NCBI RefSeq assembly: GCF_014195585.1
Contig: NZ_JACICA010000002.1
Location: 186,001 to 250,000 of the forward strand
DNA length: 64,000 nt
From: Alloprevotella rava
GTDB lineage: Bacteria > Bacteroidota > Bacteroidia > Bacteroidales > Bacteroidaceae
Direction of reading: 5' to 3'
In this document: positions 1 to 64,000 of the stretch, piece after piece
Layout of the letters: every line of letters begins with the position of its first letter
Position numbering within the stretch: position 1 is the stretch's first letter
Notes under the pieces: generated by a model
Database searches by the model: none
Seen by the model: the letters and a program-made list of their open reading frames with translations, nothing else
Told to the model about the DNA's origin: nothing
Translations under genes and position numbers: made by a program

Positions 1-10
1 TTTTTATCTA

Positions 11-1297
11 TTAAAGCCCGAACGCTTTCTTAATCTGCTCAACATAGTCGAGCTTTTCCCAGGTGAAGAGCTCAACATCCATTTCTTTCACCTCATTACC
101 GAGGCGGAACACCTTGTGCTTCATGCGCGGATTGTGGCCCATGTGGCCGTAGCGTGCTGTTTCCACATAGATGGGGTTGCGCAATTTCAGACGCTGCTCA
201 ATGGCGTAGGGACGAAGATCGAAGAGCTGTTTGATTTTTTCTGCTATCTCGCCATCGCTCAAAGCAACGTGTTTCTTGTCGTAAGTGTTGACATAGATAC
301 TAATAGGTTCAGCCACACCGATAGCATAGCTCAACTGAACGAGCATCTCATCGGCCACACCGGCTGCCACCATATTCTTAGCAATATGACGAGCAGCATA
401 AGCGGCACTGCGGTCCACCTTAGAAGGGTCTTTACCCGAGAAAGCACCACCACCATGAGCGCCGCGACCGCCATAAGTGTCGACAATGATTTTACGTCCT
501 GTCAGACCTGTATCACCGTTCGGTCCACCGATGACAAACTTGCCCGTGGGATTTACATGATAGGTAATGTCACTATTCTCAAACAGCGCTTTGATTTTCG
601 GTGTATTGACACGCTCTTCAATGGTGCGCGGAATGAGGATATTGATGACGTCCTCACGAATTCTGGCCAACATCTGCTCATCGGCCTTCTCCTGGCTACC
701 AGCTTCGGCAGCGGAGATAAACTCATCGTGCTGCGTAGAGATGACAATGGTGTCGATGGCTACGGCGTGGTCGTGGTCGTCGTATTTCACCGTTACCTGG
801 CTCTTTGCATCGGGACGGAGATAGGTCATCACCTTTCCCTCGCGGCGGATGCGGGAGAGCGTGATCATCAAGTCGTGAGCCAAGGAAAGAGGTAACGGCA
901 TATAGTTGTCAGTCTCATTATTGGCGTAACCAAACATCATACCTTGGTCGCCAGCACCTTGATTTTCTGCATCAACGCGCTCAACGCCACGATTGATGTC
1001 GGCACTCTGCTCGTGAATGGCACTGAAAATGCCACAGCTTTCAGAGTCGAATTTATAATCGGCTTTGGTATAACCAATATGGGCAATAGCGTCGCGCGCC
1101 ACGGTCTGCAAGTCGGCCCAAGCGTCGGACTTTACTTCCCCAGCAACGACTACTTGTCCGGTCGTCACCATTGTTTCGCAAGCTACTTTAGAACTGGGAT
1201 CGAAAGCGAGCAGTTCGTCAAGCACGGCGTCCGATATTTGGTCGGCCACCTTGTCGGGGTGTCCCTCAGACACCGATTCGGAAGTGAATAAATACAT
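11..1297 (-). CDS. metK: S-adenosylmethionine synthetase
   Basis: MetK makes S-adenosylmethionine from methionine and ATP in the cytoplasm and supplies nearly all methyl-transfer reactions. The family signatures are visible: [12 protein letters not shown] near the N-terminus, [12 protein letters not shown] in the middle and [19 protein letters not shown] in the last third. I start at the ATG beginning [16 protein letters not shown], giving 428 residues, a normal bacterial length. The in-frame upstream extension runs back through the leader RNA and its terminator and is not protein. It is transcribed alone, behind a leader of roughly 235 nt that holds a SAM-II aptamer and an intrinsic terminator, so the end product very likely represses it. 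Confidence 0.97.
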
Positions 1298-1353
1298 AGT
1301 TTTTTTTGAAATGTAAGAATGAATAAATCTGTAGCGATGGCTTACGGAGGGAA

Positions 1354-1383
1354 CAAAAAAATAAGCGCCCTCCGTTGGCGCTT
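1354..1383 (-). terminator. Intrinsic terminator in the metK leader (riboswitch expression platform)
   Basis: On the minus strand a 7-bp perfect stem (AAGCGCC with GGCGCTT) is followed at once by seven U residues, about 60 nt before the metK start codon. It lies downstream of the SAM-II aptamer, so premature termination is the likely mode of control. The loop plus the 3' arm contain ACGGAGGG, which is perfectly complementary to CCCUCCGU just past the U tract. A competing stem is therefore possible once polymerase has passed. Confidence 0.85.
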
Positions 1384-1393
1384 TATCCATCAT

Positions 1394-1423
1394 GACGGTG
1401 TTACCATTGCGGACTTAACCGTC
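1394..1423 (-). other. Hairpin between the SAM-II aptamer and the terminator
   Basis: GACGGT and ACCGTC form a 6-bp stem around an 18-nt loop in the metK leader. It sits directly between the aptamer and the terminator and may take part in the switching fold. That role is inference; only the inverted repeat is seen. Confidence 0.45.
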
Positions 1424-1480
1424 GGTCATTTTAGCATTCTTTTTACGAGGTTGCAAGCAGCCAAATCTATCCTCGGTATC
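1424..1480 (-). promoter_or_regulatory. SAM-II riboswitch aptamer
   Basis: On the minus strand the P1 stem is CGAGG with CCTCG at 1446-1475. It encloses a loop containing GATTTGGCTGCTTGCAA, which matches the conserved GAUUU and UUGCAA segments of SAM-II. Downstream, GCTAAA at 1430-1435 pairs with TTTGGC of the loop (five Watson-Crick pairs and one G-U), giving the H-type pseudoknot that defines the class. Its place ahead of metK fits SAM feedback. The class is best known from alphaproteobacteria and also reported in Bacteroidota; I assign it from memory of the consensus. Confidence 0.9.
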
Positions 1481-1540
1481 AGTGGAGCGAACATAGCGCA
1501 GCGCAAAAAGCTCATGCCGTGTCATTTCCACTTTGCGTTG

Positions 1541-1572
1541 CAAAGTTAGCGCCTCTTTTCTGCACCACCAAG
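1541..1572 (-). promoter_or_regulatory. Bacteroidota-type promoter for metK
   Basis: The -7 box TAACTTTG (1541-1548) matches TAnnTTTG exactly, and CTTG (1569-1572) lies 20 bp upstream as a near-match to the -33 TTTG. Transcription from here would include the whole SAM-II leader. Confidence 0.7.
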
Positions 1573-1640
1573 AAAAGACGGAAGAAATATAAGTATTTTA
1601 TGTAAAGCTTCCTCTTTGGATTGGTACAGCAAAAGTAAAA

Positions 1641-1690
1641 TATAGCAAAAACATCGGGTCAGTCCGAACAGAACGGACTGACCCGATGTT
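1641..1690 (-). terminator. Intrinsic terminator after the OmpA-family gene
   Basis: A perfect 17-bp stem (AACATCGGGTCAGTCCG and its complement, 1650-1666 with 1674-1690) with a 7-nt loop begins 10 bp past the stop codon. On the minus strand it is followed by a U-rich stretch. Confidence 0.9.
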
Positions 1691-1699
1691 GGATTTCTC

Positions 1700-2560
1700 T
1701 TACTCTTCAGTGTTTGGAGCTTTATCGATGAGATCCATGAACTGATCAAGCTTCGGCGTAATAATGATCTGTGTGCGGCGGTTGCGCTGCTTGCCCAGCT
1801 CAGAGTCGTTTGTGGTGATGGGGTTATACTCACCGCGACCTGCTGCCGTAAGACGGGCAGGGTTCACACCATACTGATTTTGGAGCGCCTGTACAACGCT
1901 GGAGGCACGGAGGCAGGAGAGGTCCCAATTGTTGCGGATATTGGTGCGAGAAATGGGCACAGGGTCGGTGTTACCTTCTACGAGCACATCATAGTCCTTA
2001 TAGTCCTTGATGATTTTCGCAATCTTGGAAAGCGTCTCACTGGCACGGTCGTTGATTTCATAACTGCCGCTCTTGTAGAGCATATTATCGGCCAGAGAGA
2101 TATAAACAACACCCTTGAGAACTTGAACATCCACTTCCTGAAGTTCCTCGCGATTGAGCGAACGCGTCAGATTATTGGTGAGCACCATATTCAGCGAATC
2201 GCTCTTCGTCTTAGCCTCAACGAGCTGCTTGATAAAGCGATTGGAAGCGTTGATTTCGTCCACCAACTTCGAAATGTTGATGTTGCCTTGATTATTCTGT
2301 TGCAAACTCTTATCGAGCGAGCCTTGCAGCGTCTGATAGTCTTTACGCAAATCTGCCACGCGTCGCTGCTCTTCCGCTAATCGATCTTGGAGATTCTTAG
2401 AATTTGCGTTACACTCGGCCAGATTGATACGAGCGTCTTGGTTCTGCAGTTTGAGTTCTGCATTTTCAGCTTTCAATGCCTCAAACTCTTTCTTGCTGGC
2501 ACAACTGCTCAGTATGAGTGCACCTGCGAGAACGGGGAAAAAAATACTTCTGATTTTCAT
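1700..2560 (-). CDS. OmpA-family lipoprotein with coiled-coil N-terminus
   Basis: Probable outer-membrane lipoprotein of 286 residues that binds peptidoglycan. The start MKIRSIFFPVLAGALILSSC gives a lipoprotein signal peptide with lipobox LSSC; upstream in-frame Met codons are ignored because they precede the signal. Residues of roughly 25-110 are rich in E, K, L and Q and likely form a coiled coil. The C-terminal part is an OmpA-like domain with the signature NTDPVP, then RTNIRNNWDLSCLRASSV and RRTQIII. The same coiled coil plus OmpA layout is common in Bacteroidota. It is transcribed alone and ends at a strong terminator. No specific role can be read from context. Confidence 0.88.
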   Translation of the reverse strand: MKIRSIFFPVLAGALILSSCASKKEFEALKAENAELKLQNQDARINLAECNANSKNLQDRLAEEQRRVADLRKDYQTLQGSLDKSLQQNNQGNINISKLVDEINASNRFIKQLVEAKTKSDSLNMVLTNNLTRSLNREELQEVDVQVLKGVVYISLADNMLYKSGSYEINDRASETLSKIAKIIKDYKDYDVLVEGNTDPVPISRTNIRNNWDLSCLRASSVVQALQNQYGVNPARLTAAGRGEYNPITTNDSELGKQRNRRTQIIITPKLDQFMDLIDKAPNTEE

Positions 2561-2770
2561 TATATACATTGGATTTATTGTTTCGGCTCGCAAGATAGAC
2601 TTTTTTATCTGAACCGGACAAATCCTTTAGTATGTTTTAATGATTCTTGCAGTTTTTACAACAGCCTCCACTTATTGCAATCGTTCCCCTCTCCCACTCT
2701 TTTTGCAGCACTGTCGTTGTTATTATTACGACAAAGAAGGGGCTGATATCCTTATAGGAGTTGTTCAAAA

Positions 2771-2850
2771 ATACAATAAGGTTGTCAGCTGACAGCCTTA
2801 TTGCGTGAACTGACAGCCTTATTGTGTCAGCTGACGCAATAAGGAAAAAT
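2771..2850. repeat. 21-bp palindromic repeat array, copy R1
   Basis: CAATAAGG boxes, in both orientations as CCTTATTG, alternate with GTCAGCTGAC palindromes. The array sits in the 2561-3142 spacer between the OmpA-family gene and the beta-barrel gene. The rest of that spacer is A+T rich, and I see no gene in it. Confidence 0.85.
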
Positions 2851-3142
2851 ACAGCCTACATTATTACGTTATAAATCAACGCTTTACAACAGACCAACAA
2901 TCCTATATTGTTTATCGAAACGCAGAAGTAAATGAAAGAAAGAAGAGGAGAGATGACAGCAATAAATCGCAAAAGAAAGCGCACCCGCATAAAAAACCAA
3001 AAGCCAACGCTCACTCGCGCTGGCTATTTTTGGAACATAACAATTTAAATTTACTATAACTCATTGGGGAAAACTTCCACCTTGAATCCGAGTGCAAAGG
3101 TAGGGCAGTTCTTATAGGGCTGCAATACCACTAACAGGGTAT

Positions 3143-3799
3143 TTAGAACTGATAGCCTAAAGTAATGAGCCCCGAAACGTTGCGCGCACCCGATTTATCA
3201 AAGGAAAGCAGACCGAAATCTGTTTCCACCCCCACGGTGATATGAGTAGGAAATTGATAGCCCAATCCGACCGTCAGCCCCGCATCGAAGCGATGAACGC
3301 CTGCTCCCTTGAACGTTGAGGTCTTATAAAAGACTTTGCGACTTCCTTCTTGTTCAGCATCGCCGCGCGTCTTTTGTTGACCGTTGATGCCAAGGGCGGC
3401 ATAGGGGCCTGCACTCAAAACGACGTAGCGCGATGCACCTAGGCGCAGATAATAGTTGAAAAGGACGGGCACTTCCAAATAGTTGGCTGATGTTGTACGG
3501 CTCTTTATGCCTGTACGCTGTGTGCCATCGGCATTAAGAATAGGATTGCCGTGCTCATCATAATACTTCACCACCTGATCCTTATCTTTCCAGCCCTTAG
3601 CATAAGCCGTGAGCCAAGGCGTTACCGTCAAGTGCTGCCCAAGCTCAATCTCATAGCCCAAGCCCGCCTTGAAAGCGCCAACAAGTTTGGCATCAGAATG
3701 GTGGGAAGCAAAGCCGCCTCCAATCTTCATTTGCAAATGCTGCGCTGCTGCTGGCATAGCGAGCAACAAGAGCAGCCCCACAATGAGTTTCCTTATCAT
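3143..3799 (-). CDS. Outer-membrane beta-barrel protein
   Basis: Protein of 218 residues with a signal peptide (MIRKLIVGLLLLLAMPAAAQ), then alternating hydrophobic and polar strands rich in G and Y and a terminal aromatic (LGYQF). This is the usual look of small PorT/OmpW-like barrels in Bacteroidota. The gene begins 12 bp after the stop of the DEAD-box helicase and lacks an obvious promoter, so it is probably co-transcribed with it. The pairing gives no clear functional hint. The exact family cannot be named by eye. Confidence 0.8.
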   Translation of the reverse strand: MIRKLIVGLLLLLAMPAAAQHLQMKIGGGFASHHSDAKLVGAFKAGLGYEIELGQHLTVTPWLTAYAKGWKDKDQVVKYYDEHGNPILNADGTQRTGIKSRTTSANYLEVPVLFNYYLRLGASRYVVLSAGPYAALGINGQQKTRGDAEQEGSRKVFYKTSTFKGAGVHRFDAGLTVGLGYQFPTHITVGVETDFGLLSFDKSGARNVSGLITLGYQF

Positions 3800-3811
3800 A
3801 TGTTGTTATGT

Positions 3812-5632
3812 TTATTCAAAAAACTTTCGCCAATCGGAATCTTCGTTATTTTTCTTCTTCGACCGCTTCACGGCAGTTTCGTCCGAACGGCGTTTGCGCG
3901 GCTTATCGAAACGCTCAGCACGAGCTCCGCGCTCGCTGCGTCCTTTCCCCGCAGACTTACGTCCTCTGCGCTCTTCTGTGGCAGAAGCGTCCCTATCGGC
4001 ATTATCCACAACGACGGGACGATCGCCTACCTTGGCGCGGCGCATCTTTTTGAGAACGAAATCGGCATCGCCTTCGGGAACTTCGAAGAAAGAACAATTC
4101 TGCGTCAAATCAATACGCCCGATTTCTACATTGCCTTTCACATGGCGATTGATAAGGTTGATAATTTCCCGAGCGTAGAAATTATCACGCTTGCCTAAAT
4201 TGATAAACAATCGAGTATAACCTGCTTCAGCGCGGCGCGGTCCGTCTTCACGGCGTCCACGACGTGAGAAACCGCCTCCTTCATCGTGTTTACCGCCACG
4301 ATCTTTTGGCTGTAAAATTTCCGGTGCGCTGGCGTAATACTTCAGGAACTGTCCAAAGGCATCTGCAACAACGCGCTTCACGAGGTCTTCCTTTGTGAGC
4401 CAATCAAGCTTGCGAAGCACTTCGGGCATGAAGGGTGCAATTTCGTTTTCGTCGACCTCCTGGCGTTCCAAGCGGTCGATGACGTGATAGAGCTGCTTGG
4501 TACAAATTTCCTTGGGTTCTGGCAGAACGCCAACCTCAAACTCTTTGCCCAGAATACGCTCTATGGCGCGTACTTTTCCTTTTTCACGCTGGTGGATAAT
4601 ACAGATACTCGTACCTCGCTTACCTGCACGCCCCGTTCGGCCGCTGCGATGGGTATAGCTCTCAATGTCGTCGGGCAATCCGTAGTTGATAACGTGGGTC
4701 AGATCGTCCACGTCCAAGCCACGAGCAGCTACGTCGGTTGCCACAAGCAGCTGAATGGTGTGCTGGCGGAACTTCTGCATCGTCAGGTCGCGCTGCGCCT
4801 GGCTCAAGTCGCCATGGAGCGCTTCGGCATTATAGCCGTCGCGAATCAAGTTATCTGCCACCTCTTGCGTCTCCATACGTGTCCGACAGAACACTATGGC
4901 GAAGATACGCGGATAATAGTCCACCACACGTTTCAGTGCCGCATATTTATCGCGCGCCTGCACCATGTAGTAGACATGATTAACCTTCTCGGCCCCCTCA
5001 TTACGGGAACCGACAACAATTTCTTTATGGTTGTGGAGATAGTTCTTTGCAATGTTTTCCACCTCTTTACTCATCGTGGCCGAGAACAACAATGTGTTTC
5101 TCTCCTCAGGCACTCCCGCAAGAATAGCATCAATACTCTCCGAGAAACCCATATTGAGCATTTCATCGGCTTCATCAAGCACCACGTTCTGTACTTCGTC
5201 CAAACGAGCTACACCTCGATTCATCAAATCGATCAAGCGACCAGGCGTAGCCACAATAACTTGCGCTCCTTTTTTCAGCGCACGTATCTGACTGTCGATA
5301 CTGGCACCGCCATAAACAGCCTGCACATGAAGGCCGTCGATATAGCGGGAATAGTCTTTCAAATCGTCTGCAATTTGCAGGCAGAGCTCACGCGTGGGGC
5401 TTAGCACTACTGCCTGTGTGTGTCGGCTACTGGGATTCACCTTTTGCAAAATGGGCAGCCCGTAAGCTGCCGTCTTACCCGTTCCCGTTTGAGCAAGCGC
5501 AATCACGTCGTTGTTCTCGCCTAAAAGATAGGGAATCACTTCTTCTTGAACGGGCATAGGTTGTTCGTATCCCAGTTCTTCCACAGCGCGGCGGATAGCC
5601 TCCGAAACGCCGAGTTCTTCAAATGTCTTCAA
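3812..5632 (-). CDS. DEAD-box ATP-dependent RNA helicase
   Basis: RNA helicase of the DEAD family, probably acting in ribosome assembly or RNA turnover. The motifs run in order: the Q motif (GYEQPMPVQ), AQTGTGKT, PTRELCLQ, DEAD, SAT, then ARGLDVDDLTHVINY and HRSGRTGRAG in the second RecA lobe. A DbpA-like RNA-binding domain follows (FINLGKRDNFYAREIINLINR), then a basic, disordered tail rich in R, K, S and E. The frame is open back to an ATG at 5698, but a consensus promoter at 5656-5686 lies between that ATG and the conserved start. I therefore use the TTG beginning MKTFEELG, giving 606 residues. ATG-only callers may place the start differently. Confidence 0.93.
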   Translation of the reverse strand: MKTFEELGVSEAIRRAVEELGYEQPMPVQEEVIPYLLGENNDVIALAQTGTGKTAAYGLPILQKVNPSSRHTQAVVLSPTRELCLQIADDLKDYSRYIDGLHVQAVYGGASIDSQIRALKKGAQVIVATPGRLIDLMNRGVARLDEVQNVVLDEADEMLNMGFSESIDAILAGVPEERNTLLFSATMSKEVENIAKNYLHNHKEIVVGSRNEGAEKVNHVYYMVQARDKYAALKRVVDYYPRIFAIVFCRTRMETQEVADNLIRDGYNAEALHGDLSQAQRDLTMQKFRQHTIQLLVATDVAARGLDVDDLTHVINYGLPDDIESYTHRSGRTGRAGKRGTSICIIHQREKGKVRAIERILGKEFEVGVLPEPKEICTKQLYHVIDRLERQEVDENEIAPFMPEVLRKLDWLTKEDLVKRVVADAFGQFLKYYASAPEILQPKDRGGKHDEGGGFSRRGRREDGPRRAEAGYTRLFINLGKRDNFYAREIINLINRHVKGNVEIGRIDLTQNCSFFEVPEGDADFVLKKMRRAKVGDRPVVVDNADRDASATEERRGRKSAGKGRSERGARAERFDKPRKRRSDETAVKRSKKKNNEDSDWRKFFE

Positions 5633-5655
5633 ATCAATGTCTTTTGTAATCGCGG

Positions 5656-5686
5656 CAAAGGTACACCTATAATAAGGAAGTACAAA
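5656..5686 (-). promoter_or_regulatory. Bacteroidota-type promoter for the DEAD-box helicase
   Basis: TTTG (5683-5686), a 19-bp spacer and TACCTTTG (5656-5663) give an exact match to the consensus. Transcription would start near 5650, which rules out the upstream ATG at 5698 as the start codon. Confidence 0.75.
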
Positions 5687-5815
5687 ATAAATTATCAACG
5701 GAAGTCTTGTATTCTCGTTCTCTTTTGTCTTGAATTATTGACAATTCTAATCTTTTTTCTCACCAGCATGGAGAGAATCTTACCCCATGAGCAGAAAAAG
5801 GAAGGAGAAGACACA

Positions 5816-5847
5816 CTTGCACATTCCGAGAAAAGTCCTTATCTTTG
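5816..5847 (+). promoter_or_regulatory. Bacteroidota-type promoter for the DUF2851 gene
   Basis: CTTG (5816-5819) lies 20 bp before TATCTTTG (5840-5847). The likely transcript start is only several bases before the ATG at 5863. Confidence 0.7.
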
Positions 5848-5862
5848 TTCGTTTAAACCAGT

Positions 5863-7158
5863 ATGGAAACAAATATGGAAAAATTGCTCCATTACGTTTG
5901 GCAACACCGAATCTACCCTCTCGGAACGTTGCACACGGAAGACGGCGCCGAGATTGACATCATAGATCCCGGTCTCCATAACTTCAACGCTGGGCCCGAC
6001 TTCTTTAACGCAAAAGTGAAAATAGGTGGGAAATTGTGGGTGGGAAACGTTGAAATTCACGAACGTGCTTCTGACTGGTTTAGACATCAGCACCAACAGG
6101 ACGCGGCATACAACAACGTCGTTCTCCATGTCGTTTCCGTTGCCGATGAGCAGGCACTTACGCTCGACGGTAAATCCTTGCCTCAACTCGTACTTACGGT
6201 TCCGCCTGAGATTCTCTGCAACTATAAAGAATTGCTCCACGAAGACACTTTCCCTCCCTGCTATCGCATCATTCCTCACCTCCCCGACATCAAAAAACAC
6301 GCTTGGTTGGCCGCTCTGACGGCTGAGCGCTTGGAGGACAAGACCAACCGCCTACGTAACTATCTACAACGCACGTACAACGATTGGGAGCGCACGTTCT
6401 TCATCACCTTAGCTCGCAATTTCGGCTTCTCGGTCAATTCTGAAGCTTTCGAAGAATGGGCCTTTCTCATTGAGCCAAGCGCTGTGGGAAAACATCGTGA
6501 CAATGCGTTCCAGGTGGAGGCTTTCTTTTTCGGACAAGCAGGCTTGCTAGATGATGCAGCAGTGGCGCAAGAGCGTCGCGATGATTATTTTTGCCGTCTG
6601 CAAAAGGAATACACCTTTCTAAAGCACAAATTCTCGCTCACACCAATGGATTTCCACCATTGGAAGTTCCTCCGACTCCGCCCACAAAACTTCCCCCACG
6701 TTCGCTTGTCGCAACTTGTAGATCTCTACTTCCGGCAAGGCGTCAACTTCTCCCGAATCCTCGAAGCACGCAATCTGGACAGCCTTCGCTCCCTGTTGCG
6801 CGCTGAAGCAACGGACTATTGGCGGCGCCACTATACCTTCGGCATTGACTCCGTTGAGAACTCGAAGCAGTTGCAGAATGCCAGTCTCGATTTGATTATC
6901 ATTAACACCGTTGCTCCGCTGCTCTTCACCTACGGAAAGGAACGTCTCGACGAAAGCCTTTGTGAACGCGCTTTCAACCTATTAGAAGAGACACGAACAG
7001 AGCACAATTTCATCACGCGCTCTTGGGCAGCAGCAGGACTTCCTGCACGCAATGCGGCCGACTCCCAAGCCCTCATCCAGCTGAAGCGGGAATACTGCGA
7101 CAAGCGCGACTGCATCCGCTGTCGGTTCGGTTCTGAATACTTACGCAAAACTTTATAA
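5863..7158 (+). CDS. DUF2851 family protein
   Basis: A 431-residue cytoplasmic protein matching the DUF2851 family, conserved in Bacteroidota and of unknown function. Its typical opening is visible: MEKLLHYVWQHRIYPLGTL, then IDPGLHNFNAGPDFFNAKVKI and GNVEIHERASDW. The acidic and histidine residues in this part resemble a nuclease-like fold, but I cannot confirm that. The C-terminus carries several cysteines (YCDKRDCIRCRFG). An alternative start four codons in (5875) is equally plausible. It leads a plus-strand run with a thioesterase and dprA. Confidence 0.85.
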   Translation: METNMEKLLHYVWQHRIYPLGTLHTEDGAEIDIIDPGLHNFNAGPDFFNAKVKIGGKLWVGNVEIHERASDWFRHQHQQDAAYNNVVLHVVSVADEQALTLDGKSLPQLVLTVPPEILCNYKELLHEDTFPPCYRIIPHLPDIKKHAWLAALTAERLEDKTNRLRNYLQRTYNDWERTFFITLARNFGFSVNSEAFEEWAFLIEPSAVGKHRDNAFQVEAFFFGQAGLLDDAAVAQERRDDYFCRLQKEYTFLKHKFSLTPMDFHHWKFLRLRPQNFPHVRLSQLVDLYFRQGVNFSRILEARNLDSLRSLLRAEATDYWRRHYTFGIDSVENSKQLQNASLDLIIINTVAPLLFTYGKERLDESLCERAFNLLEETRTEHNFITRSWAAAGLPARNAADSQALIQLKREYCDKRDCIRCRFGSEYLRKTL

Positions 7159-7176
7159 TTATATATATATATAATA

Positions 7177-7566
7177 ATGACACCTATTTTTGAACTTACA
7201 CTTAAAGTGCGCGACTATGAATGCGACATTCAAGGAATCGTTAACAATGCTAACTACCAACATTACACAGAACACACGCGTAATGAATTTATTCGGTCGC
7301 GCGGACTTGCTTTTGATGAGCTGCATCGCCGCGGCATCGACACAGTGGTGGCTCGCTTAGAAATGCAATTCAAAACACCGCTCCGCCCCGGCGATGAATT
7401 TCTCTCACAGCTCTCTGTTCGCAGAGAAGGCATCAAATACGTTTTTGAACAGCAACTCCTTCGCCTTCCCGACCACCAACTCTGCTTGAAAGCCCAAACC
7501 ACGGTGGTTGCTATCGTCAACGGCCGTCTGGGCGACTGTGAAGAGCTTCAAGAACTCATTCCTTAA
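7177..7566 (+). CDS. Acyl-CoA thioesterase, hotdog fold (YbgC/4HBT-like)
   Basis: Small hotdog-fold hydrolase of 129 residues, predicted to cleave acyl-CoA or acyl-ACP thioesters. The 4-hydroxybenzoyl-CoA thioesterase pattern is clear: VRDYECDIQGIVNNANYQHYTEHTRNEF, where the Asp at the catalytic loop follows the usual spacing, then the strand KTPLRPGDEF. It begins 18 bp after the DUF2851 gene (across an AT dinucleotide run) and ends 45 bp before dprA, so the three are likely co-transcribed. The substrate is unknown. Confidence 0.88.
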   Translation: MTPIFELTLKVRDYECDIQGIVNNANYQHYTEHTRNEFIRSRGLAFDELHRRGIDTVVARLEMQFKTPLRPGDEFLSQLSVRREGIKYVFEQQLLRLPDHQLCLKAQTTVVAIVNGRLGDCEELQELIP

Positions 7567-7611
7567 GCTACTGCTCTACTGCAAAAAAATATTTTTGCCT
7601 ATCTGATCTCT

Positions 7612-8697
7612 ATGAACGAACAACATTTCCTTCTCGCTCTCTCTCGCTTGCGTGGCTGTAGCCAAGCGCAAGCGCTGGAAGCTTATCAAACTTTTGGTTC
7701 GGCGCAGGCCGTATTTGAAAAGGGTAAAGAGGGACCTGAAAAGCTAAGGGCTGCACTAAAAAATGCGCCCGAAGCTTTGAAATGGGCAGAACAGCAGGCG
7801 GAATTCTGCCGAAGTAAATCCATCCGCATCCTTAGCTTTGATGATGCAGACTATCCCGAACGTTTGCGCAACTGTGCTGATGCTCCGCTTCTCCTTTTCT
7901 ATCGCGGAACGGCACAGCTCAATGCGCCGCACATCCTATCTGTCGTAGGAACACGTCATATCACGGAATACGGCAAAGACCTCTGCCGTCATCTTCTGCA
8001 AGATCTTGCACAACTCTTGCCTGACACACTCATCGTCAGCGGCCTTGCCTATGGCGTCGACATTCACGCCCACCGCAATGCCTTAGACCATCACTTGCCC
8101 ACAGTGGGCGTATTGGCGCACGGCTTGGACCGCATCTACCCTGCCTCCCATCGCGACACGGCTATACGTATGCTGGAGGCGGGCGGACTACTCACGGAAT
8201 ATCCTTCCAACACAAAGCCTGACAAGGGCAACTTTGTGCGCCGTAACCGCATTGTGGCAGGCATTGCAGATGCCACAATCGTTGTGGAAAGTGCGGCAAA
8301 AGGGGGCGCACTCATCACGGCGCATCTGGCGCAGAACTACAACCGCGATGTCTTTGCTTATCCTGGGTGCATTGGCGACCCGTATTCTGAGGGCTGCAAC
8401 CGCATTATCGCGCAACAAACGGCACAACTGGTCACCTCGGCCGAGGATATAACGCTAGCACTGCAGTGGACGCAACAGGAAACGCTGCAACCCATTCAGC
8501 GCGAACTTTTCCCCGAGCTTTTGCCTGAAGAAGAATGCATCTGCAAGAGTCTTGCCGATGGTCACCCCCATACGATTTCCAACCTTGTCACGGCAACGGC
8601 TCTCCCTTTCAATAAAGTCAATACGCTGCTCCTATCTATGGAATTACGCGGCCTTATCAAAGTCCTTCCAGGTGGTATGTACAGACTGCTAAAATAA
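7612..8697 (+). CDS. dprA: DNA processing protein DprA
   Basis: DprA protects incoming single-stranded DNA and loads RecA during natural transformation. The Rossmann-like core is intact: SVVGTRHITEYG, VSGLAYGVDIHAHRNAL, VGVLAHGLDRIYPASHR, TEYP and FVRRNRIVAGIADATIVVESAAKGGALITAHLAQNYNRDVFAYPG. A winged-helix domain follows near the C-terminus. At 361 residues the length is normal. Another transformation-related gene, comM, lies at 58.9-60.5 kb. A strong terminator follows. Confidence 0.95.
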   Translation: MNEQHFLLALSRLRGCSQAQALEAYQTFGSAQAVFEKGKEGPEKLRAALKNAPEALKWAEQQAEFCRSKSIRILSFDDADYPERLRNCADAPLLLFYRGTAQLNAPHILSVVGTRHITEYGKDLCRHLLQDLAQLLPDTLIVSGLAYGVDIHAHRNALDHHLPTVGVLAHGLDRIYPASHRDTAIRMLEAGGLLTEYPSNTKPDKGNFVRRNRIVAGIADATIVVESAAKGGALITAHLAQNYNRDVFAYPGCIGDPYSEGCNRIIAQQTAQLVTSAEDITLALQWTQQETLQPIQRELFPELLPEEECICKSLADGHPHTISNLVTATALPFNKVNTLLLSMELRGLIKVLPGGMYRLLK

Positions 8698-8803
8698 GTC
8701 CTTACCACACCACCTCCAGCTCTGCCTATCAGGCTGATGCTTAAGTATTTAAGCAGCTTTATAACAATACTAAACAAACAGAAAATATCTGTAAAAACAG
8801 CTC

Positions 8804-8833
8804 ACTCTTTGGTCAGTACCAAAGAGTTTTTTT
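8804..8833 (+). terminator. Intrinsic terminator after dprA
   Basis: A perfect 10-bp stem (ACTCTTTGGT with ACCAAAGAGT), a 4-nt loop and a run of seven T residues. Confidence 0.92.
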
Positions 8834-8865
8834 ATATTCGCATATTCACACTAAAACTTACGATT

Positions 8866-9381
8866 ATGACAGGAAAGAGGAAAAATATAATAAGAAATAC
8901 ACTCATGCTGATTGCTTTAGTGTCCGTCCTTACTGCTTGTGCCACAGCGCAAGGTATTTCAGGACAGAAACAGGCAGAAAAGGCGGAACAAGTTTCTACT
9001 ACTGTGCAACGTATGCTCAACGCTAAACATTTCACATTAAGCGTCAATAATATGCACCCTGCCAGCGCATCGAGTAAATACGTTGGCGGAGAGTTCTTTC
9101 TTGAGGTCAAGGGCGATACGCTGCGCAGCTATCTCCCCTATTTCGGAACGGTCTATCGCTCGTCCTACAATGCGGGTAACGCTCTGGATTTCGAGCAGAA
9201 AATGGAAAGTTTTCAGCAGGTTCGGAAGAAGAAAAATTGCACCACCATTTACATTTCCGTACGTACCGCAGAAGATTTCTTCAAATACACACTCAACATC
9301 TTCGACAATGGGCGCTTCGATCTGTACGTACAACCTGTCCATCGCCAACCTATCTCCTACGACGGCGAACTCAAACTCTAA
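8866..9381 (+). CDS. DUF4251 domain-containing lipoprotein
   Basis: Exported protein of 171 residues with a lipobox-like signal (ALVSVLTACATAQ). After a short linker comes a DUF4251 domain, a beta-rich fold of unknown function found in Bacteroidota: the core shows FTLSVNNMHPASASSKYV, YLPYFGTVYRSSYN, ISVRTAEDFFKYTLNIFDNGRFDLYV and the final ISYDGEL. I start at the MTGKRK methionine because the in-frame stretch upstream lies across the dprA terminator. It stands alone. Confidence 0.87.
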   Translation: MTGKRKNIIRNTLMLIALVSVLTACATAQGISGQKQAEKAEQVSTTVQRMLNAKHFTLSVNNMHPASASSKYVGGEFFLEVKGDTLRSYLPYFGTVYRSSYNAGNALDFEQKMESFQQVRKKKNCTTIYISVRTAEDFFKYTLNIFDNGRFDLYVQPVHRQPISYDGELKL

Positions 9382-9454
9382 ACGTTTTCACACGCAACGC
9401 ATAAGTTTCTAACACTAGAACAGCCATATATACATACTTCGAACTCGTCATTTT

Positions 9455-9528
9455 CCTTATTGTGCCAGCTGACATCCTTATTCTGTCAGCTGGCTTCTTT
9501 ATTGTGTCAGCCGACGCCCTTATTGTAG
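9455..9528. repeat. 21-bp palindromic repeat array, copy R2
   Basis: Four CCTTATTG-type boxes are separated by TGCCAGCTGACA-like palindromes. The array lies in the 9382-9777 spacer between the DUF4251 gene and the GH53 gene. Apart from the GH53 promoter I see nothing else there. Confidence 0.85.
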
Positions 9529-9725
9529 CAACGCACACCTTAAAGATGGCCATCATTGAGCACCTTTTACGCAAAAAAGTTGTCTCCCGTTCGCATTTTC
9601 TCACTGAAATACACCCCAAAAGTCAAACAAAAAAACTCTCTATTCTATTCCTCTGCCGATAGTTCAAAACATCGCAAAAGAAAAGGACAAATGAGTTATA
9701 CAACAAATCTATATAGAGATTTTCT

Positions 9726-9754
9726 TTTGACATGTATAGTTTTTACTACATTTG
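9726..9754 (+). promoter_or_regulatory. Bacteroidota-type promoter for the GH53 gene
   Basis: TACATTTG (9747-9754) matches the -7 consensus. TTTG (9726-9729) is 17 bp upstream, slightly closer than usual. Confidence 0.6.
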
Positions 9755-9777
9755 CCCATCAACAAAACTAAGCGTTT

Positions 9778-11028
9778 ATGAAAATTCTCAAGTTTTTAAT
9801 GGCTGCTTTTCTGTGCGTTAATAGCCTATCAGCCCAAGAATATGTAGGTGGCGACATCTCGCTTCTTCCTAAATACGAACAGCATGGAGCTAAATATTTC
9901 GACCATGATGGGCGTCCCGTGACGGATGTCATCGCCTTCTTCAAGCAACAAGGACTCAACTCTATGCGTATGCGCCTCTTTGTTAATCCGGAAAATGCTT
10001 CGGCAACAGACAAGGGACAGGGTGTCTGTCAAGACCTTGATTTTGTCAAAAATCTCGCTAAACGAATCAAAACAGCGGGAATGTCACTGATACTTGACCT
10101 CCACTACTCCGACTCTTGGGCTGATCCTGCCAAACAATGGACACCAAAGGCTTGGGAACAGCTGAACGACGAAAGACTATACACAGAAATCTACAAATAC
10201 ACGGTAGATGTGCTTCAAGAACTCGTGGAGGTTGGTGCTACGCCAGATTTCATCCAAACAGGCAACGAAATCAGCTACGGCATGCTCTGGGGAAAAGAAG
10301 GCTCACAAGACCACAGATGCTACATCGGCAACACAGCAAATTGGGCGCGCTTCACCACACTGCTAAAACGCGCAGCGCAGGCTTGCAGAGAAATTTGTCC
10401 CCATGCAAAAATAATTCTCCACACCGAACGGACTTTGCAGCCCGAAGTGCAAGAAAATTTCTATCAGAAAATGACTGAAGCGAGTGTAGACTATGATATC
10501 ATCGGATTGAGCTACTACCCTGCTTATCACAGCACGCTCACCTCATTAGATAAGGCACTAACGGCTCTTGAAAATAAGTTTAGCGATAAGAAAATCATGA
10601 TTGTCGAAACGGGCTATCCCTATGCCTGGCCTGTAGGCGGAACAACCTACGACTTGACGGACACTTACCCCTACTCTGATGCGGGACAAGAACTTTTCAC
10701 CAAGGCACTCATCGCTACACTCCACAATCATCAGAATGTCAACGGCCTATATTGGTGGTTTCCTGAAGCCAACGAGAACGGATTGGATTGGATGTCAAAC
10801 CGTGTAACAGATTCCTGGTACAATGCTCCTTTGTTCGACAACCGTACGGGACGAGCCACTTCTGCACTTTCTGCACTGAAATCGTTTTTACAACCCACTT
10901 CTGGCATCACAGCTCTGTCGACGTCAACAGCAGACAGTAGCTGGTACACGTTGCAAGGTCTCCGCATCAGCCGCCCACAGAGTTCTGGGCTTTATTTAAT
11001 GCAAAATCAAAAGATTCTCATAAGATAA
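9778..11028 (+). CDS. GH53 arabinogalactan endo-beta-1,4-galactanase
   Basis: Secreted endo-galactanase that cleaves beta-1,4-galactan, for example in pectin side chains. A signal peptide ends near LSAQ (residue 20), and a GH53 TIM barrel covers roughly 22-370. It shows GGDISLLPKYEQHG, DLHYSDSWADPAKQ, the acid/base Glu164 in TGNEISYG and the nucleophile Glu277 in IVETGYP. The last 30 residues (WYTLQGLRISRPQSSGLYLM...) form a short C-terminal tail also seen on two other exported proteins here, at 55-58.8 kb. No SusC/SusD pair or other glycan gene is adjacent, although two GH2 enzymes elsewhere in the window could act on released galactosides. Confidence 0.92.
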   Translation: MKILKFLMAAFLCVNSLSAQEYVGGDISLLPKYEQHGAKYFDHDGRPVTDVIAFFKQQGLNSMRMRLFVNPENASATDKGQGVCQDLDFVKNLAKRIKTAGMSLILDLHYSDSWADPAKQWTPKAWEQLNDERLYTEIYKYTVDVLQELVEVGATPDFIQTGNEISYGMLWGKEGSQDHRCYIGNTANWARFTTLLKRAAQACREICPHAKIILHTERTLQPEVQENFYQKMTEASVDYDIIGLSYYPAYHSTLTSLDKALTALENKFSDKKIMIVETGYPYAWPVGGTTYDLTDTYPYSDAGQELFTKALIATLHNHQNVNGLYWWFPEANENGLDWMSNRVTDSWYNAPLFDNRTGRATSALSALKSFLQPTSGITALSTSTADSSWYTLQGLRISRPQSSGLYLMQNQKILIR

Positions 11029-11049
11029 ATCTACCATACAATACCCTTA

Positions 11050-11103
11050 AGAGCCCCGCCACTACTTACCTCCCAAGAGAGGATAAAAGTATGGCGGGGC
11101 TCT
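11050..11103 (+). terminator. Long hairpin after the GH53 gene, probable terminator
   Basis: A perfect 12-bp G+C-rich inverted repeat (AGAGCCCCGCCA) has a 30-nt loop that contains a smaller hairpin. No clear T tract follows, so termination is inferred from its position. Confidence 0.55.
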
Positions 11104-11121
11104 GACTAATAATCCTCTGAC

Positions 11122-11153
11122 TTTCACATAATCGCGTATTTTTCGTAATTTTG
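11122..11153 (+). promoter_or_regulatory. Bacteroidota-type promoter for mnmG
   Basis: TTTC (11122-11125), a 20-bp spacer and TAATTTTG (11146-11153). The start codon follows 24 bp later. Confidence 0.7.
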
Positions 11154-11176
11154 CGGGCTGAAAGAAAAGAAACTGA

Positions 11177-13054
11177 ATGAACGCAGAATTTAATTTCGAT
11201 GTCATTGTCATTGGAGCGGGCCATGCTGGATGCGAGGCGGCCAACGCTGCAGCCCGCATGGGGGCGAAGACCTGCTTGGTGACGATGGATATGAACAAAA
11301 TTGCACAAATGTCGTGTAATCCGGCCATTGGCGGCATCGCCAAGGGGCAGATTGCGCGCGAAGTGGATGCGCTGGGAGGCTTGATGGGCATCGTGACAGA
11401 TGCTTCGGCCATACAATTCCGAATGCTCAACCGCTCCAAAGGTCCTGCCATGTGGAGTCCGCGCGCACAGTGCGACCGCGCACGCTACATTCAGGAAATG
11501 CGCATCCTATTGGAGAATACACCCAATCTTCATATCTGGCAGGACGAAGCCCGCGAAATCCTCGTTGAAAACGGACAAATCACGGGCGTACGTACCATTT
11601 GGGACATCGTCCTTCATGCTCGCACCGTAATCATCACTGCAGGAACATTCTTGAATGGCCTGATGCACATCGGACGCAGCAAGGTGGAAGGCGGAAGGTG
11701 CGCCGAACCAGCTTCAAAGTTTTTAACCGAATCCATCGAGCATTTCGGCATACGTAAAGCGCGTATGAAGACAGGTACTCCCGTACGTATCGACAAACGT
11801 TCAGTACACTTGGAAGAAATGGGCTTAGAACCCGGTGAAACCGACTATCATCGCTTTTCCTATATCGGACCACAACGCAAACTACCCCAGCTCCCCTGCT
11901 GGACATGTAATACAAACGAAGAAGTACACGAAATTCTTCGTTCGGGACTGGCTGACTCTCCGCTCTACAACGGACAAATCCAAAGCATCGGCCCGCGCTA
12001 TTGCCCGAGTATCGAAACAAAATTGGTAGTATTTCCTGACAGAGAAAGCCACCCCTTATTCCTCGAACCAGAAGGAGTAGAGACCAACGAATTATACCTA
12101 AATGGTTTCTCTTCAAGTCTGCCCATGGACATCCAGCTGCAAGCACTAAAACGCATTCCGTGCTTCCGCGATGTAAAACTCTATCGTCCTGGCTACGCCA
12201 TCGAGTATGATTTCTTTGACCCCACCCAACTAAAACATTCGTTGGAATCGAAAAAAGTGGACGGCCTCTTCTTTGCCGGACAGGTCAATGGAACTACGGG
12301 CTACGAGGAAGCAGCAGGACAAGGTTTGCTTGCAGGTATTAACGCCGTACTCAAATGCGGCGGTAGCGAAGCCTTAACGCTTCACCGCGACGAAGCTTAT
12401 ATCGGTGTCTTAGTGGACGACCTTGTAACAAAAGGTGTGGACGAACCCTACCGTATGTTTACTTCTCGCGCAGAATATCGCATCCTGCTGCGTCAAGACA
12501 ATGCTGACGCTCGCCTCACACCCATTTCATCGCGCCTTGGAATCGCCACACCTGAGCGTACCGCTATTTGGGAAGAGAAAAAGAAGAACATCGATAAAAT
12601 CATTTCTTTCTGCCATAACTATTCCATAAAGACCGAAAAAATCAACCCGTTCTTGGAGCAGCATAACTCCACGCCATTGCAACGCGGATGCAAACTTTTC
12701 GATCTTTTAGTGCGCCCCGAACTCAATCTTTCTGTATTATCCGATGAAATAGGCAAATTGCGCGAAATCATCGAAAGCTTCGACAACAAGAAAGAAGAGA
12801 TCGCCGAAGCAGCAGAAATAGAAATGAAATACTCCGGATACATCGAGCGAGAGAAACAATTGGCCGAAAAAATGCAACGCTTAGAGGCTATTAAAATAAA
12901 AGGCAACTTCAACTATGAGGAATTAAGTTCTCTCTCCACAGAAGCCCGCCAAAAACTGACAGCCTTACAACCAGCAACGCTCGGACAAGCTAGTCGCATC
13001 CCCGGAGTATCCCCTTCAGATATTAGTGTACTATTGGTGTTATTAGGACGATAA
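11177..13054 (+). CDS. mnmG: tRNA uridine-5-carboxymethylaminomethyl modification enzyme MnmG (GidA)
   Basis: FAD-dependent enzyme that, with MnmE, makes cmnm5U34 in the anticodon wobble position of several tRNAs. The FAD-binding motif is at the N-terminus (VIVIGAGHAGCEAANAAARMG), followed by the family blocks MSCNPAIGGIAKGQ, GGRCAEPASK, RMKTGTPVRIDKRSV, NGTTGYEEAAGQG and FTSRAEYRILLRQDNAD. The C-terminal helical domain is complete. At 625 residues it is full length. In many bacteria this gene lies by the origin; here a parS-like site sits 28 bp past its stop codon, in the gap before apt. Confidence 0.97.
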   Translation: MNAEFNFDVIVIGAGHAGCEAANAAARMGAKTCLVTMDMNKIAQMSCNPAIGGIAKGQIAREVDALGGLMGIVTDASAIQFRMLNRSKGPAMWSPRAQCDRARYIQEMRILLENTPNLHIWQDEAREILVENGQITGVRTIWDIVLHARTVIITAGTFLNGLMHIGRSKVEGGRCAEPASKFLTESIEHFGIRKARMKTGTPVRIDKRSVHLEEMGLEPGETDYHRFSYIGPQRKLPQLPCWTCNTNEEVHEILRSGLADSPLYNGQIQSIGPRYCPSIETKLVVFPDRESHPLFLEPEGVETNELYLNGFSSSLPMDIQLQALKRIPCFRDVKLYRPGYAIEYDFFDPTQLKHSLESKKVDGLFFAGQVNGTTGYEEAAGQGLLAGINAVLKCGGSEALTLHRDEAYIGVLVDDLVTKGVDEPYRMFTSRAEYRILLRQDNADARLTPISSRLGIATPERTAIWEEKKKNIDKIISFCHNYSIKTEKINPFLEQHNSTPLQRGCKLFDLLVRPELNLSVLSDEIGKLREIIESFDNKKEEIAEAAEIEMKYSGYIEREKQLAEKMQRLEAIKIKGNFNYEELSSLSTEARQKLTALQPATLGQASRIPGVSPSDISVLLVLLGR

Positions 13055-13081
13055 TACCGATAAAAAGGTATATTCTTATTA

Positions 13082-13097
13082 AGTTCCACGTGAAACA
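13082..13097. promoter_or_regulatory. parS-like ParB-binding site 1
   Basis: AGTTCCACGTGAAACA matches the widely conserved parS variant TGTTCCACGTGAAACA in 15 of 16 positions. It is intergenic, between mnmG and apt. Such sites load ParB for chromosome segregation and cluster near the origin. Confidence 0.8.
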
Positions 13098-13130
13098 AAA
13101 ACTCAGAAACCTCAAGAAATAAAGGAAATT

Positions 13131-13667
13131 ATGAACGAGAAGTTGTTGCTTAACAACCTGCGAAACATTCCCGATTACCCAAAAGCCGGGATACAGTTTC
13201 AAGATGTCTCCACGCTATTTAAGAACCCTGATTGCGTGAAAGAGATAAAAGAAGAATTAGTACGTATCTACAAAGACAAAGGTATAACTAAAGTTGTCGG
13301 CGTTGAATCGCGCGGCTTCGTCATGGGCGGAATCCTGGCCAGCGAATTAGGAGCCGGCTTCGTTATGGCCCGCAAACCGGGCAAACTCCCTGCGCTAACG
13401 TGCAAGGCCTCCTACAAAAAAGAATACGGCTACGACACGATAGAGATTCACACAGACGCAATCGAGGAAGGAGATGTTGTATTGATCCACGACGACCTTC
13501 TGGCAACAGGCGGAAGTATGCAAGCCGTTTACAACCTTTGTGCGCATTTCAAACCGAAGAAGATATACATCAACTTCCTTATTGAATTGGCAATGGAAGG
13601 GTTACACGGACGTGAGACTTTAGGGGCAGATAAGGACATCACTACCCTCGTCACCGTTCGTCGGTAA
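13131..13667 (+). CDS. apt: Adenine phosphoribosyltransferase
   Basis: Salvage enzyme that converts adenine and PRPP to AMP. The type I phosphoribosyltransferase motif is VVLIHDDLLATGGSMQA; GVESRGFVMGG and the hood residues ARKPGKLP are as in the family. At 178 residues it is of normal length. It starts 76 bp after mnmG and is followed by a hairpin before uvrC. Confidence 0.96.
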   Translation: MNEKLLLNNLRNIPDYPKAGIQFQDVSTLFKNPDCVKEIKEELVRIYKDKGITKVVGVESRGFVMGGILASELGAGFVMARKPGKLPALTCKASYKKEYGYDTIEIHTDAIEEGDVVLIHDDLLATGGSMQAVYNLCAHFKPKKIYINFLIELAMEGLHGRETLGADKDITTLVTVRR

Positions 13668-13704
13668 ACACGAGCGGAGAAAACGCTCTATCCAACAAAC
13701 ACAA

Positions 13705-13739
13705 CGGACCTGCCGTACGCTCGCTGTACCGCAGGTCCG
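13705..13739 (+). terminator. Hairpin after apt, possible terminator
   Basis: A 9-bp stem (CGGACCTGC with GCAGGTCCG) is extended by GTAC pairs across a C-C mismatch, with a 7-nt loop. The T tract is weak, so it may only slow transcription into uvrC. Confidence 0.5.
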
Positions 13740-13772
13740 ATTCGGTCCATATCGGTTAAGAAATCTTCGCAT

Positions 13773-15614
13773 ATGAAAAAAGAAGAACGCGTTAAAATCG
13801 ACGAATATCTCAAAGGAATCGTCCAGAGCCTCCCCGACTCGCCCGGATGCTATCAGTATCTGAACGAGAAAGGTGTCATCATATATGTGGGCAAAGCTAA
13901 GAACCTGAAACGCCGCGTAAGTTCGTACTTCAATAATCCAAAGCAAACCTACAAGACGCAATTTTTAGTGCCAAAGATTCGGGACATTCGCTACATCGTT
14001 GTAGATACGGAGGAAGACGCCCTACTTCTGGAGAACAAACTTATCAAAAAATACAAGCCGCACTATAATGTGCTGTTCAAAGACGATAAGACCTACCCGT
14101 CGCTGGCCATTACCAACGAATACCTACCTCGGCTCGTCAAAGTGAGGAAAAGGACGGGCAAAGGCGCACAATTCTTCGGGCCATACAGCCATACGCCCAC
14201 CATGTACGCGCTGTGGGACCTCTGCAAAGGTCTCTACAAGCCACGGCCGTGCCACACGGCTATGACGCGCGAGGGGATAGAGGCAGGCAAGTATGAAGTT
14301 TGTTTGGAATACCACCTACATAAGTGTTTAGCCCCATGCGTAGGACGTCAGAGCCGACAGGACTATATCAACAACATAGAAGCTTGTCGCGAGATTCTGA
14401 AAGGCAATACTGCCGAAGTGGCGCGAAAGATGAAAGAACAGATGATGGCCTTGGCCGCAGAACTACGTTTTGAGGAGGCAGAACTCGTCAAGCGACAATA
14501 CATGATGATAGAGAACTACCGCGCAAAGAGCCAGGTGATCAGCGACGTTCTCTACAATATAGACGTTTTCAACATTGAAAGCGAGGAAAAACTGGCTTAT
14601 ATCAACTATCTACACGTGGTGAATGGCGCTATCGTGCAAGCTTTCACTTTTGAATACAAGAAGAAACTCGACGAAACGGACGAGGAACTACTGGCGATGG
14701 GCATTGTTGAAATGCGCGACCGCTATGAGAGCGACAGCAAAGAGATTATTGTACCATTCCATGTGGACTTACCCGACGACTACGCCCTCCAAACTATCCC
14801 GCAACGCGGCGATAAAAAGAAATTGCTCGACTTATCGAAGCTGAACGTAAAGCAGTACCGATTCGACCGCCTAAAGCAGGCAGAGAAGCTCAATCCAGAA
14901 CAAAAGTCTGTGCGCCTCATGAAAGAAATCCAGCGCGATTTAGGACTTGAAAAACTCCCCTATCACATCGAACTCTTTGATAATTCCAACATCCAAGGCG
15001 AAGACGCCGTGGCCGCCTGCGTGGTCTTTGAGAAACTAAAACCTTGTAAGAAAGAATACCGCAAGTATAACATCAAAACCGTGGTAGGACCTGACGATTA
15101 CGCCTCCATGAAAGAAGTTGTTTTCCGCCGCTATAGCCGACTCAGAGAAGAAGGAAAGAAGATGCCCGAACTGATTATAGCCGACGGCGGAAAAGGCCAG
15201 ATGGAAGTTATCCGCGAAGTAGTGGAAGACGCCTTAGGCCTCGACATCCCCATTGCAGGCTTGGCCAAAGACGATCGCCACCGCACGCGCGAGCTCCTTT
15301 TCGGATTTCCTCCCAAGAGCGTCGGAATGAAGGCCGACAGCGAACTTTTCCGCCTACTCACACGTATGCAGGACGAAGTACACCGCTTCGCCATCACCTT
15401 CCACAGGCAAAAACGCTCGAAACGTCAGACCAAATCAGAACTTGATACGATCCCAGGCGTAGGTGCAAAGACCAAAGAGCTCCTCATCAAGACTTTCGGC
15501 TCTGTGAAACGTATCAAAGAAGCCAGTTTGCAGCAGCTGCAAGTGGTTGTAGGGCACGCAAATGGGCAGAAACTATTTGAAAATCTCCACTCCAATAAGG
15601 AAAATCACGAATAA
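13773..15614 (+). CDS. uvrC: Excinuclease ABC subunit C
   Basis: UvrC makes the two incisions of nucleotide excision repair with UvrA and UvrB. It has an N-terminal GIY-YIG nuclease (PGCYQYLNEKGVIIYVGKAKNLKRRVSSYF, residues of about 20-100), a UVR motif near 205-240 (EEAELVKRQYMMIENY), an RNase H-like endonuclease domain with FDNSNIQGEDAVAACVVF and IADGGKGQ, and a terminal helix-hairpin-helix (TIPGVGAKTKELLIKTFGSVKRIKEAS). At 613 residues it is complete. It leads a run with dtd, a MazG-like gene and deoC. Confidence 0.97.
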   Translation: MKKEERVKIDEYLKGIVQSLPDSPGCYQYLNEKGVIIYVGKAKNLKRRVSSYFNNPKQTYKTQFLVPKIRDIRYIVVDTEEDALLLENKLIKKYKPHYNVLFKDDKTYPSLAITNEYLPRLVKVRKRTGKGAQFFGPYSHTPTMYALWDLCKGLYKPRPCHTAMTREGIEAGKYEVCLEYHLHKCLAPCVGRQSRQDYINNIEACREILKGNTAEVARKMKEQMMALAAELRFEEAELVKRQYMMIENYRAKSQVISDVLYNIDVFNIESEEKLAYINYLHVVNGAIVQAFTFEYKKKLDETDEELLAMGIVEMRDRYESDSKEIIVPFHVDLPDDYALQTIPQRGDKKKLLDLSKLNVKQYRFDRLKQAEKLNPEQKSVRLMKEIQRDLGLEKLPYHIELFDNSNIQGEDAVAACVVFEKLKPCKKEYRKYNIKTVVGPDDYASMKEVVFRRYSRLREEGKKMPELIIADGGKGQMEVIREVVEDALGLDIPIAGLAKDDRHRTRELLFGFPPKSVGMKADSELFRLLTRMQDEVHRFAITFHRQKRSKRQTKSELDTIPGVGAKTKELLIKTFGSVKRIKEASLQQLQVVVGHANGQKLFENLHSNKENHE

Positions 15615-15638
15615 GTTTGTACATTTGCTAACAGTATT

Positions 15639-16091
15639 ATGCGAACAGTCATTCAAAGAGTTTCTCACGCCTCCGTAACCATAGATGGTTGCGTACACGG
15701 CAGCATCCAGCAAGGATTTCTTATACTCCTCGGCATCGAGCCTTCAGACACCGAAGCAGACGCCGACTGGTTGGCGAAAAAAGCAGCAGGCCTACGCGTC
15801 TTTGACGATGAGGAAGGCATCATGAACCGCGACATCGTCAGCATTGGAGGTAATGCGCTCGTTGTGAGCCAGTTCACACTGATGGCGAGCTACAAGAAAG
15901 GCAACCGTCCCTCCTATCTGCGCGCTGCTGGCCATGATATCGCCGTCCCGCTCTATGAATACTTCTGCCAACGCCTTTCGGAATACATTGGAAATCAAGT
16001 AGAAACAGGCGTTTTCGGGGCAGATATGAAAGTAGAGCTCCTAAATGATGGGCCGGTAACCATTTGTATGGACACGAAGAACAAAGAATAA
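15639..16091 (+). CDS. dtd: D-aminoacyl-tRNA deacylase
   Basis: Removes D-amino acids wrongly attached to tRNA, a proofreading step. The family motifs are present: MRTVIQRVSHASVTIDG at the start, the active-site segment VVSQFTLMASYKKGNRPSY and the C-terminal NDGPVTICMDT (the Gly-cisPro-type motif region). At 150 residues it is full length. It follows uvrC by 24 bp and is probably in the same transcript. Confidence 0.96.
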   Translation: MRTVIQRVSHASVTIDGCVHGSIQQGFLILLGIEPSDTEADADWLAKKAAGLRVFDDEEGIMNRDIVSIGGNALVVSQFTLMASYKKGNRPSYLRAAGHDIAVPLYEYFCQRLSEYIGNQVETGVFGADMKVELLNDGPVTICMDTKNKE

Positions 16092-16181
16092 GACAGAAAA
16101 AAATGATCTAAAATACGAGAGAAGCATTCTCAACACTCTGTTAATCAATCATTTTCATATACATTCCCAAGCAAACAAGAT

Positions 16182-16514
16182 ATGACATTAGAAGAAGCCC
16201 AGGCAACTGTGGACAAGTGGATCAAAGAATATGGTGTTCGCTATTTCTCAGAGCTTACGAACATGGCGTGCCTTACGGAAGAAGTAGGCGAACTGGCCCG
16301 CGTCATTAGCCGCAAATATGGCGACCAAAGTTTCAAAGCGGGCGAATCGCAAGACCCTGCCGATGAGATGGCCGACATCCTATGGGTGCTACTCTGCCTC
16401 GCCAATCAGACTGGCGTGAACCTCACGGAAGCTTTTGAGCGCAATATGGAAAAGAAAACACGTCGCGATGCTACGCGACACAAAAATAATCCCAAACTAA
16501 CATCTAATCATTAA
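16182..16514 (+). CDS. MazG-like nucleotide pyrophosphohydrolase
   Basis: Small all-alpha NTP pyrophosphohydrolase of 110 residues, expected to hydrolyse non-canonical or excess nucleoside triphosphates. The metal-binding pattern EEVGELARVISRK followed by DPADEMADILWVLLCLANQ is typical of single-domain MazG/RS21-C6-type proteins. It lies 90 bp after dtd and only 6 bp before deoC. The block therefore combines repair, tRNA quality control and nucleotide clean-up and salvage, though a shared purpose is inference. Confidence 0.92.
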   Translation: MTLEEAQATVDKWIKEYGVRYFSELTNMACLTEEVGELARVISRKYGDQSFKAGESQDPADEMADILWVLLCLANQTGVNLTEAFERNMEKKTRRDATRHKNNPKLTSNH

Positions 16515-16520
16515 AATCAA

Positions 16521-17459
16521 ATGAATATGGCTGAAAAAGATTTGCACATTCAGAAAGATGCAAGCCAAACTTCAAGTATGAGCAAGTATGAACAGGCGTT
16601 TCAGAAATACGACCTACAGCTCAACGACGACACGGTGAAAGCCGCCGTAAAGAAGCTCCTCGAGGAGAAATCAGCTCAGTACAACACGCCAGAAGTGCTC
16701 CGCTATTTGTTGAGCACCATTGAGCTAACCACGCTCACCTGCAACGACTCCGACGAGAGTGTACTAGCCATGGTGGAGAAGTATAATAAAGTGGCCGAAA
16801 ATCACCCCGATCTCCCCTCCTTCTCTGCACTCGTCACCTATCCTCGCTTTATGGACATCGTGTCCAAGAGCCTCGAAGTGGAAGGCACTAAAGCTGCCTG
16901 CGTTGTAGGTGGTTTCCCTTCCTCACAAACGTTTATAGAAATCAAAACCTCCGAGACAGCCCTCGCCATCAAAGACGGCGCAGAGGAGTGCGACATGGTG
17001 CTCTCTGTCGGTCCCTTCCTTCAAGGCGACTACGAGACTTGTGCCGATGAGATTGAAGAAATCAAAGCCGTTTGCGGAGAAGTGCCTCTGAAGGTTATCC
17101 TTGAGACCGGCGAGCTCAAAACAGCTGCCAACATCAAGCGCGCAAGTATCCTGTCCATGTACGCAGGTGCAGACCTCATCAAGACCAGCACGGGGAAGAC
17201 TCCCGTATCGGCAACTCCCGAGGCAGCTTACGTCATGTGTCAGGCCATTAAGGAATACAACAATGAAACAGGCCGCATGGTCGGTTTTAAGGCTTCTGGC
17301 GGCGTTTCTACCCCCCAAGATGCAGTTCTATACTATACCATCGTTCGCGAGATTTTAGGCGAAGAATGGATAAAGGCCGGCCTTTTCCGCATCGGAACCA
17401 GCTCTCTGGCATCACGCCTATTGACGGCAGTCACGGGTGAAGAATTCGAGAAATTCTAA
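16521..17459 (+). CDS. deoC: Deoxyribose-phosphate aldolase
   Basis: Cleaves 2-deoxyribose 5-phosphate to glyceraldehyde 3-phosphate and acetaldehyde during deoxynucleoside breakdown. The DeoC TIM barrel shows VGGFPSSQTF, GAEECDMVLSVG, VPLKVILETGEL and the Schiff-base lysine in ADLIKTSTGK, with GFKASGGVSTPQDA near the end. At 312 residues it is longer than the common roughly 220-residue forms because of an N-terminal helical extension, as in other Bacteroidales. A start two codons later (16527) is also possible. A strong terminator follows. Confidence 0.95.
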   Translation: MNMAEKDLHIQKDASQTSSMSKYEQAFQKYDLQLNDDTVKAAVKKLLEEKSAQYNTPEVLRYLLSTIELTTLTCNDSDESVLAMVEKYNKVAENHPDLPSFSALVTYPRFMDIVSKSLEVEGTKAACVVGGFPSSQTFIEIKTSETALAIKDGAEECDMVLSVGPFLQGDYETCADEIEEIKAVCGEVPLKVILETGELKTAANIKRASILSMYAGADLIKTSTGKTPVSATPEAAYVMCQAIKEYNNETGRMVGFKASGGVSTPQDAVLYYTIVREILGEEWIKAGLFRIGTSSLASRLLTAVTGEEFEKF

Positions 17460-17483
17460 ACCTCTGTCAAAATTATAACCTAA

Positions 17484-17530
17484 AAAGTATCCGCAGCATC
17501 TCCTTTCAGATGTTGCGGATACTTTATTTT
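17484..17530 (+). terminator. Intrinsic terminator after deoC
   Basis: A 17-bp stem (AAGTATCCGCAGCATCT with its complement, one G-U pair), a 6-nt loop and a T-rich tail. Confidence 0.92.
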
Positions 17531-17624
17531 TGCGAGAATCAAAGCCTGTCACCACACAGCAAAACAAGGAAAAACACACATTGCAAAAGGCTATATTTCA
17601 ACACCTTAAAGATGGGGAAAAATA

Positions 17625-17700
17625 TCCTTATTGTGTCAGCTGACGCAATAAGGATGTCAGTTCATACAATAAGGATGTCGGCTGACATCCTTATTGTATT
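17625..17700. repeat. 21-bp palindromic repeat array, copy R3
   Basis: CCTTATTG, TGTCAGCTGAC, CAATAAGGATGTCAG and a closing GGCTGACATCCTTATTG are arranged with 21-bp spacing. The array lies in the 17460-17797 spacer between the convergent deoC and polyprenyl synthase genes. The deoC terminator is the only other feature there. Confidence 0.85.
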
Positions 17701-17797
17701 TTTGGAGGGAATAAGAGTATTGCAGAGGACGATTGAGCAAGGCTGTGACAAAGCTTTTTCGCCGCCTCACAAGTCCTATAAAAAGTCAAGAAATAAC

Positions 17798-18772
17798 TTA
17801 TAAATTGCGACCTATCGTAAAGTCGAGATAGCGCAGAAGGGCTTCGCGAACCTCGGTGTTTTGGAAAAGCTCCAATATGCCTAAGGCCTCTGTGTGCAGA
17901 CGCTCCATAGTGTTCCGCGCATAGTCGATGCCGCCAGCTTGTTTGGTATATTCCACCAGTTCGGATATTTCTTCGCGCGTGGCAGTCCCCGCCTTCACCT
18001 TTGCGGCCCAATCGCGAACATCTTGACGCTCGGTGTGATTAACAGCATAAATAGCCGGTAGTGTGAGCTTCCCTTCGGCCATGTCATTCCCCGTAGGTTT
18101 CCCGATGTTAGAATCCTCGTAATAGTCGAAAATATCGTCGCGAATTTGGAAACAAACGCCCACGATTTCAGCAAATTTGGAGATTTTCTCAGCAAGCGGT
18201 TCGGGTGCTCCAGCACTCAAAGCTCCCAGGCGCGCACAAGCCGTGAAGAGAGCCGCCGTCTTGCGCTGAATGATATGAAAATAAGCCTCTTCGGTGCTCA
18301 CCTCGCTACGGATATTGGCCAACTGGCGCACTTCTCCCTCAGAGAGCGTTCCGCCCAAGAGAGCAATAAGATCCACGATACGCACATCCTTTGTCAGCGC
18401 AGCCTGATGAAGCGTAACTGCCAGGATATAGTCGCCCACGAGCACTGCCACTTTGTTGCCATAGGCGGCATTCATACTGGCGTGTCCGCGGCGTTTACCG
18501 CTTTCGTCAACAACATCATCGTGAATCAAACTGGAAGTGTGTAGCAACTCAAGAGCTACAGCCGAACGGAGCGTGGCTTCGCAAATAGGACCAAATTCGC
18601 GGGCTACAAGCAAAACGAGAATGGGGCGCATCATCTTTCCCTGCCTACTGCCGACATACTGCAAGGCAGAGTTGAGATATTCGTCCTCGTGAGTGAAACA
18701 GCTATCAAATAAGGCTTTATATTCCTTTAGCTCGTTTTCAATCGGTTTGCGGATAAGTGATAATTGGTCCAT
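17798..18772 (-). CDS. Polyprenyl (all-trans) diphosphate synthase
   Basis: Trans-isoprenyl diphosphate synthase that lengthens isoprenoid chains from IPP, probably making the octaprenyl-type side chain for menaquinone. Both Asp-rich motifs are present: LIHDDVVDESGKRRG (first, DDxxD) and CFQIRDDIFDYY (second), plus GKMMRP for IPP binding and KPTGNDMAEGKLTLP. I start at MDQLSLIRKP (324 residues): a methionine eight codons upstream overlaps the promoter -7 box at 18794-18801 and cannot be in the transcript. Chain length cannot be read safely by eye, so I leave the symbol blank. Confidence 0.93.
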   Translation of the reverse strand: MDQLSLIRKPIENELKEYKALFDSCFTHEDEYLNSALQYVGSRQGKMMRPILVLLVAREFGPICEATLRSAVALELLHTSSLIHDDVVDESGKRRGHASMNAAYGNKVAVLVGDYILAVTLHQAALTKDVRIVDLIALLGGTLSEGEVRQLANIRSEVSTEEAYFHIIQRKTAALFTACARLGALSAGAPEPLAEKISKFAEIVGVCFQIRDDIFDYYEDSNIGKPTGNDMAEGKLTLPAIYAVNHTERQDVRDWAAKVKAGTATREEISELVEYTKQAGGIDYARNTMERLHTEALGILELFQNTEVREALLRYLDFTIGRNL

Positions 18773-18793
18773 TAGTATGCACGTTTTGAATCG

Positions 18794-18801
18794 CAAAAAT
18801 A
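18794..18801 (-). promoter_or_regulatory. -7 element for the polyprenyl synthase gene
   Basis: TATTTTTG on the minus strand, an exact TAnnTTTG match. The -33 box is weak. It fixes the start codon at 18772. Confidence 0.6.
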
Positions 18802-18976
18802 CGAATTTAATCGTGATTGCGAACTAAATTATATCTGCAATCGGAACGGATACTTTAAATTAAGAACTTTTTATGCCAAAGAAAACGAAACAAAAAGCCG
18901 ATAAGGAGACCCACAAAGCAGAGAGGGAGGAGTGATTTAAGCAGGTGGAAAGAGAGGAGAGTAAGGCCGAAATTGC

Positions 18977-18984
18977 TATATTTG
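18977..18984 (+). promoter_or_regulatory. -7 element for polA
   Basis: TATATTTG, an exact consensus match 19 bp before the polA start codon. No clear -33 box is seen. Confidence 0.55.
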
Positions 18985-19003
18985 CAACAAACAAAGCACA
19001 GCA

Positions 19004-21769
19004 ATGAAGAAATTCTATCTCCTCGACGCTTACGCGCTGATCTATCGCGCCTACTATGGGCTCATCCGTAGTCCGCGTATCAATTCCAAAGGACAAAATA
19101 CGAGTGCCATATTCGGATTCGTGAGCACCCTCAACGAGGTGTTGCAAAAGGAGCAACCCGACCTCTTGGCCATCGGCTTCGACCCCTCGGGGCAGACATT
19201 CCGCCACGAACTCTTCCCCGAATATAAGGCGCAGCGTGAGGCCACGCCAGAGGACATCAAAATGGCCGTCCCCATCATCAAGGAGCTCATCAAGGCCTAC
19301 CGTATTCCCATCTTGGAAGTGCCTGGTTTCGAAGCCGATGACGTTATCGGAACGATGGCGAAAGCCGCAGTTCGCAAGGGCTACGAGGTACGCATGATTA
19401 CGCCCGATAAGGACTATGCCCAACTTGTAGAACCCAACCTGCTGATGCAACGCCCTGGCCACGGCAATGTTCCTTGGGAAATTCTTGGCCCTCAAGAGGT
19501 GTGTGAGAAATATGGCTTGCAGTCGCCACTACAAGTCATCGACTATCTCGCACTCATGGGCGATGCTGCCGACAACATACCGGGCTGCCCTGGCGTTGGC
19601 CCAAAAACAGCCACCACCCTACTCCAGCAATTCGGATCTTGCGAGGACATCATCACACATAGTTCTGAACTGAAGGGAGCAGTAAGAAAGAAAATAGAAG
19701 AACATGTCGACGAAATTAAACTCTCGAAAGTCCTGACAACAATCAAGACCGACGTACCACTCCAATACGACTTTGAACAATTCAAAATAGAAGAGCCGGA
19801 CAAAGAGGCTTTGCGACAAATTTTCACTGAGCTCGAATTTCGCTCTTTCCTCACAAAACTCGACGGACCTCAAAAATCCTCAAAATCTGCTCCCGTTGAG
19901 CTCTCTCTCTTTGGCTCAGAATCGACCGAAGATAAAGGAGATGATTCTGAACGCCTCTTTTCGCGATTAGAAAACCTATCTTACGAATACAAACTAGTTG
20001 ATAATGAAACGGAAGCAAAGGAATTAGCCGATTTTTTATTGACAAATGAATTTTTCAGTCTAGACACGGAGACCACTTCCATAGAGGCATTGGACGCCAA
20101 ATTAGTGGGATTGAGCTTTTCAACAGAGGATTTTCGCGCTTGGTACGTTCCCGTTTCACGTGAAACAGAGAAAGCTAAAAAAATCCTTGAAATTTTCCGC
20201 CCGGTGTATGAGAACCCGAAAATTTTGAAAGTCGGACAAAATCTCAAGTATGACCTCACGGTGCTGGCCAATTATGGCATTCATCTCTCCGGCCCTCTTT
20301 TCGACACGATGCTGGCTCACTATCTCATACAGCCAGAACTTCGCCACAATATGGATTATCTGGCTGAGATATACCTCAACTATAAAACCATCCACATTGA
20401 AGAACTGATTGGCCCTAAAGGACGCGGTCAGAAAAATATGGGCGACCTCGAGCCGAAGGATATTTATAAATACGCCTGCGAGGACGCCGACGTAACGCTA
20501 CGCTTGATGAAACCACTGGCGGAAGAGTTGCGCAAAAACGGCGTTGAGGAAGTGTTCCAGAACATAGAGATGCCGCTGATGCCCGTCTTAGCGCGAATGG
20601 AGCGCAACGGGGTTGTGCTCGACACCGAGACCTTGAAGGAAGTGGAAAATGACTTTACGGCGCGTCTCCAGACTTTAGAAAAAGACATCTACGAACTGGC
20701 AGGACACGAGTTCACTATTAACTCTCCGCGACAAGTGGGAGAAGTGCTTTTCGGCGAACTAAAACTCTCCGAAAAGGTCAAGAAAACCAAGAGCGGGCAG
20801 TATTCCACCAGTGAGGAGGTGCTGCGCGATCTCCACTCGAAGCATCCTATCGTGCAGAAGATACTGGATTATCGCGGACTCAAGAAGCTTCTTTCCACCT
20901 ACGTTGAAGCTCTTCCCAAACTCATCAATCCGGCCACAGGACACATCCATACCTCTTTCAATCAGGCCGTTACGGCCACGGGACGCCTCAGTTCTTCCAA
21001 TCCGAACTTGCAGAATATCCCTGTGCGCGGCGAAGATGGTCGCGAAATTCGTAAGGCCTTTATCCCCGAGGCGGGAGAAATCTTTTTCTCTGCCGACTAC
21101 TCCCAGATAGAGCTTAGAATTATGGCTCATTTGAGTGGAGATGAGCACATGATTGAGGCTTTCAATGCTGGCCATGACGTACATGCTGCCACGGCAGCCC
21201 GTATCTTCCACAAGGACATTAAGGACATCAGCAAGGACGAACGCCGGAAGGCCAAAACGGCTAATTTTGGTATCATCTACGGTATTAGTGCTTTCGGTTT
21301 GGCTGAACGTATGGATGTCTCTCGTACGGAAGCCAAGGAACTCATCGACTCCTATTTTGAGATGTATCCGAAGATAAAGGACTATATCTCAAAGGCCGTG
21401 GACACTGCGCGGGAGAAAGGCTACATCGAGACTGAGTTCGGCCGTCGCCGCTACCTCCCCGACATCAACAGCCGCAATGCCGTGGTGCGCGGCTACGCGG
21501 AGCGAAATGCCGTGAATGCACCCATCCAAGGGACGGCGGCAGATATCATCAAAATTGCTATGATTCGCGTGCAGCAGCGCTTAGATGCTGAAGGCTGCAA
21601 GGCACGCATGATGTTGCAGGTGCATGACGAATTGAACTTCAGCGTTCCTGCTGATGAGTTCGATAAGGTGAAGCGCATCGTCATTGAAGAAATGCAAGGA
21701 GCTTATAAGATGAGCGTTCCCCTCGAGGCAGATTGCGGTGAGGGCAAGAATTGGCTCGAAGCCCACTAA
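19004..21769 (+). CDS. polA: DNA polymerase I
   Basis: Repair and Okazaki-fragment-processing polymerase of 921 residues. The 5'-3' exonuclease domain covers about 1-290 (MKKFYLLDAYALIYRAYYG, GFEADDVIG, TPDKDYAQLV, GDAADNIPGCPGVGPKTA). The 3'-5' exonuclease domain, about 330-520, keeps its acidic residues (SLDTETTS, NLKYDLTVL, YACEDADVTLRL), so proofreading is probably active, unlike in many polA genes. The polymerase domain has motif A (DYSQIELRIMAHLSGD), motif B (RRKAKTANFGIIYGIS) and motif C (QVHDELNF). A parS-like palindrome is embedded in the coding sequence at 20152-20167. Confidence 0.97.
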   Translation: MKKFYLLDAYALIYRAYYGLIRSPRINSKGQNTSAIFGFVSTLNEVLQKEQPDLLAIGFDPSGQTFRHELFPEYKAQREATPEDIKMAVPIIKELIKAYRIPILEVPGFEADDVIGTMAKAAVRKGYEVRMITPDKDYAQLVEPNLLMQRPGHGNVPWEILGPQEVCEKYGLQSPLQVIDYLALMGDAADNIPGCPGVGPKTATTLLQQFGSCEDIITHSSELKGAVRKKIEEHVDEIKLSKVLTTIKTDVPLQYDFEQFKIEEPDKEALRQIFTELEFRSFLTKLDGPQKSSKSAPVELSLFGSESTEDKGDDSERLFSRLENLSYEYKLVDNETEAKELADFLLTNEFFSLDTETTSIEALDAKLVGLSFSTEDFRAWYVPVSRETEKAKKILEIFRPVYENPKILKVGQNLKYDLTVLANYGIHLSGPLFDTMLAHYLIQPELRHNMDYLAEIYLNYKTIHIEELIGPKGRGQKNMGDLEPKDIYKYACEDADVTLRLMKPLAEELRKNGVEEVFQNIEMPLMPVLARMERNGVVLDTETLKEVENDFTARLQTLEKDIYELAGHEFTINSPRQVGEVLFGELKLSEKVKKTKSGQYSTSEEVLRDLHSKHPIVQKILDYRGLKKLLSTYVEALPKLINPATGHIHTSFNQAVTATGRLSSSNPNLQNIPVRGEDGREIRKAFIPEAGEIFFSADYSQIELRIMAHLSGDEHMIEAFNAGHDVHAATAARIFHKDIKDISKDERRKAKTANFGIIYGISAFGLAERMDVSRTEAKELIDSYFEMYPKIKDYISKAVDTAREKGYIETEFGRRRYLPDINSRNAVVRGYAERNAVNAPIQGTAADIIKIAMIRVQQRLDAEGCKARMMLQVHDELNFSVPADEFDKVKRIVIEEMQGAYKMSVPLEADCGEGKNWLEAH
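20152..20167. promoter_or_regulatory. parS-like ParB-binding site 2, inside polA
   Basis: CGTTTCACGTGAAACA matches the perfect parS palindrome TGTTTCACGTGAAACA in 15 of 16 positions. It encodes VSRET in the exonuclease domain of polA. Together with site 1 at 13082 it makes chance unlikely. Confidence 0.82.
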
Positions 21770-21780
21770 CAGACACAACG

Positions 21781-21830
21781 AAGCGCGGAAGGATGTTGCT
21801 GGTTTGCCCTGTACTCCCCTTCCGCGCTTT
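21781..21830 (+). terminator. Terminator hairpin after polA
   Basis: A perfect 12-bp stem, AAGCGCGGAAGG with CCTTCCGCGCTT, starts 11 bp after the stop codon. The loop is 25 nt and the tail is weakly T-rich. Confidence 0.75.
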
Positions 21831-21841
21831 GCCTATAAAAG

Positions 21842-21885
21842 CAACTGCCACCTATGAGGGAAACCTCAACAGGTGGCAGTTGTTA
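21842..21885 (-). terminator. Terminator hairpin after the flavodiiron gene
   Basis: CAACTGCCACCT pairs with AGGTGGCAGTTG, with an inner TGAGG/CCTCA stem and a GAAA loop on the plus strand. It separates the convergent polA and flavodiiron genes and is followed by GCTTTT on the minus strand. Confidence 0.8.
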
Positions 21886-21904
21886 TTATATAGAAATAGT
21901 TCGT

Positions 21905-23086
21905 TTATGCCTTAACAGCAGCTGCCAAACGGCGGCCCAATTCACGTGCGCGTTCCAATACGTCGGGGTTGGCGCCCTGCTTCCATTCCACCGGCGCATC
22001 CACCATCTCCATTTTCATACGTTCGTTGTATTTCTCCAGAATCTTAACGGCCTGACCAGCCCAAGAGAAACCGCCGAAAGCCGCCAGTACATGATTGCTG
22101 ACCTTACGGCCGCAGAGGCGCTCCATCATATCGTTGACAACGGGGAAAAGCTCGCCGTTGTAAGTAGGTCCGCCAATGGCCAAACCTTTGTAGCGGAAAA
22201 TGTCGCGGAGAACGTAGGAAGGCTGTGACACACTTAGATTGTGCACCACAATCTTGCGCACACCTGCTTCTGCAGCTCCTTCTGCAATCGCCTCGGCCAC
22301 GCGCTGCGTATTGCCATACATAGACCCATAAGCCACCACGATACCTTCTTCGGTCTCGCCAGCCCCCAGACGGCGGTACAGCTCAATGATAGTGGAGATA
22401 TGCTCTGTCCAAACCGGGCCGTGAGTAGAGCAAATCATCTCTATCTCCAGAGGCGCCAGTTTCTTGAGTCCTGCCAGCACTTGCGCGCCATATTTTCCCA
22501 GGATAGCAGCATAGTAGCGCTCCATTTCGGGAAGGTAGGATTCAGTGTCCATATCGCGATCGACGATGTTTCCATTCAGCGCACCGAAGCAGCCGAATAC
22601 ATCGCCAGAGAACAGCACCTTGTCTTCTTTCAGATAGCTTACCATGGTTTCGGGCCAATGCAACATCGGCACGAGATGGAACTGGAGCGTTGTGCTGCCC
22701 AAGCTCAATTCCGAGCCGTCGGTCACTTCCACATCGTCGGCCGTCGGTTCGCCGTAGAAACCTTCCACCATGCCGAACGTCTTTTTATTGCCCACTAATT
22801 TGACATCGGGGTAATACTTTCTAAGAAGACTAATGGAGCCGCTATGGTCTGGTTCCATGTGATTGATGACAAGGTAGTCGATCTTACGGTCGCCAAGGAC
22901 AGCGTGCAGCTTATCAAGGAACTCGAGGAAGAAGTCAGCCTCAACGGTATCTATGAGGGCAACTTTCTCGTCGACAACTAAATAGCTATTATAGGACACG
23001 CCTTGCGGCAAATGCCACTGGCCTTCAAAGCGATGTTTTGTGCGGTCGTTCACACCGACATAGTAAATCTTATCTGTGAGTTGCAT
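21905..23086 (-). CDS. Flavodiiron protein (FprA/ROO-type, A-type flavoprotein)
   Basis: Cytoplasmic enzyme that reduces oxygen to water, or NO to N2O, protecting an anaerobe. The N-terminal metallo-beta-lactamase-like domain has the diiron ligands in NHMEPDHSGS, a GDVFG segment with the bridging Asp and STHGPVW; the C-terminal flavodoxin domain binds FMN through YGSMYGNTQ and GGPTYNGELFP. At 393 residues it is the minimal two-domain form and needs an external electron donor. It is transcribed alone, behind a leader of about 135 nt. Substrate preference for oxygen or NO cannot be told from the sequence. Confidence 0.94.
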   Translation of the reverse strand: MQLTDKIYYVGVNDRTKHRFEGQWHLPQGVSYNSYLVVDEKVALIDTVEADFFLEFLDKLHAVLGDRKIDYLVINHMEPDHSGSISLLRKYYPDVKLVGNKKTFGMVEGFYGEPTADDVEVTDGSELSLGSTTLQFHLVPMLHWPETMVSYLKEDKVLFSGDVFGCFGALNGNIVDRDMDTESYLPEMERYYAAILGKYGAQVLAGLKKLAPLEIEMICSTHGPVWTEHISTIIELYRRLGAGETEEGIVVAYGSMYGNTQRVAEAIAEGAAEAGVRKIVVHNLSVSQPSYVLRDIFRYKGLAIGGPTYNGELFPVVNDMMERLCGRKVSNHVLAAFGGFSWAGQAVKILEKYNERMKMEMVDAPVEWKQGANPDVLERARELGRRLAAAVKA

Positions 23087-23227
23087 ATCTTTGGATAATT
23101 TCTATCGTATATCTTTTTACCAGAAAGAAGGTTTTATAGATTCGCAACAAACTGTGAATCAACAACATACTATTTTTGTCGTCCCCCACCCTCTTTGGTT
23201 CGTTTTCCGTCTCTTTCTTACGGAGTG

Positions 23228-23258
23228 CAAAGATACAAAGAAAACAAGTATGCAACAA
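23228..23258 (-). promoter_or_regulatory. Bacteroidota-type promoter for the flavodiiron gene
   Basis: TTG (23256-23258) lies 20 bp before TATCTTTG (23228-23235, minus strand). Confidence 0.65.
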
Positions 23259-23402
23259 GATAGTAACGGCAAGATACCGAGAACGAGGTAGCAGCTTAAA
23301 GGAAATGCAGAACAACTCAACTCCATGCTTCGCCAACTCTCAGAAAATGAGCCATACAGCCTATTTCGCACATCGCCAAAGCCCACAAAATCTCTCCTTT
23401 CA

Positions 23403-23537
23403 TAAGGATATCCGCCGGTAGAATAAGGATGTCAGCTGACACTATAAGGATGCCAGCCGACGCAATAAGGATGTCAGCTGACGCAATAAGGATGTCAGCT
23501 GACGCAATAAGGATATCCACGCACACAATAAGGAAGT
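23403..23537. repeat. 21-bp palindromic repeat array, copy R4 (largest)
   Basis: Six to seven units lie in direct tandem. Between 23461 and 23512 the unit, CAATAAGG plus ATGTCAGCTGACG, repeats almost exactly every 21 bp. The array lies in the 23087-23829 spacer between the divergent flavodiiron and nuclease genes. Confidence 0.9.
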
Positions 23538-23544
23538 CTACGCG

Positions 23545-23602
23545 CTGAGAATGGCGTATTTCGGGCCGGCGGGAGGCAAGATGGATTTCAAGCCATTCTC
23601 AG
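23545..23602. repeat. Inverted repeat ending in the TTTCAAGCCATTCTCAG companion motif
   Basis: CTGAGAATGGC (23545-23555) is the perfect inverse of GCCATTCTCAG (23592-23602). The right arm belongs to a 17-bp motif found also at 32429-32445 and 63687-63703, each time shortly after a 21-bp array. Confidence 0.75.
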
Positions 23603-23779
23603 GGCCGTAGACTGCGAATTCTGTTTACAAAATACAAGCCTGCCGAACCACAGAAGAAGGAAGAAAAACAAGAAAAGAGGAAATGAAGAATAGCAGAATT
23701 GGCATGTCGAAGTGTTAAATCTCACCTATAAGAAAGCTTTTTAATGACTTTTGATAGGTGGATATTCCAAAAAATCCCT

Positions 23780-23787
23780 TACCTTTG
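23780..23787 (+). promoter_or_regulatory. -7 element for the nuclease operon
   Basis: TACCTTTG, an exact -7 match 43 bp before the ATG at 23830. It supports starting the first gene at that ATG and not at the in-frame ATG at 23758. No good -33 box is seen. Confidence 0.6.
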
Positions 23788-23829
23788 AATCCCTTTACAC
23801 TGATTACTAATTGTTTTTCTGACTTAAGG

Positions 23830-25443
23830 ATGAAAATAAGACATATAGGTTTGCTTCTTTTGCTCGCTGCTGGAATGCTGATTGCAGGGTGCTCTCCATC
23901 GGAAAATGTAGCCGATGTAACCACCGGTGCGCTTAGCTTCAACTCCGAATATGCAGGCAACACAAGCAGCCTGACTTGGGCACAGAACAGCAAGATTGGA
24001 ATATTCGAGAAAAAGAGCGGACAAACGCTCTCGGAAAGCAGTATGGTTGATGGTTTTTCCAACATTCCGTATCAAACCATCGGCAACGGCATTTTCACAC
24101 ATACCACGCGCCCGCTGACATATCCGCAAGATGGGTCGGCCGTCGACTTCATAGCCTACGCGCCCTTTAGCGACACACTGCGGAGCTACCAAATCAGCGT
24201 GGATGTGAGCCAGCAAACGGACAATCCGTGGCTCAACCTGCTCGCCTCTAACAATCTCGTGGCGCGCACAAACACCAAGCAACCCACGCTGCGCTTCAAA
24301 CGCGCGCTGGGCAAGGTGACGCTCACCATCAACTCCACTGACGGCGGCGACATCAGTGGCCTAACTGCCACACTCTTCGATGTGCCCACAAGCGGCACTT
24401 TCGACCTTCGCAACAACACGATGACGGTTACAGCTCCACGCAACGGCACTATCCCCATGACCATGACGGGCAGCAAATTCACCCGTACGGCCACGGCCTA
24501 TGTCCTGCCCCAGCAACTGCAAGCCCTAAAGGTGCGCTTCACAGCTGCCAATGGGCTGGTGCGCGAAGTGACGCTATCGCCCAGCGTGACAGTGAACAGC
24601 GACAACGCCTTGCAGCAAAACGTCACCATCTCGGGTTTAGGCTCTACCACCACCGTTGTACCGGGCAAGCAGCACTGGACGGAAACGCCTCTCATCACTT
24701 CCCAACAGAGCAGCAATGTGAGCCTGCGCTACATAGAGCATTTCTTCGCCCGCAATGGCCAGAACTATCGCAACTATGCTATGCTCTACGACACGGATCT
24801 CAAGATGGCCTATTGGGTGGCTTATCCGCTCTGCACTTTCTATACGCAGCGCAACACGGGGCGTACGGATGCTTGGGACTACGACCCCTTGCTCTCAACG
24901 GAACAACAGCCCACGATGAAGAACGCAATAGAGCGCTATCAGCGCGGCCACCAGATACCGAGCGCCGACCGCTATGTGACGGAAGAAGCCAATAAGCAAA
25001 CGTTCTACTACTCCAATATGACGCCGCAAGCAGGTGCTTTGAACGGACAGGTATGGGCGCGATTGGAAAGCGCGGTCCGCGGTTGGTCGTCGAACATCGA
25101 TACGTTATACGTCGTTACGGGGGCTATGCCCACCACTACGAGTAGCAGCTCCGTGACTTACGTTCGCGACAATAGCGGCAAAAATATTGCCGTGCCCAAA
25201 TACTACTTCAAAGCCCTCTGCCGCATTGATCGCTCAACGGGAGCGGCCTACACGATTGCCTTCAAGTTTGACCAAGGCAACCGCGGCACTACAAGTGCGG
25301 GAACTTCCGTGAGCTACTATTCGGCCAACTATATGGACTTCGCGCTCAGCGTGAGCGAGCTGGAAGAGCTCACAGGCTTCACATTCTTCCCCAGCATCCG
25401 ACAGCAGTACAAACTGACCTATGATGTCGGAAAATGGCAATAA
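23830..25443 (+). CDS. Surface lipoprotein: fimbrillin-like N-terminus fused to DNA/RNA non-specific endonuclease
   Basis: A 537-residue lipoprotein (lipobox LIAGC), probably displayed on the outer membrane. Residues of about 25-270 resemble fimbrillin-family domains, with the typical VDFIAYAPF segment and the same layout as the next gene product. Residues of about 295-537 are a Serratia/NucA-type nuclease: RGHQIPSADR with catalytic His374, then NMTPQAGALNGQVWARLE. Asn405 and Glu413 align by spacing with the metal Asn and catalytic Glu of the family. The usual DRGH reads QRGH here (Gln371). It opens a five-gene operon with a fimbrillin-like protein, a TonB-dependent receptor, a DUF5689 protein and an EEP protein. 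A nucleic-acid-degrading role at the cell surface is likely. Confidence 0.87.
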   Translation: MKIRHIGLLLLLAAGMLIAGCSPSENVADVTTGALSFNSEYAGNTSSLTWAQNSKIGIFEKKSGQTLSESSMVDGFSNIPYQTIGNGIFTHTTRPLTYPQDGSAVDFIAYAPFSDTLRSYQISVDVSQQTDNPWLNLLASNNLVARTNTKQPTLRFKRALGKVTLTINSTDGGDISGLTATLFDVPTSGTFDLRNNTMTVTAPRNGTIPMTMTGSKFTRTATAYVLPQQLQALKVRFTAANGLVREVTLSPSVTVNSDNALQQNVTISGLGSTTTVVPGKQHWTETPLITSQQSSNVSLRYIEHFFARNGQNYRNYAMLYDTDLKMAYWVAYPLCTFYTQRNTGRTDAWDYDPLLSTEQQPTMKNAIERYQRGHQIPSADRYVTEEANKQTFYYSNMTPQAGALNGQVWARLESAVRGWSSNIDTLYVVTGAMPTTTSSSSVTYVRDNSGKNIAVPKYYFKALCRIDRSTGAAYTIAFKFDQGNRGTTSAGTSVSYYSANYMDFALSVSELEELTGFTFFPSIRQQYKLTYDVGKWQ

Positions 25444-25476
25444 GACAATAAAATTATAAACTAAATATCTACAAAA

Positions 25477-26874
25477 ATGAGATTAAAGACCTTTATCCTG
25501 ACAACAGGTGCAATGGCTCTGACTCTGGCTTCCTGCACGGAAGTGGAGGATCATAGCGATTGGGGTTACGGCACTGAGCCTAACTTTACTGCCTACGTGA
25601 GTGGAGGCTCCTCTATCGGTAAGGCCGATTCCTGGCCCACAGGTATCTCCGCTGGCGTATTTATGAAAGCAGCGGGTAGCAAACTCTCCGAAGCAAGTTC
25701 GTGCAACCGCGAATACCAACTTTCCGACCGTGGAAAGATGACTTCGGCCAACACAAACACTACCATCCATTTCCCAATAGATGGCTCAAAAGTAGACTTC
25801 GTTGCTTATGCACCCTACAACGCATCGGCTACAACGGGCACTTTCACAGTGTCGCTCACCGATCAGCAGGATCAATCGAAGCTCTACCTGATCCAATCGG
25901 CCAATGCTACTAACTGTAGCGGTCTGAACACCGACCTAAAACTTGGCTTTGAGAACAAGCTTGCCAAAGTATTTGTAGTGGCAACGACCGACAACGGCGT
26001 GACGCTCAACAATATGTCGGCTACGCTGACAAATGCTGCTGTTGAAGGCACATACAACTTAGGGAAAGGCAACTTCACGAGTGTTTCAAAGACGGCCGAC
26101 ATTACGATGCCTGTCACTGGAAACCGTGCAGAAGCCACTGTCATTCCCATGTCGACCACAAACAGCAAGATAGCTGTTGCTATAAATGGTATGACAAAGG
26201 AGTTCCTTATCTACAAAGAAGCTTTCCTTGCTGGCAAGACCTATGTCTTACCCGTAAAGGTGACGGCAAGCGACATCACTACCGACACCATCGTCTCGGG
26301 CGTCTGGACAGAGAACCCAGGCACCACTGTGGCTACTCCAACGCCCAACACAGACGTACAATTCGAGAAAGGAACGGTCCTGTTTGAAGAGAACTTTGGT
26401 ACAGCAGCCCTGAAGAAAGTCGACGGAAGATGGCCGCTTGTGAGCAGCTTCACCGCGTGGTCTAATCCAACGCTCACCTTTAAGGATGTCAACAACACCC
26501 TCTCACTGCGTAACCACAGCAATACAAATGTCATTTGGTTCCCCAGTGGTAAGGATTCCGACTTCAGCATCAGCGGATTCGACACACAAGGCTATAAAAA
26601 GTTAATACTGACCTACGAACTCAATGCTAACCTCTACAACGCGGGAGATCAGATGGATCTCGCGGCCATGACGGGAACGTTCAACGGTCAAGCTTTTGCC
26701 ACACCATCACAGATAGTGAAGAATCCCGATGACAAGAACACTTTCACCTCCTTCTCTATCGAACTCCCCATCACTTCTGCAAGCGCAAATTCAGAGCTAC
26801 ACTTCCTCAGCTCGGCAAACGCCAACACGAAGGGACTCCGCTTAGCAAAGATTAAATTTGTTGGAATAAAATAA
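25477..26874 (+). CDS. Fimbrillin-like lipoprotein with C-terminal beta-sandwich domain
   Basis: A 465-residue lipoprotein (signal MRLKTFILTTGAMALTLASC). The N-terminal 270 residues follow the fimbrillin pattern (GISAGVFMKAAGSKL, SKVDFVAYAPYNAS, LGFENKLAKVFV, VIPMSTTNSKIAVAING). A separate C-terminal beta-rich domain of about 160 residues starts near VLFEENFGTAALKKVDGRWPL and resembles carbohydrate-binding or choice-of-anchor jelly rolls. It follows the nuclease gene by 33 bp and shares its N-terminal architecture, so the two may be paralogous surface proteins. Substrate capture for the neighbouring receptor is a guess. Confidence 0.85.
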   Translation: MRLKTFILTTGAMALTLASCTEVEDHSDWGYGTEPNFTAYVSGGSSIGKADSWPTGISAGVFMKAAGSKLSEASSCNREYQLSDRGKMTSANTNTTIHFPIDGSKVDFVAYAPYNASATTGTFTVSLTDQQDQSKLYLIQSANATNCSGLNTDLKLGFENKLAKVFVVATTDNGVTLNNMSATLTNAAVEGTYNLGKGNFTSVSKTADITMPVTGNRAEATVIPMSTTNSKIAVAINGMTKEFLIYKEAFLAGKTYVLPVKVTASDITTDTIVSGVWTENPGTTVATPTPNTDVQFEKGTVLFEENFGTAALKKVDGRWPLVSSFTAWSNPTLTFKDVNNTLSLRNHSNTNVIWFPSGKDSDFSISGFDTQGYKKLILTYELNANLYNAGDQMDLAAMTGTFNGQAFATPSQIVKNPDDKNTFTSFSIELPITSASANSELHFLSSANANTKGLRLAKIKFVGIK

Positions 26875-26885
26875 AAAAAGATATT

Positions 26886-29435
26886 ATGAACAGACGGAAA
26901 ATCCTTATTGGCGCACTGCTTTTCCCGTGTCTTATCTACGCACAGAAACCTGCGGAGAAAGCAGACTCCACCACTCAGGAAGACCTATCCTTAGTGGGAG
27001 TGGTCGACGCGAGTGTCTTCGACGCTGATGGAGAGGACGGCTCCAACGATGCCTCACAGGACATCAACACTACAGTGCTCACCGCGCACGACATCTACCT
27101 CAACACAGCGGCTTACCAGCTCTCGCCCATGCGCTTCCGCAACAGAGGCTACAGCAACATCTATGAAGAGACATATATCAATGGTATGCCGTTCAATGAT
27201 CAGCTCCGAGGCGTGTTCAACTACGCTTCAATCGGTGCGATGAATATCCTGACGCGCCATGGAGACCAGACAAATAACTCTATGCCTGGAGCGTTCACCT
27301 TCGGAACTATCGGCGGCGCGAACAACATCCTGATGCGCGCTGGCGACTTTGGCAGAGGTGGCCAAGCTACAGCTTCGTTCACCAACCGCAACTACTACTG
27401 GCGCGGTATGGCCCAACTGTCCACCGGCATGATGGACAACGGCTGGGCCGTGACAGGACTCATCGGCGGACGCTATTCGGGCGAAGGAAATATACAAGGA
27501 ACTTTCTATCGCAACGTTTCCTATGCGCTGCTCATTGAGAAGCAGTTGGCCGGCGGTCGCCACCGTTTCAACTTCACCACAATGGGTTCGCCCGTGGTTC
27601 GTGGCCAGCAAAGCGGTTCTCTGCAAGAGGTGTACGACCTCACAGGTAACAACCTCTACAACGCAAACTGGGGCTACCAGAACGGAAAGAAGCGCAACGC
27701 GAAAGTTGTTAAGGCAATCGACCCCACGGCCATACTTAGCTACGAAGGCAAGCTGTCCGACAAAGTCACACTCAATACTGGCTTGAGCTTCCACTTTGGG
27801 AAGTACGGCAACACAGCCCTCAACTGGTTTGACGGAGCCGATCCTCGTCCCGACTACTACCGCTATCTTCCTTCTTACTTCGCCGCCAACGGCAATACAG
27901 AAGCAGCGGCGTACTACGATCAACTATGGAGAAGCGGCGACACAAGCTTTACGCAAGTGAATTGGGACCACATGATTGCAGCCAACCGCCAGAACGTGAT
28001 GAACGGAAACGGACAGGCTATTTATTTAGTGAATGAGCGCCGCAGCGACCTTTATGAGACTACGCTCAATGCTACTCTCACTGCTCAACTCACTAAGCAC
28101 AACAAACTGACGGCGGGCTTGCTCGGCCGAAACACCGTGAGCCATCAATTTGTGAAAGTGGACGACCTGCTCGGCGCAAACTATGTGCTCGACATCGATA
28201 AGTACTCCGACACGGACTATCCTGGTGATAACGACCAGCGTCAGAAGGACCTCCGCCACCCGAACCGTCGTGTTTACGAAGGCGGTATTATCGACTACGA
28301 CTTCAAACTTCATGTCAACAGCCTTCGCGGTTGGATCAACAACCAGTATTCAAAAGGCCACTGGGATGCTTATTATGGCGTTCAGCTGACTTATACGGAT
28401 TTCTTCCGCGATGGTAAAATGCAGAACGGCCACCATGCTAACAATTCCTACGGCGTAGGTGTTCGTCACAACTTTACTGATATCATGCTGAAAGGTGGTC
28501 TGACTTACAAACTCAACGGACGTCACCTCTTCCAGGTCAATACAATGTACGGAACCGTGGCTCCTCTGGCCAACGACGCTTATATCTCTGCTCGCTACAG
28601 CGATGAAACGCCACAAGGTCTCAAGAGTAGCCGTATCTTCCATATTGATGCCAGCTATCTTTTCTCAACGGCGAAAGTACAGGGCCGTATTAGCGTGTTC
28701 AACACAAGCTTCTTCGACCTGACAGAACGTTCCACCTACTACTACGATGGGGTTACGATGGTCAACCAAGTACTTACGGGCGTCCACAAAGTACACCGCG
28801 GCGTGGAAGCTGCTGCATCTTACAAACTCGACGACCATTGGACGCTGAGCGCAGCAGGAACTGTTTCTCAGTACTACTATGCTAACAATCCAGAAGGCCA
28901 GTTCTCCACCGACAACGGTAAGAGTCTTTCCGACTACGCCGTATCTGAGACCGAAAAGGTCTATATGCGCCACGTCATGGTGGGAGGTGTTCCTCAGTTG
29001 GCAGGAACTATCGGTGCACGCTACTTCATCAATTATTGGTTCCTCGGCGCAAATATCAATATGTTTGGGCGCAACTTCATCAGCGCAAGCCCCGCACGCC
29101 GCGTTTCCTCTCGTTACAATGGTAACTCGCAGGCAAATACGCCCGCAGTGACGCCTAATAATCAATACTATGATGCCTACCGCCAATTCACACATCAGGA
29201 AATGTTCGACGGTGGCTGCACTTTAGATCTCTCTATCGGTAAGATGATTTATGTGGGTCGGTCTAAATCGATCAACGTGAACCTCTCGTTCAACAACATC
29301 TTCAACAAGAAAGACGTGAAGACTGGCGGATTCGAGCAGGGACGTATCAACCTGACAAAGCCCTCCCTCTTCGCCAACAAGTACTTCTACATGCAAGGCT
29401 TCAACTGCTTCTTCAACGTGAGCTACAAGTTCTAA
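26886..29435 (+). CDS. TonB-dependent outer-membrane receptor
   Basis: An 849-residue TonB-dependent transporter. It has a signal peptide, a short acidic linker (about 25-60), a plug domain (FRNRGYSNIYEETYINGMPFNDQLRG, ASIGAMNILTRHGDQTN) and a 22-strand-type barrel ending in FNVSYKF. It lacks the carboxypeptidase-like N-terminal domain of SusC proteins, and no SusD follows, so it is not a glycan SusCD pair. Its operon mates are two nuclease-type proteins and a DUF5689 protein, suggesting import of nucleic-acid breakdown products or a bound metal. It starts 11 bp after the fimbrillin-like gene. Confidence 0.9.
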   Translation: MNRRKILIGALLFPCLIYAQKPAEKADSTTQEDLSLVGVVDASVFDADGEDGSNDASQDINTTVLTAHDIYLNTAAYQLSPMRFRNRGYSNIYEETYINGMPFNDQLRGVFNYASIGAMNILTRHGDQTNNSMPGAFTFGTIGGANNILMRAGDFGRGGQATASFTNRNYYWRGMAQLSTGMMDNGWAVTGLIGGRYSGEGNIQGTFYRNVSYALLIEKQLAGGRHRFNFTTMGSPVVRGQQSGSLQEVYDLTGNNLYNANWGYQNGKKRNAKVVKAIDPTAILSYEGKLSDKVTLNTGLSFHFGKYGNTALNWFDGADPRPDYYRYLPSYFAANGNTEAAAYYDQLWRSGDTSFTQVNWDHMIAANRQNVMNGNGQAIYLVNERRSDLYETTLNATLTAQLTKHNKLTAGLLGRNTVSHQFVKVDDLLGANYVLDIDKYSDTDYPGDNDQRQKDLRHPNRRVYEGGIIDYDFKLHVNSLRGWINNQYSKGHWDAYYGVQLTYTDFFRDGKMQNGHHANNSYGVGVRHNFTDIMLKGGLTYKLNGRHLFQVNTMYGTVAPLANDAYISARYSDETPQGLKSSRIFHIDASYLFSTAKVQGRISVFNTSFFDLTERSTYYYDGVTMVNQVLTGVHKVHRGVEAAASYKLDDHWTLSAAGTVSQYYYANNPEGQFSTDNGKSLSDYAVSETEKVYMRHVMVGGVPQLAGTIGARYFINYWFLGANINMFGRNFISASPARRVSSRYNGNSQANTPAVTPNNQYYDAYRQFTHQEMFDGGCTLDLSIGKMIYVGRSKSINVNLSFNNIFNKKDVKTGGFEQGRINLTKPSLFANKYFYMQGFNCFFNVSYKF

Positions 29436-29466
29436 ATCAGTAACAACAATAAAACAACAAAAGAAT

Positions 29467-30783
29467 ATGAAACTTATTAGCAAACTTTTGTGCCTCTCGG
29501 CAATGCTCTTCGCCTTTGCGTCCTGCGACAAAGACTATGAGCTCCCCCCTCTCACTGAGCCGACATACACTCTGCCCGCTGACGCCAAGACCGTCACTAT
29601 TGCAGAATTGCGCACCCTTACGAAGGCTGCCACCAAAGACGCTCCCGTGACCATCACAGATAGTCTCTGGCTGAAAGCACGCGTGAGCGCGGACGACCGT
29701 TCTGGCAACGTCTACAAGCAGATCCTGCTGCAGGACGAAACAGGCGGCATCAGCTTCCTCGTAGACCAAAGCAGCGTTTACACCGACTATGCTGCCGGAC
29801 AGGAAGTATATGTATCGCTCAAGGGCCTTTGCGTAAGCGTTTACGGCGATGAGCAGCAGCTGGGTCACCCCAAAGGCTATCTCTTCCGCACGCCTTATGA
29901 AGCCTTCAAGAAGCACGTTTTCAAAAATCGCTGGGCCGATGAAAGCCTCATCAACATCAAGGATTTCTCTGATTTCTCCAAACTCTCCGAAGCAGCCGAT
30001 GCTAACAAGTTCACGCTTGTGCGTCTGACGGGTGTACACTTCGCAGATGGCGGCAAGGTCAACTATGCTGAGGCTAACGGCTACGGCTCTCGCAATCTGG
30101 TAGACGCCAAGGGCAACACCATTGTTGTGCGCACGTCTAACTTTGCCGACTTTGCAGCCACGAAGCTCCCTGTTGGAACAGGCGTTGTAGTGGCTATCCT
30201 GGGCCGCTTCAATGGTGCATGGCAAGTCACAATAAGCAACATCAAGAATGTTTATGGATTCGATGGCATCGTTCCTGATTCTTCCGGCGGTGGCGGTGGC
30301 ACCCAGCCAGCCGGCACTGAGACAACAGCGTTCACCGAAACCTTTGCACAGAGCCAAGGCCAGTTCACGATCGAAGACAAGGTTAAAGATCCTGCCGTTA
30401 GCAACGTTTGGCAGTGGAGCGACAAGTTTGGCATGAAAGCTACAGCTTATGATCCCAACAACAAGCATACAGTGGAAAGCTGGCTCATCTCTCCTGTCAT
30501 TGACTTGACGGGCTACCAGAACGCGCAGCTCACTTTTGACCACGCAGGTAAGTACTTTGGTAATGTTGCTGATGAAGCTATTCTGATGGTGAAAGATGCG
30601 AATGGCACATGGACCAAAGCCACTATCGACAAGTTCCCAACTGGCTGGGATTATGTCACAGCCACTGTAGATCTCACGGCATATAAAGGCCAGAAGATTC
30701 AGCTTGCCTTTGTCTACAAGAGCTCGCCCAATGGCGTAGGTACATGGGAGCTGAAGAATGTAAAAGTTTCTGGTGCGAAATAA
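29467..30783 (+). CDS. DUF5689 domain lipoprotein
   Basis: A 438-residue lipoprotein (signal MKLISKLLCLSAMLFAFASC). The N-terminal half is a DUF5689 domain, which I understand to be an OB-fold-like module related to the nucleic-acid-binding part of extracellular nucleases: TVTIAELRTL, ITDSLWLKARVSADDRSGNVYKQI, QDETGGISFLVD and GQEVYVSLKG. A glycine-rich linker (SSGGGGGTQPAG, near 275) leads to a beta-sandwich domain like the choice-of-anchor family (VESWLISPVIDLTGYQNAQLTFDH). It sits between the receptor and the EEP nuclease-like gene in the same operon. Confidence 0.86.
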   Translation: MKLISKLLCLSAMLFAFASCDKDYELPPLTEPTYTLPADAKTVTIAELRTLTKAATKDAPVTITDSLWLKARVSADDRSGNVYKQILLQDETGGISFLVDQSSVYTDYAAGQEVYVSLKGLCVSVYGDEQQLGHPKGYLFRTPYEAFKKHVFKNRWADESLINIKDFSDFSKLSEAADANKFTLVRLTGVHFADGGKVNYAEANGYGSRNLVDAKGNTIVVRTSNFADFAATKLPVGTGVVVAILGRFNGAWQVTISNIKNVYGFDGIVPDSSGGGGGTQPAGTETTAFTETFAQSQGQFTIEDKVKDPAVSNVWQWSDKFGMKATAYDPNNKHTVESWLISPVIDLTGYQNAQLTFDHAGKYFGNVADEAILMVKDANGTWTKATIDKFPTGWDYVTATVDLTAYKGQKIQLAFVYKSSPNGVGTWELKNVKVSGAK

Positions 30784-30797
30784 TCAATTATGCTTAC

Positions 30798-30836
30798 AGC
30801 TCCTCAGTCTGCCCCACGCGGTAGGACTGAGGAGCT
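30798..30836 (+). other. Intra-operon hairpin between the DUF5689 and EEP genes
   Basis: A perfect 12-bp inverted repeat, AGCTCCTCAGTC with GACTGAGGAGCT, has a 15-nt loop and no T tract. It lies in the 69-bp gap and could stabilise the upstream message or partly terminate it. Confidence 0.6.
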
Positions 30837-30852
30837 TAACACTATATAGTTT

Positions 30853-31887
30853 ATGACACGGAAAATTCTGTTCATACTCCTCGCCCTCTTTACGGCAACG
30901 AGCATCACGGCACAGAAGCGCTACGGCATCTACTCCGTTGCCTTCTACAATCTTGAGAACCTCTTCGACACAGAGGACGACCCCAACAATCCAGGCGATA
31001 ACGATTTTCTGCCAACAGGGCCCTATCAATGGACACCTGAGAAATACCAGCAGAAGCTCCACAACATCGCCAAGGTCATCGGAGAGATGGCGCGCGAACA
31101 CTGCCCCGGAGGCCCCGCCCTCATAGGGGTGGCCGAGGTGGAGAACACACGTGTTCTCGAGGATCTTTGTAACACCGATCCAGTGAAGGCGATGGGCCTG
31201 AAAGTAGTGCATTATGATAGCCCCGACCATCGAGGTATCGACACGGGTCTGCTTTACAATCCTCGCTTGTTCCGTCTTACTGGCAGCAATGCCCATCACA
31301 CGATGCGCGAAGGCCGTGTGAGCCACACGCGCGATATTCTGGAAGTGGACGGCATCTTAGCTGGCGAACCAGTAAGTATTCTCGTTGGCCACTGGCCCTC
31401 GAAGTATGGTGGAGCAGCTGTATCAGTGCCTCTCCGCGCCAATGCTGCCCGCCAAATGTTGGCTATTGCCGACAGCATTCGCAAGGCTAATCCGATGGCC
31501 AAAGTTATTGCAGTGGGCGACCTCAACGACAATCCCGATGACAAGAGCTGCGCCGAGGTGTTTGGTGCCAAGCGCACGCAGAAGGAAACGCCTACGGACG
31601 GTTACTTCAATGCTACTTGGCCGCTCTTCGATAAAGGTATCGGCACACTCTGCTATCAGGATGTTTGGGGACTCTACGACCAGCAAATCATTTCGGGCAA
31701 CTTCATCGGTAAAGACTACTCTTCGCTGAAGTTCTGGAAGGCTCAGGTGTTCAACCCCTCCTATATGATTACGCCCACAGGTAAGAAGAAAGGCTACCCG
31801 CTGCGTTCGTTCGACGGCACTCGCTGGCAGAACGGCTTTGCGGACCACTTCCCCACCATTACCTACTACATGAAGGAACTGAAATAA
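30853..31887 (+). CDS. Exported endonuclease/exonuclease/phosphatase (EEP) family protein
   Basis: A 344-residue secreted protein (signal MTRKILFILLALFTATSITAQ) with a metal-dependent EEP fold, shared by DNase I-like nucleases and phosphodiesterases. Visible motifs are FYNLENLFDTEDDPNNPGDNDF, LIGVAEVENTRVLEDL with the metal Glu, DSPDHRGIDTGLLYNP, VGHWPSKYGG (catalytic His region), VIAVGDLNDNPDD and the final FADHFPTI with the Asp-His pair. It closes the nuclease-receptor operon. Acting after the fusion nuclease to shorten or dephosphorylate fragments is inference. Confidence 0.92.
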   Translation: MTRKILFILLALFTATSITAQKRYGIYSVAFYNLENLFDTEDDPNNPGDNDFLPTGPYQWTPEKYQQKLHNIAKVIGEMAREHCPGGPALIGVAEVENTRVLEDLCNTDPVKAMGLKVVHYDSPDHRGIDTGLLYNPRLFRLTGSNAHHTMREGRVSHTRDILEVDGILAGEPVSILVGHWPSKYGGAAVSVPLRANAARQMLAIADSIRKANPMAKVIAVGDLNDNPDDKSCAEVFGAKRTQKETPTDGYFNATWPLFDKGIGTLCYQDVWGLYDQQIISGNFIGKDYSSLKFWKAQVFNPSYMITPTGKKKGYPLRSFDGTRWQNGFADHFPTITYYMKELK

Positions 31888-31907
31888 GAGGTTTCCTCCA
31901 GAAGATC

Positions 31908-31937
31908 AAAAGCACCCGCCAACGTGGGTGCTTTTTT
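31908..31937 (+). terminator. Intrinsic terminator of the nuclease-receptor operon
   Basis: AAAAGCACCC and GGGTGCTTTT form a 10-bp stem followed by a T run, 21 bp past the EEP stop codon. Confidence 0.92.
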
Positions 31938-31949
31938 GTTGGGTGAGAA

Positions 31950-32425
31950 ACTCTTGAACTGGTCCGACCAGTCGGACTGGTCTGACTCGTCCGACTGGTC
32001 GGATTGCCCCGATAAGCAGCTCTCTCAACAGAATCTCCGACTTGTCCGATAGAATCTCGGACCAGTCCGACCAGTCCGACTTGTCCGAGAATACCTAAAA
32101 CCTCCTGAAAAATTGACAGGAGCTTTTCTTCTAAAAGATGGAGAAATTCTTTGAGTTGTGCTTTCTGCCAAAATCTCTGCGGTATTTTTTCTCTTTCGAG
32201 AAAGGAAAAATTGGCCAAAATCCTGCGGAAAACGGAGATTTCGAGGGATTTTCGCATTTTTTCGACCGATTTCGATAAAACTCTCCCCTATCCTCCTCGT
32301 TAGTCTCCTTATTGTGTCGGCGGACGCAATAAGGATGTCAGCCGACAGCCTTATTGTGCTGACAAATACAATAAGGAAAAACGCGCACAGGAAGGGAATC
32401 TTTTTCGCTCTTTCCATTGAACGCG
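31950..32425. mobile_element. Relic copy A of the 0.7-kb TIR element
   Basis: This stretch aligns, in the same order, with the left two thirds of copy C at 48.8 kb. It has a 9-bp GTCCGA-type array, the segment around CCTCCTGAAAAATTGACAGG, then CTTTCTGCCAAAATCTC, TTCGAGGGATTTTC and a 21-bp palindromic array. Both 32-bp terminal repeats and the right-hand third are missing. It fills the 31888-32531 spacer; the match to copy C is roughly three quarters or better by eye. Confidence 0.75.
32306..32378. repeat. 21-bp palindromic repeat array, copy R5 (inside relic A)
   Basis: CCTTATTGTGTCGG, CAATAAGGATGTCAGCCGAC and CCTTATTG units are followed by a last CAATAAGG. The TTTCGAGCCATTCTCAG motif follows about 50 bp later, at 32429-32445. 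Confidence 0.85.
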
Positions 32426-32531
32426 CAGTTTCGAGCCATTCTCAGAGGCGGGAAATAAGAATTGTATTGACAAAGAACAAAGAAAGCGACCAGCCGGAAG
32501 CAGGAGATGCTCGATGGCTGGTCGCTACGCG

Positions 32532-32606
32532 TGGTACCCCCACTGAGAATCGAACTCAGATCTAATCTTTAGGAGAGATTTGTTCTATCCATTGAACTAT
32601 GAAGGC
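32532..32606 (-). tRNA. tRNA-Arg (anticodon CCT)
   Basis: A full cloverleaf on the minus strand. The acceptor stem GCCTTCA pairs with TGGGGGT (with G-U pairs), the D-arm is GTTC/GAAC, the anticodon stem AATCT/AGATT holds loop CTCCTAA, a 4-nt variable loop follows, and the T-arm CTGAG/CTCAG has loop TTCGATT. Discriminator A and an encoded CCA end it. Anticodon CCT reads AGG arginine codons. Confidence 0.95.
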
Positions 32607-32731
32607 AGAGCTTTTGTGTTTCGAGCGCGAAGTTAAGGAATTTCAATTATAATATTTGTGGTAATGCTTTTTTTTTCTTTTCTTTGCCCCCGCAAAAATC
32701 ATATTATAAACCATCTAAACGCATTTACAGT

Positions 32732-34093
32732 ATGTCAACTCTGACACTTGTCATTGTTATCACTTTCGTACTGGGCTATCTCGGTATCGCCCTCGAAAGC
32801 TCGCTCAAAGTGAATAAGGCAGCCCTCGCACTCCTCATGTGTGTGCTCTGCTGGACACTCTTCTCTCTCGCTCCCGAAACGTTTATCAGTGGTTTCCACG
32901 GGCTCGACTTCTTGAAAGAAGCAGGCAGCGCCACAGCAGCTATGGGCAACCTACTGAAAGAACATCTTGGCGAAACGAGCGAAACGCTCTTTTTCTTGAT
33001 GGGTGCTATGACCATTGTGGAAATCGTTGATACCAACGGCGGTTTCAACTTTGTGCGCGACACGCTCAGTACGCGTTCTAAACACAAACTACTCTGGCGC
33101 ATCGCTCTGATGACTTTTGTGCTGAGTGCCATACTCGACAATCTGACCACGAGCATTGTAATGGTGATGGTATTACGCAAACTGGTCAACGATCCAAAGG
33201 ACCGTTTGATTTACGCTTCGCTCATCATCATTGCAGCCAATTCGGGTGGCGCCTTCTCCCCTATCGGCGATGTCACCACTATCATGCTCTGGGTGGGCAA
33301 CTACATCACCACAGCTGGTGTTATGAAGGAAATCTTCATCTGCTCACTCACGTCGATGATTGTCCCTGCTCTCATCTTGCAGTTCAGCCTGAAAGGCGAA
33401 TTGGCGCAACCTGAAAGTGCATCACCTTCTGATGCGCTCGATTTTAGCCGCAGAGAGCGCATGATTGTGTTCTTCTTGGGCGTGGGCGGACTTATGTTTG
33501 TTCCCGTGTTCCGCTATCTGACCGATCTCCCTCCCTATATGGGTATTTTGCTCGTATTGAGCTTGCTGTGGTTCACAACGGAGATGTTCTACCGTTCGAA
33601 ACACGAAATCCACGACAACATGAAGAAACGCGTGACTAAGTTGCTCACGAAGATCGACTTCGCCACTATCCTCTTCTTCCTCGGTATCTTGATGGCCGTT
33701 AGCTGCTTGCAAGAAGTGGGCGTATTGGAGGGACTGGGCCTATGGCTTAACGACGTGAGCGGCAACAACCACTACCTGGTGACGGGCGTTATCGGCGTGA
33801 TCAGTTCGATTGTGGACAACGTGCCTCTCGTGGCCGGCTGCATGCACATGTACCCCATCGCGCCAAGTGGAGATATGGCCGTGGACGGCATCTTCTGGCA
33901 ACTTCTGGCCTACTGCGCCGGCGTGGGCGGTTCGATGCTCATCATCGGCTCGGCAGCTGGTGTCATCGTCATGGGACTTGAGAAAATCAGCTTTGGCTGG
34001 TATCTGAAGAACATCACCTGGATTGCCTTCGTGGGCTACCTTGCGGGAATACTCGAATACTGGATTGAACGCACTTACATCTTTGTCAACTAA
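32732..34093 (+). CDS. nhaD: Na+/H+ antiporter, NhaD family
   Basis: Inner-membrane sodium/proton exchanger of 453 residues with about twelve hydrophobic spans (arsenite permease/ion-transporter superfamily). NhaD-like motifs are visible: FFLMGAMTIVEIVDTNGGF, LSAILDNLTTSIVMVMVLRKL, ANSGGAFSPIGDVTTIMLW and ISSIVDNVPLVAGCM near the end. I start at MSTLTLVIVITFVLGYLG, since the upstream in-frame Met precedes a basic, non-membrane stretch. A beta-barrel gene follows by 17 bp and may share the transcript. Confidence 0.93.
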   Translation: MSTLTLVIVITFVLGYLGIALESSLKVNKAALALLMCVLCWTLFSLAPETFISGFHGLDFLKEAGSATAAMGNLLKEHLGETSETLFFLMGAMTIVEIVDTNGGFNFVRDTLSTRSKHKLLWRIALMTFVLSAILDNLTTSIVMVMVLRKLVNDPKDRLIYASLIIIAANSGGAFSPIGDVTTIMLWVGNYITTAGVMKEIFICSLTSMIVPALILQFSLKGELAQPESASPSDALDFSRRERMIVFFLGVGGLMFVPVFRYLTDLPPYMGILLVLSLLWFTTEMFYRSKHEIHDNMKKRVTKLLTKIDFATILFFLGILMAVSCLQEVGVLEGLGLWLNDVSGNNHYLVTGVIGVISSIVDNVPLVAGCMHMYPIAPSGDMAVDGIFWQLLAYCAGVGGSMLIIGSAAGVIVMGLEKISFGWYLKNITWIAFVGYLAGILEYWIERTYIFVN

Positions 34094-34110
34094 CTTAAAA
34101 CAATAGTGTT

Positions 34111-34743
34111 ATGAAAAAAAGTATCTTTTCGCTCCTCCTGCTCCTCCTCATGGTAGCAGCACCCGCCAAGGCCGGCATCGAATTTGGTGTGATGACAGGC
34201 ATGAATATGAGCAAGGTAAACTTTAATAAGTTCAACAAAAACTTCGACTCATCCAATCGCTACGGTTGGTACTTCGGTCCGAAGGTGAACTTCAGCGTAC
34301 TGGGTTTCGGCGGCGATGCAGCTGTCGTTTATAGTCAACTTCGCATGAATCTGGATGACAATTATAGCAAAACTTTCCGTTCGATCGAAATACCGGTAAA
34401 TGCGCGCTACACTTTCGGTTTAGGCAGTCTTGCCAGCGTGTATGTTGCAACAGGCCCTCAGCTGGGCTTTAACATCGGCAACAAGGACTGGACTTGGAAG
34501 AGCATCACTACGCCCGAAAGCAATGTTCTGAGTAGCACGTTCGAGCGCAAGAAGATGAACGTGAGCTGGAACTTCGGTGCAGGCGTGAAAGTCCTCAAGC
34601 ATCTCGAAGCAGGCCTCAACTACAACCTCATGTTGTCCAAATATGCCCACCCGATTAAGGTTGTTACGGGTCACGAAGTTAGTGCTTCTGACTATAACTT
34701 CCACACCAACACTTTCTCAGTTCGAGTGGCCTATCTCTTCTGA
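34111..34743 (+). CDS. Outer-membrane beta-barrel protein (PorT-like)
   Basis: A 210-residue exported protein with a signal peptide (MKKSIFSLLLLLLMVAAPAKA) and a repeating pattern of amphipathic strands, such as GIEFGVMTGMNMSKVNF, FGPKVNFSVLGFGGDAAVVY, IPVNARYTF and a C-terminal VRVAYLF. This resembles the outer membrane protein beta-barrel family common in Bacteroidota. Its position after nhaD suggests co-transcription, not a known joint function. Confidence 0.84.
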   Translation: MKKSIFSLLLLLLMVAAPAKAGIEFGVMTGMNMSKVNFNKFNKNFDSSNRYGWYFGPKVNFSVLGFGGDAAVVYSQLRMNLDDNYSKTFRSIEIPVNARYTFGLGSLASVYVATGPQLGFNIGNKDWTWKSITTPESNVLSSTFERKKMNVSWNFGAGVKVLKHLEAGLNYNLMLSKYAHPIKVVTGHEVSASDYNFHTNTFSVRVAYLF

Positions 34744-34823
34744 TAATAACAACGCAGGCTAAGAGGCTTGCCGTCACCGCTTCAGAGTGGCAGCAAAGCT
34801 CCGCGCCTATTACATGACAAAAT

Positions 34824-35099
34824 ATGATACGAGTAAACTGTTTTTTCAAGGCTAATGAGGGTAAATACAACGAAGCCCTCGAAGCTGCCATTGCTCTTGT
34901 TGCTGAATCGCAGCAGGATGAGGGCGTAGTGTCTTATGATTGCTTCGAAAGTGCCACACGTGGCGAAATCTTTCTGATTTGCGAAACATGGAAAGACAAA
35001 GCTGCGCTCGAAGCACATATGCAAACTCCTCACTTCAAGGAATATGTGGGTCAGCTGGAGGCAGCTGGCATGCTGAAAATAGAGCAATTCGAGTTCTAA
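34824..35099 (+). CDS. Antibiotic biosynthesis monooxygenase (ABM) domain protein
   Basis: A 91-residue dimeric ferredoxin-like alpha/beta protein of the ABM/YgiN group: MIRVNCFFKANEGKYNEALEA, GVVSYDCFES, FLICETWKDKAALEAHMQTPHFKEYV. Family members act as quinol monooxygenases or heme-handling enzymes, but many are uncharacterised. The name does not imply antibiotic synthesis here. It has its own terminator and no informative neighbours. Confidence 0.88.
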   Translation: MIRVNCFFKANEGKYNEALEAAIALVAESQQDEGVVSYDCFESATRGEIFLICETWKDKAALEAHMQTPHFKEYVGQLEAAGMLKIEQFEF

Positions 35100-35153
35100 G
35101 TACCACCCCTCGAACGGTATTCAAAATGTAACGCCGACCGAGATTAAGACACC

Positions 35154-35187
35154 AGAGAGTGGACTCCGCAGAGAGTTCACTCTCTTT
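35154..35187 (+). terminator. Terminator after the ABM gene
   Basis: AGAGAGTGGACT pairs with AGTTCACTCTCT (one G-U), with an 8-nt loop and a short T tail. Confidence 0.75.
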
Positions 35188-35265
35188 ATCATTTTGGCCA
35201 ATACATGCTTTCTGCAACCTTGTATTTGCATTATTACAACTTTTTTCTTAAAAATACAATAAGGA

Positions 35266-35297
35266 TTTGCTTATTATTCTGGTAGCTACTATTTTTG
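35266..35297 (+). promoter_or_regulatory. Consensus Bacteroidota promoter for the small coiled-coil gene
   Basis: TTTG (35266-35269), a 20-bp spacer and TATTTTTG (35290-35297). A single CAATAAGG box lies immediately upstream at 35257-35264. Confidence 0.75.
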
Positions 35298-35323
35298 CAG
35301 CGCAAATTAAACCCATTATAGGT

Positions 35324-35740
35324 ATGAAAAAAATCTTATTATTCTGCATCATGGTACTCTCAACCATGACTGCCTTTGGACAGACTGCAACAAAAGTAGA
35401 AGATCTGAAACAAAAACAAAAGGTCTTAGCACTAACAGCTAAGTTGAATAAACTACAGCTCGATTATGAAAAAGAACAGGCTCATTATGCTGAAATAAGC
35501 GCCAAAGCTTCCTCTATCAATGCTTCGGCAAATACTATAACAACCGAATTTAATACTTCAGATGCTTCAAGCACCGTGAAAGATACCAAGAAGGTTGTTA
35601 AGGCTCTCAAAGAAGCAAAAGCAATCAATAAGAAGATCGCCAAGAGCCAAAAGAAATTGCGCAAAATGGAAAAGAAGATTGCAAAGATGAAGGCTCGTCT
35701 GGAAACAATGAATAAGAAAATACGTTTTGTAAATCAGTAA
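35324..35740 (+). CDS. Small exported coiled-coil protein of unknown function
   Basis: A 138-residue protein with a signal peptide (MKKILLFCIMVLSTMTAFGQ). The mature part is almost entirely helical and lysine-rich (QKQKVLALTAKLNKLQLDYEKEQAHY, then AIN and KK repeats to the end), predicting a basic coiled coil in the periplasm. I do not recognise a family. The start is set by the promoter at 35266-35297; the longer in-frame option starts inside it. A strong terminator follows, so it is transcribed alone. Confidence 0.8.
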   Translation: MKKILLFCIMVLSTMTAFGQTATKVEDLKQKQKVLALTAKLNKLQLDYEKEQAHYAEISAKASSINASANTITTEFNTSDASSTVKDTKKVVKALKEAKAINKKIAKSQKKLRKMEKKIAKMKARLETMNKKIRFVNQ

Positions 35741-35763
35741 GATTTCCTTCAAGAACTATTAAA

Positions 35764-35815
35764 AGGGAGGCCACAACAGAGCTGCTGCGCAGCATGTGGG
35801 CCTCCCTCGCTTTTT
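35764..35815 (+). terminator. Terminator after the coiled-coil gene
   Basis: AGGGAGGCC pairs with GGCCTCCCT, with a nested GCTGC/GCAGC stem and a T run (GCTTTTTG). The rest of the 35741-36106 spacer holds the rhomboid promoter and no repeat array. Confidence 0.85.
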
Positions 35816-36075
35816 GCCCAAAGAGATAGAGTCACCGCAGTACACTATCAGCAAGGCGATAAGTAGTATCTAACAACAGCCCCTTTCCCTACAAAAACAG
35901 ATGCTATGACACATATATACACAAAGGGGAAAAGCACAAAAACCTCTATAAAAGAAAAGGAAAAAGCAAAGATGTGGGAAAGAAACTTCAATCCATTCTC
36001 CACCACAACCGCTACAAAGACAGTCAAAACCACATTAAGAAAAGCAGCGGACAATACTTGTTGGCACTTTAATTG

Positions 36076-36083
36076 TATCTTTG
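36076..36083 (+). promoter_or_regulatory. -7 element for the rhomboid gene
   Basis: TATCTTTG, an exact match 23 bp before the ATG. The -33 box is not clear. Confidence 0.55.
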
Positions 36084-36106
36084 CAGCGAAAAAATAAGAA
36101 ACGATT

Positions 36107-37045
36107 ATGGCAAACCCTATGAGCGCAATGCCGCCCGCTACTAAAAACTTGCTCATCATCAATTGTATCGTTCTGCTGGCGCAGACGGTGCTTCAACAGG
36201 CAGGAATTGTCGACCTATCCAGTTGGTTGGGGCTTCATTTTGTACTGGCTGATGATTTCTACCTTTGGCAGCCCTTCACTTATATGTTCCTCCACGGCGG
36301 ATTGAGCCACCTTTTCTTCAATATGTTTGCACTCTGGATGTTCGGAGGCATTATCGAACGCACCATTGGCACCCGCCGATTCCTCACCTACTACTTTGTA
36401 TGTGGCCTCGGAGCGGCTTTGAGCCAGGAAGTGTGGCAGCTGGCGCAATATTTCGTTGAGGGAATGCAGAACTACCAGTTTGCAAATGTCAACGGAGTAC
36501 TCATCCCCATGGGTCAGCTGCTGAACGCGTGGACCACCATAGGTGCGTCGGGCGCAGTCTACGGCATACTGCTCGCTTTTGGCTTTCTCTACCCCAACGA
36601 GCGTATCATGCTGCTCATTCCCCCTATCCCGCTCAAGGCTAAGTACCTCGTGATGGGCTACATTGTCATAGAAGCTCTCTCGCTCGGTATGTCCGACAAT
36701 ATCGCACACTTTGCGCATCTCGGCGGAATGCTATTCGGCTGGTTGCTACTCTTATACTGGCGCAAGCAGAGCAGCCGCACGAGCAACTTTAGAGGCTGGG
36801 ACAATTACACACCTGACAAACCTACGCTCTGGCAACGCATGAAAAAACGATTCGGAAAACAACCGGACATACATATAAGTGGTGGACGAGCGTTCAACAG
36901 TCATACATCTGACTACGACTATAATCTGCAGAAAAAACAACAAGAGGCAGAAATCGACCGCATTCTCGATAAAATCAATCGGTCGGGTTATGATAGCCTG
37001 ACGCGCGAAGAGAAAGATTTCCTCTTCCGTAATTCTCAATCCTAA
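36107..37045 (+). CDS. Rhomboid family intramembrane serine protease
   Basis: Six-span membrane protease of 312 residues that cuts transmembrane substrates. The catalytic Ser148 is in TIGASGAVYG and His204 in AHFAHLGG; the HGGLSHLFFNMFALWMFGG segment supplies the conserved His and Asn of span 2. After the last span comes a cytosolic tail of about 80 residues rich in charged residues (DYDYNLQKKQQEAEIDRILDK, then SREEKDFL-like ending), typical of Bacteroidota members. The next gene starts 8 bp downstream, so the two are co-transcribed. Confidence 0.94.
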   Translation: MANPMSAMPPATKNLLIINCIVLLAQTVLQQAGIVDLSSWLGLHFVLADDFYLWQPFTYMFLHGGLSHLFFNMFALWMFGGIIERTIGTRRFLTYYFVCGLGAALSQEVWQLAQYFVEGMQNYQFANVNGVLIPMGQLLNAWTTIGASGAVYGILLAFGFLYPNERIMLLIPPIPLKAKYLVMGYIVIEALSLGMSDNIAHFAHLGGMLFGWLLLLYWRKQSSRTSNFRGWDNYTPDKPTLWQRMKKRFGKQPDIHISGGRAFNSHTSDYDYNLQKKQQEAEIDRILDKINRSGYDSLTREEKDFLFRNSQS

Positions 37046-37053
37046 TAGCTCCC

Positions 37054-38154
37054 ATGGCCGGAAAGACACAAAAAGGAAAAGGAACGAGCACCTTTGCTAA
37101 AATCATCATAGGTGCTTCATGGACAAGCGTACTCTTATTGTGGGCGTGCGCAGCATCGGTCATGGTCAACCCTACCCACTTCCGACTACTCAGCATCCTT
37201 GGACTTGCTTTTCCCTTTCTGCTTGCCGGCACGCTTTTCATGGCCTTCCTTTCGCTGATATTCACGCCGCGCAAACTTTGGATTACGCTCTTGGGGGTGT
37301 TCGTCTGTATTGTGCCCATCCGCACCTACTTCCCGCTCAATCTCAGCTCCCCTGCGCCGAAAGGCTGCCTAAAGGTGATTTCCTACAACACCGCTGGATG
37401 GGGCTGCGCCATAAACGACACCGTCAACGGAATAACCGGCAACCGCATTGCGCGCTATCTGGCGAACCAGAATCCTGATATTGTCTGTGTGCAAGAAGGC
37501 TTTGCTCTCGACGACTATTATGAGAAATACATCTACCCTTTTTTCCGCAAACAGCGCCACCATCAAGAGGATACTTTCAACGATAGTAAGCTTGTCTTGT
37601 TCAGTAAATATCCGATTGTCCGCAGCGAGCGCATCTGCCAAATAGGCAACAACGGAACAATGGCCTACTGGCTCAAACTGTCGGATAAGGACACGCTCCT
37701 CGTCATCAATAACCACCTGCACAGCATGGGCCTTACGCAGGACGACAGAGAGGAGTTCCACAACAGCGTGCGGGAGCCAGGCGAGAACACCAATGAGAAA
37801 GCCGCTCGCACCATCATATCTAAAATTAGCCGGGCCAGCATCGGGCGAGCAGCCATGGTGGACACCATCACGGCTTTCATAGCGCAACAGAAAGGTCAGA
37901 GCATGATTGTTTGCGGCGACTTCAATGACAGTCCCATCTCCAATACTTACCATCGCATGAGCAAAGGCTTACGCGATGCCTATGTGCGCACTGGCAACGG
38001 ATTGGGACGGTCTTTCAACCGCGATGCCATTATTGTGCGCATCGACCACCTTTTCTGCTCCGACAATTGGCGGCCTTTCGCCGCCTACATAGACAACCGC
38101 GTCACTTTTTCAGACCACTACCCCATCATTGGCTACTTCAAACGGGAGCGTTGA
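37054..38154 (+). CDS. Membrane-anchored endonuclease/exonuclease/phosphatase family protein
   Basis: A 366-residue protein with three N-terminal hydrophobic spans (about 15-105) and a periplasmic EEP domain: LKVISYNTAGWG, NPDIVCVQEGF with the metal Glu, NNHLHSMGL, IVCGDFNDSPIS and the terminal VTFSDHYPIIG. This rhomboid-EEP pairing recurs in Bacteroidales as far as I know, and the function is not established. It is a different subfamily from the soluble EEP protein at 30.9 kb. Confidence 0.9.
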   Translation: MAGKTQKGKGTSTFAKIIIGASWTSVLLLWACAASVMVNPTHFRLLSILGLAFPFLLAGTLFMAFLSLIFTPRKLWITLLGVFVCIVPIRTYFPLNLSSPAPKGCLKVISYNTAGWGCAINDTVNGITGNRIARYLANQNPDIVCVQEGFALDDYYEKYIYPFFRKQRHHQEDTFNDSKLVLFSKYPIVRSERICQIGNNGTMAYWLKLSDKDTLLVINNHLHSMGLTQDDREEFHNSVREPGENTNEKAARTIISKISRASIGRAAMVDTITAFIAQQKGQSMIVCGDFNDSPISNTYHRMSKGLRDAYVRTGNGLGRSFNRDAIIVRIDHLFCSDNWRPFAAYIDNRVTFSDHYPIIGYFKRER

Positions 38155-38287
38155 GCCTACATGATGGGGCTTTTCTTTGAGCCTTTGTCACAAAAAACAA
38201 AGCTATTTCTCCCCACTTTTATAGAAAAGTATTCTCTAAATACTTGAAGAAACACATCCCCATAGGAATAGAATAAAAATAATTAGG

Positions 38288-38295
38288 TATTTTTG
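38288..38295 (+). promoter_or_regulatory. -7 element for dsbD
   Basis: TATTTTTG lies 33 bp before the start codon. The -33 box is unclear. Confidence 0.55.
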
Positions 38296-38328
38296 TCGCC
38301 ATAAACCTCAAATTTCCTAGAATAATTT

Positions 38329-40395
38329 ATGAAGAAATTTCTCTCTTTGCTTTTGCTGACAATAGCAGGACTCCTCAACACACTGCAAGCGCAGGTGTCG
38401 TTCAGCGTATCGCAGAAGCGTGTTTCCCCAACAGAGATAGACGTCACTTTCAAGGCTAAAATTGCCAAAGGGTGGCATGTCTACAGTACTAATATCCCAG
38501 ACGGCGGCCCAACGGCGGCTCGCTTTGGTGTGGACAAGGCGGATGGTGCTGAGCCCATTGGAGCTCTCAAGCCAGGCCCTGGAGTGAAAAGTATGCACGA
38601 CGAAGTTTTCGAGATGCAACTATCCTTCTTTGAAAACACAGCTACATTCACGCAGCGCATCAAACTAACGAAAAAGGACTACAAACTAAAGGCCTACTTG
38701 GAGTGGGGCGCATGTAACGATCAGAATTGCCTGCCGCCCTCTACAACAGAGGTAGTTGTCAACGGCTCCGATGGCCCTACCGGCGAGGCGGCCAAAGCTG
38801 CTGCGGCGGCTGTGGCTCAACAGCCTGGACAAAATACGAATGTTGCCACAGGAGTTCAGAACAATATGCTTGTTGATACGGCTGCAACCATGGCTACAAC
38901 GGACACGGCCGCAGTTGCTCCCGTAGTAGCTCCGGCCGACTCTTCAGATGTGGCGCGCTGGTATGAATCTTCCATCGAGCAACTCAAGCATTGGGGCGAA
39001 GACGGCGGCACACACAACCGCACGCTTTGGTACATCTTCCTCATGGGCTTTGTTGGCGGACTCATCACAATTCTCACGCCCTGTGTTTGGCCTATCATCC
39101 CGATGACGGTGAGCTTCTTCCTCCACCGCAACGATGACCGGCGAAAAGCTATCCGCGATGCCATCATCTACGGTATAAGCATCGTGGTCATCTACGTATC
39201 TCTGGGCCTCATCGTCACCTCCGTATCGAGTGCCAACACCTTGAACGATTTGAGCACAAACGCTGTGTTCAACATCTTCCTATTCCTCTTGCTCGTTGTC
39301 TTTGCTGCCAGTTTCTTGGGAGGCTTCGAAATCACGCTGCCCTCCAGCTGGAACAACAAAATGAACGATCGAGCCAGCAGCGCATCGGGTTTCATGGGAC
39401 TCTTCTTAATGGCGTTCACGCTCACCCTTGTGAGCTTCTCCTGCACAGGCCCTATCATCGGATTCTTGTTGGTTGAAGTGTCCACTGCGGGCGGTTCAAT
39501 CCTCAACCCCACTATCGGAATGTTGGGCTTTGCCATTGCGTTGGCACTTCCCTTCACTTTCTTTGCTCTCTTCCCCACGATGCTGAAGAAAGCACCAAAG
39601 AGCGGGGGCTGGATGAACGTTGTGAAAGTGGTTCTGGGCTTCATCGAACTGGCTTTCGCTTTGAAGTTCCTCAGCGTAGCCGATTTGGCCTACGGTTGGC
39701 ATATTCTGGATCGCGAAGCCTTCCTTGCCCTGTGGATTGCCATCTTTGGTTTGATGGGCGCTTACCTCTTCGGCTGGATTAAGTTCCCCAACGACGACGA
39801 TGATACCCACACCAGCGTGACGCGCTTCTTCTTAGGCCTCGGCAGCTTGGCTTTTGCCATCTATATGATTCCCGGACTCTGGGGCGCGCCCTGCAAAGCT
39901 ATCAGCGCCTTTGCTCCGCCGATGTACACGCAGGACTTCAATCTCGACCAAGTGAAGGTGGAGGCACATTTCCGCGACTACGAGGAAGGAATGGCCTATG
40001 CCAAGAAAGCAGGAAAACCGGTTCTGCTCGACTTCACGGGCTTTGGCTGCGTGAACTGCCGCAAGATGGAGCTGGCCGTGTGGCACGATGCCAAGGTGCG
40101 CGATATTATGAACAAGGACTATGTACTCATCTCTCTCTATGTAGACGATAAGACGCGCTTGCCCGAGAATATCGAAGTGAAGCAGCCAGACGGCACAATC
40201 AAAACTCTCCGCACTGTAGGCGACAAGTGGAGCTACTTGGAGAGCACCAAGTTCGGTGCGCAGACTCAGCCGTTCTATGTGCCTGTCGACAACGACGGAA
40301 AGGCCCTCAACCACAGCTTCTCTTACAAAGAGGACATCCCTGGTTACGTTAAATTCCTTCAGGAAGGTCTCAAGAACTACCGCGATAAGAAATAA
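38329..40395 (+). CDS. dsbD: Thiol:disulfide interchange protein DsbD
   Basis: Carries electrons from cytoplasmic thioredoxin across the inner membrane to periplasmic proteins. After the signal peptide, an N-terminal DsbD-alpha-like domain (about 25-150) contains WGACNDQNCLPP. Eight or so membrane spans follow, with the redox cysteines in LTPCVWPIIPMTVSFF and VSFSCTGPIIGFLL. A C-terminal thioredoxin domain has the motif GFGCVNCRKMEL. At 688 residues all three redox centres are intact. An Ala-rich linker joins the first domain to the membrane part. It is transcribed alone with its own terminator. Confidence 0.95.
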   Translation: MKKFLSLLLLTIAGLLNTLQAQVSFSVSQKRVSPTEIDVTFKAKIAKGWHVYSTNIPDGGPTAARFGVDKADGAEPIGALKPGPGVKSMHDEVFEMQLSFFENTATFTQRIKLTKKDYKLKAYLEWGACNDQNCLPPSTTEVVVNGSDGPTGEAAKAAAAAVAQQPGQNTNVATGVQNNMLVDTAATMATTDTAAVAPVVAPADSSDVARWYESSIEQLKHWGEDGGTHNRTLWYIFLMGFVGGLITILTPCVWPIIPMTVSFFLHRNDDRRKAIRDAIIYGISIVVIYVSLGLIVTSVSSANTLNDLSTNAVFNIFLFLLLVVFAASFLGGFEITLPSSWNNKMNDRASSASGFMGLFLMAFTLTLVSFSCTGPIIGFLLVEVSTAGGSILNPTIGMLGFAIALALPFTFFALFPTMLKKAPKSGGWMNVVKVVLGFIELAFALKFLSVADLAYGWHILDREAFLALWIAIFGLMGAYLFGWIKFPNDDDDTHTSVTRFFLGLGSLAFAIYMIPGLWGAPCKAISAFAPPMYTQDFNLDQVKVEAHFRDYEEGMAYAKKAGKPVLLDFTGFGCVNCRKMELAVWHDAKVRDIMNKDYVLISLYVDDKTRLPENIEVKQPDGTIKTLRTVGDKWSYLESTKFGAQTQPFYVPVDNDGKALNHSFSYKEDIPGYVKFLQEGLKNYRDKK

Positions 40396-40420
40396 ACCAA
40401 ACCGAGATAATCATTCATCC

Positions 40421-40453
40421 TCCCCACGTGCTCCACAGCGCGTGGGGATTTTT
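40421..40453 (+). terminator. Intrinsic terminator after dsbD
   Basis: TCCCCACG pairs with CGTGGGGA, followed by five T residues. Confidence 0.88.
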
Positions 40454-40492
40454 GTTGAGAAAAGACAGAGCCACAGCCCAGAAGGAATAACC

Positions 40493-41165
40493 CCCCTCCA
40501 TCTCCCCCATAAGGAGGAGTGCTCAGCTTGGGTTCTCAGACTTTTCGGACCAGTCCGACCCGTCCGAGCCCCAATACTGATTCGTGCTCCTTCGCCCCTT
40601 TCGTGCTCCTTCGTGGGCTAAAAACATCAATAGAATTCCCACTTTCCCCCTCCCACGAAGCCCTTCAATCCGCGCACAAAAGGGAGAGAGCGAACAATCC
40701 AATCCTCCTGCACACGGATTTCCTTATTGCGTCAGCCTGCACAATAAGGATGTCAGCTGACAGAATAAGGAAGCCAGCTGACACAATAAGGAAAATGACG
40801 AAGAGGATAAGGAAGATTTTCATCAAAAGCAGCCGAAAAAGTGCGAAAAACCCTCGAAATCTCCACTTTCCGCAGGATTTCCCCCAATTTTTCTCTCCTG
40901 TGAAAGCAAAAATGCCACGAAAATTTTGGCAGAAAGCGTAAACAAAAAAATTTCTCCATCTTTTAGAAGAAAAGCCCTTGTCAATTTTTCAGGAGGTTTT
41001 TGGTATTCTCGGACAAGTCGGACGGGTCGGACTGGTCCGAGATTCTGTTGAAGGGGCTGCTTATCGGATTAGTCCGATAGGTCGGACCTGTCCGAGACCC
41101 AATAAAGCCACTCAAGAATCTCAAGTGGAAGCCGATCACTCCTCCTCATGGGGGAGATGGAGGGG
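40493..41165. mobile_element. TIR element copy B (673 bp, non-autonomous, MITE-like)
   Basis: Bounded by 32-bp terminal inverted repeats at 40493-40524 and 41134-41165 that match in 30 of 32 positions and begin CCCCTCCATCTCCCCCAT. Inside, read left to right, are a short 9-bp GTCCGA array, a segment containing CGAATC/GTGCTCCTTCG words, the 21-bp palindromic array R6, a conserved segment of about 190 bp, and a longer GTCCGA array. It is inverted relative to copy C. It has no transposase or other convincing gene. It fills most of the dsbD-GH2 spacer and ends 8 bp before the GH2 promoter. Confidence 0.8.
40721..40792. repeat. 21-bp palindromic repeat array, copy R6 (inside element B)
   Basis: CCTTATTG, CAATAAGGATGTCAGCTGACAG and two further AATAAGG boxes, with 20-21-bp spacing. 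Confidence 0.85.
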
Positions 41166-41172
41166 CTTTTCC

Positions 41173-41205
41173 TTGTGTAGAATTCATACTTTTTTTCTAC
41201 ATTTG
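41173..41205 (+). promoter_or_regulatory. Probable promoter for the GH2 gene
   Basis: TACATTTG (41198-41205) is an exact -7 match; TTG (41173-41175) lies 22 bp upstream. The site abuts the right end of element B. Confidence 0.55.
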
Positions 41206-41229
41206 TCAGCAGAAATAAATCGACACAAT

Positions 41230-43713
41230 ATGAATCCGTTCCATTCTCTCCTCATTGCCGGACTGCTCTGCACCACGGCAGCATCGGCACAACGCTCGGA
41301 AACATTGCTCAAAACCCACTGGCAATTCCACAGAGGTGAGGCACTGGGCGCAGAAGCCGCGGAATACAACAGCAAGGCGTGGCAAGCCGTGAGCATCCCC
41401 CACGACTGGGCCATCACAGGGCCTTTCTCCCGCAACAACGACTTGCAGCGCGTGGCCGTTACACAGAACGGCGAGACGGAGGCTTCGGAAAAGACAGGGC
41501 GCACAGGTGGACTGCCGTATGCGGGAGTAGGGTGGTACAGAACAACTTTCGCGGCCGACACCGCCGGACGCACCACGCTGCTCTTCGATGGGGCAATGAG
41601 CGAGGCGCAAGTATTTGTAAACGGACGGAAAGCAGCTTTCTGGCCTTACGGCTACAACAGTTTCTTCGTCGACATTACGCCTTATCTGAATCCTAACGGC
41701 CAAGCCAACGTTTTGGCCGTTAGATTGGAGAACCGCCCGCAGTCGGCGCGCTGGTACCCTGGTGCAGGACTTTACCGCAATGTCCGACTCATCCACACAA
41801 ACCGCATCCATGTGCCTGTATGGGGCACGCAGGTGCTCACGCCGCACGTGGCAGCCGACTACGCCTCCGTGGAGCTTCGCCTCAATGTGAAAGGAGGAGA
41901 GGGGATGCCCTTGCGCATCGCAACTACTATCTTCGACGATAACAACCATATCGTACTCACACGCGAGAACACACAAACCACGATGCACGGCCAGCCTTTC
42001 GTGCAGCATTTCACGATAGAACGCCCGCGCTTATGGTCGCCCGAAACACCGCAGCAATACCGCGCCGTGAGCCGCATCTATACGGCCGACGGACAACTAC
42101 AAGATACTTACACAACGCGCTTTGGTATTCGTTCCTTGGAGTTTGTGCCCGACAAAGGGTTCTTTCTCAACGGTCAGCACCGTAAGTTTCAGGGAGTTTG
42201 CAACCATCACGACTTAGGGCCACTTGGTGCGGCCGTCAACCGAAGTGCACTCATCCATCAGCTCTGCCTACTCAAGGACATGGGTTGCGACGCTATCCGC
42301 ACGAGCCACAATATGCCGGCGCCCGAACTCGTTGAGCTATGCGACTCTCTGGGCTTCATGATGATGATTGAACCTTTCGACGAGTGGGACGTAGCAAAGT
42401 GCGAAAACGGCTACCACCGCTTCTTCAAGGATTGGGCTGAGAAAGACATCGTCAACATGGTACGCCACTATCGCAACAGCCCGAGCGTTGTACTCTGGAG
42501 CATTGGTAACGAAGTGCCCACGCAGTGTTCGCCAAACGGATATGCCGTGGCCCGCCGCCTGCAAGACATCTGCCACCGCGAAGACCCCACGCGCAAAGTG
42601 ACTTGCGGCATGGATCAGTGGGATTGTGTACTGACAAATGGGTTTGCGGCTATGATAGACATCCCTGGGTATAACTATCGCGCCCATCGCTATCAAGAAG
42701 GCTACGAGGGTCTGCCGCAGGGCTATGTGCTCGGTTCGGAAACGGCATCAACGGTCAGTTCGCGCGGTGTTTATAAGTTTCCTGTTGTCAAAGCGGACGG
42801 AAAGATGTATCCCGACAACCAATCCAGTTCGTACGACTTAGAGGCCTGCTGGTGGTCGAACATACCCGACTGGGATTTTGCCAACGCCGACGACCAGCCC
42901 TGGACTTTGGGGCAATTCGTTTGGACGGGCTTCGATTATCTGGGTGAGCCTACGCCCTACGACACCAATGCTTGGCCAGCGCACAGTTCCTACTTCGGCA
43001 TCATCGATCTGGCTTCGCTGCCCAAGGATCGCTATTATCTCTATCGGAGCGTTTGGAATAAACAGGCGTCCACGCTGCACGTTCTGCCGCATTGGACGTG
43101 GCCGAGACGAGAGGGGCAGACTACGCCCGTCTTTGTTTATACGAATTATCCCGAGGCCGAACTTTTCGTGAATGGGAAAAGTCAGGGACGTCTGCGCAAG
43201 GCTGATGCACCAAAGTCTGCGCCGCGCCGCACCCAGCCCGAGGACTATAAGGATGTGGAGAAACGCTACCGACTGATGTGGAACGATGTTGTCTACGAAC
43301 CCGGCGAACTTCGTGTGGTGGCCTATAATGATAGGGGAGAGCAGGTGGCAGAAAAGGTGGTGCGCACAGCAGGTAAGCCCCACCATCTTGAACTTGTGCG
43401 CGCCGACAGTGAATCTCTTCGTGCCAACGCTGAAGATGTGGCTTATTATACGGTACGTGCCGTTGATAAGGACGGTAATCTCTGTCCTACCGATAACCGA
43501 CTGGTACGTTTCAAAGTTTCTGGCAACGCACATTTCAAAGCCACGGCCAACGGCGACCCCACTTGTCTCGATGCGTTCCAAGAGCCGCAGATGCACCTCT
43601 TTAGCGGAATGTGTACCGTGATTGTTCAAACCACCAACAAAGCTGGCGCATTCACCCTCGAAGCCGCAGCCGCCGGCTTGCAGCCCGCTCGCGCCACGGG
43701 AAAAAGCCAATAA
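41230..43713 (+). CDS. GH2 family glycoside hydrolase (beta-galactosidase-like)
   Basis: Secreted enzyme of 827 residues with a signal peptide ending at AASAQ. The order is a sugar-binding jelly roll (about 25-190), an Ig-like domain, a TIM barrel with acid/base Glu428 in LWSIGNEVP and nucleophile Glu504 in LGSETAST, and a C-terminal part with a DUF4982-like segment (VFVYTNYPEAELFVNGKSQG) and a final Ig-like domain. Such enzymes are usually beta-galactosidases but include beta-glucuronidases and arabinopyranosidases; the substrate is not certain. The in-frame extension upstream runs into element B and is not part of the gene. Confidence 0.92.
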   Translation: MNPFHSLLIAGLLCTTAASAQRSETLLKTHWQFHRGEALGAEAAEYNSKAWQAVSIPHDWAITGPFSRNNDLQRVAVTQNGETEASEKTGRTGGLPYAGVGWYRTTFAADTAGRTTLLFDGAMSEAQVFVNGRKAAFWPYGYNSFFVDITPYLNPNGQANVLAVRLENRPQSARWYPGAGLYRNVRLIHTNRIHVPVWGTQVLTPHVAADYASVELRLNVKGGEGMPLRIATTIFDDNNHIVLTRENTQTTMHGQPFVQHFTIERPRLWSPETPQQYRAVSRIYTADGQLQDTYTTRFGIRSLEFVPDKGFFLNGQHRKFQGVCNHHDLGPLGAAVNRSALIHQLCLLKDMGCDAIRTSHNMPAPELVELCDSLGFMMMIEPFDEWDVAKCENGYHRFFKDWAEKDIVNMVRHYRNSPSVVLWSIGNEVPTQCSPNGYAVARRLQDICHREDPTRKVTCGMDQWDCVLTNGFAAMIDIPGYNYRAHRYQEGYEGLPQGYVLGSETASTVSSRGVYKFPVVKADGKMYPDNQSSSYDLEACWWSNIPDWDFANADDQPWTLGQFVWTGFDYLGEPTPYDTNAWPAHSSYFGIIDLASLPKDRYYLYRSVWNKQASTLHVLPHWTWPRREGQTTPVFVYTNYPEAELFVNGKSQGRLRKADAPKSAPRRTQPEDYKDVEKRYRLMWNDVVYEPGELRVVAYNDRGEQVAEKVVRTAGKPHHLELVRADSESLRANAEDVAYYTVRAVDKDGNLCPTDNRLVRFKVSGNAHFKATANGDPTCLDAFQEPQMHLFSGMCTVIVQTTNKAGAFTLEAAAAGLQPARATGKSQ

Positions 43714-43895
43714 AGGAAATCACCCCTAAGAGAAATCGACGCCCAATTCAGCTCTTCAAAATGATACGCCCCTTCCGTCCTCCATTTTCTCCCACATTCT
43801 CACCAACTTATCCCTCTTTTTATCAGCCAGGAATATCAAAATTGCACAGAAGTAGGAAAAAATGTGCAACGAGACAGCAGTTTTCGAATAAAAAG

Positions 43896-43927
43896 TTTGG
43901 GTATGTGCATAAATGTCTCTATTTTTG
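43896..43927 (+). promoter_or_regulatory. Consensus Bacteroidota promoter for acpP
   Basis: TTTG (43896-43899), a 20-bp spacer and TATTTTTG (43920-43927): both boxes are exact. The leader is about 47 nt. Confidence 0.8.
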
Positions 43928-43980
43928 CAGCCTACAAAAACAGAAAAATCATATTAACAACAAATTAATTATTTACAATC

Positions 43981-44217
43981 ATGTCTGAAATCTCTGATAA
44001 AGTAAAGGCAATCATCGTTGACAAACTGAGCGTTGACGAGGCAGAAGTACAAGACGGAGCAAGCTTCGCAAACGACCTGGGCGCAGATTCACTCGATACT
44101 GTAGAGCTCATTATGGAATTTGAGAAGCAGTTCGGTATCACTATCCCCGACGACCAGTCCGAAAAGATCAGCACCGTTGGCGATGCAATCGCTTATATCG
44201 AAGAGCATACAAAATAA
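43981..44217 (+). CDS. acpP: Acyl carrier protein
   Basis: Carries growing acyl chains in fatty-acid synthesis. It is 78 residues long, acidic and helical, with the phosphopantetheine-attachment Ser37 in [13 protein letters not shown]. It stands upstream of fabF with a 119-bp gap that contains a large hairpin, the usual acpP-fabF-rnc order. Confidence 0.98.
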
Positions 44218-44243
44218 TATTTGTATCCATAGTTCCGATACCG

Positions 44244-44305
44244 ACGTTTAACGTTTTCAGAAACGCGCCCCTCAATGGGTGCGTGTTTCTCCAGACGTTA
44301 AACGT
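44244..44305 (+). other. Large inverted repeat between acpP and fabF
   Basis: ACGTTTAACGT and its exact complement ACGTTAAACGT (outer arms) enclose an inner imperfect stem AAACGCGCCC/GGGTGCGTGTTT. It may partly terminate transcription after acpP so that the carrier protein is made in excess over FabF. That is inference from position. Confidence 0.65.
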
Positions 44306-44336
44306 TGCGCTTTATTAACAGATTAGCTCTCATAAA

Positions 44337-45596
44337 ATGGAATTACACAGAGTTGTAGTGACAGGTATGGGTGCCCTCACGCCGGTAGGTAACACCGCTC
44401 CCGAAACATGGGAGAACATCAAAAACGGCGTTAGTGGCGCAGCTCCTATTACGCATTTTGACGCAGAGAAGTTCAAAACTCACTTTGCGTGCGAAGTAAA
44501 GAATTTTAAGGTTGCGGACTTTATCGACCGCAAGCAGGCTCGTAAGATGGACCTCTACGAACAGTACGCACTCGTAGCTGCGCAAGAAGCCATCAAAGAC
44601 TCTGGTCTGGACCTCGACACAGTGGACAAAAACGAAATTGGCGTTATCTTAGGCGTCGGCATCGGCGGTATCCACACGTTTGAAGAGGAGGCCGGCTATT
44701 ACGCATTGCATGAAGCTGAGGGTCCGAAGTTCAACCCGTTCTTCATCCCTAAGATGATTGCCGACATCGCTGCCGGACAAATCTCTATCAACTACGGCTT
44801 CCGCGGCCCGAACTACACAACGACGAGCGCCTGCGCCAGCTCCACCAATGCCTTGGCCGACGCGTTCAACCTCTTGCGTTTGGGCAAAGCTAACGCTATT
44901 GTAACTGGCGGTGCAGAAGCTGGAATCTGGGCTTGCGGCCTCGGAGGCTTCAACGCCATGCACGCGCTCTCCACTCGCAACGACGACCCCGAGCACGCAA
45001 GCCGTCCGTTCTCTAATAGCCGCGACGGATTTGTCATGGGAGAGGGTGCAGGTATCCTCGTGTTGGAGACGCTCGATCACGCTCTTGCTCGCGGCGCACA
45101 CATCTACTGCGAAGTGGCCGGTGCAGGCATGAGTGCCGACGCACACCATATTACCGCATCTCACCCCGAGGGTCTTGGCGCAAAACTTGTTATGCAGCGC
45201 GCGCTGAAAGATGCTGAAATGCAGCCCGAAGATATTGATTATATCAACGTACACGGTACTTCTACTCCTGTGGGCGACATATCTGAGGTAAAGGCAATTA
45301 AGGACGTATTCGGCGATGCAGCTTACAAGCTCAATATTAGCTCAACGAAATCGATGACGGGCCACCTTCTGGGTGCCGCCGGAGGTGTTGAAGCCATGGT
45401 TTGCGCACTCTCAGTGGCCAACGACATTGTTCCGCCGACGATCAATCATGAAGATGGCGATGAAGATCCCGAGATCGACTATTCGCTAAACTTTACCTTC
45501 AACAAGGCGCAACAACGCGAAGTACGCGCAGCTCTGAGCAACACGTTCGGATTTGGTGGACACAACGCGTGCGTCATTATGAAGAAGTACAAGTAA
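44337..45596 (+). CDS. fabF: 3-oxoacyl-[acyl-carrier-protein] synthase II
   Basis: Condensing enzyme that elongates fatty acids with malonyl-ACP. The catalytic triad is intact: Cys166 in TTSACASSTNAL, His in NVHGTSTPVGD and His in MTGHLLGAAGG; the end shows SNTFGFGGHNACVI. At 419 residues it is full length. It lies between acpP and rnc, as in most bacteria. Confidence 0.97.
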   Translation: MELHRVVVTGMGALTPVGNTAPETWENIKNGVSGAAPITHFDAEKFKTHFACEVKNFKVADFIDRKQARKMDLYEQYALVAAQEAIKDSGLDLDTVDKNEIGVILGVGIGGIHTFEEEAGYYALHEAEGPKFNPFFIPKMIADIAAGQISINYGFRGPNYTTTSACASSTNALADAFNLLRLGKANAIVTGGAEAGIWACGLGGFNAMHALSTRNDDPEHASRPFSNSRDGFVMGEGAGILVLETLDHALARGAHIYCEVAGAGMSADAHHITASHPEGLGAKLVMQRALKDAEMQPEDIDYINVHGTSTPVGDISEVKAIKDVFGDAAYKLNISSTKSMTGHLLGAAGGVEAMVCALSVANDIVPPTINHEDGDEDPEIDYSLNFTFNKAQQREVRAALSNTFGFGGHNACVIMKKYK

Positions 45597-45603
45597 ACAA
45601 AGC

Positions 45604-45666
45604 TACGAGGGACGAGACACAAGACAGCGTTCAGTTGCTGGCTCTTAGTGTCCTGTCCCTTGTTTG
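45604..45666 (+). terminator. Imperfect long hairpin after fabF
   Basis: GAGGGACGAGACAC pairs with GTGTCCTGTCCCTTG with a few wobble or mismatched positions, and a T-rich CTTGTTTG tail. It is a likely terminator or attenuator before rnc. Confidence 0.5.
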
Positions 45667-45751
45667 TAACGTTGCATATCTCCTACATCGTCATTCATAC
45701 GAGGGGTATTGTGCTTCGCAGCTTGTACCTCGCAACTCGTAACTTAATAGA

Positions 45752-46606
45752 ATGAACACGAATTTACTTGATAGACTGAAGCTCCTCTTCCGCAAGGACA
45801 AGGAGCTTTATTTTCAAATTTACGACATCTTAGGGTTCTATCCGCACAATATAGAGCTCTATCAGACCGCTTTAGCCCATCGCAGCAAGGTGTATAAGAA
45901 TCATTCCGGCCGCGCCGTCAACAACGAGCGACTCGAATATTTAGGCGACGCTGTGCTTGAGACCATCGTCAGCGACATTGTTTTCAAGAAATTTCCGCGC
46001 AGGCGAGAAGGATTTCTGACCAATGTGCGCAGCAAGGTGGTACAGCGCTCCACGCTCAACCTGCTGGCAGAGAAGATGGGACTTAGCCAACTCATCAGTC
46101 TCAATACGCGCCCCACAACTCGACGCAACAACATCGGTGGCAATGCCTTTGAAGCCTTTATCGGCGCGGTATATCTCGACCGAGGCTTTAAGAAATGCTA
46201 CGAATTTGTGGACAAGCGCATTCTGGGGCAATACATCAATCTCGAAGCACTTTCGCGCAAGGAAGAAAACTTCAAGTCGCGCTTGTTGGAATGGAGCCAG
46301 AAGAATAAGCTACGTGCCGAGTTCAAACTGGAGAATATGGAAGGGGAGAACAGCAACTCTCCCGTGTTCAACACCATCATACTCCTGGAAGGCAAAAAAG
46401 CAGGAAAGGGGCGTGGCTACTCTAAGAAAGAGAGTCAGCAGAACGCCGCACATCAAGCGCTCGAAATGCTCAACAAGGACACCAAGTTTAAGGACAGCAT
46501 CTTTGCAGCAAAGGAAAGCCGCACTGCCATGGAGGCGCAGGAATTTGCGGCTCTCCCATCCACTGAAGCTTCTCCTGTGCTTGCCGACAAGACCGCAAAA
46601 AACTAA
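45752..46606 (+). CDS. rnc: Ribonuclease III
   Basis: Cuts double-stranded RNA in rRNA and mRNA maturation. The RNase III signature NERLEYLGDAVLETIVSDIVF is present, with the second acidic cluster NAFEAFIGAVYLDRG. A double-stranded RNA-binding domain covers roughly 165-235 (FKSRLLEWSQKNK, KAGKGRGYSKKESQQNAAHQALEML). A tail of about 40 residues after it is poorly conserved. At 284 residues it is slightly longer than average for that reason. Confidence 0.97.
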   Translation: MNTNLLDRLKLLFRKDKELYFQIYDILGFYPHNIELYQTALAHRSKVYKNHSGRAVNNERLEYLGDAVLETIVSDIVFKKFPRRREGFLTNVRSKVVQRSTLNLLAEKMGLSQLISLNTRPTTRRNNIGGNAFEAFIGAVYLDRGFKKCYEFVDKRILGQYINLEALSRKEENFKSRLLEWSQKNKLRAEFKLENMEGENSNSPVFNTIILLEGKKAGKGRGYSKKESQQNAAHQALEMLNKDTKFKDSIFAAKESRTAMEAQEFAALPSTEASPVLADKTAKN

Positions 46607-46634
46607 GGCTACAATAAGCCGCATCATAACTACA

Positions 46635-46665
46635 AACGCCCGACCTCTACAGGCCGGGCGTTTTT
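46635..46665 (+). terminator. Intrinsic terminator after rnc
   Basis: AACGCCCG pairs with CGGGCGTT, extended by CCT/AGG, and is followed by five T residues. Confidence 0.92.
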
Positions 46666-46721
46666 CTGTGAGGACAAGCTCTCAAAGAAGCTGCATCCTC
46701 AATCTATCGAAGCGAAAAGCT

Positions 46722-47396
46722 TTAGAGGCCGAATTTCTTCAAACCCTTGTTCACCTCTTCTGAAGTCTTTTCCTTGGCTTTATCTGCCGATTCTTTCATA
46801 GCTTTTTCGGCCTTCTCAGCACCTTTTTTCATTTCTTCCTTTGCCTTATTCTTGGCAGCTTCTTTTGTAGCATCCACGGCCTTATCTGCCGCTGCGCTTG
46901 CAGCTTCCTGAACCTGCTCGGTAGCAGCTTTTGTTACCTTCTCCATAGCACCATCGGAAGTTTTTGCCACATTGACCATCCCGTTCAGGGTTTCAAAGAG
47001 ATTGGTGGCAACATCCGCTTTAGCTGCAGCAGCATCCTCCGAAAGGCTCACTTTCGCCTTTGTGAGGGCTTCTTTCACTGCTGCATTGCCGTTGATATAG
47101 TTCTGAACCAACTGCGCATACTTTACCACGGCTTCTTTGTTACCGTCAACCAAGTATTGCTGAAGCGTAGCCTGCACAGCCGTAACAGCCGCCTGCAACT
47201 TCTCGGGGTCATTCACACTCGCCTTCAATTGCTCCGTCACGCCCTGAGCCGCAGCAGCCACGGGGTCATTCGTAGCATCAGCCACCACTGTCGTACTGTC
47301 GGAATCGTTTACTCCGCCTTTCTCTGTCTTGTTTCCTCCGCAGGAAGCGAAGCTGAAAGCAGCAACCGCTGCCAATGTGAAAACAATTTTCTTCAT
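46722..47396 (-). CDS. Lipoprotein with amphipathic-helix repeats (apolipoprotein/LEA-like)
   Basis: A 224-residue lipoprotein (MKKIVFTLAAVAAFSFASC). A helical middle part (about 55-140) is followed by a long Ala/Lys/Glu-rich stretch with roughly 11-residue periodicity (ADKAVDATKEAAKNKAKEEM, KKGAEKAEKAMKESADKAKE), like late-embryogenesis or apolipoprotein helices. Function is unknown; an envelope stress or spacer role is only a guess. The start is the Met of the signal peptide because a longer frame would begin within the -7 box at 47433-47440. Confidence 0.82.
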   Translation of the reverse strand: MKKIVFTLAAVAAFSFASCGGNKTEKGGVNDSDSTTVVADATNDPVAAAAQGVTEQLKASVNDPEKLQAAVTAVQATLQQYLVDGNKEAVVKYAQLVQNYINGNAAVKEALTKAKVSLSEDAAAAKADVATNLFETLNGMVNVAKTSDGAMEKVTKAATEQVQEAASAAADKAVDATKEAAKNKAKEEMKKGAEKAEKAMKESADKAKEKTSEEVNKGLKKFGL

Positions 47397-47432
47397 ACTT
47401 ATTCTTTCTTTTGTTATTATTACATTCGGCCA

Positions 47433-47440
47433 CAAATGTA
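47433..47440 (-). promoter_or_regulatory. -7 element for the helical lipoprotein gene
   Basis: TACATTTG on the minus strand, an exact consensus match 36 bp before the start codon. Confidence 0.6.
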
Positions 47441-47532
47441 AAGAGTTCCAACAACAATATGTAAGCGTTTTCCAGTTTTTAACAAAACATTAGTATTTCT
47501 TATACTATTGTGGCATTCGCAGACTGTGGGAA

Positions 47533-47581
47533 ACAAAAAGTGCCAATGGCCACCCAGCATGATAGGGCAACGCATTGGCAC
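47533..47581 (-). terminator. Intrinsic terminator after floA
   Basis: A perfect 9-bp stem, GTGCCAATG with CATTGGCAC (47540-47581), is followed on the minus strand by TTTTTGTTT. Confidence 0.85.
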
Positions 47582-47603
47582 GTTATCTTAGTTTTCCGCT
47601 CTC

Positions 47604-48626
47604 TTAGTCGCGGCGCTTAGGCACTGGGGGAGGGGTATTTCCTTGTCCTAAGGAGGAGAGGCCGTTCTTTGCCAGGCCGGCAATCTCTTCGCGCATCTCT
47701 GTATCGCCCAAAAGGTTTTTGAGTCGGTAGTAGTCCATCGCGCCCATATTGCCATCGTTGAGGGCTTTGGCCAGAGCCAGTGGCACTTGTGCTTCTGCAC
47801 GAATCACTTCTGCGCGGGCTTCCTGCGCCTTGGCTTTCATTTCCTGCTCTGTGGCCACAGCCATAGCGCGACGCTCTTCCGCCTTGGCCTGAGCGATGTT
47901 CTTATCAGCATTGGCCTGATCCATTTGCAAGGTAGCACCGATATTCTTACCCACATCGATGTCGGCAATATCGATGGAGAGAATCTCAAAGGCCGTACCA
48001 GCGTCGAGTCCCTTACGGAGCACCAGCTTAGAGATGCTGTCGGGGTTCTCCAACACGGTTTCATGGCTCTCTGCCGAACCGATGCTCGACACAATACCTT
48101 CGCCCACGCGGGCCAGGATGGTTTCTTCGCCTGCACCACCCACGAGTTGCTGGATATTGGCGCGCACCGTGACACGAGCCTTGGCGATGAGCTGAATACC
48201 GTTCTTTGCAACGGCAGCAACGGGCGGCGTATCAATCACCTTAGGGTTCACACTGGTCTGCACAGCCTCGAAAACATCGCGACCTGCCAAGTCGATAGCG
48301 GTAGCCTTCTCAAAGGTGAGGTCTATATTGGCTTTATTGGCTGAAACAAGAGCATGAACCACACGCTGCACATGACCACCGGTCATATAGTGTGCCTCGA
48401 GTTTATCACGCGTAATATTTTGCAGTCCTGCCTTGTGCGCCTCAATCATACTGGGCACGATGATACCTGGCGGGACATTACGGATGCGCATCAAGAAGAG
48501 CTGGATCAACGAGATATGAACGCCAGAAACTTTCGCGCTCAACCAGAGGAAGAAAGGCACAAAATAGAAAAAGATGCTTAGGGCAACGATGATGCCGAAA
48601 GTCATAAGCACGGATACAATTTCCAT
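47604..48626 (-). CDS. floA: Flotillin-like protein FloA
   Basis: Membrane-microdomain scaffold of the SPFH superfamily, 340 residues. An N-terminal membrane hairpin ([26 protein letters not shown]) precedes the conserved blocks VSLIQL-like [51 protein letters not shown] and [17 protein letters not shown], then a long Ala/Glu-rich coiled coil and [22 protein letters not shown] start at MEIVSV; the upstream in-frame sequence is A+T-rich leader and element DNA. No NfeD-type partner is adjacent. Confidence 0.95.
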
Positions 48627-48658
48627 AGTGTGATATTTTATATGTTTGGTATTTGCTG

Positions 48659-48666
48659 CAAATATA
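48659..48666 (-). promoter_or_regulatory. -7 element for floA
   Basis: TATATTTG on the minus strand, with a TTG 17 bp further upstream. It supports the ATG at 48626. Confidence 0.55.
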
Positions 48667-48750
48667 AGGATTTTTTTTAGATGCAAGGGTGGGAGGGGAA
48701 AAAGCCTTTGCAGCCCAAAAGGGAAAACTCTGCATCCAAAAGGGACAAGC

Positions 48751-49482
48751 CCCCTCCATCTCCCCCATAAGGGGGAGTGCTCGGTTGCCACTTGGAGGGT
48801 TGAGTGACCTTGTTGGGACCCGGACTGGTCGGACCTGTCGGACCAGTCCGATAAGCAGCTCTCTCAACAGACTCTCCGACTCGTCCGACAGAATCTTGGA
48901 CAAGTCCGACCAGTCCGACTTGTCCGAGAACACCAAAAAACCTCCTGAAAACTTGACAAGAGCTTTCCTTCTAAAAGATGGCGAAATCTTCTGGCTGGCG
49001 CTTTCTGCCAAAATCTCCGCTGCGTTTTTGATTTTGCAGGCTGGAACAATTGGTCGAAATCCTGCGGAAAGTGGGGTTTTCGAGGGATTTTCTCATTTTT
49101 TTCGGCTGCTTTTGGTAAAAATTTTCCTAAGCATCCTCGTCGGTTTCCTTATTGTGTCAGCTGGCTTCCTTATTCTGTCGGCTGACGCAATAAGGGAATC
49201 AGCCAGCAGCCTTATTGTATCGGCGCGCAGAAAGGGGGAGTTGTTTGCTCTCTCCCTTTTGTGCGCGGATTGAAGGGTTTCGTGGGAGGAGAAAAGTAGG
49301 AATTCTGTTGATATTTTTAGCCCACGAAAGAGCACGAAAGGGGCGAAGGAGCACGAATCAGGATGGGTTCTCGGACGGGTCGGACTTATCGGACCTGTCC
49401 GACTTGGTCCGATTCGTCCGACTGGCCTGATTCGTCCGAGAACCAAAGCTGAGCACTCCCCCTCATGGGGGAGATGGAGGGG
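48751..49482. mobile_element. TIR element copy C (732 bp, non-autonomous, MITE-like)
   Basis: 32-bp terminal inverted repeats at 48751-48782 and 49451-49482 differ at only one position. Within each, CTCCCCC-ATAA-GGGGGAG-type hairpins can form. From left to right it holds a 9-bp GTCCGA array, a conserved segment of about 190 bp (CCTCCTGAAAACTTGACAAG onward), the 21-bp array R7, a segment with GAGCACGAAAGGGGCGAAGG, and a second GTCCGA array. Copy B is the same element inverted. It lies in the floA-lacZ spacer. Open frames across it look like products of stop-free repeats, not genes. Confidence 0.82.
49145..49220. repeat. 21-bp palindromic repeat array, copy R7 (inside element C)
   Basis: CCTTATTGTGTCAGCTGG, CCTTATTCTGTCGGCTGAC, CAATAAGG and a last CCTTATTG lie at about 21-bp spacing. 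Confidence 0.85.
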
Positions 49483-49500
49483 GCCCTATCTTTTCTCAAC

Positions 49501-49538
49501 AAAAAAAGCAAGCAGGGGATTTGCATCCTCTGCTTGCT
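49501..49538 (-). terminator. Intrinsic terminator after the large GH2 gene
   Basis: AGCAAGCAG with CTGCTTGCT, extended by GGAT/ATCC across one mismatch, is followed on the minus strand by seven T residues. Confidence 0.92.
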
Positions 49539-49568
49539 CGTTAATAGATATATGTCTGTGCTTAGATC

Positions 49569-53660
<4,092 letters not shown>

Positions 53661-53721
53661 TTAGTTATATATTCTTTCGGAAAATCGAAACAATGTTTAC
53701 TTTTGTCAATAATTATAGGGG

Positions 53722-53729
53722 CAAAGATA
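53722..53729 (-). promoter_or_regulatory. -7 element for the large GH2 gene
   Basis: TATCTTTG on the minus strand, an exact match 76 bp before the start codon. Confidence 0.55.
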
Positions 53730-53845
53730 GTACAAAGTCTCTATAATTTTCTCACAGCCTTATAAGATTTTCTCCGAAGGAGCTATTCTTGCACTTATGG
53801 GACAAGAATTTCAAGACAAAGGAGCAGCACACCGACAAGATATAT

Positions 53846-53853
53846 TAACTTTG
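53846..53853 (+). promoter_or_regulatory. -7 element for the glycosyltransferase gene
   Basis: TAACTTTG, an exact match 40 bp before the ATG. Confidence 0.55.
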
Positions 53854-53893
53854 CATTCCGAAAATTTTGGAAAAAAATCTCTCAAGCTGATTT

Positions 53894-54604
53894 ATGACTC
53901 TCCCGAAGGTATCTGTCGTTACAGTTTGCTACAACAGCGACAAACTACTGCAAAAAACCATCACAAACGTGCTGCGCCAGAATTACGAGAATCTGGAGTA
54001 TATCATCATTGACGGAGCGTCCACCGACTCTACTGCGCAGGTGATTGACAGCTTCCGCTCGCGCCTCACAACGGTGGTGTCGGAACCTGACAGCGGTATC
54101 TACGACGCGATGAACAAGGGCGTTCGTCTGGCCACGGGCGAATGGGTCATTTTCATGAATGCTGGCGATGGCTTTGCGGCAGACGATGTGTTGCAGAGGG
54201 TCTTTGCTGAAGAACGCGCGGCAGATGTCGTCTACGGCGACGTAGTGAAACGCGGCGTCATCAGAAAAGCCGAAGCACCGCATAATAGTCATCGTATGTT
54301 TTTTTGTCATCAGAGCGCACTGACCCGCACGGCTTGTTTGCGCGAGTATCCTTTCGATATACGCCACCGTATGTCGGCCGATTTCAAGTTGTTCAAACAG
54401 CTCATTCTTGCTGGCAAACGATTTCTGCAATTAAACTTCCCGATTGCCGACTTCGATGTGACGGGCGTTAGCAACAGTCTGCGCTCGGCAGGACTCAAGG
54501 ACAACATCCGCGTGATAAGCGAGGTGGACAATCTCAAGGAGAGGATGCGCCTTTTGCCCCGTCTCTATTTCGTCTACTTTATGTGCCGCCTACGCGGTCG
54601 CTGA
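53894..54604 (+). CDS. GT2 family glycosyltransferase
   Basis: Cytoplasmic or membrane-associated glycosyltransferase of 236 residues with a GT-A fold: VSVVTVCYNSDKLLQKTI at the start, IIIDGASTDST for nucleotide-sugar binding, SEPDSGIYDAMNKGVRLATGEWVIFMNAGD with the DxD-like metal site, and DFKLFKQLI further on. It resembles enzymes that add sugars to lipid-linked or surface polysaccharides. It is not in a polysaccharide cluster, so its acceptor is unknown. Confidence 0.92.
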   Translation: MTLPKVSVVTVCYNSDKLLQKTITNVLRQNYENLEYIIIDGASTDSTAQVIDSFRSRLTTVVSEPDSGIYDAMNKGVRLATGEWVIFMNAGDGFAADDVLQRVFAEERAADVVYGDVVKRGVIRKAEAPHNSHRMFFCHQSALTRTACLREYPFDIRHRMSADFKLFKQLILAGKRFLQLNFPIADFDVTGVSNSLRSAGLKDNIRVISEVDNLKERMRLLPRLYFVYFMCRLRGR

Positions 54605-54641
54605 CTCATTTTTCCGACAACGAGAGAAATTATTCATTTTC

Positions 54642-54805
54642 GTTGTCACGCCGTCACAAAGGTATAAACACGTTGATAAACAAGAGCTTAGATGCGTGAC
54701 AACAAATTTAGTCCACAATTTTGTCGTCACCGTGTTGTCACGCTTATAATATATACGTTATCAAGCAGTTAGGCTTTGAGCGTGACGACGTGACGACGTG
54801 ACAAC
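54642..54805. repeat. Nested inverted repeats of CGTGACAAC
   Basis: GTTGTCACG (54642-54650 and 54734-54742) and CGTGACAAC (54695-54703 and 54797-54805) alternate in orientation. The inner pair forms an 11-bp perfect stem GCGTGACAACA/TGTTGTCACGC. The right end is a tandem of three 8-bp units beginning CGTGACGA at 54781. It lies in the 54605-54993 spacer ahead of the C10 protease gene. Confidence 0.75.
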
Positions 54806-54869
54806 AAAAAAAACAACATACAGGAAGAGATACATACATTCATAGTCGTCAGTAGCTTTATCCTATTCG

Positions 54870-54938
54870 CCAACACAATAAAGCTGTCAGTTCACGCAAT
54901 AAGGATATCCGCTCACACAATAAAGCTATCAGCGAGTA
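54870..54938. repeat. 21-bp palindromic repeat array, copy R8 (degenerate)
   Basis: CAATAAAGCTGTCAG, CAATAAGGATATCCGC and CAATAAAGCTATCAG units are 21 bp apart. The boxes are more diverged than in other copies. The array ends 55 bp before the GTG start of the C10 protease. Confidence 0.75.
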
Positions 54939-54993
54939 AGATAGAATCTCTAATAAGAATAAAATTCAAATCATTAAACCTAAAAAAACAAAA

Positions 54994-57420
54994 GTGAAAC
55001 AAAATTACATCCGTAAAATATTGTTGCTTGCCATGTACTGTGCAGTAACATCTGCAGTATGGGCAGAACCCGTGGGAAAAGATGCGGCGCAACGGATTGC
55101 GGCAAAGTATCTTGCAAATCCTGAAATGCAGCCAACAACGGCCCTTATGCGTGCTCCGCGAACAAATGAGCAGGCAGCTTATTATCTCTTCACAAATACC
55201 AGCGACAACCGATTTGTTATTATTTCGGGCGAAAGTCAATTGAATGAGTTGGTTGGTTATGGAACACTGAGTGCTGATAAAGCCAAGAAAGCTATTCCTG
55301 AAGAATTCAAGATGATGCTTCGACGCTATGAAAAGGTAGTATCAGCTGTACGCGAGGGGATGCCCCAAGCGCCTTCTGTGAAGCTTCCCAAGCAACGAGA
55401 AGTGCTGCCTTTGCTTACCTGCCATTGGGAACAGAATTTCCCTTTTAATCAGTACACTCCCAAGCAGGATGGCGTGAATACGCCAACAGGATGCGTTGCT
55501 ACTGCCACTGCCCAGCTTCTATATTTTCACAAGTGGCCAAAGTCGCGCCCCAACTCTTATATAAAGTCTGAAGGTTCCGAAGCTCAGAAGAGTGCCGACT
55601 ATCTGTGGGAAGATATGCGAGACAGAGCAAAAGATATGAACACGAGAGGGGGAGATGCTGTAGGCGTGCTGATGAGAGATGTGGGCAAAGCAATCCATAC
55701 GTCTTACTTTATTTTGGGAAGCAGCTCCAATCTGCATCGTGCGATGGAGGCTTTACGCAATGATTTTGGATATTCTGTGCGCCATGTGTATAAGGATTAT
55801 ATGCTGGCAAGTACTTTTCAAGAAATTCTGCTCAATGAACTTGCCGATGGTTACCCTGTTCTGGTTTGCGGAGGTTCACATGTTTTTGTATTCGATGGAT
55901 ACGACAGACGTGGATTTGTACATGTCAACTGGGGCTGGGGTGGAGAGTTTGACGGATACTTTGATATCAATACTATCTACCTTAATGTCAGTGGATTTGG
56001 ATTGAGAGATGGTAAGTTCTATGAAGAAATAGAAGTTGTTTTTGCGCATCCCAAAGACGGACAGCATAAAGAGTTTGCTACAACCCGAGAGATAGAAACA
56101 AGAAGTGTACACGCTTTCACAATTACAGAAAAAGATGTAGAGCGCGGCACATTGCTGAATGCCAAGATAGAAAAGATTGGTAGTAACAACCCTATCAATG
56201 GCAGCCTGGGACGCTTTACGGGAAAGGTGGCACTGGGGCTTTACAATGACAAGGGAGTGCAGGTAAAACTTTTCAACTCCGTTCAAACAGAACTAATGCT
56301 CAGTAGTATCTTTACAACGACAAGTATAGAATTTAACAATCTCGATTTTGCTGAGCTTCCCAATGGTACTTACACACTTAAGCCTCTATCTAATGAGTTG
56401 ATAGAACAACCTTCTACCTATTCGGGTTGGCAACCAATAGCTTATGCAAATACACAAACTGTGGAATTGACGAGCGATAGAATCATAGTAAAAGAGATGG
56501 CGGCTCGCGTTCCACTTTCATTGGAGCGAAGCCCCGAAGTACTTGCTCCGCTCTATCAATATAGCGGCGACCAAGGCATGATAGGTATTGTTGTCCGCAA
56601 TGATGGCTGGGAAGATGTGCGCGGAAACCTATTTGTAGAGTTTGAGGGAAAAGAAAATGGCATTAAGTTTACCGCGCCTAATCAGGAGTTTGTGTGTGCT
56701 CGACACCTCGAAACAACCGCGATGCATGCTCCCATTTTAACGTCTTACTCCACAAACGGCGTCAGCCATGCTCTTCTTGCTGGTCGTTATACTGTCAACT
56801 TCTTCATTTCTGTTGATAAGGGAGACAAAACTTTTGAGAAGATACCTATTATTACAGATACGCCGATAGAGATAGAAGTGCTGCCCAATACAGCACCCTA
56901 CAAGCTCAGCATCAAAGGAATTGATTTCATCGCCAACGGGAAAACAACCGATCTGCAAGTGTTTGATCCGAAAGAAATACAAATGTTGGGACTAATGGTG
57001 CTTGCAGAATTGCGCGGCAGTAAAGGATATTCTGGTGCGCTGCGTTATCGTGCGAAGGACATTGCTGATGAAAAAGTCATCGAACTCGGCTCTAAATCTT
57101 ATGTTTCTTTCCAACCCTTCGCCTACATAACCCCCAAGACAACGCTGGTAGAGTTTCCTCTCAACCGTTTAGAGGCTGGACACACCTACGAAGTGCATGT
57201 AGAGATAGAGAAAGATGGGCAGTGGGTAGATGTATGGAATAATTTAACTCCTCGTGTGCAGTTTGAAATTGCGTCTTCTGTGAGTACAGATATTACTACG
57301 ACAGAGACAACCTCCAAGGCTTCAGAGGTGTATAGCCTCCAAGGTGTTCGCATTACCACTCCTGCTGGTCAATTGTCTAAGGGAATCTATATTATTAACG
57401 GAAAGAAAGTGAAGAAATAA
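54994..57420 (+). CDS. C10 family cysteine protease (streptopain/interpain-like)
   Basis: Secreted protease of 808 residues, translated from a GTG start just ahead of a signal peptide (VKQNYIRKILLLAMYCAVTSAVWA). A Spi-like propeptide (about 25-130, AAQRIAAKYL, FVIISGE) precedes the C10 catalytic domain with Cys in NTPTGCVATATAQ, His in GGSHVFVFDGYD and the conserved VNWGWGGEFDGYF. Several beta-sandwich domains follow. The last 30 residues (VYSLQGVRITTPAGQLSKGI...) are a short tail shared with the GH53 enzyme and the next gene product, perhaps a sorting or anchoring signal. Relatives include InpA of Prevotella intermedia and SpeB. Confidence 0.93.
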   Translation: MKQNYIRKILLLAMYCAVTSAVWAEPVGKDAAQRIAAKYLANPEMQPTTALMRAPRTNEQAAYYLFTNTSDNRFVIISGESQLNELVGYGTLSADKAKKAIPEEFKMMLRRYEKVVSAVREGMPQAPSVKLPKQREVLPLLTCHWEQNFPFNQYTPKQDGVNTPTGCVATATAQLLYFHKWPKSRPNSYIKSEGSEAQKSADYLWEDMRDRAKDMNTRGGDAVGVLMRDVGKAIHTSYFILGSSSNLHRAMEALRNDFGYSVRHVYKDYMLASTFQEILLNELADGYPVLVCGGSHVFVFDGYDRRGFVHVNWGWGGEFDGYFDINTIYLNVSGFGLRDGKFYEEIEVVFAHPKDGQHKEFATTREIETRSVHAFTITEKDVERGTLLNAKIEKIGSNNPINGSLGRFTGKVALGLYNDKGVQVKLFNSVQTELMLSSIFTTTSIEFNNLDFAELPNGTYTLKPLSNELIEQPSTYSGWQPIAYANTQTVELTSDRIIVKEMAARVPLSLERSPEVLAPLYQYSGDQGMIGIVVRNDGWEDVRGNLFVEFEGKENGIKFTAPNQEFVCARHLETTAMHAPILTSYSTNGVSHALLAGRYTVNFFISVDKGDKTFEKIPIITDTPIEIEVLPNTAPYKLSIKGIDFIANGKTTDLQVFDPKEIQMLGLMVLAELRGSKGYSGALRYRAKDIADEKVIELGSKSYVSFQPFAYITPKTTLVEFPLNRLEAGHTYEVHVEIEKDGQWVDVWNNLTPRVQFEIASSVSTDITTTETTSKASEVYSLQGVRITTPAGQLSKGIYIINGKKVKK

Positions 57421-57464
57421 AGATATTTCCTCATCCGCATCAACAAATAAAACTCAATACAATA

Positions 57465-58778
57465 ATGAAAAAAAGAATTTGTATACAACTGATAGCACTC
57501 ATTGCTATCCTCTGCTATCCAATCAACCTCAGAGCCGACGACTATAGCCTGGCACCCTCTACGGGGCAAAAGGTATATGTACCCATCCATGCACAGAGCG
57601 CGAAAGGACTGCTATATATCACCAATTACGGTAAAGCCACAGTTCAAGATTTCACTTATACGCTTTCTTTCGAGGGAACGATCCTGATGGAGAAAAAACA
57701 TATCATGGAAGAGCCGCTGCCACGCATGGAGGTAGCCACCGTAGAAATAGAAGTGCCGCCCCATTCACAGCTCTCTGAAACTGAATTGCAGATAGAAATC
57801 ACAAAAGTCAACGGCGAGCCCAACAGAGCTACCATCCCTTACGCCAATCTTCCTCGAGTCACCGTTACACAAGTGCCTCACCGAAGAGTAGTAGTGGAAG
57901 AATACACGGGAATGTGGTGCAAATACTGCCCACGCGGCATTGCCCTCATGGAGAATTTGGAAAATACATATCCAGACGATTTCATTGGCATTGCTATTCA
58001 TTCGTCAGATCCTCTAAAATGTTCTGACTATGCTTGGAATATATCCAAAATACAAAACTACCCCACGCTCCAAATGAACAGAAGTCGCAAACTTTCTTCT
58101 TTTATCGCCACGGATGAGTTTGAAAAAGAAAGGGCTATGGGAGCCGACATGGACATTGATGTCTCCGCCCAATGGGACAAGCAGAAAGAGAACATCACCG
58201 TTATCCCCAGTGTTACTTTCCGCGTCTCCCCCAAAGAGGCAACATACGCCGTGGCCTATGTGCTGACAGAGGATGGAATGACAAAGCCCACCTGGATACA
58301 ATACAATGTATTCTCTGGAGATGCGAGCCTCCGCGGTATTTCAGCAGAACTGGATAAGTTCATCAATGCTCCATCTGTGATAAGAGGGCTTCCAAACAAC
58401 TTCACGGCAATTGCAGCAAAGAGCGTTTACACTCCTGCCGAAGAAGATTACATCAAGACCCCAATAGAGGTGGACAAGACTCAAAGTTTCACGCACGTGT
58501 TTGACATCTCCAGCAACAACCTGCTACAAGACAAGTCGAAGTTAAAAGTATGTGTGCTGCTCATTAACCTGAATACTAAGAAAATCGAAAACGCAGCAAA
58601 ATGCAGCATAACCGATGCTCTCTCCACAGGTATTTCCTCTGCTGCGGAAGCACAAAAACGCGCCGTTGAAACAGCACGCTACACGCTCGATGGCCGTCGT
58701 ATCCAAGCTCCGCAAAAAGGAATCAACCTCGTGAAATATAGCGATGGTCGTGTGCGCAAAGAAATCATAACGCGCTAA
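57465..58778 (+). CDS. Exported Omp28-like protein with thioredoxin-fold CxxC
   Basis: A 437-residue exported protein (signal MKKRICIQLIALIAILCYPINLRA). An N-terminal beta domain (about 25-135) is followed by an Omp28/thioredoxin-like region with VVVEEYTGMWCKYCPRGIALMENL, where the CKYC pair may be redox-active, and YPTLQMNRSR at the cis-Pro position. The end carries the YTLDGRRIQAPQKGI tail. It starts 44 bp after the C10 protease gene with no terminator between, so the pair is an operon; assisting folding or activation of the cysteine protease is a plausible role but unproven. Confidence 0.85.
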   Translation: MKKRICIQLIALIAILCYPINLRADDYSLAPSTGQKVYVPIHAQSAKGLLYITNYGKATVQDFTYTLSFEGTILMEKKHIMEEPLPRMEVATVEIEVPPHSQLSETELQIEITKVNGEPNRATIPYANLPRVTVTQVPHRRVVVEEYTGMWCKYCPRGIALMENLENTYPDDFIGIAIHSSDPLKCSDYAWNISKIQNYPTLQMNRSRKLSSFIATDEFEKERAMGADMDIDVSAQWDKQKENITVIPSVTFRVSPKEATYAVAYVLTEDGMTKPTWIQYNVFSGDASLRGISAELDKFINAPSVIRGLPNNFTAIAAKSVYTPAEEDYIKTPIEVDKTQSFTHVFDISSNNLLQDKSKLKVCVLLINLNTKKIENAAKCSITDALSTGISSAAEAQKRAVETARYTLDGRRIQAPQKGINLVKYSDGRVRKEIITR

Positions 58779-58830
58779 GGCGCTTTGAGAAGAACAAAGA
58801 GACATATTCTCTAACACATCTCTTATAGAT

Positions 58831-58872
58831 AGTGTCCCTAAAAGCTTACACACTTTTAGGGACACTTCTTTT
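58831..58872 (+). terminator. Terminator of the C10 protease operon
   Basis: A perfect 14-bp stem, AGTGTCCCTAAAAG with CTTTTAGGGACACT, an 8-nt loop and a TTCTTTTAT tail. A lone CAATAAGG box follows at about 58901. Confidence 0.88.
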
Positions 58873-58932
58873 ATCTGAAAAACAAATCCTATTTTTCAAT
58901 GCAATAAGGATAGCGGCGAAGGCTTTTATCCT

Positions 58933-60498
58933 TTAGAACGTTTCGCCCCAGTCGGAGCGGTCCAGATTGCGGTAGCCAACGGCTTCGGAAATGGCGTCGA
59001 AGCCCACCTCCTCTTGTCCTGCCAAGTCGGCTATGGTGCGCGCCATTTTGAGTATGCGCTCGTAGGCTCGAGCACTGAGATCCATCTTCTTCATTGTCAT
59101 GGCCAACGCCTCTCGCCCAGCTGCATCGGGCTGCGCAAAGCGTTCGATTTCGCGTGCGCCCATCTGCGCATTGCAATGAATGCCGGGCAAATTAGCAAAG
59201 CGTTCGGTTTGCACGGCACGCGCCTTGGCCACACGCTCACGTATGGCCGAACTACTCTCTCCTTTGGGCGAGCGTTGCAGTTCTTCAAGCGGCACTGGCG
59301 TTACTTCGATCTGCAAATCGATACGGTCCATCAGCGGCCCACTAATCTTCGACATATAGCGCTGAATCATACCCTGATTACAACTGCACTTATGCGTTGG
59401 GTCATTATAATAACCACAGGGACAAGGATTCATAGCGGCCACGAGCATAAAAGAGCAGGGGAGATTGGCGCTATATTTGGCGCGGTTGATATTGATAACT
59501 CTGTCCTCCAGCGGCTGGCGGAGGGTTTCGAGCGCACTGCGCGAAAATTCAGGCAACTCATCGAGGAAAAGTACGCCGTTATGGGCCAACGAAATTTCGC
59601 CAGGCTGAAGATTGACGCCACCTCCTATCAAAGCTACATCGGAAATGGTGTGGTGAGGACTGCGAAAGGGGCGGCGAGCAATGAGTGAGGTATTTTCTGG
59701 CAACTGGCCTGCAATGCTGTAGATTTGCGTGGTTTCGAGCGATTCGGACAACGTGAGTTGTGGAAGAATGCCAGGGATGCGCTTGGCCATCATACTTTTG
59801 CCGCAACCAGGCGAACCGATAAGCAGCAGATTATGTCCTCCGGCGGCGGCCACTTCAAAGGCTCGCTTGGCGCGCTCTTGGCCCTTCACTTCGGCAAAGT
59901 CGAGAGGATAGTCGCTCTGTGCTTGGTAGAACTCCTCCCGCGTATTGACCTCAACGGGTTGCAGGAGCGACTGACCGTTGAGATGGTCTACCAGTTCGCT
60001 GAGTGTACTCACACCGATCACTTTCAGCTGATTGACCACACCGGCCTCCCGCTCGTTTTCGCGGGGAACAAAGAGCGTGTCGTAACCCAGGCTGCGGGCT
60101 TCGATGGCAATAGGCAGCGCGCCGCGCACAGCTCGCACGGAGCCGTCGAGGCCTAACTCGCCTACGAACATCATACGCTCAAGCGTGGGACACTTAATGA
60201 GGTCGCACACCGTGAGCATGGCGATGGCCAGTGGGAGGTCGAAGCCAGAGCCCACCTTGCGGATGTCGGCGGGGGCAAAGTTGATAGTGATATTGAGTCG
60301 GGGGAGGCGCAAGGACGAATTGATGAGCGCGCTCTGCACGCGCTGTCGGCTCTCTTTTACAGCATTGTCGGGCAAACCGACCATAAAGAAAGGCGTTTCT
60401 CCAAGAGCGTCGTGCTTGGCAGGAGAGGCGTTGATTTCGACCATCACGCGGAGGGCCTTCAATCCGTTTACTACGGCACTGTGAATTTGGGTAAACAA
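58933..60498 (-). CDS. comM: ComM/YifB family Mg-chelatase-like AAA+ ATPase
   Basis: Hexameric AAA+ helicase that in transformable bacteria drives branch migration while incoming DNA is integrated. An N-terminal Lon-protease-like ChlI domain (about 1-170) has VGLPDNAVKESRQRV and LPLAIAML. The ATPase core has Walker A GSPGCGKSMMA, FRSPHHTISDVALIGGG, Walker B VLFLDELPEF and NPCPCGYYNDPTHKCSC with the zinc-type cysteines; a Mg-chelatase C-terminal domain ends it. The start codon is TTG: a stop lies a few codons upstream and no ATG intervenes. It follows the TlpA-like gene by 71 bp. The symbol reflects the family, not proof of competence. Confidence 0.92.
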   Translation of the reverse strand: MFTQIHSAVVNGLKALRVMVEINASPAKHDALGETPFFMVGLPDNAVKESRQRVQSALINSSLRLPRLNITINFAPADIRKVGSGFDLPLAIAMLTVCDLIKCPTLERMMFVGELGLDGSVRAVRGALPIAIEARSLGYDTLFVPRENEREAGVVNQLKVIGVSTLSELVDHLNGQSLLQPVEVNTREEFYQAQSDYPLDFAEVKGQERAKRAFEVAAAGGHNLLLIGSPGCGKSMMAKRIPGILPQLTLSESLETTQIYSIAGQLPENTSLIARRPFRSPHHTISDVALIGGGVNLQPGEISLAHNGVLFLDELPEFSRSALETLRQPLEDRVININRAKYSANLPCSFMLVAAMNPCPCGYYNDPTHKCSCNQGMIQRYMSKISGPLMDRIDLQIEVTPVPLEELQRSPKGESSSAIRERVAKARAVQTERFANLPGIHCNAQMGAREIERFAQPDAAGREALAMTMKKMDLSARAYERILKMARTIADLAGQEEVGFDAISEAVGYRNLDRSDWGETF

Positions 60499-60569
60499 GG
60501 AAGAATGTTTTTAGGATATTGAAAGAAACGAGAGGGGTAGCAGGCCACACAAAGGACCTGCTGACACAC

Positions 60570-61583
60570 TCACTCCAGAAGTTTTGAAACGCGGCTTTCC
60601 AAATCGGCAGCAGGAATATCGCGCGCTACGACACGTCCCGCGGCATCAACGAGGATATTACCGGGGACATAGCGCACTCCCAGCTTTTCGGCCACAGGCG
60701 AACGAAAGGCTTTTCCGTCACAAAGCGTCGGAACTGTGAGTGTATCAGCCGTCACGCGGTGTCGGCAATCGGGGATGCTGGTGTCCATCGAAACGGTCAC
60801 TATCTGCATCTTACTCCCATAGGCTCGCTGCAAACGCTTCACGCAATTGAGCATTTCGGTGCTTTCAGCCGACCAGTTCGCCCAGAACACTACGAGAGAG
60901 GGCTTACCCTTTAAGGTGGCGTTGGATACAACAGTCCCATTGAGCGCGGTGGCGGAGAAATTCTGCAACGGCATACGTGCCGAATTGGACAAGAGCGGAC
61001 GTAGGCGTGCATCAAGTTGGGTTATCAACACCTTGTCGGCTTGTTTCTGTTTGAGCAAGTCGAGCAGTTGCAGCGCGGTGGGAGCGTCGAGTTCCTTTTC
61101 CCCTGCAAAATATTCGAGGAAAAGCACCAAGCCATCAAGCGTTGTAGCATTGTCGCGGATGTACTGGGCTGCGGCCATCCGCACATTGGAGGCGGGTTTG
61201 CCCAGATTGGTGTGGCGAAACTTTGAGAGGCGTTCGTTGCTCTCCGTTCCGCTCACATCCACATCGCTCAACTTCCCTGCATCGCCCGCAATATGGATGG
61301 TGGTTCCTGGTTCAGCAATCACCAGCGTGCGCGAGAAGTTGGGGTAGAGCAACGTGAGGACTTCCGTGCTCTCCAAGGCTTTCTCGTAGCGAAACTTACC
61401 GTCCTCGATGCGAACTGTATCAATGCCCGCAAACTTTTCTCCGTCATTGTAGACATAGAACTCGGCATTGTTGAGATTTTTGAACTCTCCAGTGATGCGC
61501 ACATGGTGCTTGTCCGGTCCGCAAGCGGTCAGAACCACCAATGCGAGCAGGAATAAGCTGCAAAGGGAACGGCGTGTAAGCAT
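60570..61583 (-). CDS. TlpA-like thioredoxin-fold lipoprotein lacking both redox cysteines
   Basis: A 337-residue lipoprotein (signal MLTRRSLCSLFLLALVVLTAC) with a DUF4369-like N-terminal domain (about 25-120, VRITGEFKNLNNAEFYVY) and a C-terminal AhpC/TlpA thioredoxin domain (about 205-337). Where the family has WCxxC, this protein reads NWSAES: Ser238 and Ser241 stand in place of both cysteines. It is therefore unlikely to be a disulfide oxidoreductase, though cysteines at 247 and 276-288 exist. Its ATG directly abuts the TAA of the TPR gene upstream (TAAATG), so translation is probably coupled. Confidence 0.85.
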   Translation of the reverse strand: MLTRRSLCSLFLLALVVLTACGPDKHHVRITGEFKNLNNAEFYVYNDGEKFAGIDTVRIEDGKFRYEKALESTEVLTLLYPNFSRTLVIAEPGTTIHIAGDAGKLSDVDVSGTESNERLSKFRHTNLGKPASNVRMAAAQYIRDNATTLDGLVLFLEYFAGEKELDAPTALQLLDLLKQKQADKVLITQLDARLRPLLSNSARMPLQNFSATALNGTVVSNATLKGKPSLVVFWANWSAESTEMLNCVKRLQRAYGSKMQIVTVSMDTSIPDCRHRVTADTLTVPTLCDGKAFRSPVAEKLGVRYVPGNILVDAAGRVVARDIPAADLESRVSKLLE

Positions 61584-63284
61584 TTATTTCGTGATGTTTT
61601 GGAAATCGGCAGTATTGAAGTAATTGGCAAACTCCAGATCCTTAGCGGCGCGAGCCTTGAACGTGCTGTCGAGCTTAAAGGCTTGCTCGAGATTCGGCAC
61701 TACATCGGCTGCCTGACGCGTGCGGGCAGCGAGGATAGCCTTCAGATAGGCAGTTGTAGCATCGGGTTGAGCAACGCGAGAGAGCGTTGTGCGCGCCTCT
61801 GTATAGTTTTTGTTCAGTATCTGTGCCAGTGCGGCGGAATTGGTATTCACGCCTTGCAACTGGCGAGCTGCTTGTGCATATTGTCCACGAGCCAATGCCA
61901 AATTGCCCAGCACTTCGCCGTAGTTGCGTGCCGTTGCGGCTTGTCCCAGATAGTCCTCCGATGTTTTAGAGTCGCCTTCGGTCAGCGCCAGCAGGGCAAG
62001 GTTCGCTTTGGGCTCGGCTGCCTGCTCGTTTTTCTTTGCGGCTTTGGAGAAAAAGTCCTTTGCAGCGGTGAGATTGCCCTTTTCATAAGCCAACACACCG
62101 AGGTTGTTCACCGCGCGGTAGTCAGTGGGGAAGAGTCGGTCAGCAGTGGTGTAGATATTCTCTTTTTCGGCTGGATCGTCCGCCAGTGTGGCAGCATAGA
62201 GCAGTTCTTCGATGCTGAGTTTTGAAGCATCGGTCTGCAACTGCTGCTGTATCTCATCGTCGGTACGTCCCACAATCAGATAGTTGATAGTAAGGCGTGA
62301 ACGGCGAAGTTCGGGCAATACCTCGTCAGCCAGTTCGCGGAAACCAGCAGATAGGTTCTTGATTTGCTGTTCGCGCTGTTCGGGGTCTTGATACATGGAG
62401 AGCACGCGCAGAATCACCTCTTTGTCCTGAATGTTGCTCTGACTCACGAGTTCCTGGAAGCCTTCCCAGTCCTGCGCGGTATAACGGGAGTTAACCTCAC
62501 CTTCGAGGTTTATTTTCTTCAGCTGGCTCTTCACATAACAACCTGAAGCGTCATCGCGACTCTGTGCCAACTTGGTGTTGAGTTTCTCACCGCCATCGGG
62601 CGATGCGTAGGAACTCACCTCCACATTTTCCAATTCTAAGCGTTTGCCGTCGGCTTTGATGTTGCGGAGAGTCTGCACAAAGTCTTTCACAGAAGCCGAT
62701 TGCAATTCGCTGGTGCGGATGCGAGCTTGCTGGATGAGGTACTTGATTTGTGCTTCCTGCTTTTGCTCGATGGTGTACTGGAACTTGTCCTCTCCCAGAG
62801 CGGCATTGGCAGAAGCAGCGGTGCGACAGAGCAGTGTGCTGGTAGCCAGTACGCCGTCGGCAACTTTCACTTCGGGGATGTTCACCTTCTTCTTTCCAAC
62901 AGTGGCATCAAACGTAACGTAGAGTTCGGAGCGCAGCATCTCGTCGCGGAAGGGGAATGTGGTGCGCAGGTTGTAGTTGCCGCCCAATAAGTACGAAATT
63001 TCTTGATGATTTCCTTGCACTTTCTCGCCCTGGAAAATATCGCCGGCACCCGTAGATTTCCCGCCTTGAAAACGCAATACGGGAGTAATCTTGACCACAG
63101 CGTTCTTTTTCATATACTTCTCAGGGAAACGCCCAGAGATGACCACAGGCACCTGATTATCCACAGCTTCGAGCGGTGAGGGTGCTACTGCAAAATTTTC
63201 AGAACTTAAAGACCCCATCTTGGAACAAGAAGTCAGGCCAACAGTGGCGGCCAGTGCCAGATAAACGAGAGGTTTGCTTTGCAT
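61584..63284 (-). CDS. TPR-containing lipoprotein with OmpA-like segment
   Basis: A 566-residue lipoprotein (MQSKPLVYLALAATVGLTSC). After an N-terminal beta region (about 30-190), the stretch LENVEVSSYASPDGGEKLNTKLAQSR resembles the OmpA peptidoglycan-binding motif SxASPEGxxxxNxxLSxxR. The C-terminal third (about 380-560) is tetratricopeptide-like (YRAVNNLGVLAYEKGNLTAAKDFFSKA, EPKANLALLALTEGDSKTSEDYL). It probably sits at the outer membrane and scaffolds other proteins. It leads an operon with the TlpA-like and comM genes. I start at MQSKPL because the longer frame overlaps the promoter. Confidence 0.85.
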   Translation of the reverse strand: MQSKPLVYLALAATVGLTSCSKMGSLSSENFAVAPSPLEAVDNQVPVVISGRFPEKYMKKNAVVKITPVLRFQGGKSTGAGDIFQGEKVQGNHQEISYLLGGNYNLRTTFPFRDEMLRSELYVTFDATVGKKKVNIPEVKVADGVLATSTLLCRTAASANAALGEDKFQYTIEQKQEAQIKYLIQQARIRTSELQSASVKDFVQTLRNIKADGKRLELENVEVSSYASPDGGEKLNTKLAQSRDDASGCYVKSQLKKINLEGEVNSRYTAQDWEGFQELVSQSNIQDKEVILRVLSMYQDPEQREQQIKNLSAGFRELADEVLPELRRSRLTINYLIVGRTDDEIQQQLQTDASKLSIEELLYAATLADDPAEKENIYTTADRLFPTDYRAVNNLGVLAYEKGNLTAAKDFFSKAAKKNEQAAEPKANLALLALTEGDSKTSEDYLGQAATARNYGEVLGNLALARGQYAQAARQLQGVNTNSAALAQILNKNYTEARTTLSRVAQPDATTAYLKAILAARTRQAADVVPNLEQAFKLDSTFKARAAKDLEFANYFNTADFQNITK

Positions 63285-63313
63285 GATTTTTCTATATTGG
63301 ATGTTGTACGCAG

Positions 63314-63321
63314 CAAAGATA
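63314..63321 (-). promoter_or_regulatory. -7 element for the TPR-TlpA-comM operon
   Basis: TATCTTTG on the minus strand, an exact consensus match 29 bp before the start codon. Confidence 0.6.
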
Positions 63322-63494
63322 ATGATTTTTTTCGTTCGTTGTTCGCGATAAAGAACACCTACCACTGATTGCCGCAGTTTTCACGCGCTCAGACGGGATT
63401 ATACCACAGATTTCCACCCGCATTCTGCCCTTTGAAAGCAGGCATTTGCGCATCTTCGGCCTTATGCGCAGGATTGCTCCCCTTGAGCCGCTCA

Positions 63495-63596
63495 AAAATA
63501 CAATAAGGGCGTCGGCTGACGCAATAAGGATGTCAGCTGACGCAATAAGGAAGCCAGCCGACAGCCTTATTGTATTCACGGATAGCCTTATTCTGT
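63495..63596. repeat. 21-bp palindromic repeat array, copy R9
   Basis: Five boxes: CAATAAGGGCGTCGGCTGAC, CAATAAGGATGTCAGCTGAC, CAATAAGGAAGCCAGCCGAC and two CCTTATT inverse units; another CCTTATTG lies at 63627. The TTTCAAGCCATTCTCAG motif follows at 63687-63703. It fills the 63285-63845 spacer together with the lgt terminator. Confidence 0.88.
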
Positions 63597-63762
63597 TCTG
63601 CTGCCTATGAGGACGACAAAGCGGCTTCCTTATTGTGCTAATCGGCTCTCCTTGCGTTCTTTCCGCCCGAAGTATCGCACGCTGGATTTCAAGCCATTCT
63701 CAGCGCGTTAGTTTTACGCTATTTCTTGACATCTCAAACGTTTCTCGACAAGACATAAAGAA

Positions 63763-63815
63763 ATCCATCCGCCAAAAGCGGACATCCCAAGAGGGCTGGC
63801 TTTTGGCGGATGGAT
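63763..63815 (-). terminator. Terminator hairpin after lgt
   Basis: A perfect 17-bp stem, ATCCATCCGCCAAAAGC with its complement, and a 19-nt loop, 30 bp past the lgt stop codon. The minus-strand tail is moderately T-rich. Confidence 0.82.
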
Positions 63816-63845
63816 GAGTAGGGGAGTGGGTGGATGAATCTGCGT

Positions 63846-64000
63846 TTAGAGTTTCTTCTGCGTGGGTTGTTCGCCCAACTTCTTACAGTATTTACCGCCC
63901 AACCAGCAATAGAGGCCGAGTACCACAAAGGGGATGCTCAACATCTGGCCTTGATTCAGTCCGATGGCCTCAACCATCGACAGCTCCCAAGGCTCTTGCA
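63846..64000 (-). CDS. lgt: Prolipoprotein diacylglyceryl transferase, 3' end only
   Basis: Lgt attaches diacylglycerol to the lipobox cysteine of prelipoproteins in the inner membrane. Only the last 50 or so residues lie in the window: [20 protein letters not shown], then [21 protein letters not shown] and the terminal TQKKL. The [10 protein letters not shown] segment before the last membrane span is characteristic of Lgt. The rest lies beyond the window edge. Confidence 0.85.

Follow-up and report, generated by a model that had tools for sequence, protein, structure and literature searches.

Copies C (48751-49482) and B (40493-41165) of the window, the 64,000-nucleotide stretch of the Alloprevotella rava genome analysed here, are probably BOX- or BIME-like composite intergenic mosaics of palindromic modules that would have spread by some process in the past. 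The initial annotation described the two as sharing a layout in opposite orientations, and this holds, with 32-bp ends that match at 31/32 positions in C and 30/32 in B; aligned in reverse, B and C agree at 80% over the first 636 bases and at 76% in a second comparison. The order of GTCCGA array, S190 (a segment of about 190 bp), 21-bp array (P21), SD (a second conserved segment) and GTCCGA array is likewise present in both, as well as in a third copy, G000:C2:375175, that has one end only. Relic A is indeed an end-less relative, and extends from 31950 to about 32470, beyond the 32425 given earlier; it contains GTCCGA arrays, S190, P21 and the start of SD. Copy C is located between a family-2 beta-galactosidase gene and floA, and genes for a DsbD-like protein and a family-2 glycoside hydrolase flank copy B. 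The features of C, B and A, and a P21 array that stands alone, are as follows.

48747..48786, plus strand: end unit of C, alpha type; the inside reads GCCACTTG
48829..48927, unstranded: left GTCCGA array of C, 7 exact words
48937..49139, plus strand: S190 segment of C
49147..49218, unstranded: P21 array of C, four words on the 21-bp lattice
49225..49368, plus strand: SD segment of C
49371..49439, unstranded: right GTCCGA array of C, 7 exact words, bounded by GGTTCTCGGAC / GTCCGAGAACC
49447..49484, minus strand: end unit of C, beta type; the inside reads TTGGTTCTCGGAC
40492..40528, plus strand: end unit of B, beta type
40545..40567, unstranded: short GTCCGA array of B, 3 exact words
40571..40711, minus strand: SD segment of B
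40722..40791, unstranded: P21 array of B
40799..41000, minus strand: S190 segment of B
41009..41095, unstranded: long GTCCGA array of B, 7 exact words
41130..41167, minus strand: end unit of B, alpha type
31962..32088, unstranded: two GTCCGA arrays of A, with no end unit
32097..32299, plus strand: S190 of A
32307..32376, unstranded: P21 of A
32385..32470, plus strand: first part of the SD of A
23422..23543, unstranded: P21 array without other modules; further ones start near 2773, 9455, 17626, 54875 and 63500

The end unit is about 40 bp long, has the form AGCCCCCTCCATCTCCCCCATRAGGGGGAGTGCTC, and is able to form a hairpin; the end hairpins carry uncompensated mismatches. It resembles REP sequences and BIMEs in being a palindromic extragenic unit in the range of 20–40 bp, single or paired, and an nhmmer search of 719 kb (contigs C2, C5 and C6) gave 28 matches, 18, 7 and 3 on the respective contigs, in 21 intergenic regions. 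End units, GTCCGA arrays and P21 are all found away from the composite as well, so what look like terminal inverted repeats are a dispersed unit present twice in inverted orientation; they are not necessarily ends on which a transposase acts. Concerted evolution of both ends of one element was considered and rejected, as the two ends are no more alike than shuffled pairs (0.52 of permutations were at least as alike).

The modules were mapped with profiles and word clusters on C2, C5 and C6, which comprise 718,845 of the 2,557,292 bases of the genome; the S190 and SD profiles were run on these contigs only. The SD profile gave 23 matches in 19 intergenic regions (16, 5 and 2 on the three contigs) and the S190 profile 12 matches in nine regions (11, 0 and 1), three of the 12 being the opposite strand of places already counted; the S190 copies are 63–82% identical to that of C. 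By codon-usage gene calls, all of the matches to the end unit (28/28), SD (23/23) and S190 (12/12) are intergenic, as are 68 of the 69 P21 clusters of at least three words, with one outside. There are 50 GTCCGA clusters of at least two words, and GTCCGA arrays of at least three words are found in 28 distinct intergenic regions and at one place outside. A cruder list of open reading frames puts four module clusters inside frames of at least 150 codons.

Within the core, the order of S190, P21 and SD is fixed and the spacing near-constant in seven aligned copies (of which E334 is partial and A is without most of SD), with few gaps in the S190 and SD alignment. This looks like one element copied whole, and speaks against a mosaic. 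At the same time, the module map of the three contigs and the junctions display the patterned yet variable combination of sub-modules that is a trait of BOX elements. Twelve SD-side junctions were read from the 19 SD regions: SD leads directly into an array, or what remains of one, in seven (C, B, C2:375, C2:270, C2:255, C6:140 and C2:353), one end unit lies between SD and array in four (C2:302, C2:334, C2:315 and C5:110), and C6:24 fits neither form, the end of its SD not being visible and an end unit preceding the array. Junctions with and without the end unit show that one unit has been gained or lost at a single point of an otherwise common sequence. Six short end-unit pairs, about 91–219 bp long, have either nothing recognised between the units (C2:252078, C2:307281 and C5:122853) or only a GTCCGA array (C2:315023, C2:334563 and C5:110193). 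We infer a history in which units would have spread in the past and been kept where they fell, between genes; they would have accumulated as new ones landed next to or inside existing ones, and repeated copying of the composite in a single part of the genome may have followed.

Two regular lattices underlie the arrays. A P21 array has CAATAAGG words, usually four, spaced on a 21-bp lattice, with GTCAGCTGAC-like palindromes linking them; 48 of the 69 clusters contain four words, 11 contain five, seven contain three, two contain six and one contains eight, clusters under three words being excluded by definition. The lattice accommodates 215 of 218 intervals (21 bp between words of the same orientation, 22 bp for forward-reverse and 20 bp for reverse-forward), and the orientation of the words is free, the commonest codes being FFRF (10 clusters), FRFF (8), RFRF and RFFF (7 each), and FRRF and FFFR (6 each). 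For example, inner words of the P21 arrays of B and C differ in orientation with the register unchanged. The 20-bp P21 word occurs 451 times in the genome compared to none in the control, and the GTCCGA double word 201 times compared to two. Among GTCCGA intervals of up to 40 bp, 97 of 138 separate neighbours on a 9-bp lattice, with 47 forward-forward and 22 reverse-reverse pairs at 9 bp, 23 reverse-forward pairs at 8 bp, and five forward-reverse pairs at 10 bp. Reversed-then-forward words are far commoner than forward-then-reversed ones, so that the array can fold back on itself.

The repeats are concentrated regionally. A search for the end pattern that allowed up to 3 mismatches gave 16 matches in the genome, and 0 when reversed; these counts, like those of the P21 and GTCCGA words, are not due to chance. 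All 16 lie on C2, C5 and C6, three of 28 contigs that together account for 28% of the genome. The double GTCCGA word has 59 exact occurrences among the matches listed, all of them on C5, C6 and, from 217.9 kb on, C2; its one-mismatch matches extend to C1 too. A genome-wide BLAST search with C gave 97 matches, of which many cover a single module; the long ones are confined to C2 and C6, and S190 or SD is matched elsewhere by short stretches at most. P21, in contrast, is found genome-wide. The three contigs were singled out after the matches had been seen, and the clustering is therefore reported without a p-value. The GC content is roughly 0.48–0.55 in repeat-rich parts and mostly 0.40–0.50 in poor parts, and GC skew is too weak to decide whether a terminus or a second chromosome is the cause of the clustering.

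The initial annotation proposed a search of related genomes, and no full-length or core match was found among the 57 others of the genus. In the 58 genomes including our own, whole-element matches outside it are confined to G033, mainly to the ends, and G009, to an array; with a longer query the ends match in G032 too. P21 was not found in the 57 other genomes at up to 2 mismatches. A strict unit pattern, CCTCCATCTCCCCCN{1,9}GGGGGAG, has 36 matches in 15 of 399 genomes and 7 of 30 genera of the family, and none when reversed; nine of the 36 are in the present genome and 11 in G344, and this sample includes G032, with zero matches, while G033 lies outside it. Of 23 loci read in other genomes, seven have the unit in a long coding frame that is plausible by eye (L075–L077, which are the same gene in three genomes of a single genus, together with L083, L084, L089 and L090), and the remainder have it in a short, doubtful or no frame. 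The units of G033 read (R/P)ALPLxxGDGGG at L009, L012, L013 and L014, and we note that in-frame units across G033 and the other loci give peptides such as RALPLxGGDGGGL or PSPFGGDGGG. The L009 gene of G033 (ThiF-like by eye) has an insert of 21–23 residues that is absent from 24/24 aligned homologues, one of them from the present genome; the homologues derive from a search with matches in 28 of 31 genomes (G033 included), and some are only 36–45% identical. Judged by this in-frame insert, a relative of the end unit does insert. In entering coding genes in frame, these relatives recall the Rickettsia palindromic elements, which are described in PMC10969869 as lying in frame in protein genes, although those elements are about 150 bp long whereas the present unit is about 40 bp and intergenic in its own genome. 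It is conceivable, and we put it forward tentatively, that the end unit is a mobile palindrome present across the family, with no identified transposase, that enters genes in frame in sister species and that here became combined with two phased arrays, of which one is lineage-specific, in regional intergenic composites.

The initial annotation interpreted the copies as a MITE-like family, and in its strict form, a now decayed non-autonomous family that was formerly mobilised by a transposase supplied in trans and recognising the 32-bp ends, with solo ends, A and partial copies as deletion remnants, we regard this interpretation as unlikely. Several of its components stand. The copies are apparently non-coding repeated composites between near-identical, inward-facing ends, with a constant core order and no transposase inside, and the six open reading frames tested within A, B and C have no Pfam or NCBIfam match at 0.01. 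Furthermore, B is absent from its locus in G015, a genome of another species, in which matches to the neighbouring genes are 265 bp apart rather than 1003 bp, with borders that are unreadable at about 77% neighbour-gene identity; the neighbours of C were not found side by side in G015. However, no target-site duplication is present at the eight two-ended copies (mean best direct repeat 2.63, and 2.61 when permuted), the ends are palindromic and are found singly as well, the modules occur in other combinations elsewhere, P21 occurs genome-wide without the core, and the end units cluster in three contigs. Neither a Y1_Tnp family search nor the open reading frames of two wide end-to-end intervals revealed a transposase-bearing element with these ends: C2, C5 and C6 contain no inward end-unit pairs enclosing 0.8–3 kb, and in two wider pairs, one of 6.2 kb on C5 and one of 15.7 kb on C2, the frames tested are those of ordinary genes, a third pair, of 106 kb, being on C6. 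The ends of RUP resemble an insertion sequence. The same is described for BOX in PMC3049150, whereas none was found for the present ends. Mobilisation by a RAYT transposase was also rejected, because the genome has 0 matches to Y1_Tnp, with five of 14 control genomes positive, and because Y1_Tnp presence (19 of 30 genomes) does not track the end pattern. Among ten Y1 loci of relatives a unit-like motif is seen only in L166, as a loose match to one hairpin; the flanks of one G032 Y1 gene show a different small palindrome by eye, at a place where the repeat search listed no inverted repeat. Horizontal carriage has no support either, as the whole element has no match in plasmids or phages, the end pattern none in viral contigs, and the exact end and P21 patterns none in a collection of 84,980 species, all of them collections from which the own or a very near genome may be absent.

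The lattices and the folding of the core give rise to two further alternatives to the mosaic. P21 and GTCCGA could be phased binding arrays for a nucleoid, gyrase or segregation protein, with the composite as a binding platform and the 21-bp period, corresponding to two helical turns, under selection. The regularity of both lattices (215/218 and 97/138 intervals), the free orientation of P21 words, their number (451 against 0) and the intergenic location of all but one of the 69 P21 clusters agree with this, but inversion between the lattice palindromes would give a constant register with free orientation without selection, and helical phasing would give such a pattern too. Moreover, clusters were defined by word spacing, so that badly off-lattice words could be missed, gaps are few in S190 and SD also, no binding protein was identified, and P21 was not found in the 57 congeneric genomes searched; we consider selection for binding distinctly improbable. 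Still more improbable, to the point that we give it little weight, is a core encoding a structured non-coding RNA or regulatory leader. The core is common to seven copies, and the predicted fold of C is very stable, far below shuffles on the two strands (z = −14.0 and −12.3, 20 shuffles each), but strong folding of both strands is what inverted repeats would give, and counts in favour of the palindromic mosaic. A conserved RNA structure was rejected, with no net covariation support from RNAalifold for the core (covariation term +2.56; 15 of 88 pairs changed on both sides in some copy) and a consensus fold of 3 pairs for SD alone. Rfam at the gathering score has no match at the elements, its tRNA and SAM-II matches being elsewhere in the window, and the flanking genes have no common theme. 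The Bacteroidota-type promoter consensus is TTTG-N18..21-TANNTTTG. No such motif is present in A, B or C, although this is weak evidence, with fewer than one expected at a background of 0.42 per kb.

The composite mosaic is compared here with known systems. The statement that no named element has this layout stands to the extent that no match was found in the collections and literature searched, and literal element sequences in print returned only papers that are unrelated by title and the start of the abstract. The kind of element, a composite of clustering palindromic repeats, is known, as in pneumococcal BOX, RUP and SPRITE and the enterobacterial BIMEs. According to the account in PMC3049150, the pneumococcal repeats are composite and folded, built of sub-modules, clustered and inserted into one another; they and the present repeats, which belong to another phylum, are alike, as described, in composite modules, folding and clustering. 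The boxB number is described there as variable, whereas P21 has mostly four words. REP sequences and BIMEs, as presented in PMC3733652 and PMC6006769, similarly are short palindromes, mostly intergenic, single or in inverted pairs, and in many copies, but are associated with RAYT transposases, whereas the present genome is without a Y1_Tnp gene. The BrickBuilt MITE of Porphyromonas gingivalis is intergenic with inverted ends, an internal tandem repeat and no transposase, but is described (PMC4596501) with 12-nt IS5-family-like ends and a 23-nt minisatellite, as opposed to 32–40-bp palindromic ends without a known insertion sequence. PINSR, a 188-bp repeat of Prevotella intermedia, is also lineage-specific, intergenic and thought to be non-coding, with 177 and 184 copies in two strains, but, unlike C and B, is reported in the description in PMC4755523 without terminal inverted repeats. 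In the literature surveyed, as far as its accounts go, composite palindromic repeats come mainly from proteobacteria and streptococci. The present system has several modules and two regular lattices, varies combinatorially, is strongly concentrated regionally, and has sequences for which the searches gave no match elsewhere. It provides concrete sequences for asking what moves or copies such repeats with neither a RAYT nor an insertion sequence at hand, and raises the question of whether a strict lattice means protein binding.

The first 10 bases outside the 28 ends are 50% T and 11% A, compared to 26–28% T and 30–31% A in non-coding DNA, and eight of the 28 ends are at most 25 bp from a stop codon, compared to 1.7 by random placement. 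The T-rich flanks and stop-codon proximity would suit the 3′ ends of transcripts arriving from both directions, and the short unit pairs may have this as a secondary role. The 21 end-unit regions comprise 12 co-directional, five convergent and four divergent gene pairs, compared to 249, 40 and 45 among all 334 regions, and these near-background classes count against a general terminator role of the end units. SPRITE is described in PMC3049150 as a stem followed by a U-rich tract. A further point against termination by the end units is that ordinary terminator-like hairpins adjoin B (40421-40448) and C (about 49508-49538, by eye). Beside these hairpins, just outside the beta ends, B (40447-40463) and C (about 49485-49506) have TTTTTGTTGAGAAAAGA in common; the stretch of B that contains it has a 91% copy in G009 (C1:493665-493711). 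The SAM-II riboswitch matched by Rfam is at 1421-1480 of the window, on the minus strand.
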